Below, in pieces: positions 1 to 43,575 of a DNA stretch of 43,575 nucleotides. How positions within the stretch are numbered: the first letter of the stretch is position 1; each line of letters starts with the position of its first letter. The notes beneath the pieces are model-generated. The model was given only the letters and a program-made list of their open reading frames with translations. It was not told the origin of the DNA and did not search any database. The stretch comes from Gammaproteobacteria bacterium. Its GTDB lineage: Bacteria; Pseudomonadota; Gammaproteobacteria; CAIRSR01. A program made the translations under genes and the position numbers. The DNA lies in NCBI GenBank assembly GCA_963575655.1, contig CAUYTY010000155.1, positions 1-43,575 of the forward strand, read 5' to 3'.

Positions 1-1
1 C

Positions 2-1432
2 CGCCATAACATTGTGTATGTCTCTGATGTGCTTGGTATGGGTATGACTCATAATGTAACACTAGAAAGTATATTGAAAAAATCGAATGCCGCTATCACT
101 ACCCATGAGCAGAAAGAAGGGATTTTAGACATGTTGGTCAAGCGGTTACGTTGGATCGGTGATTTTTTATATTCTGGTAGCAACCTATCCGATCCGTTGA
201 TCGACCTGATTAGTCACACCAACGTATTAGTAGGGGCGCCTGGTTGGATTATCGATAAAGCATGGCTCTCCCAGGATATTGTACCGTATAGCTCGCAGGG
301 AGATCCGAGCTACGTTGGATTCGGGCGACCAGTTCCAGACTTTTCTAAAGTAGAATTGGGGATTATTCTCAAGCCGGACTTGATCCGGGCGCGTGATATT
401 ATTCCAAGTCAATACTTCTGGTACATTGCTATCTTTTCGGGGATTGGTTCTCTTCTCGCATTTATGCTCGACAAAAAATACGGGAAACAATTCTGGCGGG
501 TCCAGAGTTTTATTCTACGCCTCGTTTTTTGGCCGCTGTTGTTGATCTCGTTAGGAAATATAGTGCTTGATGATGCGTTACGCTACGCTACTCCTGGTGT
601 CGTAGAAAATATTTGGACTATTTATAATGTGATCAGCTGGTTTGTGCCCGCATTGTTGCTAGTAATTGCTATTGATCGCTTTATCTGGATGTCGTTGGAA
701 CGTCAAACACAGCGTAAGATTCCTGATATTGTTCGTCTCTTGACGGCAGCTATGATCTTTTTGTTTGCGCTCTTTGGGGTTGTGGCATATGTTTTCAATC
801 AAACACTCACCAGCCTGTTAGCCACTACTGGACTAAGTGCAATGATTATTGGTCTTGCCATTAAGGCTAATATTGCAAATGTCTTCTCAGGGATCATTCT
901 CAATATCGAAAAGCCATTTTCGATTGGTGACAAAATTATGTTTACTGTTCCCCGTTCAAAAGAAATAAAGGGGAAAGTAGTCGATATTACTTGGCGCACT
1001 ACTCGGATTGAGCATGAGTTGGGTCACATTGTGAGCGTACCTAACGCCAAGATGTCTGAGACAGAAATTCACAACTTATCAATCACTAACTCCGGCTTTC
1101 TGTGCGACTTGTGGGTATATGTTGATCCGCAAGTGAACCAAGAGCAGATAATGCCTTTGCTCAAATCAGCGATTGCTGATAATCCTCATATTATGAATAG
1201 AACAGGAATACCACCATTCTCGGTTGTACTGCTCGGTATGCGAAATGTAGGAGATTCATGGCGTGCCCTCTATCGGGTGCGGATCTACGTAAAGGGAAAC
1301 CCTGACGGTAAACCAGTATGCACCAAGGCCGGCGATCTATTCTGGAAACGATTACTGAAGAGTTTCCAGGAGGCGGAAATTGTCTGGAATCAACCTCCGT
1401 TATTTATTACTGACAAGCATTGCGAACATTGA
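2..1432 (+). CDS. MscS-family mechanosensitive ion channel, 5' end outside window
   Basis: The frame is open to the left edge, so the gene probably begins outside the window; the first in-window start is a GTG at 14. The visible protein has about 130 soluble residues, which may be part of a periplasmic domain. Several hydrophobic segments follow (around residues 136-155, 167-186, 208-227 and 240-262, counted from the GTG). Next comes an MscS-like pore helix rich in Gly and Ala (LLATTGLSAMIIGLAIKANI) leading into the FSGIILNIEKPFSIGD region, typical of the MscS pore and beta domain, with the DITWRTTRI stretch after it. MscS channels open under membrane tension and release solutes on osmotic downshift. 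The extra N-terminal soluble part and helices make it longer than minimal MscS. Function by family is solid; the role of the N-terminal part is unknown. Confidence 0.85.
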   Translation, partial: RHNIVYVSDVLGMGMTHNVTLESILKKSNAAITTHEQKEGILDMLVKRLRWIGDFLYSGSNLSDPLIDLISHTNVLVGAPGWIIDKAWLSQDIVPYSSQGDPSYVGFGRPVPDFSKVELGIILKPDLIRARDIIPSQYFWYIAIFSGIGSLLAFMLDKKYGKQFWRVQSFILRLVFWPLLLISLGNIVLDDALRYATPGVVENIWTIYNVISWFVPALLLVIAIDRFIWMSLERQTQRKIPDIVRLLTAAMIFLFALFGVVAYVFNQTLTSLLATTGLSAMIIGLAIKANIANVFSGIILNIEKPFSIGDKIMFTVPRSKEIKGKVVDITWRTTRIEHELGHIVSVPNAKMSETEIHNLSITNSGFLCDLWVYVDPQVNQEQIMPLLKSAIADNPHIMNRTGIPPFSVVLLGMRNVGDSWRALYRVRIYVKGNPDGKPVCTKAGDLFWKRLLKSFQEAEIVWNQPPLFITDKHCEH

Positions 1433-1615
1433 ATTGCTTTTTTGTGACTGCCAGGAAGCCATAGGGTGGGTCGTGACCTGGAAATATTATCTCAATTGAT
1501 GTGAGATTGAGAGCGTTGCCGTGAGGAGTCTGGACGAGGCAAGAGAAAGATTAGTATCATGGTGTGTAAGAGCGGATGGTGCGAAAAGATTGGGTTTTGG
1601 ACAACTGAGGATAAG

Positions 1616-1759
1616 TTTAGGGCTTGCGTATTGACAAAGGCAGGTTACCGAATAGCCAATAAGTTATCCTGCTGTTCTCAATAGTTTCTTGATAGGTTCT
1701 CTTTTTCGCAACTCTTTGTTATTGCAGAGAGTTTCGTTTGTCAATGCGTAAGTCCTAAA
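1616..1759. repeat. 144-bp MITE-like element with 23-bp terminal inverted repeats
   Basis: Bases 1616-1638 and 1737-1759 are inverted copies of each other, matching at 20 of 23 positions. The right end read inward begins TTTAGGACTTACGCATTGA. The 98 bp between them hold no reading frame of note. The length, non-coding core and paired ends fit a miniature inverted-repeat element. Ends containing GGACTTACGCA resemble those of small bacterial insertion-sequence derivatives, but I cannot assign a parent. It lies in the 615-bp gap between the channel and methyltransferase genes. Confidence 0.7.
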
Positions 1760-1882
1760 GCTTGAGTGTCTAAACTAGAGTTCTTGAGGTGTTCAACAGT
1801 GGATTACAATTGGCCAATTCATGAGTCCCCTCTAAAAAGTTGAAAACAGAAAGATTATCACTATATGTTGCGCTACTTCCTG

Positions 1883-1912
1883 GAAATAAGCACAATATAT
1901 CGTGCTTATTTC
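1883..1912. terminator. perfect 11-bp stem-loop, possible terminator
   Basis: GAAATAAGCAC (1883-1893) pairs perfectly with GTGCTTATTTC (1902-1912) around an 8-base loop. It is followed by TTTC and an A-rich run, so the U-tract is weak on the plus strand. It could end a transcript from the channel gene 450 bp upstream or simply be an isolated palindrome. The rest of the gap 1433-2047 shows no gene; a T8 run lies around 1972-1979. Confidence 0.4.
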
Positions 1913-2047
1913 TTTCGAAAAAATAGTTCTTCGGAGGGGATTCATCCGTTGTGCTTCAAGGTTGAGTCTGTCTTTTTTTTAGAATCCACATCGACAGATG
2001 GCTAACAAGCCCATTGAATGGTGTTGGACTTAAGTGGGTAGCTCTCA

Positions 2048-2671
2048 ATGTCCAATGGCTCGCGGATAGATTGGTATCGCCACTACAGGGAGCATAAAAA
2101 AGTGGCCCCGCCACGCCCCGAGGATTTTGCTCAGCAGTTACAAAGCGATGCGCCTTTCCTCGATATGGTCTCTAGGTATATCACGCCAGCGGGACATATC
2201 CTTGAATGTGGCTGTGGACTGGCTCGCACGGCGATGTCAATGGCCCATCTTGGTTACCAAATCACCGCCCTAGATCACGATCCACAGATTCTGGAGCTGG
2301 CCAGGATTAGTGCTGGCTGCCTGAATTTATCCATTGATTTCTTGCAGGGTGATTTTCTCAGGCTCGACGAGTTTCTGATGGGGAAGCTGTTCGATGGCGT
2401 TTCGCACCAGGGTGTCCTCGAGCATTACGAGCCTTCGGAAATCATAGCAACCGTTGCCCAGCAATTACGTGTCTCGCCGGTTGTGATCTGCTCGGTGCCG
2501 ATTAAATCCCCTTTCAATCTAAAATACTTTCAGGATAATCTATACCGTAATCTCTGGCCTGAAACCGTATGGTGGAATATATTGCAACGAGAATTTTATG
2601 TGGCGGAGGCGATTGTCGTGAGTCAGCGTACCGACAATCTGATTCTAGCCATTAAGAAATCCTTGTGCTAA
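2048..2671 (+). CDS. class I SAM-dependent methyltransferase
   Basis: A 207-residue protein with a Rossmann-type SAM-binding region. Motif I, HILECGCGLARTA, lies near residues 49-61, and the acidic end of strand beta2 is LDHDPQ near residue 76. A later GVLEHYEP stretch matches the post-motif region of small-molecule methyltransferases such as the Methyltransf_11/25 families. No extra domain or membrane segment is present, so it is a cytosolic enzyme of unknown substrate. It starts at ATG 2048 without a strong Shine-Dalgarno. It stands alone, with more than 600 bp of non-coding DNA on each side, so the context does not suggest a substrate. Confidence 0.8.
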   Translation: MSNGSRIDWYRHYREHKKVAPPRPEDFAQQLQSDAPFLDMVSRYITPAGHILECGCGLARTAMSMAHLGYQITALDHDPQILELARISAGCLNLSIDFLQGDFLRLDEFLMGKLFDGVSHQGVLEHYEPSEIIATVAQQLRVSPVVICSVPIKSPFNLKYFQDNLYRNLWPETVWWNILQREFYVAEAIVVSQRTDNLILAIKKSLC

Positions 2672-3113
2672 TCCAGTGATGTCAAGTTTGTCCAAAGTCC
2701 GATTACTGATTTTCCATTCTGCGCATGGCAATTTTTGTAATCTGGCTTTTAAATGAGCGAACTGTGGGTTATGACGCACGGTAAGAGTAGCCATTACGGC
2801 CTTTAACACATCCGGTGGAACGTTGGAATAAGTCCACACAGTCTTGTGCCACGGCCAATAGAGTGTGACGAAGGGCGATTGGTAAGGTTTGCCACAATTT
2901 CCTGGCTCGCCAACTCCTCGAGGCGTTGGCTTCGAGCGGTCCGCTATTTCGTATTAGAATAATTGTCTGGTAATAACATTGGTTGAATTGTGTTGTGAAC
3001 ATAATGGTTTCATGGGGATGTGATAATTTGCGACCTCCCCCCTTGGCGTGCGATGATTCCCTGTGTCTGCTGGTGGGGTGGAGTTGTCGTATAACTTATT
3101 GAATTATCGGAAT
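2672..3113. other. gene-poor gap with a coding-looking minus-strand fragment
   Basis: No convincing gene. On the minus strand one frame is open from about 2957 down to 2645 (overlapping the methyltransferase 3' end) with protein-like composition, including VWTYSNVPPDVLKAV. It has no ATG and no recognised family, and may be a decayed gene end. Confidence 0.3.
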
Positions 3114-3235
3114 CCCTTCCGTCGATCCGGTAAGTTTGAGATTCAACCAGCCTGCCGAGAGGCAGCTGACAGAAGGTAAAGCGCAAGCAAGTCACCCTGG
3201 AATGCCCCGCTGTTCCAGGCCCCGACGATGAAGGG
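3114..3235 (+). ncRNA. candidate structured RNA upstream of the SLC13 fusion gene
   Basis: An 11-bp closing stem pairs CCCTTCCGTCG (3114-3124) with CGACG (3223-3227) and GAAGGG (3230-3235), leaving a 2-base bulge. It encloses two further hairpins: CTGCC-gaga-GGCAG near 3152-3165, and a perfect 7-bp stem CCTGGAA (3196-3202) with TTCCAGG (3213-3219). This nested layout resembles a multi-branched RNA. It ends 186 bases before the transporter start. I do not recognise a known riboswitch or ribozyme signature, so class and strand are guesses. Confidence 0.3.
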
Positions 3236-3421
3236 AAATAATGGTCGAGATGGTGCAAGACCTAATCTTTGTCTGAACGACCTTTCTGCATTGTTCTCGT
3301 GCCTTTTGCTCTGCTACGCACTCAGGCTGGGGGTGTTGTCACACTCTGGGTGTGCCTCTTCGCGGTTACCACACAAATATCTCAATGCCCGCATATTTCA
3401 TGTGTGAGGAGTGTCGTATTT

Positions 3422-5299
3422 ATGACCGTCAGTCTTGCTCCTACCGGTGCTATTGGAACCTTCACCGGTACTGTGGAGCGTTTGAAGGGAGACCGTATCC
3501 TCGGTCGGGCTTCCTATCGAGCCTTGGCTCGGATGTTGCCCTATACCGTTGAGCGTTCACTGGATTCTGGCGCAACCCTCTACCGAGCTGGTAATCCAGC
3601 CCGAGATCTGTTCCTGTTGTTGGAAGGTGAAGTTGATTTGGTAAGTCGTTCTGGTCATCGCCTCGCCCCTTCTGAAGGGTGGATTGGGCAGGAAGCAGCG
3701 ACTGATGTCCCACATTATTTCAGCGACGCGGTAGCCCGTGGTCCGGCCCGCGTTCTGGCTATTTCCCGAGCAGGGTTGCGCGCCTTGTTGGCAGCGAACC
3801 CGGAATTGAAGGGAGAATTCTATATCTCGCTGATGGAATCGCTGGGCGGAGGATTGCTCCACGAGAAAGTGACGCATCCCACCCACTCTCTGAAGATAGC
3901 GACCGATGGTTGGTCTGCATTATTAGGCTGGTTGCTCGCTATTATTTTACCAGCTCTAATCCTGTTCTTTGGTCCTGATTGGGAATTGCCACGCAATACG
4001 GTCTATTTCCTGGCAATATTTGTAACGACGTTAGTGATGTGGGTCTTTAGTCTCACTGACGAGTATATTCCGGGGATCTTCGCGGTGCTGACGACGCTTG
4101 CCATGGAATTAGTACCGACCAATGTAGCTTTGGCTGGTCTGGCCTCGGAGGGATTCATATTAGCGATGAGCGTACTCGGTTTGGCTGCGGTAATGGTCAA
4201 CTCTGGGCTGGGTTACCGAGTATTATTGCTACTCCTTCTTAAACTTCCCGACCGACCGTTCTGGCATAATACGGGATTATTGATTACCGGTTTTCTGCTG
4301 ACCCCGCTGGTTCCCTCCATTAATGGCCGGGTGGCGCTGATTACACCCCTAATGAGGGACATGATGGAGGTGCTGCGTTGCCTTCCCAGAGGAATGAGCG
4401 CGACGGCGTTGGCAGTATCTACTTTTAGTGGGGCCAGTTTGTTGTCAGCAGTATTCTTGAGTAGTAAATCCGTCAACTTTGTGATCTTTGGACTGCTATC
4501 TCCTCAGGTTCAAGATCAATTCGATTGGATCCAGTGGACACATGCTGCAGCGGCGGTGGGTGTATTCGTGGTCATTTCCCACTTAGTGGTGGCCACCATT
4601 ATGTTTCGTGCCAATGAACATTCGAGCCTATCCAAGGAACGTATTGCCGCTCAGCTTGCCTTGTTGGGTGACCTACACCGCCGCGAGTGGGCTGCAATCT
4701 TCGGGATCTTGTTGTTTATACTTGCAGTTCTGACGACAAGCGTGCATAAGATCCAGCCCGCCTGGGCGGGACTCGCTGTCCTCTATGGTCTACTGGTATT
4801 TGGTATGCTCGGCAAGAGTGAATTTCGCAAGGAGATCGACTGGCCATTTTTAATCTACCTGGGGGGTATCGTCAGCATTACCAGTACGCTCCACTATCTT
4901 AATCTGGACAATGTCTTTGCGCAGAATTTTCTCTGGTTGGGAGATTATATGCGCGTTGATTTTGGATTGTTTCTGATGCTGTTGGCGGTGGTGGTATTCG
5001 CTATCCGCCTGGTGGTTCCGATCAGCGCCACGATTGTGATCATGGCCACGATATTGATGCCGATTGCTGAGAATGCAGGGGTCAATCCCTGGTTGGTGGG
5101 TTTCTCTACCCTGGTCCTTGGGGAAATGTGGTTTATGCCTTACCAGTGCTCCTACTATATCCAGTTACGTGAATTGACGCGTGGGGCCGAATTTTACGAC
5201 GAAAAATCCTTCCTGCGCCTTAATACTATCTCCAATTTTCTCAAGTTGGGTGCTTTGTACGCCTCGATCCCCTATTGGCAGATGCTAGGATTGCTATGA
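3422..5299 (+). CDS. cyclic-nucleotide-binding-fold / SLC13-type transporter fusion
   Basis: I place the start at ATG 3422 because GAGGAG (3406-3411) lies ten bases upstream; an in-frame TTG at 3269 would add 51 residues of unlikely sequence. Residues about 30-150 form a CRP/cNMP-binding-like beta fold (SGATLYRAGNPARDLFLLLEGEVDLV). The usual phosphate-binding cassette (GELAL...RxA) is not clear (GQEAATDVPHYFSDAVARGP), so nucleotide binding is doubtful. Residues about 165-625 are a 10-12 segment permease of the SLC13/DASS (ion transporter) type, a family that moves dicarboxylates, sulfate or related anions across the inner membrane. The soluble domain may sense a ligand and gate transport. The stop overlaps the next start by ATGA, so the two genes are probably co-translated. 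Substrate unknown. Confidence 0.8.
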   Translation: MTVSLAPTGAIGTFTGTVERLKGDRILGRASYRALARMLPYTVERSLDSGATLYRAGNPARDLFLLLEGEVDLVSRSGHRLAPSEGWIGQEAATDVPHYFSDAVARGPARVLAISRAGLRALLAANPELKGEFYISLMESLGGGLLHEKVTHPTHSLKIATDGWSALLGWLLAIILPALILFFGPDWELPRNTVYFLAIFVTTLVMWVFSLTDEYIPGIFAVLTTLAMELVPTNVALAGLASEGFILAMSVLGLAAVMVNSGLGYRVLLLLLLKLPDRPFWHNTGLLITGFLLTPLVPSINGRVALITPLMRDMMEVLRCLPRGMSATALAVSTFSGASLLSAVFLSSKSVNFVIFGLLSPQVQDQFDWIQWTHAAAAVGVFVVISHLVVATIMFRANEHSSLSKERIAAQLALLGDLHRREWAAIFGILLFILAVLTTSVHKIQPAWAGLAVLYGLLVFGMLGKSEFRKEIDWPFLIYLGGIVSITSTLHYLNLDNVFAQNFLWLGDYMRVDFGLFLMLLAVVVFAIRLVVPISATIVIMATILMPIAENAGVNPWLVGFSTLVLGEMWFMPYQCSYYIQLRELTRGAEFYDEKSFLRLNTISNFLKLGALYASIPYWQMLGLL

Positions 5300-6711
5300 G
5301 ACGGTTGCTATCAGTACCTGTCCTGGTTATTTTCTTTCTCACCGCAATGATTGTGGTTGTTGTTAATTTCAACCTCCACAAGCCGCGTTTGCTGATACTC
5401 CAAAGCTACAACCGAGATTATTCCTGGACGCGTGATGTAGATACTGGCATCCGACGTATCCTGGATAGCAAGCGTCATTATGCATTGCGTTGGTTTTATA
5501 TGGATACGAAGCGTCATCCCTGGCCAGAATACCGCAAGTCGATTGGTCAAAGTGCGCGTCGGCTGATTGATCAGTGGCAGCCGGACGTAGTAGTGGCGGT
5601 GGATGATGATGCCCAGGAATACGTGATGAAGTATTACGTTGATCATCCGCGCATTCGCATCGTCTTTGCCGGGGTGAATGGCGAGATAACACCCTATGGC
5701 TATGACCAGGCATCCAACGTTACCGGTATCCTGGAGCGTAAAGAGTTGCAAGCGGTAAAAGAGGCGCTCCTGAGCATGACCTTGCCCCGCCGGGCGGGCG
5801 CCAAACCGGGGATGCGGACAGAATCCAGCCATCGAGACCGTGCCAAAGCGGTACGGAGTGGTGAGGTGATGAGCACCGCTGAACGATCCCCCCTCTCTTG
5901 TGCGGGGGCTGGGGATTCCTGCTGGCTAAAACTCTTTCCACGCTGGCAGGCGACCGCTCAACCGGGAATAGCAGAGTTGTCGCGCAACGAAGATGCTCTG
6001 GTACGTGCCTTCGATTGGAGTCCGGTTCGGTTGGCAAAGCTTCCGCAGGCAAATATCTCCTTCCGATGGCAGGTTGCCGGGCAGGAGACATTGAGTCGTA
6101 GCGAACCGAGTGTCCCCAGTGTCCCTAATGCCCCTTCGGGACCAGCCCCTAGCCGTGTCAACCCCGCCTCTGCTTCGGTAGAGGTTCGGGTTATCCACTT
6201 GGGTGACATCTCGGAATCAGTGCGCAGCGACGAGGTCTTCATCCGTGCCTTCGATTGGAGCCCGATCCGTTTAGTGGAATCCCGCCTGGTGCAAACCTTC
6301 CCCGAGTGGCAGGCTGCGGTCGAGGGGGCAGCGAGCCGCGCGGATTTTATCCTTACCACCAATTATCGCAAACTTGCCCGGTCGGCAACGGACCGTACGC
6401 TTATCCCGCCTGCTGAAGTGGTTCATTGGACTTTGGCACACAGCCCGGTTCCGGTGTTCGGCACCAATGGTTTCTTCGTGGAAGACGGGGGGAACTTTGC
6501 CATCGGTACCTCGCCCTTTGAGCAAGGGGAGGTAGCGGCCAGGATGGCGGTAGGCATCATCGAGCGTGGGATTACCCCACGAGCTATCCCGGTGGTATCT
6601 ACTCGAGAATTCGTCGTCTTCATGCGGGGAGGTAAGATGCAGGAAGTAGGCATATACCTTCCGCGTCTTTACGAATCGTTTGCTCGAGCTACCAATAACT
6701 ACTTCGACTAG
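5296..6711 (+). CDS. membrane-anchored ABC-type substrate-binding protein with internal expansion
   Basis: Start ATG 5296 overlaps the transporter stop by four bases (ATGA). A hydrophobic N-terminus (residues 2-25) is a signal anchor or uncleaved signal peptide. Residues about 35-160 (LLILQSYNRDYSW, then QWQPDVVVAVDDDAQ, then RIVFAGVNGE) and about 295-471 (ADFILTTNYRKL, PVFGTNGFFVEDGGNFAIG) match the two lobes of the ABC_sub_bind/TrpX-like periplasmic-binding family. Between them about 130 residues look added. They include low-complexity Pro/Ser sequence (SEPSVPSVPNAPSGPAPS) and a second copy of the RAFDWSP(V/I)RL segment found at the start of lobe 2. No ABC permease or ATPase is nearby; its partner may be the transporter fusion gene upstream. 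Location (periplasmic face) is inferred. Confidence 0.7.
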   Translation: MRRLLSVPVLVIFFLTAMIVVVVNFNLHKPRLLILQSYNRDYSWTRDVDTGIRRILDSKRHYALRWFYMDTKRHPWPEYRKSIGQSARRLIDQWQPDVVVAVDDDAQEYVMKYYVDHPRIRIVFAGVNGEITPYGYDQASNVTGILERKELQAVKEALLSMTLPRRAGAKPGMRTESSHRDRAKAVRSGEVMSTAERSPLSCAGAGDSCWLKLFPRWQATAQPGIAELSRNEDALVRAFDWSPVRLAKLPQANISFRWQVAGQETLSRSEPSVPSVPNAPSGPAPSRVNPASASVEVRVIHLGDISESVRSDEVFIRAFDWSPIRLVESRLVQTFPEWQAAVEGAASRADFILTTNYRKLARSATDRTLIPPAEVVHWTLAHSPVPVFGTNGFFVEDGGNFAIGTSPFEQGEVAARMAVGIIERGITPRAIPVVSTREFVVFMRGGKMQEVGIYLPRLYESFARATNNYFD

Positions 6712-6745
6712 GTGAATAACCCTGTGTTAGAGTACACTCACCCAT

Positions 6746-6775
6746 CCGCTCCGCCATCCCCGTGAAGGCGAGCGG
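6746..6775. terminator. stem-loop after the substrate-binding gene
   Basis: CCGCTC (6746-6751) pairs with GAGCGG (6770-6775) and the stem extends inward by GCC/GGC with one bulge. It lies 35 bp after the upstream stop codon and before the next gene. There is no clear T-run, so it may be a weak terminator or part of the next gene's leader. Confidence 0.35.
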
Positions 6776-6812
6776 GCTGCTTGTATATCACAACCTGATG
6801 AGGATCATAATC

Positions 6813-7154
6813 ATGCGTACCATGTTAAAAGTGCTGATGTCTGCCCTGGTATTGACGCTGGGTATGGTTTCACTATCCGCAACTGCGGCAACGGGATCGG
6901 TATCTGCCGAGGGTTTTTATAAGGCAACCACCAGCCAAGAGGCCGTGGGCGGCCAGTTTCAATCGGTTGCCCTCAACCGCAGTGATATTGAACACCTTTC
7001 TCTGGCTCAGGCAGCGTCGATCATTGGTGGGGCCATTGTGGGTGGCTCCGTCGTTGACGTTGTGCTCGACGGAACGGTATTCACCATCATTGGTGTCATT
7101 GTCGGCGCCACACTCGGTAACGAGTGGTACGAACGGGGTATGTGGCCGTTCTGA
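6813..7154 (+). CDS. small exported glycine-zipper protein, function unknown
   Basis: A 113-residue protein starting at ATG 6813, chosen because GAGGA lies just upstream at the right distance; an upstream ATG at 6798 is in frame. Residues 1-24 are a clear signal peptide (LKVLMSALVLTLGMVSLSAT, then ATG..). The mature part holds a SLAQAASIIGGAIVGGSVVD stretch and a second Gly-rich hydrophobic stretch (IIGVIVGATLG). These form a GxxxG-type glycine zipper, and the protein ends in NEWYERGMWPF. Such proteins insert into or associate with membranes. No named family is recognised. A stem-loop follows directly, suggesting a monocistronic transcript. Confidence 0.7.
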   Translation: MRTMLKVLMSALVLTLGMVSLSATAATGSVSAEGFYKATTSQEAVGGQFQSVALNRSDIEHLSLAQAASIIGGAIVGGSVVDVVLDGTVFTIIGVIVGATLGNEWYERGMWPF

Positions 7155-7157
7155 GTG

Positions 7158-7182
7158 AATTGACAATGCCATATTGTCAATT
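7158..7182. terminator. perfect 10-bp stem-loop 3' of the glycine-zipper gene
   Basis: AATTGACAAT (7158-7167) and ATTGTCAATT (7173-7182) pair perfectly around GCCAT, beginning three bases after the stop codon. The position supports a terminator, but the downstream T-run is only TTTGTG. Confidence 0.55.
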
Positions 7183-7550
7183 TGTGAAATTGCGCTACTG
7201 AAACGGAAGCGTAGGGTGCATACGTGATAATAAATGGTATCCATCCTGCCTTCCTTTCGATATGCCGGTTAACCTAACGGGCATAGTGATGTCACCAGTA
7301 TGGCATTGTCGGGAGAGGAGATATTCTAACGGGCTTCACAGGGGATCTCGTCTACCATCAATCGCATGGAAAAACAGCGTAAAGGTGGCGGAGACACTGA
7401 ACAAGTAATTCCCCGGCATAACTGAACACGGGGTTTCTAGTGAAGGCGCTAGATTAGTTAGGTTGAGAAGCGTTTTGTCTGTAACCAATCCGTATCTTTG
7501 CTTCTGTTCTTAGTCGTTCCGCATTAATCCTTTTCTGTCCGGAGAAACTA
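7183..7550. other. acs upstream region, no gene seen
   Basis: About 370 bp without a credible coding frame. It contains an imperfect palindrome TATGCC...GGGCATA near 7261-7285 and a short stem CCCCG/CGGGG near 7411-7433. CGGAGA, 11 bases before ATG 7551, is the acs ribosome-binding site. Promoter elements could not be assigned with confidence. Confidence 0.4.
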
Positions 7551-9296
<1,746 letters not shown>

Positions 9297-9304
9297 ACCT
9301 GGCG

Positions 9305-9517
9305 TTGACCAAGGAGTTACGCGAGTGGGTATCAGAACAGATTGGACCTATCGCTAAACCCGACGATATCCGCTACGCCGACAATCTGCCTAAGACCCGC
9401 TCCGGTAAGATTATGCGTCGTCTATTGCGTACCATCGCCGCAGGTCAAGACATCACCCAGGACACCTCCACCCTAGAGAATCCGGCCATCCTGGCTCAGC
9501 TCAAAGGCGAGGTATAA
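9305..9517 (+). pseudogene. acs: C-terminal piece of acetyl-CoA synthetase in shifted frame
   Basis: Encodes the last 70 residues of Acs: [20 protein letters not shown], then the hallmark [19 protein letters not shown], whose Lys forms part of the adenylation site and is the usual regulatory acetylation site, then the [11 protein letters not shown] tail. There is no independent ribosome-binding site or natural start, so it is not a separate gene. It belongs to the frame broken at 9285-9293. The sequence is well conserved, which suggests a recent or artefactual frameshift. Confidence 0.88.
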
Positions 9518-9534
9518 ATCTCAGGAAGCATCCT

Positions 9535-9591
9535 ATTTAGCCCCCCAATGCCCTCTTTCTTACGACCCGAGGGGGCTGCGGGGGGCTAAAT
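9535..9591. terminator. long G/C stem-loop after acs
   Basis: ATTTAGCCCCCC (9535-9546) pairs perfectly with GGGGGGCTAAAT (9580-9591), starting 17 bp after the acs stop. It may act as a terminator or be part of the intergenic repeat cluster that fills 9518-10072. Confidence 0.5.
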
Positions 9592-9623
9592 TATTCTCAA
9601 ACACAGAGTTCCGTGTCAGTAAA

Positions 9624-9641
9624 TAACTCAAGTTGCTACCT
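9624..9641. repeat. family A terminal repeat, apparently solo
   Basis: An exact TAACTCAAGTTGCTACCT, the end sequence of the family A elements elsewhere in the window. A clear inverted partner is not seen; a weak match (aggtagttgttta) lies at 9719-9731. A perfect 10-bp inverted repeat CGTTATTCCG/CGGAATAACG follows at 9657-9687. Confidence 0.6.
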
Positions 9642-9755
9642 GTGGCTCAATTCAATCGTTATTCCGGCAATCCTCGTCGGAATAACGACCTGATGGCTTG
9701 TAGATCGCAATTAAACACAAGGTAGTTGTTTATCTCCTCCCAATGGGAGGGGCAG

Positions 9756-9825
9756 CGAGTGGGCGATCAAGAATAAAATGCAACCGCTAGTCTGTTAGGT
9801 TGGATGAGCAATTTTCTGATCGTCC
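9756..9825. repeat. copy of a 70-bp intergenic core shared with 42021-42090
   Basis: This stretch lines up along its length with 42021-42090. Shared blocks are GCGAT, AATAAA, TAGGTTG and ATCG near the end. Both copies are flanked by G/C-rich palindromes of unrelated sequence, here CCTCCCAATGGGAGG at 9738-9752. It is non-coding. The remaining gap up to malate dehydrogenase contains further C-run/G-run palindromes (near 9925-9950) but no gene. Confidence 0.55.
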
Positions 9826-10072
9826 TTTCGTCAACTTCCTTCCGTTGTTCCGTTGGGAGGGAGCAGCATGGGGCTTCGTCTGTTAACGGTAGTAAATAGT
9901 CGTAAAATTGCCGCACTGTTTTCTCCCCCTCTCAATCGGAGGGGGGGGCGCTCAAAAATTCGCGCACAGTAACATTTAATCTTGTTGGTAGCCTGAGGTG
10001 TTCGATCAGGTACTAATTAACCCCAAACCTGACTTCATAGGGCCTTCTTGTGAAGTCTATGAGAAGAATATT

Positions 10073-11008
10073 ATGAGCACACGAAAGAAGGTAACGATTG
10101 TTGGTGGTGGTCAGACCGGCGGCATGATCGCCTACCAACTCGCAGTTAAGAATATTTGCGACATCGTGATTAAGGATGTCCCGGCTTTTGCTCAACACTA
10201 TGGTAAAGCCCTCGATATCACGCAATGTGCCTCTTTTTCAGGTTTTGAAACGGTCATTAGCGCAACAGTAGAATGGGAGGCGACTAAGAATTCAGATGTG
10301 GTCGTAATTACCTCTGGTGCCCCACGTACCCCTGGTATGTCGCGTGAGGACCTGTTGAAAGGCAATGCCGAGATTGTCGGGGAGATGGCCAGAAATGTTG
10401 CACAGCAATCACCCAACGCGGTGATCATCGTATTTTCTAATCCAATGGATGTGATGTGTCATGTCGCGATTCGTGAATCTGGTTTTCCTCGGGAACGTGT
10501 TTTGGGCCAAGGTGGAATGCTTGATAGTGAACGATTTCGGACCTTTCTAGCGCTAGAACTTGGAGTGTCACAACGCGATGTTCATGGCTATGTTTTAGGG
10601 GGCCATACCGACACGACTATGGTTCCTATTACGAGTCGAGCCTGTGTAGGGGGGCTTCCGGTATCTAGCCTAATCAAGAGCGAACGCCTTGCGGAAATTG
10701 TGACCCGCACGATGAAAGGCGGTGCCGAGATTGTGCAACTCTACAAGAATGGATCGGCCTTTTTTGCCCCATCGGTAGCGGCCGCAACTATGGTGGAGGC
10801 TATCCTCCTGGATGAGAAGCGTATGCTTCCCTGCGCCGTCCTCCTGAAGGGAGAATATGGTATAGACGATGTATTCTGCGGCACCATGGTTAAATTTGGT
10901 GCGGGTGGTGCGGAACAAATCTACGAGGTTCCTGTTGACCCCAGCGAATTGAAACAGATCCGCACTGCGGCGCAGACCACCAGTAGTCTATTTAAATTGG
11001 TTAGTTAA
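10073..11008 (+). CDS. mdh: malate dehydrogenase (LDH/MDH superfamily)
   Basis: A 311-residue NAD-dependent malate dehydrogenase that interconverts malate and oxaloacetate in the TCA cycle. I chose ATG 10073 because MSTRKKVTIVGGGQTGG begins the Rossmann fold directly; a GTG at 9998 would add 25 unlikely residues. The substrate-loop APRTPGMSREDLL near residue 81 carries the Arg pair that selects malate over lactate. SNPMDVM lies near residue 122. The catalytic-His region reads GGHTDTTMVP instead of the usual GGHGDTMVP, a one-residue substitution plus insertion next to the active-site His. It is followed 120 bp later by the fumarase subunit genes, giving consecutive TCA steps. Confidence 0.9.
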   Translation: MSTRKKVTIVGGGQTGGMIAYQLAVKNICDIVIKDVPAFAQHYGKALDITQCASFSGFETVISATVEWEATKNSDVVVITSGAPRTPGMSREDLLKGNAEIVGEMARNVAQQSPNAVIIVFSNPMDVMCHVAIRESGFPRERVLGQGGMLDSERFRTFLALELGVSQRDVHGYVLGGHTDTTMVPITSRACVGGLPVSSLIKSERLAEIVTRTMKGGAEIVQLYKNGSAFFAPSVAAATMVEAILLDEKRMLPCAVLLKGEYGIDDVFCGTMVKFGAGGAEQIYEVPVDPSELKQIRTAAQTTSSLFKLVS

Positions 11009-11128
11009 AAGAATAATGATCTGGTGGGAGCTTATTAGCCACGGAAAGGAAGAGGGGCACGTAGTGAATAAGTGGTAGCACGGGCTGCGTCTGCAAGCCA
11101 GCAAATCGAAAGTACGAGGTAATTAACA

Positions 11129-11974
11129 ATGCGTGAAATCCACGTCGACACCATCAAGGCCAAGGTCGCCGAACTCTGCATCGAGGCAACTCATAATCTG
11201 CCTGAGGATGTGCGTGCTGGTCTGCGTTTGGCCGAGGCGACGGAAAAAGGACCTCTTGCCAAGCAAATTCTCGCCGAACTGATCGAGAATTTTGATATCG
11301 CTGAGCGTCAAATGGTACCGCTCTGTCAGGATACCGGGACGACCGTCGTTTTCGTAGAATTGGGACAAGAGGTACATATTGTCGGAGGGACCCTCGAGGC
11401 AGCGATCCACGAAGGAGTGGGGCGCGGTTATACGGAAGGTTTCCTGCGGGCCTCGATTGTCGACCATCCGTTTAGTACTCGCCAGAACACCAAGAACAAT
11501 ACGCCTGCGGTGATCCATTATGAGGTGGTCGCCGGAGACGAATTGCATCTAAAAGTTCTGCCCAAGGGAGCTGGCTGTGAAAATATGAGCCGTTTTGCCA
11601 ATTTCCTTCCGCGTACCGGGAGGGGTGCCATCATTGATTTCGTGCTACGTACTGTTGAAGAATCCGGTGGTAATCCTTGTCCACCGTTGGTAATTGGGGT
11701 TGGTATTGGTGGTACGGCTGAATACGCGATGGCGTTGGCTAAAAAAGCGATCGCTCGCGGTGTAGGAACCCACAATTCGGATCCAGAGGTTGCGGCACTC
11801 GAGGACGAGATGCGTACCAAGGTGAATGCTTTAGGCGTTGGACCTCAAGCAGTGGGTGGGACCAATACTGCTCTAACCGTGAATGTGATTACTCACCCAA
11901 CCCATATTGCTTCGCTACCTGTGGGCATTAATATTCAGTGTCATAGTGCTCGCTTTAAGGAAGCAACACTGTAA
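11129..11974 (+). CDS. class I fumarase / Fe-S hydro-lyase, alpha subunit
   Basis: A 281-residue alpha (N-terminal) subunit of a two-subunit class I hydro-lyase, the family of fumarase A/B and L-tartrate dehydratase TtdA. Three Cys in the expected contexts would hold the 4Fe-4S cluster: LCQDTGT near residue 65, GAGCENMSR near 150 and NIQCHSAR near 270. CGAGGTAA lies before ATG 11129. The beta subunit starts 85 bp downstream on the same strand, and malate dehydrogenase lies upstream, which favours fumarase (fumarate to malate) over tartrate dehydratase. The assignment of substrate is inference. Confidence 0.9.
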   Translation: MREIHVDTIKAKVAELCIEATHNLPEDVRAGLRLAEATEKGPLAKQILAELIENFDIAERQMVPLCQDTGTTVVFVELGQEVHIVGGTLEAAIHEGVGRGYTEGFLRASIVDHPFSTRQNTKNNTPAVIHYEVVAGDELHLKVLPKGAGCENMSRFANFLPRTGRGAIIDFVLRTVEESGGNPCPPLVIGVGIGGTAEYAMALAKKAIARGVGTHNSDPEVAALEDEMRTKVNALGVGPQAVGGTNTALTVNVITHPTHIASLPVGINIQCHSARFKEATL

Positions 11975-12059
11975 CGATTTTGCGTTGCCCCCAGGTTTTG
12001 CACTCAGCAAAATCAACGGGAAACTTTCCCTGTGAATTTTCAAAGCCTGAGAGGTAGTC

Positions 12060-12686
12060 ATGGCTGTAGAACGCATTAGTGACTTGGAGGTGCGGCTTAC
12101 TCCGCCGATTACGGATGAAGATGTCCGCCAACTCAAGATTGGTGACCATGTTTTAATCACGGGGGTTATCTATACCGCTCGTGACGCTGCCCATAAGCGT
12201 ATGGTCGATACCCTGGATGCGGGAGGTACTTTGCCCATCGATGTTCGTGGCCAAGTGATCTATTACGTTGGCCCCACGCCGCCCCGGCCAGGTCGGGTAA
12301 GTGGTTCTGTCGGTCCCACAACCTCGATGCGCATGGACCCCTTTACGCCGCGAATGCTCGCAGCAGGGATGAAGGTGTGTATGGGCAAAGGCAATCGTGG
12401 CAGTGAGGTTCGCCAAGCCCTTGAGAAGCACACTGGGGTCTACCTCATGGCTGTTGGTGGAGGTGGGGCCATGCTCTCGCGATTCATCAAGAGTATTGAG
12501 GTAGTTGCCTACGAAGATCTCGGAACCGAATCCATTAAGAAGATGGTCGTCGAGAATTTTCCAGCGGTTGTTATGGACGACTGCATGGGACGCGACCTTC
12601 TCACCGAGGGTCGTAAACAATATCGCGATCTATCCAAGCTGGGTGGCTATGTCCCGAGTGAGAAGATCGTAATTGCGGCAGGTTAG
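12060..12686 (+). CDS. class I fumarase / Fe-S hydro-lyase, beta subunit
   Basis: A 208-residue beta subunit (fumerase_C/TtdB type). Landmarks are LKIGDHVLITGVIYTARDAAHKR near residues 30-52, GPTTSMRMDPFTP near 94-106 and MGKGNRGSE near 118. It pairs with the alpha subunit encoded just upstream to form the active site at the subunit interface. GAGAGG sits about eight bases before ATG 12060. A perfect 13-bp stem-loop follows 15 bp after the stop, so the alpha-beta pair, possibly with mdh, forms one transcription unit. Confidence 0.9.
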   Translation: MAVERISDLEVRLTPPITDEDVRQLKIGDHVLITGVIYTARDAAHKRMVDTLDAGGTLPIDVRGQVIYYVGPTPPRPGRVSGSVGPTTSMRMDPFTPRMLAAGMKVCMGKGNRGSEVRQALEKHTGVYLMAVGGGGAMLSRFIKSIEVVAYEDLGTESIKKMVVENFPAVVMDDCMGRDLLTEGRKQYRDLSKLGGYVPSEKIVIAAG

Positions 12687-12701
12687 AAAAAAGGGGGCAA
12701 G

Positions 12702-12739
12702 TCTAGCAAAGTAGTATCGTCTCCGTTACTTTGCTAGAC
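12702..12739. terminator. perfect 13-bp stem-loop between convergent genes
   Basis: GTCTAGCAAAGTA (12702-12714) pairs perfectly with TACTTTGCTAGAC (12727-12739). Read on the minus strand it is followed by CCCCCTTTTTTC, a real U-tract, so it best fits a terminator for the yhdP gene. On the plus strand it would also end the fumarase transcript. Confidence 0.75.
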
Positions 12740-12793
12740 CTGACCCTTCTTGTGCTACCGGAATATCGAATAGGTGGTGACCTGAGTTATACG

Positions 12794-15700
12794 TTATCGC
12801 GCGATTGAGTCGGGTGTATTGGCAGGGGGTTCGTTTGGGACTATCCCGATATTCTTTCCTTCCATATTTACCGAGGACGATGGTTCTACTTTTGGATCAT
12901 CCCAGGGGCCGCGTAAGGTGTAATGGGCTTGGGTAATACGATCAATGTTAGGTTGAAGCAAGTGTTGCGTTAGGAGAAGAGCTGCCCCGATTCCAACGCT
13001 GCCTGCCGCTAAAGCCCCCGCTAGAGGTAAAGTTACTCCGGTGCTGGGTGTAACTGTGACTTTCTGGTCATAGTCTCGTGCGGATAATCCGATGCGTCCC
13101 TCTATCTTGATGTCTGCGGCTGGACCTTGAAGGCCGAGATTGTTGCTGTGGGCATTGCCGTGTTCAATCTCAAAATCTCCTTGAATGCGATCAAAGGCCA
13201 ATCCTTTAAGGAAGACATCGCTGAAATCCAAGGCCAATCGTCGGGGCAGGGCCTGAAGGCTGAGTAGTCCAAATATCCGCCCAGTTCTTCCTGGGCTTAC
13301 CTGAAGCAAGCGCCCATTTTCCACTTCGACCGTTAGGGTACCGTTCAGATTCTTGGTGGCGAAGGCATGGGGCGGGCCACTCCATTCGGTGTGGAGTAGG
13401 CCCTTCTTTAGTTTTCCCCCCTCTAACGCTCCTGCGTAACCAAGGGCATTCAGAGTGCTACCCAGATCATCCGTCTTAAAATTCAAATCGAGAGAGGAAA
13501 ATTGTCCCTCGAAGGAATCACTTGTGTGAGAAGCCTTCTGCAGGTTGTTAGCAGCGGTGGAAATCGTGTGCCAATAGCCTTTCCCATCGATCTGAAGCGT
13601 AGAGGTACGCAGTTGTAAATTCTGTACGGTGAGCCCTATGGGGTCTGGATAGGTGTCTATCTTCAGGCTTCCCAGGGCGAGATCTTCACCTTTCTGATTC
13701 TCTGTAGCAGGGAACGACTGATTATTTTGGCCTCTTTTTTCATTGACCGGTATCATGGGTATGAGGTTAAGGTGTAAATCGGCACAACGTAGATGCAGGG
13801 GGGGCAGGTGACGGGGGTCGATGGTAGTTTGAGATTCCCTTTTATCCTCCTCATTCGACGAAGCAGTTTCTTTCTCGCTCAGAATAAGCCGATCCAGGTT
13901 TAGATTGAGACCATCCTCTGACCAAGACCAACGACCAACGGTTTCGCGGGCACTAAAACGTGCCTCCCAGCCCTTCTTTTCCCGGTTTGCGAAGAGTTCA
14001 ACGCCGTGGAAGTGTTGCTTGCCGACCTGTAGATTTCCGACCTGGGCATCCAATCCGATCCTTATTTCTTCTCGTAGTGGAGTAGGCCCAGAAGAGGCAA
14101 TCACACTGCCATCTCCCTGCGTAAAATCGGCTGCCAAACCCAACCAATCATCTAGCACCATTTCTGCCAGGTCGGTACGCAGATGAAAAAGACCCGGTGT
14201 TACCGGTAGGGTCGCCAAGTCTTTTCCAAACTGGACCTCGCCTCGTATTAGGTGTCCATCGGCCTCCAATTCCATGACGGTATTTGCCAGCGTCCCATAA
14301 GCAATCTTGACCTCCCGTTGGGCCTTGCCAGCAAGGACCGTCTCGATCAGCAGTGCCCGAGTTTGATTGGCAGGTTTATCGAAAGGGGAGGGCAGATCCA
14401 ACGCTAGGCCCTGGAGGTTTGATTCTAGGTGGATCAATGGCGCAAGTTTCTCTCCCGGTGGAACCTCGGGCAGGGTAACGGTTGATTGCCATGTCGTGCG
14501 GCCTTGCAAGCGTTTTAGCAGAGGGGGGGGGAGATATGTTTGTAGGTCGTTGGGTTCTAGTTTTCCCTGAACCTCGATTATGGTAGTTGGCTGACCTTTT
14601 ATAACCCGAGATTGGAGGGCTAATTCTACGGGGAGACCAAGAATTCGGCCGGTAATCCCGTGGCCACGGATTCCCTCTACGGAGAATTCCAAGGTACCAG
14701 AGGCGGCATTTACTGCCACCTCGGGGTCACGCCAACGGAGATCGGCCCCGTTAATCAGATCTAAGTGGCCCGCGACGTGGGTAATCTCGGCGGGTTTGGT
14801 GTGCATGTCTAATTCTATGGTCAAGGCCATTGTCCCCTGTCCCTCCAAGGTGGCCACATATTGGCCGTAACGGTGGGTGAGGGGGGTATCTCGAATCAGT
14901 CGGGGGATATCTGCCATTGGTCCACGTACTAGACCACGTACTTTCAATAAGGGAGGTTCCTGGTCTAGATCCGAGATAACTACGGTTGTGTCTTCGAGGG
15001 TACTATCCAATATACGCCCGGTTCGTGCCCGGATCTCCATTGCTCGGCCGTGAAAGGCAAGATGGGTATCTAGTGCATGGATGACTGGCCATTCGGGGTG
15101 ATAATTCAGTTCTCCACCGGTTACCTGACAATTCACCGTGAAGCGACCTTCGCCATGGTCAAAGGGAAAGTCTGCAAGGTTTCCATGAAATTGAATAGTA
15201 CCTCGAGTGATCTTCCCTCCGAGAATGGAACGATCGAGCCAGGCAACCGCAGGATTAGGCATGATACGACGCGGTAGATAGGCCGAGACTTGGCTACCAT
15301 CGGCGCGTAGTAATCGGGCATCCAGGTCCAGACGTGGAGATCTATCAATACCTTGGGTGGGGATGAATAAGGCGCCACTCGCCTCCAGGGCAATCGCTGG
15401 CGTAGCGAAGGTCAATTTTGGAATATCCAGGCGCCAACCCGTAGTATCGAGTCGAAAGGCTACTGCTCCCGCTAGCCGATTTACTATCCAAGGCCCGCCA
15501 AATAGATGCGCCAGATAGAGTTTTCCGTGTTGTTCATCGAAATCAATGGTACCTACGCCCTTGGCGATCTTGATCTCACCAGATAGACCCTCCACCCCAG
15601 GGATACCCTGCCAGGGGCGGAGCACTAATCCTGTAAAATTCGCCTGGACCTCTAATCGATTCCAAAATTCTAGATCGGAAAGTTCAGAGGATTTTTCTTC

Positions 15701-16951
15701 TGAGTAGGAAGAAACGATTTCCTGATCCCCCTGCGGAATTTCAGGTGGACTCTCCAACAGATCTTTGGGCGGATCCTGGGAATTGTTGGGAACATTTGTG
15801 CTCGGAAGTGGGAGACGTAATTGCAGTGTCTCTAATTCTCCCCGTGGGGCGAGCGCGGTCACGGCGGATGTTATCTTCTCCGGGAGAAGGCCATTAATAC
15901 TGGAGAGTGATGCCAATTCTGTTAGAGTCAATCCTTGGGCACGTATCTGTAGATCTCGTGTTTCTGACGGATCGTTCAGGCGAATCTGGAGGGTAGCGCC
16001 AGGTGAGGGAGAATCTAGTCGGCGTAGCCCGGCGAGGTCCAATTGCCAGCCGGTTGCCTTTTGCACCCACGAAAAACCTTCTATGGCTAATGCTAGATCA
16101 CGGGGACCCTGAGCAATATCACCGGTTTGTATTAATAGTCGATCGATGCTTCCTTCCAAGCGGGAGAGACCGGATTGATCCAAGGTTCCCCACAATCGCA
16201 GGTCCGCCATTCCATCAATTACCATTTCAGGGCGTAGTCGATGTACCAGGGGGGCGAGGTGTAATTTCTTCGTCCCCAGATACCATTCCAATACCCAATC
16301 GTCTGAATTAGTGTTATCGTTGATGGTATTTAGCACTAAGTGGACGGTTTCGCCCCAGAGGGCGGATAGACGCAGATCGGCGTCTCCTTGAAGGTGTTTA
16401 CCGTCGCTACTCAGGCGGGCGTTACCGGTGAGGCAGCCTTGAATCTTTCGATCTTCCAGGCAGACCTGGGCATCATGTAGCGTAATTTGACTTTGTCCTA
16501 ATTGCCACAAGCCCGGACTGTCAAATGCCCACGCTTTTGGGTCAGCCTCCAATCCAGAGGGAAGCATCAGCCGTGGATGGACCAGGGACAACTCGGCGGG
16601 TACGAGACGGAATTGATGCAGTGAAGCGCTGAGGTCGAGGATAAGATCCACAGCCTCGATCTCGGTACTACCATATCTCACCCCGCCAGCGATACTCACC
16701 CCTCGTAGTCGGAGTATCGGCCACAGTCCTTGCCATTCTGCCTCCAGCCCGCTGATGCGTACCTCCTGCCCTAGGGCGGTACTAGCCCAGGCCGCAATTT
16801 CCTCCCGGTAACCGTGAGCCATTGGCAATAATAGCCGCGCCAGACTTAATACGAGTGCCGTACCAATGACGGTGATCGCGAACATCGACCAAGATATCGA
16901 CCAAAGGAAGCGCAGCAAACGGGACATATTGGAGGGAGATGGCTTTGTCAT
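12794..16951 (-). CDS. yhdP: YhdP/AsmA-like envelope protein
   Basis: A 1385-residue protein of the YhdP family (DUF3971 plus AsmA-like C-terminal region, TIGR02099). One N-terminal membrane segment (residues about 15-40, FLWSISWSMFAITVIGTALV) is followed by a family start typical for YhdP (ISGLEAEWQGLWPILRLRGV). A very long beta-rich periplasmic body ends in a Gly/Ala hydrophobic stretch (LAGALAAGSVGIGAALLLTQ). E. coli YhdP is shorter, about 1266 residues. Members bridge the inner and outer membranes and take part in phospholipid delivery to the outer membrane. An acidic insertion lies near residues 395-425. The start ATG at 16951 lacks a clear Shine-Dalgarno; an in-frame ATG eight codons later is possible. 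It is divergent from modB, with a 122-bp shared upstream region. Confidence 0.88.
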   Translation of the reverse strand: MTKPSPSNMSRLLRFLWSISWSMFAITVIGTALVLSLARLLLPMAHGYREEIAAWASTALGQEVRISGLEAEWQGLWPILRLRGVSIAGGVRYGSTEIEAVDLILDLSASLHQFRLVPAELSLVHPRLMLPSGLEADPKAWAFDSPGLWQLGQSQITLHDAQVCLEDRKIQGCLTGNARLSSDGKHLQGDADLRLSALWGETVHLVLNTINDNTNSDDWVLEWYLGTKKLHLAPLVHRLRPEMVIDGMADLRLWGTLDQSGLSRLEGSIDRLLIQTGDIAQGPRDLALAIEGFSWVQKATGWQLDLAGLRRLDSPSPGATLQIRLNDPSETRDLQIRAQGLTLTELASLSSINGLLPEKITSAVTALAPRGELETLQLRLPLPSTNVPNNSQDPPKDLLESPPEIPQGDQEIVSSYSEEKSSELSDLEFWNRLEVQANFTGLVLRPWQGIPGVEGLSGEIKIAKGVGTIDFDEQHGKLYLAHLFGGPWIVNRLAGAVAFRLDTTGWRLDIPKLTFATPAIALEASGALFIPTQGIDRSPRLDLDARLLRADGSQVSAYLPRRIMPNPAVAWLDRSILGGKITRGTIQFHGNLADFPFDHGEGRFTVNCQVTGGELNYHPEWPVIHALDTHLAFHGRAMEIRARTGRILDSTLEDTTVVISDLDQEPPLLKVRGLVRGPMADIPRLIRDTPLTHRYGQYVATLEGQGTMALTIELDMHTKPAEITHVAGHLDLINGADLRWRDPEVAVNAASGTLEFSVEGIRGHGITGRILGLPVELALQSRVIKGQPTTIIEVQGKLEPNDLQTYLPPPLLKRLQGRTTWQSTVTLPEVPPGEKLAPLIHLESNLQGLALDLPSPFDKPANQTRALLIETVLAGKAQREVKIAYGTLANTVMELEADGHLIRGEVQFGKDLATLPVTPGLFHLRTDLAEMVLDDWLGLAADFTQGDGSVIASSGPTPLREEIRIGLDAQVGNLQVGKQHFHGVELFANREKKGWEARFSARETVGRWSWSEDGLNLNLDRLILSEKETASSNEEDKRESQTTIDPRHLPPLHLRCADLHLNLIPMIPVNEKRGQNNQSFPATENQKGEDLALGSLKIDTYPDPIGLTVQNLQLRTSTLQIDGKGYWHTISTAANNLQKASHTSDSFEGQFSSLDLNFKTDDLGSTLNALGYAGALEGGKLKKGLLHTEWSGPPHAFATKNLNGTLTVEVENGRLLQVSPGRTGRIFGLLSLQALPRRLALDFSDVFLKGLAFDRIQGDFEIEHGNAHSNNLGLQGPAADIKIEGRIGLSARDYDQKVTVTPSTGVTLPLAGALAAGSVGIGAALLLTQHLLQPNIDRITQAHYTLRGPWDDPKVEPSSSVNMEGKNIGIVPNEPPANTPDSIAR

Positions 16952-17073
16952 AGTTTTGCGATTACTGGACTATTCCAGCGGGGAATACCAGAATCCAGAT
17001 ATGCAGGGGTGGTAATAACCGACGGAATGATGATAAAACACTTAGTCCCAAGTATAACGATACCCACCTCGGA

Positions 17074-17742
17074 ATGTCCCCTGTTATGGATCTATCTCCG
17101 GTTTGGCTTACCCTGCGTCTAGCGAGCTTAAGCACCATACTGCTCTTGCTCTTGGGTTCCCCCATCGCCTGGTGGTTGGCACATACTCGTTCGTATTGGA
17201 AAATCCCACTGGCTACGTTGGTCGCTTTGCCGCTGGTATTACCGCCTACGGTGCTAGGGTTCTATCTGCTCCTATTGTTGGGTCCTCACGGTCCGATAGG
17301 CGTACTGACAAAGACACTGGGATTGGGAACATTACCATTTACCTTTTCCGGTCTGGTGGTGGCGTCGGTTCTTTATTCTCTGCCTTTTGTAGTTCAACCC
17401 CTTCAAAATGCCTTCGAGGCAATTGGTGAGCGACCCTTAGAGGTGGCGGCGACTTTGCGTGCGGGTCCCTGGGACCGGTTTTTGACGATAGAGCTACCAC
17501 TGGCCCGACCTGGATTTCTGACCGCTGCAGTATTGGGATTTACGCATACCGTGGGAGAATTTGGTGTGGTTTTAATGATTGGCGGTAACATTCCAGGACA
17601 AACTCGGGTCTTATCGGTGGCTATCTACGATCACGTCGAGGCATTGGAATACGAGCAGGCCCATTGGTTGGCGGGAGGGTTAGTGGTGTTTGCGTTCGTG
17701 GTCTTGTCGGTGCTCTATCGCACAAGACGAGGGCAGCTATGA
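17074..17742 (+). CDS. modB: molybdate-type ABC transporter permease, orphan
   Basis: A 222-residue inner-membrane permease with five or six hydrophobic segments, a family-typical start ([20 protein letters not shown], then GSPIAWWLA) and the [20 protein letters not shown] segment characteristic of ModB. The EAA loop ([20 protein letters not shown], then LARPG) that docks the ATPase is at residues about 124-148, and [18 protein letters not shown] follows. It would carry molybdate or tungstate together with ModA and ModC, but neither partner is adjacent. They may be elsewhere, or the gene may be a stray. A second in-frame ATG lies at 17089. Confidence 0.85.
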
Positions 17743-17844
17743 AATGACTACCAATTGGTATTCAAACCTTTCGTGCTATTCGAGAGGAGGGATACTGCGG
17801 ATTCAACCTTGAAGTGCAATGGACGAATTAGCTAATTGTAAAGA

Positions 17845-17961
17845 TAATTCAAGTTGCTACCTGCCCGAGATAGTATAAATTCACGTAGGTTGGGTTGGCA
17901 TAAGGGAGCCCAACCTAGGTAATCGACACCATCCCGGACGGATAGGTAGCAACTTGAGTTA
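17845..17961. repeat. family A inverted-repeat element (117 bp)
   Basis: The left end is TAATTCAAGTTGCTACCT (17845-17862). The right end at 17944-17961 is the inverted copy, AGGTAGCAACTTGAGTTA. Inside, AGGTTGGG and GCCCAACCT form a second hairpin around 17886-17917. It is non-coding and both ends carry TA. It lies in the gap between modB and relA, 20 bp from the relA stop, where it could form a terminator-like hairpin. Confidence 0.8.
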
Positions 17962-17981
17962 GATAGCAATCCACATTAGTC

Positions 17982-20201
17982 TTACGCCCGCTCCATAGGT
18001 CGAGTAGTTTCCTGCCCCGAAATGCGGCGGAGACTGATTACTCCACGTAGCTCATTGATACGTGCCAGGAGTCGAGACACCTGATCGATGTGGTAGACCT
18101 CCACAGTCAAACGCATATCGGCGACTTGTTTCTTCTTGTTGGTTTGAGTATCTACTGCCAGAATATTGATCCCATCATCCGCCATTAATCCACTTACGTC
18201 TCGTAATAGGCCAGGACGGTCATTGGCCACGATTTGGATCTGCACCGGCCAGGTATCTGCGGTATTTGCGGTCCATGAGGCATCCAACAATTTGGCGCGC
18301 GTCTCTGCGGTTCGCCCTAGAACATTGGTGCAATCGGCACGGTGGATACTGATTCCGTTATTTTGGGTGACTTGGCCAACAATTGGATCTCCTGGATTGG
18401 GCCGGCAGCACTGTGCAAAGTGGGTAACGAGATTACCTACCCCTTGCACACGGATACGAGTGGGGGCCTCAGAATTCTTTACAGGACGTGGTCGTTCCGA
18501 TGGTAATGGAGTAGCTGCAGCTTTACGACGTTGTGCTAGAAGATGTTCTAGGGCATTGCTTATCTGGGATTGTGCAACATCTCCCCGACCCAGGGCAGCC
18601 ATTAGATCCTCGGGGCGGTTATAACGCAGCCGTTTCGCTAACACCTCTAGGTCTGTTTTCGATAAACCCAAGCGCACCAATTCACGATCCAGCAAGATAC
18701 GACCTTGCTCTACATCATCTTCATGGTGCTCCTGTCGGAACCAATGGCGCACTTTCTCCCGGGCACGATTGGTATGTAGGTAACCGGTGGTGGGATTGAG
18801 CCAATCACGGCTTGGCTCCCCCCTTTTTGCGGTGAGGATCTCAATCTGTTCACCGTTGCGGAGTTGGTAGGAGAGCGGGACGATATGCCCATCCACCTTG
18901 GCACCACGACAGCGGTGGCCGACCTCGGAATGGACGTGATAGGCAAAATCGAGTGGTGTTGCCCCCCGTGGAAGGTCGATTACCTGGCCTTTGGGGGTGA
19001 AGACGTGAATCTCCTCGTGTTGCAATGTCTGGCGGAATCGTTCCATAAATTCGCCAGGGTCTGCGGTTTCATCCAATGCCAGAAATTGGCGCAACCATTG
19101 GAGGCGGTGATCGTAATCGGCATCGCTCCGTCCCCCCTCTTTGTATCGCCAATGGGCTGCGACCCCTAATTCGGCATGACGATGCATATCGTAAGAACGA
19201 ATCTGAACCTCTACGATCTTGTCATCGGGACCCACCACCGCAGTATGCAAAGATTGGTAAAAGTTATTCTTGGGTTTGGCAATGTAATCATCAAATTCTC
19301 CGGAGATTGGCATCCACAGGCCATGAATCACCCCCAGGGAGGTGTAACAATCACTTAGACTATTGACCAAGATACGCACGGCCCGCACATCATAGATGCG
19401 ATCAAAGTCAACCGCCTTTTTCCGCATTTTGCGCCAAATACTATAGATGTGTTTAGCTCGACCACTCACCTCGGCGTGAATATCAATGGCAGCGAGACGT
19501 TCCCGAAGGATTGCCATTACTTGTTGGAGATAGTTTTCCCGATCGAGACGGCGCTCATCCAGCAAGGCGGCAATGCGTTGGTAGATTGCCGGTTCTAGAT
19601 AACGGAAAGATAAGTCTTCCAATTCCCACTTGAGTCGCCCCATCCCTAGGCGATTCGCCAGCGGGGCGTAGAGGTCCATCGCCTCTGTGGCGATACGTCG
19701 CCGTTCCGGCTCTGGAGATTTTTTTGCACTGCGCAGATCATGAGTCCGTTCCGCAAGTTTGATCAGCAATACGCGCATATCCTCATCAATGGATAGCAAT
19801 AGTTTACGCAATCCTTCGTGGTCTTCAGGACGACTTTGACAACTGCGTCGACGCATTACGATATCGATGCGCTGAACACCTTCCACCAAGCGAGCAATAC
19901 CCGTCCCAAATTCTGCGGCAAGGTTAACCTCTTTGTTGACCACTTCTGGAACATCATGAAGCACGGCTGCGGCCAAGGTTTGAACATCTAGGCGTAATCC
20001 CGATAGAATGTGGGCGACCTCTAGGGCGTGTTCTAGATAGGTTTCTCCACTTGGACGACGAACGGTACCGTAGAGTTGTTCCGCCCAAATGCAAGCGCGG
20101 CGCAACAAACCAAAATCAACCCCCGGCCGCTCCTGGACTAGATTGTCTAGCCATGCGGTGTAGTTGGTAACAGGATTAGGTGAGGAAGTAACCGCGACCA
20201 T
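17982..20201 (-). CDS. relA: GTP pyrophosphokinase RelA (ppGpp synthetase I)
   Basis: A 739-residue stringent-response enzyme that makes (p)ppGpp from ATP and GTP/GDP on stalled ribosomes. Start ATG 20201 is preceded by AGGAAA; a longer frame to 20294 is unlikely. The HD-type hydrolase region (residues about 45-190) keeps YLEHALEVAHIL and VLHD, but the HDxxED motif reads HDVPEV and LADRTHN reads LAERTHD, so hydrolysis is probably lost, as in RelA. The synthetase carries EFDDYIAKPKNNFYQSLHT near residue 300, the EXDD form typical of RelA rather than SpoT. TGS (IHVFTPKGQVIDLPRGATPL), a Cys-rich region (FAQCCRPNPGDP) and a C-terminal ACT domain follow. The length matches E. coli RelA (744). Confidence 0.93.
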   Translation of the reverse strand: MVAVTSSPNPVTNYTAWLDNLVQERPGVDFGLLRRACIWAEQLYGTVRRPSGETYLEHALEVAHILSGLRLDVQTLAAAVLHDVPEVVNKEVNLAAEFGTGIARLVEGVQRIDIVMRRRSCQSRPEDHEGLRKLLLSIDEDMRVLLIKLAERTHDLRSAKKSPEPERRRIATEAMDLYAPLANRLGMGRLKWELEDLSFRYLEPAIYQRIAALLDERRLDRENYLQQVMAILRERLAAIDIHAEVSGRAKHIYSIWRKMRKKAVDFDRIYDVRAVRILVNSLSDCYTSLGVIHGLWMPISGEFDDYIAKPKNNFYQSLHTAVVGPDDKIVEVQIRSYDMHRHAELGVAAHWRYKEGGRSDADYDHRLQWLRQFLALDETADPGEFMERFRQTLQHEEIHVFTPKGQVIDLPRGATPLDFAYHVHSEVGHRCRGAKVDGHIVPLSYQLRNGEQIEILTAKRGEPSRDWLNPTTGYLHTNRAREKVRHWFRQEHHEDDVEQGRILLDRELVRLGLSKTDLEVLAKRLRYNRPEDLMAALGRGDVAQSQISNALEHLLAQRRKAAATPLPSERPRPVKNSEAPTRIRVQGVGNLVTHFAQCCRPNPGDPIVGQVTQNNGISIHRADCTNVLGRTAETRAKLLDASWTANTADTWPVQIQIVANDRPGLLRDVSGLMADDGINILAVDTQTNKKKQVADMRLTVEVYHIDQVSRLLARINELRGVISLRRISGQETTRPMERA

Positions 20202-20713
20202 CAATAATTTCCTGCAAAATAAAATAATAACACTTACCTTGGGAAATCGATAAAGCCGTTTAGAAAAAGAGACAGCTAGTAGCGTACCATACAAATTTTA
20301 CCGATTACGACACGCACAGCGTCATTGTGGACTTTTTCTCGTTGCGTCTGCCTTATAACCGACGAAGGATGTTGCATTGTTCCCGTTTTTCTGCGGGGGA
20401 ATAGATAACTCAAGTTGGCCACCGATGGCCCAATCCTGCCATTATTCCGACATGGCTTGCCGGATACAGGGCCTAGAGACATGATCCCCGTCGGTCATAC
20501 CTTCCATGGCGCCTGAATTCCGGCAATCCCTACCGAAATGACGGATAAGGGATAGACACTATCGAGAACCTCACCTCCCAGCTCCTTCTCCTGCTAAGGA
20601 GAGGGGGGCGGGGGTGAGGTTTTAGGTTTTCGGTAATGTCTGATATTTAATCCATTGGTGCGCAACGAATCGAAACCCAAACAACAAGATCATTACCCAG
20701 ATATTGACTAATT
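20202..20713. other. relA/SNF2 divergent intergenic region with repeats
   Basis: A 512-bp gap with no gene. A solo family A end (TAACTCAAGTTGGCCACC) lies at 20406-20423. A long imperfect palindrome near 20571-20622 pairs AACCTCACC with GGGGTGAGGTT and CTCCTTCTCC with GGAGAGGG. Both divergent promoters must lie here, but I cannot place them. Confidence 0.5.
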
Positions 20714-23500
20714 ATGAATGAAGATTCTTCTATTGTTCGGTCGGATGACAGTACATTTGTAGAAATGTTGCATCAAGACCAAAATTTAAACTTGGCTCTA
20801 GCGATCACTCCGGGAAGAATAGCCTACCTAGAATCTGCCTCTGCGGATAATGAGCCCCTTACTCCGGCCATTGCCTCCCGATTACGTCTGGCTTTTACCC
20901 AGGGTTGGGCTCATGGTTTGCTACAACTCGGTAGTGGTGAATTGTCCACCCATCTGCCACCATCACTAGCCTTTGGTCGTGATATTGCCCATCTGTTTAT
21001 GGTGCGCCTGTGTGCGGTACCAGACTTAGAATCGCAATGGCAGGCACTAAATTTTCCTACGCCCTCTGAGGAACTAAAGCAACGGTTGGATACTGCGCCA
21101 CCGATGACTGGGGCGGAATATCTGGATCTCGATTGTCTATTGAGTTGGTGGACAGAATTAGTAACCGCTGCGAGTGCTGAGATCACCGCTGCTGGTGGTG
21201 ATGTGCAGAAATGGTTGCAGACCAAGGCACCAGCCTGGAATCTGGTGGGGCGAGTTTATTTCCACCTCGCCGAAAATAAGAGTGATACCGACACCCCGTT
21301 TGCCTTCCTCGCTACTTATACTCATCGCATCTCCGTGCACACCGCACGAGTGCAACATTTGCCACTAATTCGGGCACTCAAGGAATACGCCAGCGCAACC
21401 AACCGCGATGCCTTGCTCAAACTATTGCTACCGATCCACAAGGCTGCCCAGGAAAGTTCTCTAGTCAAGGAATTGATGGACTCTGGTGCAATCCACCACC
21501 AGTTGAATTGGACGCCACGCGAGGCCTATCACTTCCTCAAGGATATTCCCCGATTCGAGGCCGCTGGTATTTTGGTTCGTATTCCAGATTGGTGGAAACC
21601 TAAAAGTCCACCACGACCACAGATTACTGTCAATATTGGGAAAGGCGCAGCGTCGGCAATGGGGTTGGGTGCATTACTTGATTTCTCGGTGGAACTTACC
21701 CTAGAGGGAGAGACATTAACTGCCGCTGAGTGGAGACAGATTCTGGCCAATACCGATGGTTTGGCCCTAATCAAGGGGCGTTGGGTAGAGGTCGATCGTG
21801 ATCGGTTACAAGAGGCGTTGCATCATTGGCAGCAGGTACAACGCTCGGTGGGAGACGGAATTTCTTTTTTGGAAGGGATGCGCCTATTGGCCGGGGCGAC
21901 ACTGGATGGCGATAAAACCGCATTGACAACCTCCAGCGCCGATTGGTCACAGATAATTGCTGGAGATTGGCTACGCGATGCCTTGGGGCATCTCCGCAAT
22001 CCCGCCGGGACACTCGATATGGTACCGGATGAGGATTTTACTGCCCAGTTGCGTCCCTATCAACGAGTGGGGGTAGAGTGGTTGTGGTGGCTCACCAAAT
22101 TGCGTCTCGGTGGCTGTCTCGCTGACGATATGGGACTGGGTAAGACTATTCAACTTATCGCTCTATTGGTTCAACTGAAACGTCACGGTGAATCAGGTCC
22201 CCATTTGTTGGTGGTACCGGCCTCGCTCATCGCAAATTGGCAAGGAGAGATTCGTCGTTTTGCCCCACGCTTGACTACCTTCATCGCGCATCCCTCGGAG
22301 ATTGCTACTAAGGATTTGATTGCCTGGCCCCAAGAATCACTAGATTCGGTTGATCTAATTATCACCAGTTATGGAACCTTGTCGCGCCTGCCCTGGATGA
22401 CCAAAAGGGTATGGTCGCTAGTGGTCTTGGATGAGGCCCAAGCGATAAAGAATCCTGGTGCACAACAAACTCGTACAGTTAAAGCACTGCGCAGCCGTAC
22501 CCGACTAGCCTTGACGGGAACTCCAGTAGAAAATCGTTTAGGCGACCTTTGGTCGCTATTTGATTTTATTTGTCCTGGACTATTGGGTTCGTTCAAGACC
22601 TTTGGCCGTTTCGCTAAACATCTAGCGGAGGAGCCACAACAGAGTTATGCACCGTTACGCAATTTGGTGCGACCCTATATTTTGCGACGCCTGAAGACCG
22701 ATAAGCAGATCATCTCCGATCTTCCCGACAAAACCGAGGTAAAAGCCTGGTGTGGATTGAGTAAAACCCAGGCTGTGCTCTATCAGCAAGCGATAGATGA
22801 ATTAGAGCATACCTTGGTAACAGTCGAAGGAATCGAGCGACGCGGCGTTGTACTCGCCTATCTATTGCGTTTTAAACAGATTTGTAACCATCCTTCGCAA
22901 TGGTTGGGTGATGGCGGTTATGCTGCGCTAGAGAGTGGTAAATTCGCTCGTTTGTCCGAGATTGCCGAATCCATTGCCGCACGCCAAGAAAAGGTTCTGG
23001 TGTTTACCCAATTCAAAGAAATGACTGAACCCTTGAATTGTTTCTTGGAAACGGTATTCGGTCGGCCTGGGTTAGTATTGCATGGCTCGACCGCTGTCAA
23101 GCAGCGCAAGGTATTGGTGGACGCCTTTCAGCAAGAACTCGGACCGCCATTTTTCGTATTGTCGATCAAGGCCGGTGGCACCGGGCTTACCCTTACTGCC
23201 GCCTCGCACGTCATTCACTTTGATCGTTGGTGGAACCCTGCAGTGGAAAACCAGGCGACCGATCGTGCCTATCGTATTGGTCAGCACCGCAACGTGTTGG
23301 TGCATAAATTCGTCTGCCGTGGCACCGTAGAAGAAAAAATCGATGCCCTTATTGAGTCAAAACTCGGACTTTCTCAGGCATTGATGGAAGGTGGTAGCGA
23401 ACTATTGCTGACCGAAATGAGTGATAGGGAATTGCTCCAATTGGTGGCATTGGATATTCATAGCGCTGCTGGTGACCTCAGAGAAGCGGATGGGGCATGA
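20714..23500 (+). CDS. SNF2-family DEAD/DEAH helicase (Rad54/HepA-like)
   Basis: A 928-residue Swi2/Snf2 ATPase that uses ATP to translocate on double-stranded DNA and remodel bound proteins. The N-terminal half (to residue about 440) includes the SNF2-associated region seen in bacterial members (REAYHFLKDIPRFEAAGI, then DWWKP). The ATPase motifs are ordered: I DDMGLGKTIQLIALL near 470, II VVLDEAQAIKNP near 570, III LALTGTPVENRLGDLWSLF near 597. In the C-terminal lobe are VLVFTQFKEM near 758, then SIKAGGTGLTLTAA and the final DRAYRIGQHRNV. There is no nuclease or methyltransferase neighbour, so a defence role is not indicated. The stop lies five bases before a nested repeat element. Confidence 0.9.
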   Translation: MNEDSSIVRSDDSTFVEMLHQDQNLNLALAITPGRIAYLESASADNEPLTPAIASRLRLAFTQGWAHGLLQLGSGELSTHLPPSLAFGRDIAHLFMVRLCAVPDLESQWQALNFPTPSEELKQRLDTAPPMTGAEYLDLDCLLSWWTELVTAASAEITAAGGDVQKWLQTKAPAWNLVGRVYFHLAENKSDTDTPFAFLATYTHRISVHTARVQHLPLIRALKEYASATNRDALLKLLLPIHKAAQESSLVKELMDSGAIHHQLNWTPREAYHFLKDIPRFEAAGILVRIPDWWKPKSPPRPQITVNIGKGAASAMGLGALLDFSVELTLEGETLTAAEWRQILANTDGLALIKGRWVEVDRDRLQEALHHWQQVQRSVGDGISFLEGMRLLAGATLDGDKTALTTSSADWSQIIAGDWLRDALGHLRNPAGTLDMVPDEDFTAQLRPYQRVGVEWLWWLTKLRLGGCLADDMGLGKTIQLIALLVQLKRHGESGPHLLVVPASLIANWQGEIRRFAPRLTTFIAHPSEIATKDLIAWPQESLDSVDLIITSYGTLSRLPWMTKRVWSLVVLDEAQAIKNPGAQQTRTVKALRSRTRLALTGTPVENRLGDLWSLFDFICPGLLGSFKTFGRFAKHLAEEPQQSYAPLRNLVRPYILRRLKTDKQIISDLPDKTEVKAWCGLSKTQAVLYQQAIDELEHTLVTVEGIERRGVVLAYLLRFKQICNHPSQWLGDGGYAALESGKFARLSEIAESIAARQEKVLVFTQFKEMTEPLNCFLETVFGRPGLVLHGSTAVKQRKVLVDAFQQELGPPFFVLSIKAGGTGLTLTAASHVIHFDRWWNPAVENQATDRAYRIGQHRNVLVHKFVCRGTVEEKIDALIESKLGLSQALMEGGSELLLTEMSDRELLQLVALDIHSAAGDLREADGA

Positions 23501-23505
23501 GTAGA

Positions 23506-23620
23506 TAATTCGAGTTGCCACCTGGCGCCTGGCCAGAAACTTTAATCTTGTGTTGTGCAACCATTCGGGTTGAAAAATCAGGACAGTTTTCGGCCAGACA
23601 CTAGGTAGCAACTTGGATTA
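23506..23620. repeat. family A element carrying a nested family B element
   Basis: The family A ends are TAATTCGAGTTGCCACCT (23506-23523) and AGGTAGCAACTTGGATTA (23603-23620), inverted to each other. The interval between them (23523-23603) has its own inverted ends of family B, the right one being GTTTTCGGCCAGACACTA. The whole 115 bp is non-coding and starts five bases after the SNF2 stop codon. Confidence 0.75.
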
Positions 23621-23871
23621 CTTACCGACTGTATCACATAGCAAATGGACGGAATGTAGCAACAAGTTCTCGCTCACTTTTCCGATTATTTTAATAACCT
23701 GCAGACTCAAACTCGAAGTGCAACTCTTGAATTAACAGTTGGTTGAGTGAGTGAGGTGCTCTAGTTTTTGTATCAGACGAATCCCGGCAGCGTCAAGGGA
23801 CCGTGAGATAGGGTGCCGGGAATCTTTTCCCACGGCACCCTTGCCACCCCGGCGAGGGGAGTTTGACTTTT

Positions 23872-24351
23872 CCATCGCCATCCTCGTCGCGAGCATATTC
23901 CCCACGACCGTGGCAAACGTTCTTGTGCTCATAGCCCCATTCCTCCAAGGCGTTATAAATCACGTACTCGTCGGTATAGACTCAGCGTCCCGGGTTCGAT
24001 GATCTCCTCTATGAACGGCCGAATGGTTTTCTGCTGAACGTTCTCCAGCATGATAATTCGGACCTCGCCACCGCGTTCAAGCATGCCAAAGATCGGTGCT
24101 TTTCCTTCTCGAACGTGCCTCGGCCAGGTGTGCTCCCTTGAGCCACCTGCGGCGCGGAGTCCGGCCTCAATCCGGTCGGGTTGGCCCCCTTTATGCCCCC
24201 GGCACCTCGTCACATTCCGCCTTGCCCTTGAGCCGCGCTTTGGGACGGCGTTTGACGATACCACCCCGCAACTGAGCCGCCACGCCTGATCATCGCTTTC
24301 GTTCAGGCCCAACTCCATGGCAATCTGGCGGTTTGATATGTTCAACCCCAT
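23872..24351 (-). pseudogene. decayed IS1595 (ISXO2-like) transposase
   Basis: Pieces of an ISXO2-type DDE transposase appear in several minus-strand frames. In order they are LNISNRQIAMELGLN, KAECDEV, GHKGGQPDRI, KAPIFGMLERGGEVRIIML, ENVQQKTIRPFIEE, then after a frameshift near 23985 VYTDEYVIYNALEEWGYEHK and NVCHGRGEYARDEDGDG. The order and content match the catalytic core. Frameshifts, internal stops and loss of the C-terminal part (the expected VHVNTxEG region is absent after DGDG) show that it is not functional. No intact terminal repeats were identified. Confidence 0.8.
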
Positions 24352-24565
24352 CAGTGTGGATTAATCGGTATGCTATCACACGCCCTCAAAACCCCATATG
24401 AGCCTTCTCCTTTTTCTCCTAGACACTGTTGCCTGATCCTCGTTCGCCTCGTTTGATACGGATACCTGAACGCTATTTGCTACCGGAGTTGGACGACGCG
24501 AATGATGCGGTTCGTTTCTCTCATAGCATCCTACGTGGGCTGAGTTGTAAAGCGCAAAACAACTT
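24352..24565. other. short gap with a protein-like fragment
   Basis: On the plus strand one frame between a stop at about 24419 and a TAG at 24567 reads like protein (RLIRIPERYLLPELDDANDA) but has no start codon or recognised family. It is probably a remnant linked to the neighbouring transposase debris. Confidence 0.25.
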
Positions 24566-27058
24566 CTAGCTATAGGATGGTTGTTGGTTATAAAAATCGA
24601 AACAATGGATTATTTGACTGCGCTGCAATTCTGTTTCAACTATAAATTTAATACCATAAAATACACCAGCATCGTATGATCGTTGCCAGAGGATGTTACC
24701 TTTTATTTCCATTGGTGTTTGCTGTGTATACCGGCTCAAATCATCAGACGGTAGCATGATTTTCATGAGAATAACTTCGCCAACACTGGCTTGTAGCGAT
24801 AGAGGTAACCGTAGGCGAACACCGGTCACACTGAAGTCCACGGTAACGGCGTCTCGCTCCGCTCCATGATCGTCAACAAAAACCAATAGATTTTTCGCAA
24901 GACGCGGCATCTCACGATTCTCATTGGAAGTAGCAATCACGGTATGCTGTTTTTCGTAGCGGAAATGTTCCACCATATCACACAGGTGTTCCGTTACATG
25001 GAACAAATCTCGAGCAATCTCTCCAGTGGTGTATAGTTTTAAGGAGTTGTTTTCTAGTATGGCGATAAAAGCCTGGAAACTTGTACGTAGGGACTCAAGC
25101 CGTGCCTTCTGTTCCTTACTAACACCAGAAATCTGGTATGCGACATCGACGTTATCTTCAATGATTTTGGCAATACGTTTAATCGCTGTATATGTTCCAC
25201 CTGCTTTTTCTTTATTTACCTGGGTCCGAACGATAACACGTCGCATAACGTCGTTACTCTCAATAATGAGTCGCGACAAATTATCAATAATCTTCGAGAT
25301 TTCCTTAGTCGCGCCACTGGCGTGCTGAGCGAGTTTGCGCACTTCGTCGGCAACAACGGAGAAGCCGCGCCCGGCATCTCCTGCTCGCGCCGCTTCGATA
25401 GCGGCATTTAGGGCTAATAAATTGGTTTGGTCGGTAATTCCGGAAATCACCTTCACGATCTGTTGGATTTGCTGATTCGCGGTGCTCAGCTCACCAAACT
25501 TAGATTCGGCAATACCTACCTCCGTAATTACATGCTCCATTTCTTCGATATTAAGACGCACCGCTTGTATACCATCATGCGCACTCTGACGCGCTAAGTC
25601 AGCACGATCGCTTACAGCATCAGAAAGTTCTTGCACGACTCTGGAAGTTTCAGTCAGTGCGTTCGTAGCAGTTTGAACCTCCTCAGAGTGTATATGCTCC
25701 TTATTATTTGCATCAACAATGCGTTGGGCAATAGTCGATATTTGATAGGAAGAATGAGCAACCTGCTTACTTTCCAGATCGATCTCTCGCATGTGCGACG
25801 ATAGCTCCTTTACCATATTTTGCACACAACCCAAGACACTGGTGGATGTTGTATTATCGGAAATTGAAATTTTTAAATTACCTTCACTAACAGCACGAAC
25901 GATTCTTGCGACATCATCGGTGCTTCCCCCCAGGCGTTCACGCATACGGGTAAGGAGAATGGTAACAATACCCGACACGATAAATACACTGATTATCACC
26001 GTCATCAACACCCGAAAGGTCCGGTTATGTTGTCTAATCGATGTTTGGATCATTGATTCAGGAAGATAGTAGATTAGCTCCCACGAACTATCGCTGGGGA
26101 CTTTAATTTTCATCCTAAATACATTGCGCCCTTCTTCTCCTGTCGCGATAAGATCTGCCAGATCGTGACTGCGCCTATCAGAGATGCTAATTCCATAATT
26201 CTCGTTAGTCAAAACAAAACGGGCGGGCGCGGGGAGCACCCACTGATCTTTCCGTTGTTCCGCCAGGTCGAAATCCGTTATCGGCACAAACGGTATACCT
26301 ATCAGTAATGCTTCTAAGGCATTAGCACGTAGGATTGCTGAAATAACACCATAAAACTTTCCTGAATTATCGTAGAAAGGAACTGAGTAAAGCATGCCAT
26401 AGGTGTCTCGGACATTTCCCATTGCTTTTGATTGATACTGCGCGTTATCACAAGTCCGTATTATTGGACTAACAAATGCGGGAATGTCATCGATTCCAGG
26501 AAAATCAAATTTCGGGTACAGTGTTTTAATTGCGGCCATTTGCCTTGGAAAGTATTGGTATTCCTCATCCTCCAATTCTTCAGGCGTGTCATCTGTTTTT
26601 GGCTTATTGGCCTCCAATTTCTTTTCGCCAAACACCAAGGTGTCAAACATAAAGAATGGAATCTGTCCCTTGGCTGCATCAAGGCCATCAATTACCGCAT
26701 AAACTTCAGATACACTTGCACGCGATGCGAGATTGTTGTAGATCTGCTGGACCGTTTCTTTCCCCTCTTGAGAGAATCGTCCTTCTTTGACTACGTCCTC
26801 GTCTTCACCGGTCCGATTACTTCCCGTAATGGCCTTGACACTGGGTAATAGCGTAATGGTCCTAATGTTTTGGTAAACACCAGTTAACATTGACTCAATT
26901 TCCGCACGTTTGCCCCCGACCACATTCACTAGTTGGTCACGAATATACCATTGCTCCAACTCAACGCGTTCCTTGGCATGCCAATGCAACAGATAGCTAA
27001 CCGAAAGAATGGAGAGCAAGAGCAAGCTATATATTTCTTTTTTAATGTAATTTAACAT
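24566..27058 (-). CDS. methyl-accepting chemotaxis protein with C-terminal PilZ domain
   Basis: An 830-residue receptor; ATG 27058 is chosen over a GTG three codons upstream. One membrane segment (residues about 8-26) is followed by a large periplasmic sensor region (to about 350, Cache-like: [20 protein letters not shown], then GVISAI). A second segment (about 354-377) and the cytoplasmic methyl-accepting domain come next. Its conserved tip ([18 protein letters not shown], then [11 protein letters not shown]) is near residue 550-580 and docks CheA/CheW. After about residue 715 a PilZ fold follows ([11 protein letters not shown] near 742, matching the D/NxSxxG c-di-GMP-binding motif). This suggests a receptor that couples an external signal to c-di-GMP. 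No che genes are nearby. The sensed ligand is unknown. Confidence 0.9.
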
Positions 27059-27190
27059 AAGTTGCACAGTTCAATATCGTTATTAGAAATATCCAACCTT
27101 AAAGGTGCAGCGGATGAGTAACACCGTTGATAACCATCTCGGACTTTTGGGGGTAGGTCTTGCATTTTACATCTATACCCCGTCGCCAAA

Positions 27191-29482
27191 CTATATCCCT
27201 TGAAGGGGCGCATAACCTAATACCAACCATTTGGTCCCATGGCCAGCAAACCTTATTTGTACTCGCCCCATTGGTCCGCTTCCCTCTATTTGCAAGACTA
27301 CCCCTTCTCCGAAACGCGGGTGACGCACCCGTTGCCCAAGGTATAACGAATCTGTTGATGTCTGGGGTGGGGCAGATATCGGAGTCATTGGAGCAGCTAC
27401 TGGTGTCGATATCCCAGCCAGCGATGGAGGCAACTTCTGAGAAGATCCGCGTGCGACCGAGGATATATTACTAGAAAAAGAAGAAGCTGCGGTTGAATGC
27501 GATTTTTGATACGGGGATACCGAGCGAGTTACGCTGCCCCGCATACGAACTTCTTTCACTAGGTGAGGCGGAATCTCCGCTAGGAAACGCGAAGGTAGAC
27601 ACGGATGATAGGAACCATGGAGGCGTCGCTGTTCTGCATAGGTCAAAATGAGACGACGCTCAGCACGGGTCATACCTACATAACACAATCGCCGTTCTTC
27701 TTCCAAACGGGTAACGGTATCCACGCTCCGTGCATTGGGGAAGAGGTCTTCCTCCATACCCACCATAAACACCAGCGGAAATTCCAATCCCTTGGCAGAG
27801 TGCAGCGTCATGAGTTGCACCTCACCAATATCACCACCAGGCGCCGCCTCTCCAGTGCCGAGGGCCGCTTCGGATAGAAAACGTACCAAACGCTGCTCAG
27901 ATTCTTGGTCCTGTTGGGCATATTCGCGGGCGGCATTTACCAATTCCGCAAGATTTTCTTCTCGGGCCTCGGCCGTTAGGCGATCTTCCTTTTTGTAATA
28001 TTCAACCAATCCCACGCGCGTCACCACCTGATCAACCATCTCGTGGAGTTCAAGTGTTGCGGCGGCCTGGGCCAATTCATCGATAAGTCTCAGAAATCCG
28101 AATACTGCATGGGCCGCACGTGATGCCAGGTGGTGTTGCTCCAAGGCCTGGATGGCCGCCTGCCATAAACTAATCCCCCATGACCTAGCTAATTCGCGCA
28201 GACTCTCCACCGTGCGATCACCAATAGCCCGCGTCGGCGTATTCACGATTCGCTCAAAGGCACCATCATCGTCACGATTGCTTATCAAACGCAGGTAGGC
28301 AATGGTGTCCTTAATCTCCGCCCGCTCATAGAAGCGTAATCCACCATAAACCTGAAAGGCTAGATCGGCACGCGACAATTCCTGCTCAAAAAGCCGCGAT
28401 TGGGCATTGGAACGATAGAGAATGGCGCAATCACCCAGACCACCCCCTTGAGTAACCCACTCCTGAATCCGTTCAACCACAAAACGAGCCTCCTCTATAT
28501 CAGCAATCGCCGTATAGAGCAGCAGCGGCTCCCCTGGTTGGCCCGCAGTCCATAACTGCTTACCGAGCCGACTCTGATTATGAGAAATGAGCTGGTTGGC
28601 TGCCTCCAAAATTTTGGCCGTCGAGCGGTAATTCTGCTCCAAACGAAAAACGCGAGTACCGGGAAAATCTTTGCTGAATTGCTGAATATTCTCGATACGC
28701 GCCCCACGCCATCCATAGATCGATTGGTCATCATCCCCGACAACAAATAGCGCCCCACTGTCTCCGGCAAGGAGGCGCAACCAGGAATATTGCAGATTAT
28801 TGGTATCCTGGAATTCATCAACCAAAAGGTGGCGAAATCTATCTCGATAATGAGCAAGGAGCGGGGGATGGTCGCGTAGCAATTCATGGGCACGCAGCAG
28901 CAACTCGGCAAAATCGACCAATCCGCCGCGTGCGCAGGCCTGCTCATAAACGGTATAGACACGCACCATGCCGCGTTCGTAAGGATTATTCTCAGCGGGT
29001 TGGAGATGATGAGCACGACGACCTTCGTCCTTATGACCGTTGATAAAGGCCGTCACCTGACGTGGCGGGAATTTGGTCTCATCCAATTCGAGTTCACGCA
29101 GAATGCGCCGGATCTGACGGAGTTGATCATCACTGTCCAAGACTTGGAAGGTTTGCGGCAGATTCGCATCCTGCCAGTGCTGACGTAGCAAGCGGTGACA
29201 TAACCCGTGAAAGGTTCCGACCCAACCCACACTACCCGATGGCAATCCGCATAGAGTCTCGATGCGTCCCCGGATCTCGCGCGCCGCCTTGTTAGTAAAG
29301 GTTACCGCGAGGATGCCAGAGGGACTCGCCACCTTGGTCTCTAATAGCCAGGCAATACGGTGCGCCAATACTCGGGTCTTGCCGCTACCCGCCCCGGCCA
29401 AAACCAAAATAGGACCCGGCGGCGCCGCAACGGCAACTCGCTGGGCATCATTGAGAGCATCAAGAAGACGGTCGGAGTGCAT
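27191..29482 (-). CDS. uvrD: ATP-dependent DNA helicase UvrD/Rep family
   Basis: A 763-residue superfamily 1A 3'-5' helicase for nucleotide-excision and mismatch repair. It begins like UvrD (LLDALNDAQRVAV). Walker A is AGAGSGKTRVLAHRI near residue 30, motif II LLVDEFQDTNN near 218, motif III DDDQSIYGWRGA near 247 and motif IV QNYRSTAKIL near 280. VQLMTLHSAKGLEFPLVFMV is near 557 and YVGMTRAERRL near 603. The C-terminus (LGQRVRHPRFGEGVVL, later GTKWLVLGYAPL) is the short Tudor-like RNA-polymerase-binding tail typical of UvrD rather than Rep. A Ser/Pro-rich linker precedes it. The length is slightly above E. coli UvrD (720). Confidence 0.93.
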   Translation of the reverse strand: MHSDRLLDALNDAQRVAVAAPPGPILVLAGAGSGKTRVLAHRIAWLLETKVASPSGILAVTFTNKAAREIRGRIETLCGLPSGSVGWVGTFHGLCHRLLRQHWQDANLPQTFQVLDSDDQLRQIRRILRELELDETKFPPRQVTAFINGHKDEGRRAHHLQPAENNPYERGMVRVYTVYEQACARGGLVDFAELLLRAHELLRDHPPLLAHYRDRFRHLLVDEFQDTNNLQYSWLRLLAGDSGALFVVGDDDQSIYGWRGARIENIQQFSKDFPGTRVFRLEQNYRSTAKILEAANQLISHNQSRLGKQLWTAGQPGEPLLLYTAIADIEEARFVVERIQEWVTQGGGLGDCAILYRSNAQSRLFEQELSRADLAFQVYGGLRFYERAEIKDTIAYLRLISNRDDDGAFERIVNTPTRAIGDRTVESLRELARSWGISLWQAAIQALEQHHLASRAAHAVFGFLRLIDELAQAAATLELHEMVDQVVTRVGLVEYYKKEDRLTAEAREENLAELVNAAREYAQQDQESEQRLVRFLSEAALGTGEAAPGGDIGEVQLMTLHSAKGLEFPLVFMVGMEEDLFPNARSVDTVTRLEEERRLCYVGMTRAERRLILTYAEQRRLHGSYHPCLPSRFLAEIPPHLVKEVRMRGSVTRSVSPYQKSHSTAASSFSSNISSVARGSSQKLPPSLAGISTPVAAPMTPISAPPQTSTDSLYLGQRVRHPRFGEGVVLQIEGSGPMGRVQIRFAGHGTKWLVLGYAPLQGI

Positions 29483-29605
29483 GGGGGAAATTGATTGCCT
29501 ATCTGAAAAATAAAAGTCAACGCCAATGAGATCAAAAAATCTTCCGCTATTTTAGAATAAGGAAGTTTTTAATCCTGTGACGTTGACTGGTGGGGTTGCT
29601 TTGTT

Positions 29606-29698
29606 TAATCAAAATTTCCAGCTATACGGTGAGAAACGAAAACTCCCCTATCCCGAAGGGAGAGGGGAGAAAGTCAAATAGCTGGCAACTTGAGTTTA
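29606..29698. repeat. family A-like element after folD (93 bp)
   Basis: The right end GGCAACTTGAGTTTA (29684-29698) is family A. The left end TAATCAAAATTTCCAGCTAT (29606-29625) mirrors its extended form through the shared CCAGCTAT block. Inside, ACTCCCCT and AGAGGGGAG form a hairpin (29641-29668), and ACGGTGAGAAACGAAAA matches, inverted, a segment of the element at 32884-33055. The right end lies nine bases from the folD stop. Confidence 0.6.
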
Positions 29699-29707
29699 TT
29701 TAAGATC

Positions 29708-30562
29708 TTAACGATGGAACTTTTCCGCAGCTTCCAACGTATTTTGCAGGAGAGTGGCCACCGTCATTGGACCGACACCACCGGGAACGGGAGTAATCCA
29801 ACCCGCCGATTTGCGGGCGGTCTCAAACTCTACGTCACCCACCAATCGACCATTGGGTTGGCGGTTAATACCCACATCGATAACAACAGCACCAGGGCGG
29901 ATCCAATCTCCTTTGATCAAACCAGGACGACCCACTGCCACTACCAGAACCTCAGCCCGGGCCACATGAGTGGGCAAATCACGCGTAGCAATATGACAGA
30001 CTGTTACCGTACATTCGGCAAGCAATAGCTCCAAAGCCATGGGGCGTCCCACAATATTGGAGGCGCCGACCACGACTGCCTCACGGCCGCGCAATTCAAT
30101 TCCAGTCGATGCTAATAGAGTAATTACGCCCTGTGGAGTACAGGGACGTAGAACTGGCATACTGAGCGCCAAACGACCTACGTTATAGGGATGGAAACCA
30201 TCCACATCCTTATCCGGGCGGATACGCTCAACCACCTGCTCTTGGTTAATATGCTGCGGCAGCGGCTGTTGAACGAGAATACCATCCACCATCGGATCGT
30301 CATTGAGGCGATCAATTAGGGCCAATAGGTCTTGCTGTGGAACTTGGGTGGGAAGGTCATAGAAAAATGAATTGATCCCCGTTTCCAAACAGGCGTGGCG
30401 TTTATTACGCACATAGACCTCGGACGCGGGATCCTTACCAATCAAAAGAACGGCCAGACCGGGGGCGCGCAATCCTGCGGCGAGACGTTCCTGAACACGC
30501 ACCCGTACCGCCTCCCGTACCCGGCTCGCAATTGCTTTACCATCGATAATCTGCGCACTCAT
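29708..30562 (-). CDS. folD: bifunctional methylenetetrahydrofolate dehydrogenase/cyclohydrolase
   Basis: A 284-residue cytosolic enzyme that interconverts 5,10-methylene-, methenyl- and 10-formyl-tetrahydrofolate. Start ATG 30562 ([12 protein letters not shown]) overlaps the argF stop by ATGA; a longer frame upstream is an artefact of reading through argF. Signature regions are the catalytic [14 protein letters not shown] near residue 50, [12 protein letters not shown] near 95, [17 protein letters not shown] near 162 and the closing [20 protein letters not shown]. It is the third gene of argD-argF-folD, translationally coupled to argF. It supplies one-carbon units and links loosely to the glycine cleavage genes 10 kb away. 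Confidence 0.95.
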
Positions 30563-31461
30563 TGGAGTAGCCACTCCAAAAGGGCTTTCTGCGCATGGAG
30601 GCGATTTTCGGCCTCGTCCCAAATCACACTCTGGGGACCGTCGATCACCTCCGCTGCGACCTCCTCGCCACGGTGGGCGGGTAGGCAATGCATGAATAGC
30701 GCGTCCGGGGCGGCAACGGCCATTACCGCAGTGTTGACCTGATAGCCCGCAAAAGCCACGTCACGCGCTTTCCGTTCGGTCTCCTGGCCCATGCTCGTCC
30801 AGACATCGGTAGTGACCAGATGGGCGCCCTGGACCGCTACCATGGGGTCGCGCGTTAACATAACACGATCGGTCGCCGCAGCCAGTAGCTCCGGGAGCGG
30901 TTCATATCCCACCGGGCAGGCAATACGCAACTGGAAATCAAATAATTGCGCGGCGTGGATGTAGGTATTGCAGACATTATTCCCGTCCCCCACCCACGCC
31001 ACGGTTTTACCGCGTAGCGAGCCGCGATGTTCCTGAAAGGTTTGGATATCGGCCAGGATTTGGCAGGGATGGAAGCGATCGGTAAGGGCATTGATCACTG
31101 GTACCCGTGAGCAGGCCGCAAAGGACTCAATACGTTCGTGGGTCGAGGTCCGGATCATCACCACGTCCACCATTCTCGACAGGACCTGGGCCGTGTCCGT
31201 GATGGGTTCCCCGCGTCCGAGCTGGGTATCATGGGGGGAGAGAAAGATGCTACTCCCCCCGCATTGGGCCATCGCTGCCTCGAAAGAGACCCGAGTACGG
31301 GTCGATGCCTTTTCGAAGATCATGGCCAGCACTTTGCCCCGGAAGGGTTCATAGCGGGTACCGGCACACTGGAGGGCCTTGAGTTCAGCAGCGCGATCAA
31401 GGAGATGCGCCGCTTCGCTGGGGGTAAGGTCAAGGAGAGTTAGGAAATGGCGCACAACCAT
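30559..31461 (-). CDS. argF: ornithine carbamoyltransferase
   Basis: A 300-residue enzyme that makes citrulline from ornithine and carbamoyl phosphate in arginine biosynthesis. The carbamoyl-phosphate motif [13 protein letters not shown] is near residue 50. The [15 protein letters not shown] segment is near residue 131, [19 protein letters not shown] near 153, and the ornithine-binding [11 protein letters not shown] near 258 holds the catalytic Cys. Length is normal for the anabolic enzyme. It follows argD by 15 bp and overlaps folD by four bases, so the three genes are one operon. Confidence 0.95.
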
Positions 31462-31476
31462 GTCTCGTGCTTGTGG

Positions 31477-32658
31477 TTAATCCGGGGATAACAGGAAATC
31501 GCGCACCACCTGGGCGACTAGCCGCACGAGTTGATCCGCTTCGTCATCGGACAGGATGAGGGGTGGCAACAGGCGTACCACTGTATCCTGAGTCACATTC
31601 AGGATCACCCCTGCTTCCAGGGCGAGGGTGACTAATTCTTTACAGGGGGCAGCCAATTCGATGCCGATCATCAATCCCTTGCCACGTACTGTCACTACTC
31701 CCTGGAGCCCCGCCAAGGCAGCACTCAACTCGATACGGATGCGGTTGCCCAGGGTCTCAGCGCGGGCCACCAGGCGTTCGGTCTCGATGGTCTTGAGCAC
31801 TGCCGCAGCAGCGGCACAAGCCAGGGGATTGCCACCAAAGGTGCTGCCGTGATTGCCGGGACCAAACAAGGTTGCAGCTTGACCATGTGCCAGGCAGGCA
31901 CCAATCGGCACCCCGTTGGCCAGGCCCTTGGCCAGACACACTACATCGGGCAGCACCCGCTCATGCTGATAGGCAAACCACTGTCCGGTCCGTCCCAACC
32001 CGCACTGAATCTCATCCAACATCATGAGCCAGCCCTGTTGGTCGCATAACGCCCGCATCTGAGTGAGGTAGCGGGGGTCCGGGATATTGATCCCCCCCTC
32101 GCCCTGGATGGACTCCACCAACACCGCGACCACGTCGGAGCGCTCATCGGCGATCTGGGTCAGGGCCTGGATATCGTTGTAGGGCACCCGGACAAACCCT
32201 CCGACCAGCGGTTCAAAACCCGCCTGAACCTTGTGGCTACCGGTAGCAGAGAGCGTGGCAAGCGTCCGACCATGGAAGCTGTTTTCCATCACTACCACGA
32301 CGGGTACATCGATGTTGCGCTGCCGACCATGGAGGCGGGCCAACTTGAGCGCGGCCTCTACTGCCTCGGCCCCGGAATTGCCGAAGAATACCCGCTCCAT
32401 CCCAGACAGGTGACACAAGTGGCGTGAGAGCTGCTCCTGAAGCGGGATGCGAAACAGGTTGGAGGTATGGATCAAGCGTTGCGCCTGATGCGTAATCGCC
32501 ATCGTCACGGCAGGATGGGCGTGACCCAATGCACAGACTGCGATCCCACCCAGGGCATCCAAGTACTTTTTGCCATATTCATCCCAGAGCCACACTCCTT
32601 CACCATGGGTGAAGGCGACGGGGAGCCGAGCGTAGGTATTCATCAGATGGTTAGACAT
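31477..32658 (-). CDS. argD: acetylornithine aminotransferase
   Basis: A 393-residue class III PLP aminotransferase acting on N-acetylornithine (and often N-succinyl-diaminopimelate). It shows the typical start NTYARLPVAFTHGEGVWLWD, the FFGNSGAEAVEAALKLAR phosphate-binding segment near residue 95, and the LMMLDEIQCGLGRTGQWFAY region near 215. The PLP Lys is in CLAKGLANGVPIGA near 245. AGGAAGAAGAG sits about six bases before ATG 32658. It is the first gene of argD-argF-folD on the minus strand. Confidence 0.95.
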   Translation of the reverse strand: MSNHLMNTYARLPVAFTHGEGVWLWDEYGKKYLDALGGIAVCALGHAHPAVTMAITHQAQRLIHTSNLFRIPLQEQLSRHLCHLSGMERVFFGNSGAEAVEAALKLARLHGRQRNIDVPVVVVMENSFHGRTLATLSATGSHKVQAGFEPLVGGFVRVPYNDIQALTQIADERSDVVAVLVESIQGEGGINIPDPRYLTQMRALCDQQGWLMMLDEIQCGLGRTGQWFAYQHERVLPDVVCLAKGLANGVPIGACLAHGQAATLFGPGNHGSTFGGNPLACAAAAAVLKTIETERLVARAETLGNRIRIELSAALAGLQGVVTVRGKGLMIGIELAAPCKELVTLALEAGVILNVTQDTVVRLLPPLILSDDEADQLVRLVAQVVRDFLLSPD

Positions 32659-32770
32659 TTACTCTTCTTCCTATGTAATCACCTTCAATTTCAGCGCTGT
32701 ATCACTCAGGTCGGGTAAGCAGGCAACATCATCGTCACGGAGTCCACACCAAGGGCAACCGTTCAATCTC

Positions 32771-32880
32771 TCAGGGAATGTACTGTCTCACCCGCCGAAC
32801 CGCTGGTAGATCTTCACCGCGATCCTCCAGGGACTTGAGCATAATCGAGGTCAACGAGTAGGGGTAGAGTGTCGTGCCCT
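32771..32880 (-). pseudogene. C-terminal gene fragment, family unknown
   Basis: One minus-strand frame from 32880 to a TGA at 32771 reads like real protein (TTLYPYSLTSIMLKSLEDRG, then EDLPAVRRVRQYIP). It has no start of its own and its upstream side ends exactly where the family A element at 32884 begins. It is probably the tail of a gene cut off by rearrangement. I do not recognise the family. Confidence 0.4.
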
Positions 32881-32883
32881 ATT

Positions 32884-33055
32884 TAACCCAAGTTGCCACC
32901 TAGCGCGCTTTTCTCCCCTCGCCCTCCAGGGGGGCGAGGCCGGGGTGAGAGCGTGATGCTAACAAATCAACAAATTCTCGCCCTCACCCCAACCCTTCTC
33001 TCCCGAGGGCGAGGGGCCTTTTCGTTTCTCACCGCATAGGTGACAACTTGAGTTA
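32884..33055. repeat. family A element supplying the stop of the L,D-transpeptidase gene
   Basis: The left end is TAACCCAAGTTGCCACCT (32884-32901), and the inverted right end AGGTGACAACTTGAGTTA is at 33038-33055. The core has long palindromes of the CTCGCCCTC...GAGGGCGAGG type. The last three bases, TTA at 33053-33055, are the TAA stop of the minus-strand transpeptidase gene. It is non-coding. Confidence 0.8.
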
Positions 33056-34081
33056 TTTATCCGACCAGGTTCCAGCAATCACGCCCGTTTTCACCAGCGG
33101 AACTGCAGCCAGTACCGACTCCGCCGCCGGCGCGCCCCGATAGATAGGGAGCGGCACCCCCCAGGTTACCTGTGCTGCTTTCGCTACACGATTCCAATCT
33201 ATTTCGGCAAGATCCGCCCCCGCGTCTAGCAAGGCCTGACGTACTTGCGCCATAGCCTTACTACGTTGTTCGGAAAGATCATCACTCAAAAACGGATGAG
33301 TTTCCAGATACCAACGACCCGCAATACGTCCCACGACATAGGGCCGATTGACAATAGTTACCCGCATTCCCACCGGAACATTGGAAAATAAGTCAGAAAT
33401 GTCTTCTGGATAGAGTTGAACGCAGCCATGACTTACCCGCATCCCAACACCATAGGGTCGATTGGTGCCATGGATTAAATAACCAGGGAGATTCAAACGC
33501 AAGGCATAACGACCTAATGGGTTATCTGCGCCGGGGGCGACTACTGTGGGCAAGGAGTTTCCCATGCGGGCATATTCAGTACGAATCGATGGTGGTACCC
33601 GCCAAGAAGGTTCAATCTCTTTGGCGATGACGCGAGTATTGCCCTCGGGAGTGGCCCAACTGTCCCGACCAATACCTGTTGGATAGCTAATGACTGTCTG
33701 ACCATCTTCGAGATAGTAATAGAGCCGTAGAGCGGCAAGATTAATCACAATACCTTGACGCGGCCCTGGCGGCAACAAGTGTTGGGTCGGGATCAGGATA
33801 CGTGTCCCCTCCCCTGGCGATTGGGGATCGACATTGGGATTGGCATCCAGAATCTCGTCATGACCTATATCAAAATACCGTGCCACCTCTCGCAGAGCAT
33901 CCTGGGCGCGCAAACGAATCGCTACCAAGCTCCCAATCGCATCGCTACCCGGAGGGGGCAGTGCAAAACGAGAAACTGCTTGTGTGGGTAGAGAAGATAC
34001 ATTGATACAAGCGCTCAGCAATGTCATCAGAATCAGTCCCAACCCTCTCCACATCCGGTTGGTTATACCAAATCCGAACAT
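33053..34081 (-). CDS. LysM-containing L,D-transpeptidase lipoprotein (YkuD family)
   Basis: A 342-residue envelope protein. ATG 34081 gives MFGFGITNRMWRGLGLILMT, then LLSAC, a lipobox, so it is a likely lipoprotein; an ATG at 34054 is also possible. A LysM-like peptidoglycan-binding region (DALREVARYFDIGHDEILDA, then NPNVD) covers residues about 60-110. The YkuD catalytic domain follows, with HGTNRPYGVGMRVSHGCVQL near 200-222, where the His and Cys are catalytic. Such enzymes form 3-3 peptidoglycan cross-links or attach lipoproteins to the wall. Its stop codon lies in the terminal repeat of an intergenic element, so the original C-terminus may have been altered. It starts 16 bp after the DUF29 gene. 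Confidence 0.9.
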   Translation of the reverse strand: MFGFGITNRMWRGLGLILMTLLSACINVSSLPTQAVSRFALPPPGSDAIGSLVAIRLRAQDALREVARYFDIGHDEILDANPNVDPQSPGEGTRILIPTQHLLPPGPRQGIVINLAALRLYYYLEDGQTVISYPTGIGRDSWATPEGNTRVIAKEIEPSWRVPPSIRTEYARMGNSLPTVVAPGADNPLGRYALRLNLPGYLIHGTNRPYGVGMRVSHGCVQLYPEDISDLFSNVPVGMRVTIVNRPYVVGRIAGRWYLETHPFLSDDLSEQRSKAMAQVRQALLDAGADLAEIDWNRVAKAAQVTWGVPLPIYRGAPAAESVLAAVPLVKTGVIAGTWSDK

Positions 34082-34097
34082 GTTGATTTTGTATTCA

Positions 34098-34571
34098 TCA
34101 TTCAGGTGTTGGATAATACTCATCATCAAGAATCTGTGTTTGGGTATATGGGCAGGTCTCTGGGAATAAATTGGTTGGCAACTGTGTTTCCTTATTGGCT
34201 AGCTCAACCGCATCCTCGTAGGCCTCCGTAATCAGTTCAGTAAGTAGCGACTTCAAACCAGGAGACTTTCGTAGACGCTTTCCAATTCTGGTACGTTGCT
34301 CAATAATGGTAAAATGCCAACTACGACCATCAAATTCTCTCCATTTCTCTGATAGGTGCAAATACTGAAATTGCCACTTCAGTAAATGCGCCAAAAGAAT
34401 AACGAGTCGATTTTCTAGCTCATTGCGTTCACTGCTACCCATATCGCCCAGTTCTTCCAGTAGATGTGGGATATCTAATTCTAAGAATTGCCCCTGGCTA
34501 AGCAATTCTGCATTACGCATCGCCCAGGCGGAGAAGTCTTTTTCATACAGCGCACCAAGGTTAGTCATCAT
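34098..34571 (-). CDS. DUF29 family protein
   Basis: A 157-residue cytosolic protein of the DUF29 family. It shows the typical start LYEKDFSAWAMRNAELLSQG, the LDIPHLLEELGDMGSSERNE block (residues about 32-52), a helical VILLAHLLKWQFQ segment and the WHFTIIEQRTRI region. The biochemical function of the family is unknown; it is common and multicopy in cyanobacteria and some proteobacteria. It is the first gene before the L,D-transpeptidase, with a 16-bp gap, so the two are probably co-transcribed. Two adjacent ATG codons at 34571 and 34568 are both possible starts. Confidence 0.88.
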   Translation of the reverse strand: MMTNLGALYEKDFSAWAMRNAELLSQGQFLELDIPHLLEELGDMGSSERNELENRLVILLAHLLKWQFQYLHLSEKWREFDGRSWHFTIIEQRTRIGKRLRKSPGLKSLLTELITEAYEDAVELANKETQLPTNLFPETCPYTQTQILDDEYYPTPE

Positions 34572-34597
34572 AATTATCCGAGTTAACGATATCTATC

Positions 34598-34710
34598 TAG
34601 TGCCTGACCGGAAACCCCAACTTTTCTCGTTCCCACGCTCCAGCGTGGAACGAGATAATCCTGCGACCCCTCCGGGTTGTAAAATCAAGACGGTTTTTGT
34701 CCAGACAATA
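34598..34710. repeat. family B inverted-repeat element (113 bp)
   Basis: The left end is TAGTGCCTGACCGGAAAC (34598-34615). The inverted right end GTTTTTGTCCAGACAATA is at 34693-34710. The core contains the palindrome CGTTCCCACGCTCCAGCGTGGAACG (split here as CGTTCCCACGCT and AGCGTGGAACG), a motif known from many repeat-rich proteobacterial genomes. Non-coding. The remaining part of this gap (34711-34893) shows no gene. Confidence 0.7.
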
Positions 34711-34893
34711 TCTAAGCCCAATTGCTACCTACAATCCGCTAGGTCGTCAGAACACCCTGTGAGCAAGAGTAAATCATACACCAATCCATTGACATCTCAA
34801 CCGGAAATGATACTCTCTCGTGCCAGAAAGGGGCTCGATAATTAATTTTTATCGGCACCAATACTATTGCTTCGTAATACATCTATTGATGAC

Positions 34894-35074
34894 TGATTCA
34901 AGCAGCTACCCACGACCCCAACCAACTGTTGTTCGGTAACGGCTGCTGGAATTCAGATGCCATAGCTGGCTATGGCCGATGGCTCGCGTTATCTGCGAAA
35001 TCCCGTTTACGGGGGGATTGAGGGGGGACGATTGGATGCGATCCCGAATTTTGAATAGGTGGCAACTTGGGTTA
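34894..35074. repeat. family A element upstream of the glycoside-hydrolase-like gene (181 bp)
   Basis: The right end AGGTGGCAACTTGGGTTA (35057-35074) is exact family A. The left end at 34894-34911 is degenerate (TGATTCAAGCAGCTACCC). About 70 bp next to the right end are nearly identical to the element at 38314-38461, with a one-base difference in a G-run. It ends 26 bp before the start codon at 35101. Confidence 0.65.
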
Positions 35075-35100
35075 ACTAATATGACGAGGAATCAACCATA

Positions 35101-36624
35101 ATGAATGTATATCAACAAGCACATCGCTACTTTCCTGTTATGCGATTTAATCTACTGCTCTGCTTTGTCTTGAGCATGGGATTTTCCGAATCATCGCTGG
35201 CGCGGTCCATTCTAGATTCGTCCGCTACTCAGATGCTGGTCGCCCGAGAAACCAGGCACAAACAGCCCCCGGCTAAATCGGTCTCACCTGAAGTAACTGC
35301 CTTCCTAAATGGACCACAGATACCAACCGATCTGTCAGCTACTGGGATATACCCAAATGGCTATCAGATGCATCTTGGTATCTATTCGCCCGCTCCCACT
35401 CCCAGCATCTTCGTTCCCAACAAAACTAACCTCCAGCGCGTTATAGAGGGAGGGTTTACTGTTGCTGGCCCGTTTTATCAACGTGATCTAGATGAGAAAG
35501 TTCAGATTACCAGAGAGGTCGTACGACAGAAGATACACGTTGCCATTCAAATTGAAGGCCCCTCCTCACTCTTCAAAGATAATGTCAGTATGAAGGAGCG
35601 ACCGGCAGTCATGAGTAATATACGGGATGAGGACTTGCGTGCGCATATTGGTAACAGGATGTCTGCTTTCCTTAGCGACCCCAACATCGAACCATGGATC
35701 TCCTCCTGGGCAGCTACACCAGAGGAACTTCGTCCAGGAAAACCCGAGGAACTTCGTTACCTTGATGTTTTTAGCAACGAAGTTCGCGCCCGAGACCGAC
35801 GTCGGCGTCCGATCTTCAATTATCAACCCAACAATCGTAATGCCTCCGCTCTGCAAGAAATTACCCGCAGCCTTGACATTGTATTTATGGGTGCCTACAC
35901 GAGCGCCATTGGTTGGTCGGAAAATCATGCTGCACGTATCCACTGGGCGATGGATCAGATAACCCAAGCAGCCCAGGTTGGGCAAAAAATCCCCATGATA
36001 GGATTACAACTCTCCAAAGACCTGCCGGGATTTACATCCGACACATTACAGGACAGCCCAGAAACTGCCGAACGTCTCCGTACCTTGCTCCGTCACGATA
36101 TGTGGCTATCCTTGGCGCGCGGGGCTAAGGCTATTCAAATCTGGTCTATGGCAGAAAAACGCGACGATCTGACCACTCACCGTGAACAATTCGATGCCTA
36201 CGCATCAGTAACTCAGGAGCTTACTGGCCAATTGGGGTTACAGACCCCACTCCTCTTCGGTATTCCACGCCATGATGTAAATGCTGAGGTTCTAAGCGGC
36301 CCAACAACGGTTCAGGCAAGTGACGATGAACCGCTGTCGAAAGCAAAGGCAGCCGATTCCCTCTTTGTCAGAGATATCCTCGGTCAACGTTGGCCGAGCA
36401 TCACACTCGCCAACTTGGCATTATCCGGGTCACGAACATTGGTGGTGGTTAATTCGGTGCGGGAACCGATACGCGTTGGACTTTCTGGTATTCCGTCTGG
36501 GTTGTACTGCACGGATTTGGTGGGTGGTAGTGCACGCCAAGCAGCACGCGACCAGAATCGCATCATCCTGAATATGCCAGCGTTTGGGGTGTGGGTCGGT
36601 CGATTGAATGCACTTGAAAAATAA
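35101..36624 (+). CDS. secreted putative TIM-barrel glycoside hydrolase
   Basis: A 507-residue exported protein. GAGGA (35086-35090) lies ten bases before ATG 35101. A signal peptide is visible at residues about 14-35 (MRFNLLLCFVLSMGFSESSL, then A). The central part reads like an alpha/beta barrel sugar hydrolase (YQMHLGIYSPAPTPSIF; WISSWAATPEELRPGKPEEL; RRPIFNYQPNN; IVFMGAYTSAIGW; LSLARGAKAIQIWSM). The C-terminus (SRTLVVVNSVREPIRVGL) resembles the beta domain that closes many such enzymes. I cannot name the family or assign catalytic acids with certainty. It converges with an alginate-lyase-like gene, so action on a uronate-containing or envelope polysaccharide is plausible but inferred. Confidence 0.55.
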   Translation: MNVYQQAHRYFPVMRFNLLLCFVLSMGFSESSLARSILDSSATQMLVARETRHKQPPAKSVSPEVTAFLNGPQIPTDLSATGIYPNGYQMHLGIYSPAPTPSIFVPNKTNLQRVIEGGFTVAGPFYQRDLDEKVQITREVVRQKIHVAIQIEGPSSLFKDNVSMKERPAVMSNIRDEDLRAHIGNRMSAFLSDPNIEPWISSWAATPEELRPGKPEELRYLDVFSNEVRARDRRRRPIFNYQPNNRNASALQEITRSLDIVFMGAYTSAIGWSENHAARIHWAMDQITQAAQVGQKIPMIGLQLSKDLPGFTSDTLQDSPETAERLRTLLRHDMWLSLARGAKAIQIWSMAEKRDDLTTHREQFDAYASVTQELTGQLGLQTPLLFGIPRHDVNAEVLSGPTTVQASDDEPLSKAKAADSLFVRDILGQRWPSITLANLALSGSRTLVVVNSVREPIRVGLSGIPSGLYCTDLVGGSARQAARDQNRIILNMPAFGVWVGRLNALEK

Positions 36625-36655
36625 GAGACCTAACCCGAGATTATTTGAACATCCC

Positions 36656-36698
36656 GTAACTATTCATTCCTTCTAACGGAAGGGAGAGTGAATAATTA
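36656..36698. repeat. family C-type hairpin after the hydrolase gene
   Basis: GTAACTATTCATTCCTTC (36656-36673) pairs imperfectly with the inverted copy ending TGAATAATTA at 36698 around TAAC. It lies 31 bp after the stop and abuts the next element. It could act as a terminator. Confidence 0.5.
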
Positions 36699-36808
36699 GT
36701 GTCTGACTGAAAATCTCGATTTTGTATTTTATACCTCGGAGAAGGCACCGTAGAATCTTGCGCCTCCTCTCCGAGGTATAAAAGCAAGACGGTTTCCGGT
36801 CAAACATA
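36697..36808. repeat. family B element between convergent genes (112 bp)
   Basis: The left end is TAGTGTCTGACTGAAAAT (36697-36714) and the inverted right end GTTTCCGGTCAAACATA is at 36792-36808. The core forms a strong hairpin, ATACCTCGGAGA perfectly matching TCTCCGAGGTAT, with an AGGC/GCCT extension. It stops one base before the stop codon of the alginate-lyase-like gene and could terminate both convergent transcripts. Confidence 0.7.
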
Positions 36809-36809
36809 G

Positions 36810-38141
36810 CTAATCGTTCAAGCCACCATCCGTGTCGGATAAATCATTGCTGGCGGTTGATGTTTGTCCACGCTGAGCACTACCAGAAATGATTACGGTG
36901 CTGGTAACAGCATGGCAATTAGAAAGTATCGTCTGCGGATGAGTCAGATTAACAAAATATTTGGCATATTTATGTCCCAGACTGTCAGCAGCGTGAAGTA
37001 GATTTGGGTCACAAAACCCTAGAGCAGCCTGCTGTAGTAGGGCATGGTAGCGAGCCGGAGTCCTCGCGAAGGCCTCGCCGGGCCAAGAGGTCCAAGAAGC
37101 TACGCCCTTCATGTAAGGAGTGAGAAAGTCGATACTTTTACGTATTCCTCTGCCATCGGCGGTACTAAAATTCCATACGTCAATACCTAGTCGTTTCCCA
37201 ATATCAGCAATATCAGCAGCAACCTTCAGATTGTATACACTGTACATAAAATTGTTTGCGTGTGGCATTTCAAGAGGCTGAGTACCGTCTGCCGCAAACT
37301 GTACCGGAATACGGGTTAGGTAATGCCGTACATACCTTTTTGCTCCCGCCGTATCATCAATGTACATCGATAGTAATGCTCCTAGCAAGTCATAATTAGA
37401 ACCGTGATTACCTGGATTGCGAAACTCTTTTCTACCCGCTACACTAAACTCCATCCAATCTAGAAATCTACTACTCCACTGCTGCATAGCAAGTTTATTC
37501 GCTCTCCTCCAATGTGGAGACGCCTCGATTAATCCTAGCCCTTCATACAGCAACCGAAAATAATTACTCATACCAGCAACAACAAAACCGCCTTCCATGG
37601 ATACTCCAGGTATAACCTTACCAAACCTTGAATTCGGGTTCATCCGCGTTTCTGATCTAATAAAAAAGATACGGACCAACTCTGCCGCACGCTCGGCATA
37701 AACCTCGTTCTCAGTGAAGAAATACATCAAACCAAGCCGATGTATTGCAATCGATACTTTACCAAATTGTGAAAGCGATCCACCCGAGTTTGGATTGACG
37801 TGTCCCGGGCGTTTTATATATGGCAACCCGTTCGCTGTTTTCGGGTTTGGCCAAAAGTACGCCCCGATTGAGATGAAGTCATGCGGGGTTGCCCCCGGCA
37901 CAGAGATTAGACCAAACGTTTTGGTTACCGAATATGAATCACCAAGCAGTTTTCGATCGGCAGAGGCCTGCAATGAAGTCATCGCTATGTTTGCCCACGG
38001 TGCTCCACTCTGCCAAGCATCCTTACTCGCCTGCAGATAGGTTTTATCGTACAAAAACGTTCTGGATTCTGCGCTATTGCCACGAACAGGAATAATTAAG
38101 ACAAGAAATAAGAACGCCATTAAAAAACGAAAACGCATCAT
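36810..38141 (-). CDS. alginate-lyase-like (PF05426) secreted protein
   Basis: A 443-residue exported protein. ATG 38141 is preceded by GGAGAAG; a TTG five codons upstream is less likely. The signal peptide is residues 1-24 (MMRFRFLMAFLFLVLIIPVR, then GNSA). Family landmarks are PHDFISIGAYFWPNPKTANG near residue 85, then LPYIKRPGHVNP, and NPGNHGSNYDLLGALLSMY near 240, which holds the Asn-His pair used in PL5-type (A1-III/AlgL) lyases. A MPHANNFMYSVYNL stretch with a possible catalytic Tyr comes after it. These enzymes cleave alginate or related polyuronates by beta-elimination in the periplasm. No other alginate genes are in the window. The last 25 residues are Ser/Thr/Asp-rich and probably disordered. 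Confidence 0.82.
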   Translation of the reverse strand: MMRFRFLMAFLFLVLIIPVRGNSAESRTFLYDKTYLQASKDAWQSGAPWANIAMTSLQASADRKLLGDSYSVTKTFGLISVPGATPHDFISIGAYFWPNPKTANGLPYIKRPGHVNPNSGGSLSQFGKVSIAIHRLGLMYFFTENEVYAERAAELVRIFFIRSETRMNPNSRFGKVIPGVSMEGGFVVAGMSNYFRLLYEGLGLIEASPHWRRANKLAMQQWSSRFLDWMEFSVAGRKEFRNPGNHGSNYDLLGALLSMYIDDTAGAKRYVRHYLTRIPVQFAADGTQPLEMPHANNFMYSVYNLKVAADIADIGKRLGIDVWNFSTADGRGIRKSIDFLTPYMKGVASWTSWPGEAFARTPARYHALLQQAALGFCDPNLLHAADSLGHKYAKYFVNLTHPQTILSNCHAVTSTVIISGSAQRGQTSTASNDLSDTDGGLND

Positions 38142-38313
38142 AATTCTTCTCCGCAACCTTAGCGAGGGAAAACAACCTACTCAACCTTAAACAAACATCA
38201 GAATTATCTCGATAATATCTACCGGCTAGAGGACACATGTCGAATATGTATCTCACGTTATACGCTGATTCACGCTTTCGTGTACCCCCTAACCGACAGA
38301 CAAAACACTATTT
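38142..38313. other. upstream region of the alginate-lyase-like gene
   Basis: About 170 bp with no gene; the minus-strand promoter of the lyase gene should lie here. It is bounded on the right by the family A element that begins at 38314. Confidence 0.4.
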
Positions 38314-38461
38314 TAACCCAAGTTGCCACCTACTTGCCCCCTCCCCAGCCCTCCCCGTAAACGGGGAGGGAGTAGGCCGCAGACCTCCCCCCGTTTACGG
38401 GGGGATTGAGGGGGACGATTGGATGCGATCCCGAATTTTGAATAGGTGGCAACTTGGGTTA
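38314..38461. repeat. family A element supplying the tpx stop codon (148 bp)
   Basis: The left end TAACCCAAGTTGCCACCT (38314-38331) and right end AGGTGGCAACTTGGGTTA (38444-38461) are exact inverted copies over 18 bp. The core has CCTCCCCGTAAACGGGGAGG and a second C-run/G-run palindrome around GTTTAC. The terminal TTA (38459-38461) is the TAA stop of tpx on the minus strand. The right 75 bp nearly duplicate 35003-35074. Confidence 0.85.
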
Positions 38462-38959
38462 TTTTAGTGCTGCCAAGGCCGCCGTATAGTTGGGCTCCTG
38501 TTTGATCTCCGGCACTAATTCGGTATAGACCACGCGATCCCCCGCGTCGAGAACAACTACGGCACGGGCACTAATTCCCGCGAGCGGACCATCAACGATG
38601 AGTACGCCATAATCCTCGGCGAATTGGCGGCTACGCATCATTGATAAGGTGCTCACATTCTCAATGCCCTCCGCCGTGCAAAAACGACCGGCGGCAAAAG
38701 GAAGGTCTGCGGAAATGACCAAGATTACCGTATCCGCATGTTCCTTGGCGTGGTCGTTGAAGTATTTGGTAGAGATCGCGCAAACCCCGGTATCCAGGCT
38801 GGGAACAATATTGAGCAACTTCTTCTTGCCCGCAAAATCAGCGAGGGAGACCTCGCTGAGATTGGTCTTAAGCAATTTGAAGTCAGGGGCCTTGCCGCCT
38901 ACTGCAGGAAGGTCGCCGTTGGTGTGAATGGGATTTCCACCCAAGGTTACGGTTGCCAT
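38459..38959 (-). CDS. tpx: thiol peroxidase
   Basis: A 166-residue atypical 2-Cys peroxiredoxin that reduces hydroperoxides with thioredoxin. ATG 38959 ([20 protein letters not shown]) matches the family start; the frame extends upstream but without family similarity. The peroxidatic Cys lies in [16 protein letters not shown] near residue 60 and the resolving Cys in [19 protein letters not shown] near 94. The length is two residues short of E. coli Tpx, and the C-terminus ends AALAALK where the stop codon is the edge of a repeat element. It appears to be a single-gene unit. Confidence 0.93.
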
Positions 38960-39029
38960 TGCGTTGTTACTCCGGTCATTGGTGAAGTTTGATACAAACA
39001 AATAAACGTACCGACAAAATACCGAAATT

Positions 39030-39115
39030 ATCCCCCGCTCGCATCAAAACACTCAAGTATTTTTCTCTTAACCATAAAAGAAAAACACTTTGATATTTTG
39101 AAGCTGACGGGGGAT
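39030..39115. repeat. 86-nt near-palindrome between tpx and gcvPA
   Basis: Two arms of about 41 bases, matching at roughly 30 positions, face each other around a tiny ACCA loop. The outer part is TCCCCCG/CGGGGGA and the inner part TATTTTTCT/AGAAAAACA. Transcribed, it would fold as one long hairpin. It lies eight bases after the gcvPA stop, so it may be a terminator, or a solo miniature element. Confidence 0.65.
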
Positions 39116-39123
39116 TTATTTTT

Positions 39124-40545
39124 CTATTCTTTCCGCATGGGGATTGGACAGGAGGGGGCTCGTCGCTTGGACAGAATACGCTGTAGGTGGTTGAAATAGA
39201 CCTCGATATCCGCAGGGCTACGCTGTTCGGTAGCGCAAACCAGAAGCCCTTCGCCCAGTTCGGGATAATCGCGGCCCAGGGGATAACCCGCCACCAGATT
39301 TTGCGCCGCCAGGGCTCGAACTACCTCATCCACCGGGGCTGGTAGGCGTAGAGCCGCTTCGTGGAAGATGCCGCGCTCGAAAAGGCGTTCTACCCCTTCG
39401 AGGGAGGTCAACCGCTCTACCAGGGCCTGGGTATTGGCATGACAGGCCGCCGCCACGCGCTCCAGGCCGGTAGGCCCGAGGATCGACAGATGGATGGTCG
39501 CGGCGGTCATCATCAGACCCTGATTGGTGCAGATGTTGGAGGTTGCTTTGGAGCGGCGGATATGTTGCTCGCGGGCCTGGAGGGTGAGGGTAAAACCCGG
39601 TTTGCCCTCCAGGTCAACAGTGCGACCAACGATGCGCCCCGGCAATTGACGGACCAGATCCCGACGACAGGTGATGAAACCAAAGTAAGGCCCACCGGAC
39701 GACAGCGGCGCGCCCAAGGGCTGGCCCTCACCACAGGCAATATCCGCACCCCGTGCCCCCCACTCACCGGGAGGCTTAAGCAGCGCAAGGGACACCGGAT
39801 TGACCAGGGCAATTACCCGCCCTCCATGGGCATGAGCCCAGTCGGTGAGGACATCCACCTCCTCCAAGACGCCGAAGAAGTTGGGCTGGGGTATCACCAA
39901 CGCAACGAAATCTCCCGGTGCGGTGGGGAGAGATGCCGGGTCGATGTGCCCTCCGCGACGGTCGTAGTCCAATTCTTCCAGGGTGATACCCTGGGCGCTG
40001 ACGATGGTATTAACCACACGCCGATAGATCGGATGGACCGTGCGCGGCATCAGGATGCGACCGCCCTTGGCGTTGCGAGCAGATGACTTCCGAGCCATGG
40101 GACCAACGCGCATCGCCATGAGCACCGCCTCTGCTAGACCAGAAGCGCCGTCGTAGAGGGATGCGTTGGAGACCTCCATACCGGTAAGCGCAGCCATCAT
40201 TGACTGATACTCGTAGATGACCTGAAGTGTCCCCTGGCTGGCCTCGGCCTGATAGGGGGTATAGGCGCTGTAAAACTCCCCACGGCTCAGAATTTGCCAC
40301 ACCGCAGCAGGGATATGGTGGTCGTAGGCTCCTGCGCCCGCAAAACACAGCGGGGTACCGTCCGCCGCCGCGCGCTCCTGCATCAGGCGGGTGACCTCCA
40401 TCTCCGAAAGCCCTGGTGGAATGCCAGGGAGGCCATGCGAGCGCAGTTCCGCAGGAATTTCGTCAAACAGGTCTTCGATCTGGCCGACACCCATGGTGTC
40501 GAGCATTTCCCGAATATCATCCGGGGTATGGGGAATAAAGGGCAT
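39124..40545 (-). CDS. gcvPA: glycine dehydrogenase (decarboxylating) subunit 1
   Basis: A 473-residue N-terminal half of the split P-protein of the glycine cleavage system. It starts with the typical [20 protein letters not shown], followed by the [18 protein letters not shown] region near residue 68, [20 protein letters not shown] near 95 and [16 protein letters not shown] near 338. Subunit 2 (GcvPB), which carries the PLP Lys, is not in the window; the next gene downstream is tpx. With GcvPB it decarboxylates glycine and passes the aminomethyl group to the lipoyl arm of GcvH, encoded 1 kb upstream. A toxin-antitoxin module separates it from gcvH and gcvT. Confidence 0.93.
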
Positions 40546-40554
40546 GTGATGGGT

Positions 40555-41080
40555 TCAGTGGTAGGCCAACATCTCGGGCAGGGAGCTACCCAATGCAAAG
40601 GTCGGATAGTCGGACTTTAATTTTATTTGGATCGCGACCAACATGGCATATAAGCCAGTTACGGATTCAAAGGCCAAGTTGAGTTGCGCGGCATTCCTCT
40701 CAACATCGTCAGGATAATCATGCGCAAAATTATTACGAATCGTGCGCAGGTTGTGCCACTTTTCAGCCCCCTCGACAAATCCAAGTTTTTCCAATCGATT
40801 GAGTTTATCGATTATGGGGCGGCGTTCGTAGGGCTCTTCCAGATATTGCAAGAGTGCAGGCAATAAATGACTCCCGATAGCGTCCTGCGATTTTGTGAAG
40901 CGCAGAATAAACTGATCGATACCCTGCACCTCAGCATCATTAAGCACAGCATATTTCCTACCGGTAAGAGGCAAAATCCCACGCAGTGAAGATTAACGCA
41001 TACAACAGAAAATAGGTATGCCGTTCACATTCACGCCAGGCGTTTTGTAGTCTCAGCGGGAAGATGTCGTCAGTCACCAT
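40555..41080 (-). pseudogene. HEPN-family toxin-like gene, frameshifted
   Basis: The gene is in two frames. Residues 1-28 (from ATG 41080: MVTDDIFPLRLQNAWRECER, then HTYFLLYAL) run into IFTAWDFASYR and a stop. The rest (LPLTGRKYAVLNDAEVQGID to the end at 40555) is in the next frame. Removing one base in the tta-atc-ttc stretch near 41000 joins them as YALSSLRGILPLTG. The C-terminal part has the HEPN RNase motif RNNFAHDYP (R-x4-H) near residue 112 of the joined protein. HEPN proteins of this HepT-like type are RNases or AMPylation targets paired with MNT antitoxins, and the MNT gene lies directly upstream. As written, the toxin is broken. Confidence 0.78.
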
Positions 41081-41154
41081 CGAAATCATTACCAGCAGCA
41101 ACACTACTCGTTCCCACTCGTTGGGAAGAGAATAAACGGTTAACACCCGCAAGA

Positions 41155-41460
41155 CTACAAACGAATACCGGTTCGTTTAGCAATGGAAAAAATGGGAGGA
41201 CGCCATTGACGCACCGGATAATCTACCAATACATCAATTTTCTGCTCCCCAATCCTCCTGTTGAGCTTCGTCAGGAAATGCAGCTCCGCATCGGCCACGA
41301 GCCTTGGGTCGGTCTGATCGGTTTCAATCAACAGGTCGATATCGCCACCGCGTTGGGTATCGTCTACCCGTGAACCAAACAGCCAAACATTCGCCCCGTC
41401 GCCGAAGGTTTCAGCGACGGTAGAACGAATCGCGGCTTGCTGGATTTCAGTGAGTCGCAT
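41155..41460 (-). CDS. MNT-type nucleotidyltransferase antitoxin (MntA-like)
   Basis: A 101-residue minimal nucleotidyltransferase. The catalytic signature GSRVDDTQRGGDID (GS-x10-DxD) is at residues about 29-42, followed by a third acidic position in QKIDVLVDY near 74. These small proteins pair with HEPN toxins and neutralise them, in the studied MntA/HepT cases by adding AMP to the toxin. The partner toxin gene begins about 75 bp downstream but is frameshifted. The pair interrupts the glycine cleavage genes, which suggests acquisition. Start ATG 41460. Confidence 0.88.
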   Translation of the reverse strand: MRLTEIQQAAIRSTVAETFGDGANVWLFGSRVDDTQRGGDIDLLIETDQTDPRLVADAELHFLTKLNRRIGEQKIDVLVDYPVRQWRPPIFSIAKRTGIRL

Positions 41461-41500
41461 CGCGAACCAACCTCAGATACGCCGTACAAGAAGATCGATG

Positions 41501-41545
41501 GTAATCATTCACCCCCTCCCGTTGGGAGGGGGAGTGAACGGTTAC
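41501..41545. terminator. family C-type hairpin between gcvH and the antitoxin gene
   Basis: GTAATCATTC (41501-41510) and GAACGGTTAC (41536-41545) are imperfect inverted ends around CCCCCTCCC-gttg-GGGAGGGGG. It ends two bases from the gcvH stop codon and would form a strong hairpin after gcvH. Confidence 0.6.
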
Positions 41546-41547
41546 GA

Positions 41548-41943
41548 TCAATGCTCTTCTTCCGCCACCAGGGTAGAGTAGGCGGTGCGATCTAGGAGCG
41601 CATCGAAATCAGCGGGGTCGGCGGGACGCAAACGTAGGATCCAACCATCTCCATAAGGATCCTTATTGATTGACTCGGGAGATACGTCTAAGGCCATATT
41701 AACCGCCACGACTTCTCCGGCCAAAGGGCAATAGATATCAGAGGCGGCTTTTACCGACTCCACTACCCCGCATTCCTCCTCTGCCGCAAGAACCTGACCA
41801 ACCCCGGGCAATTGGACGTAGACCATATCGCCCAAAAGTTCTTCGGCATGGGCAGTGATACCTACGGTCACACTCCCATCCTCTTCGCGACGAACCCATT
41901 CGTGGGTTTTGGTATATCGATAATCGCCAAATGCCTCGATCAT
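41548..41943 (-). CDS. gcvH: glycine cleavage system H protein
   Basis: A 131-residue lipoyl carrier. The modified Lys lies in [20 protein letters not shown] near residue 64. The start [20 protein letters not shown] and the closing [16 protein letters not shown] are typical. It shuttles the aminomethyl group from the P-protein to the T-protein. ATG 41943 is preceded by AGAGTAGAG. The gcvT gene lies 190 bp upstream on the same strand, separated by a repeat element rather than coupled to it. Confidence 0.96.
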
Positions 41944-41986
41944 TATTCTCTACTCTTTAAGGGTGATTTGTTCAGGTAAACTACGG

Positions 41987-42136
41987 GTAACCGCTCATCT
42001 CCTCTCAAACAAGAGGAGGTCGAGCACCGGCGATTAACAATAAAGCATCGCCAACAATCGGTAGGTTGCATCAGTAATTCTTTTATCGCCCTCCTCTCAA
42101 TCCCCTCTCTTTGAGGATGGGGGAGAGAACGATTAC
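41987..42136. repeat. family C element between gcvT and gcvH, overlaps the gcvT stop
   Basis: The ends GTAACCGCTC (41987-41996) and GAACGATTAC (42127-42136) are imperfect inverted copies. Inside are a CCTC/GAGG palindrome, the 70-bp core at 42021-42090 shared with 9756-9825, and a second CCTC/GAGG palindrome. The gcvT stop TAA (TTA at 42133-42135 on this strand) lies within the right end. Non-coding. Confidence 0.6.
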
Positions 42137-43239
42137 AACTGTGATTTGCCAAAACGCACAAAAGGAGGTTTCACCACCCGGGCTGATAACCATTGACCAC
42201 GAATCTCCACCTGACACTCCGTGGAGGTAGCGAGGGGCACTCGGGCAAGGGCAATCGATTGCTCCAAAGTGGGGGAGAATCCACCGCTGGTGATTATTCC
42301 ACCACCAACCCCCGGCACTTGCACCGCTTGACCATGGCGCATCACCCCCCGTCCCTGTAAAACTAATCCCACCAATTTTTGCGAGACCCCGGCCTTACGT
42401 TGGGATTCTAAGGCTGCACGGCCAATAAAATCGCGATCAGGGGGATTAAAGGCAACGGTCCAAGAGAGACCTGATTCCAAGGGAGTCACTGTCTCGTCCA
42501 TGTCATTACCATAAAGATTCATGCCAGCCTCCAGGCGCAGGGTGTCGCGGGCCCCTAAACCGCAGGGAGCAACCCCGGCGGCACGCAATGCCTCCCAAAA
42601 ACCGGGAGCACTAGCAGTCGGAAGTATCACCTCGAAACCGTCCTCGCCGGTATAGCCGGTACGGGCAACGAACCAATCCGCCTTTTCACCGTCACCGGCG
42701 ACCCCCTGGAAGGCAACGAGCCCCTCTGCCGCAGTAGCAAGCCCGTTAGAGTCAGACAAGACGGCAAGTACCTGCCCTCGGGCCTCGGGACCCTGGACCG
42801 CCACCATGGCCAGGTCAGTTCGCTCCTGCACCTCCACACCCCCAACCTCGGCAGCCCGCGCCCTGATCCAGGCCAAGTCCTTACTACGGGTAGCTGCATT
42901 GACCACCAGCCGGAACCAGTCCTCGGTCATAAAGTAGGCGATGAGATCGTCCAATACCTCACCCCAAGGATTCAACAGGCACGAATAGAGGGCCTTGCCG
43001 GGTAGATTTAATCGGGCCACGTCATTGGCCAACAACCAGCGCAGAAACTCCTGTACCCGTGAACCGCGTAAGTCCACTACCGTCATGTGGGAGACATCAA
43101 ACATCCCTGCGGCACGGCGTACTCGATGGTGTTCATCGAGTTGGGAACCATAATGCAACGGCATCTCCCAGCCGGCGAAATCCACCACCTTTGCCTTAGC
43201 GGCTAAGTGCTGCTCATAAAGCGGAGTCCTGCTGCTCAA
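42133..43239 (-). CDS. gcvT: aminomethyltransferase (glycine cleavage T protein)
   Basis: A 368-residue T-protein that moves the methylene group from the H-protein to tetrahydrofolate, releasing ammonia. It starts RTPLYEQHLAAKAKVVDFAG, followed by WEMPLHYGSQLDEHHRVRRA, and has GMFDVSHMTVVDLRGSR near residue 46. The folate-site region GYTGEDGFEVILP is near 197, and GLGARDTLRLEAGMNLYGND near 228 holds the catalytic Asp region. The start is a TTG at 43239, supported by AAAGAGGT seven bases upstream and by family alignment. The stop codon lies in the end of a repeat element, so the last residues (GKSQL) may be altered. No glycine riboswitch was recognised upstream. Confidence 0.95.
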   Translation of the reverse strand: MSSRTPLYEQHLAAKAKVVDFAGWEMPLHYGSQLDEHHRVRRAAGMFDVSHMTVVDLRGSRVQEFLRWLLANDVARLNLPGKALYSCLLNPWGEVLDDLIAYFMTEDWFRLVVNAATRSKDLAWIRARAAEVGGVEVQERTDLAMVAVQGPEARGQVLAVLSDSNGLATAAEGLVAFQGVAGDGEKADWFVARTGYTGEDGFEVILPTASAPGFWEALRAAGVAPCGLGARDTLRLEAGMNLYGNDMDETVTPLESGLSWTVAFNPPDRDFIGRAALESQRKAGVSQKLVGLVLQGRGVMRHGQAVQVPGVGGGIITSGGFSPTLEQSIALARVPLATSTECQVEIRGQWLSARVVKPPFVRFGKSQL

Positions 43240-43245
43240 GTGAAT

Positions 43246-43252
43246 ACCTCTT
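43246..43252 (-). promoter_or_regulatory. ribosome-binding site deciding the TTG start of gcvT
   Basis: AGAGGT read on the minus strand lies seven bases before the TTG codon at 43239. No ATG or GTG near the conserved N-terminus offers a better start. Confidence 0.7.
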
Positions 43253-43575
43253 TAATTTGATTTTGGCGATGAAAGAAAATTATTCTAAATATCCCCGTTA
43301 ACTACTGATTCTGGCAATCCTGGTGCGGCAACAAAAATCATCAGCAATTATTTCTTTACATCACAAAAGTCACACAGTAACCCTCAGGTGCCAAGATCGA
43401 GTAAATTGGAACCGATACTACTCAGGCCGTCCGTACCAACGGCGCGGCAGACTATACCCCACGAGAGGGGATGAAACCAAGCCCGCAGTCTTGAGTCAAT
43501 CACCCCGGGCTAAAGCCCGGGACTTGTGAAAGCAAGCCCGAGATTGACCAGCCTTAGTCCGAGAAATCGGACTAC
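43253..43575. other. gcvT upstream region and right edge, with hairpins and a protein-like tail
   Basis: No complete gene. A plus-strand frame at about 43402-43488 reads GTDTTQAVRTNGAADYTPRE, then GMKPSPQS and a stop, with an in-frame stop just upstream; it looks like the tail of a decayed gene. A perfect hairpin CCCGGGCT-aa-AGCCCGGG follows at 43504-43521. AGTCCGA/TCGGACT pairs at the extreme right edge. Confidence 0.35.

Follow-up and report, generated by a model that had tools for sequence, protein, structure and literature searches.

Two genes in the window, the 43,575-nucleotide stretch of gammaproteobacterial DNA analyzed here, almost certainly constitute a genuine conserved functional unit, and our favored reading, which we hold to be somewhat better than an even bet, is that they encode one binding-protein-dependent DASS secondary transporter. 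For this reading, we infer contact between the two products, transport, the ligand, and control through a cNMP-fold domain. The first gene (3422..5299, + strand, 625 aa) begins at ATG 3422, a start matched by relatives with the same MTVSL N-terminus, and encodes a transporter with Pfam cNMP_binding and Na_sulph_symp matches. The second (5296..6711, + strand, 471 aa; Pfam ABC_sub_bind) encodes a membrane-anchored type I binding protein of the PF04392 family. The two share the ATGA at 5296..5299 (+ strand, −4 spacing), in which the transporter stop overlaps the binding-protein start, and no ABC permease lies beside them in the window. An earlier note on this DNA had described precisely these features, namely a transporter carrying its own CRP-like domain, the ATGA overlap, and an ABC-type binding protein without an adjacent permease, and had suggested that the binding protein and a secondary transporter form a two-component system for uptake or sensing. 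Our analysis confirmed the features and supported the proposal, which survives since homologues of the two genes usually lie together and no ABC permease partner was found elsewhere in the genome. The observation proves far more general than the window alone could reveal.

Conservation and joint inheritance of the gene pair

Scanning GTDB genomes, one per species, with a transporter profile yielded 66 loci, and the binding-protein gene was adjacent in 62 of them. These paired loci span at least five phyla (Proteobacteria, Nitrospirae, Spirochaetes, Desulfobacterota, and Firmicutes) and include Thiotrichales, Betaproteobacteria, Alphaproteobacteria, Magnetococcales, Nitrospirae, Spirochaetes, Desulfobacterota, and Pelotomaculum. 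Among the exceptions, the contig of L048 ends 39 bases past the last transporter codon, L085 encodes an ordinary DASS protein (23% identity), and the genomes of L068 and L071 contain lone binding proteins elsewhere, which are strong matches with the paired-type anchor and the likely partners of the separated transporters. No other partner gene was constant across the pair loci.

Co-occurrence across genomes, the check that the earlier note had proposed, was examined most cleanly in 398 genomes sampled evenly across the phylum, with the binding protein counted at E at most 1e-60. The transporter was found in 16 genomes and the binding protein in 15, all within the 16; both genes were adjacent on one contig in 14 of the 16 (hypergeometric p 2.7e-26), and chance neighborhood was rejected on this basis. 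The other two cases lay at contig breaks: the genes of the fifteenth pair were on different contigs, and the sole partnerless transporter was near a contig end, on the partner's expected side, in a genome that is 57% complete. All seven transporter genomes in the class sample had an adjacent binding-protein gene. Conversely, the binding-protein profile (E 1e-15) had no match in four genomes with weak ordinary DASS matches (G014, G017, G023, and G026).

The two genes have also been inherited jointly. The exact 4-base ATGA overlap was present in 44 of 65 pairs, a count that includes a few redundant pairs and script-chosen start codons. The distance matrices of the transporters and the binding proteins correlated with r = 0.79 (maximum 0.21 in 2000 permutations), 41 of 61 tree splits were common to both proteins, and 34 of 42 well-supported transporter splits recurred in the binding-protein tree. 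The distribution of the pair is patchy and its tree mixes phyla, which is consistent with transfer of the pair as a unit.

The transporter and its cNMP-fold domain

The Na_sulph_symp match covers residues 170-625 of the transporter (5.6e-27; 95.3 bits vs the curated Pfam cut-off of 27), and the DASS elevator domain occupies 3908..5296 (+ strand, residues 163-625). The protein missed the NCBIfam TIGR00785 cut-off (89.8 bits vs 198.6); judged by sequence, it is a divergent branch of the DASS/SLC13 (TC 2.A.47) superfamily outside this named subfamily. DASS includes the human SLC13 citrate transporters, and its fold is shared by TRAP. The AlphaFold2 model of the transporter (mean pLDDT 89.5) matched the DASS structures NaCT, NaDC3, VcINDY, and DiT2.1 with Z 35-39 (rmsd about 3 over 419-458 residues) and TRAP SiaQM structures with Z 21-27; Pfam DctM was below the cut-off. 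In Venteria (L071:4405-7437), the frame that contains the transporter has 1011 aa, an extended N-terminal stretch preceding the DASS domain.

The substrate region is strongly conserved. The HPin motif P298-S-I-N-G-R303 (4313..4330, + strand) ends in an arginine that is invariant in all 66 transporters and aligns with Arg159 of LaINDY, where Arg159 occupies the Na1 site and His392 lies at the Na2 site (PMC7553777). R529, located before HPout (5006..5008, + strand; 65/66), was aligned to His392 as a candidate Na2 surrogate; the columns match for LaINDY and DiT1 and are one residue off for DiT2.1, and the residue is Arg, not His. K349 in the second substrate loop (LTSKSxNF; 4466..4468, + strand) is found in 55/66, N352 in 63/66, and Q575 in 66/66. 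The Ser-Asn-Thr motif pair that classical DASS Na+-cotransporters (DASS-C) have at their substrate/Na+ sites is absent, HPin reading PSxNGR and HPout P[I/N][N/S]AT. Because R303 and, tentatively, R529 align with sodium-site positions and the Ser-Asn-Thr motifs are missing, the transporter appears to resemble the DASS exchangers more than the Na+ symporters.

The cNMP-fold domain (3554..3799, + strand, residues 45-126; Pfam cNMP_binding 3.8e-9) contains E91 (3692-3694, + strand). In the transporter model, about residues 4-144 matched HCN cyclic-nucleotide domain (CNBD) structures with Z about 17. The domain is carried by 58 of the 66 transporters; the remaining eight lack it, yet the binding protein is retained in all of these. 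None of the 58 has the canonical phosphate-binding-cassette Arg at its column, where 54 have Tyr (Y99, 3716-3718, + strand, in the window). A G-[E/Q]-E...Y signature is nonetheless common to these domains, with the second Glu present in 57/58. The earlier note had called the pocket degenerate: it is indeed non-canonical, lacking the Arg in every cNMP-bearing member, but decay was rejected given the conserved signature. Since the altered site is conserved and a cyclase gene lies near the pair in 10 loci, the domain is, on sequence grounds, specialized rather than decayed.

The membrane-anchored binding protein

The binding protein matched ABC_sub_bind with 8e-10 (38.9 bits vs a cut-off of 25.9), and its AlphaFold2 model (mean pLDDT 81.8) resembled TrpX (3lft), CD0873 (6hnj/6hni), and 3lkv with Z 22-24. 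Its N-terminal TM anchor (5314..5376, + strand, residues 7-27) stops a few residues short of the first strand and is apparently uncleaved. Paired binding proteins have a single hydrophobic N-terminal helix without a clear cleavage site, whereas a cleavable-signal-peptide appearance is commoner among unpaired relatives, as called by a simple heuristic rather than a signal-peptide program. Of 30 proteins in the unpaired set, 22 could be placed; the 30 include three lone proteins of paired type from the exception genomes.

The conserved C-terminal tail LPxxYEAFARATxNY (6661..6708, + strand) is typical of transporter-paired binding proteins: E460 is present in 63/66 and R464 in 60/66 paired proteins, and 21-24 of 27 unpaired relatives have gaps there. 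The paired-type C-lobe residues W321, Y357, W378, and D397 also differ from those of unpaired relatives, whereas the N-lobe motifs SY, W44, DDxA, and NVTGxxE, together with EQG, are common to paired and unpaired proteins. The tail would be a natural candidate for docking. An insert of ~130 residues (5782..6186, + strand, residues 163-297), mostly of low model confidence, is present in near relatives of the same family and missing from their second-copy paralogues. This insert, which the earlier note does not mention, comes with a partial internal duplication, seen as repeats at 5982-6032 and 6222-6272 (75% identical).

Proposed mechanism, neighboring genes, and alternative explanations

According to the mechanism we propose, the PF04392 protein would be held by its N-terminal helix at the outer face of the inner membrane, take up a small solute, probably an anion, between its lobes, and pass this on to the DASS elevator domain in the outward-facing state; the elevator domain would move it across the membrane without ATP. 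Exchange or Na+-independent transport seems more likely than Na+ symport because permanent basic residues appear to occupy the Na+ positions of sodium-coupled DASS proteins. The N-terminal cNMP-fold domain would be an accessory cytoplasmic control module, as eight paired transporters lack one.

Several kinds of gene recur around the pair at related loci. A class III nucleotide cyclase gene accompanies the pair in 10 loci, in nine of them as its immediate neighbor and otherwise nearby, and class III cyclase genes total just 1-18 per genome in these ten genomes. In two of the loci (L029:3908-5977 and L030:3969-5876), the cyclase gene overlaps the transporter start by ATGA, making a three-gene coupled unit; a domain check on L029 identified a dCache-HAMP class III cyclase. 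In two small alphaproteobacterial genomes (L075:3669-5846 and L076:3675-5852), the cyclase beside the pair is the sole one found, and the transporters there have no cNMP domain despite the adjoining cyclase. PF04392 fusions to cyclase, kinase, or SpoIIE outputs neighbor the pair in 8 loci, and a Peripla_BP_6-MscS fusion does so in 9 loci other than the window, with the binding part alone in two more; TAXI binding-protein genes occur close to the pair in no more than 7 loci, the window not among them. A cluster of a TAXI binding protein and a TPR protein recurs near the pair (L047, L048, L049, and L031), in part also holding GAF and pentapeptide-like proteins. The left end of the window cuts into an MscS-type channel gene (2-1429), of which the C-terminal part remains. 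This truncated gene sits 2 kb from the pair with a methyltransferase gene between them and is at most a possible member of the unit. Its product is 33% identical to residues 557-932 of L056 and possibly belongs, like the Peripla_BP_6-MscS fusions it resembles beside the pair in Desulfamplus, Agarivorans, and others, to a ligand-gated MscS channel family; no MscS-type gene was found beside the pair in near relatives.

Genes for acs, mdh, and fumarase follow the pair in the close family. In the window, the acetyl-CoA synthetase gene (7551-9514) is broken by a frameshift near 9287, its two frames matching residues 29-608 and 607-682 of a relative's protein, and is either a pseudogene or the product of a sequencing error. 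A ComA-like (phosphosulfolactate synthase) gene adjoins pairs without the cNMP domain at L073:4553-5344, L077:5133-5900, and L079:4613-5392, a possible hint of sulfonate substrates. Taken together, the metabolic neighbors are suggestive of organic acids or sulfonates; this evidence is inconsistent, and we therefore claim no substrate.

The recurrent PF04392-output fusions, Peripla_BP_6-MscS, and TAXI neighbors make a sensing role, whether or not combined with uptake, a rival to be taken seriously, and we assign it perhaps a one-in-four likelihood. The binding protein would then report its ligand to a DASS protein acting mainly as a signaling membrane partner, with transport minor or lost and output through the cNMP-fold domain or the neighboring cyclase, kinase, or SpoIIE proteins. 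Signaling genes adjoin the pair unusually often, one relative (L011:1498-4035) has a 4HB_MCP sensor domain added N-terminally ahead of the cNMP and DASS domains, and the binding-protein subfamily is common to such sensors; since sensors (kinase, cyclase, and SpoIIE fusions) are among the binding protein's closest unpaired relatives, the pair could be one as well. An exchanger-type DASS protein, moreover, gains nothing obvious from a binding protein, and we found no single-ORF fusion of the two proteins. However, the transport-domain residues are retained in nearly all 66 members, including the eight without a cNMP domain, and more than half of the loci have no signaling neighbor of the searched classes.

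That the binding protein serves another partner, such as a sensor or an orphan permease, and is merely co-expressed with a transporter of the same ligand is improbable: although the PF04392 family takes its name from ABC systems and relatives adjoin sensors, the presence and absence of the two genes match almost perfectly, no alternative partner is constant, and the anchor and tail are pair-specific. Still far less credible is service to an ABC permease encoded at another place in the genome, an idea for which the Pfam name alone speaks and which is largely refuted. Only two BPD_transp_2 permeases were found in the genome: one (on C206) adjoins its own LivK-type binding protein, and the other (on C241) is LivM-like and accompanied by ABC ATPases, and an ABC partner was rejected for this reason. 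Nor do ABC genes recur consistently at the pair loci, and the genome's only other PF04392 protein (on C195) adjoins a 1550-aa histidine kinase/GGDEF/EAL protein. For a binding-protein-dependent transporter, we count the near-absolute co-occurrence, ATGA overlap, joint inheritance, and pair-specific anchor and tail, along with the predicted DASS fold, the conserved substrate-region residues, and the precedent of TAXI-GltS.

Before 2025, binding proteins were known to work with secondary transport in TRAP and TTT transporters alone; TAXI-GltS of Bordetella pertussis was then added, with a call for further classes to test the elevator mechanism as what enables binding-protein use (PMC12344293). 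The pair described here would be close in principle to TAXI-GltS, which likewise combines, by translational coupling, a membrane-tethered binding protein with a secondary transporter that is presumably an elevator as well, and has neither a TRAP nor an ABC membrane part (PMC12344293). It differs in its components, a DASS protein and a PF04392 type I protein instead of GltS, a member of the ESS family, and a TAXI protein with a lipid anchor, and in its TM-helix anchor and cNMP-fold domain. With TRAP (DctPQM, SiaPQM), it would share binding-protein-dependent secondary transport and a membrane part of related fold, but it contains no DctQ or DctP, its transporter is closest to DASS, and TRAP of the DctP type uses a soluble binding protein and is driven by Na+. 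LaINDY and plant DiT share the fold and the HPin P-S-x-x-x-R motif, and probably basic residues at the sodium sites, whereas PMC7553777 describes no binding protein or cNMP domain for them. TrpX and CD0873, similar in fold to the binding protein, are amino-acid-binding proteins of ABC systems, to which the protein described here adds the TM anchor and C-terminal tail.

Searches of the open literature (subscription journals being outside their scope) for cNMP with DASS, SLC13 with a binding protein, and MscS with a binding domain found no description of the pair. Its conservation in very different bacteria points to a hitherto undescribed kind of ATP-free, binding-protein-assisted uptake, and the pair is a candidate further class within the DASS family itself. 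The question is directly testable, since bacteria that can be cultured carry the pair (Duganella, Herbaspirillum autotrophicum, Undibacterium nitidum, Desulfobacter vibrioformis, and Agarivorans). If the exchanger signature is right, the pair would be an unusual binding-protein-assisted exchanger.
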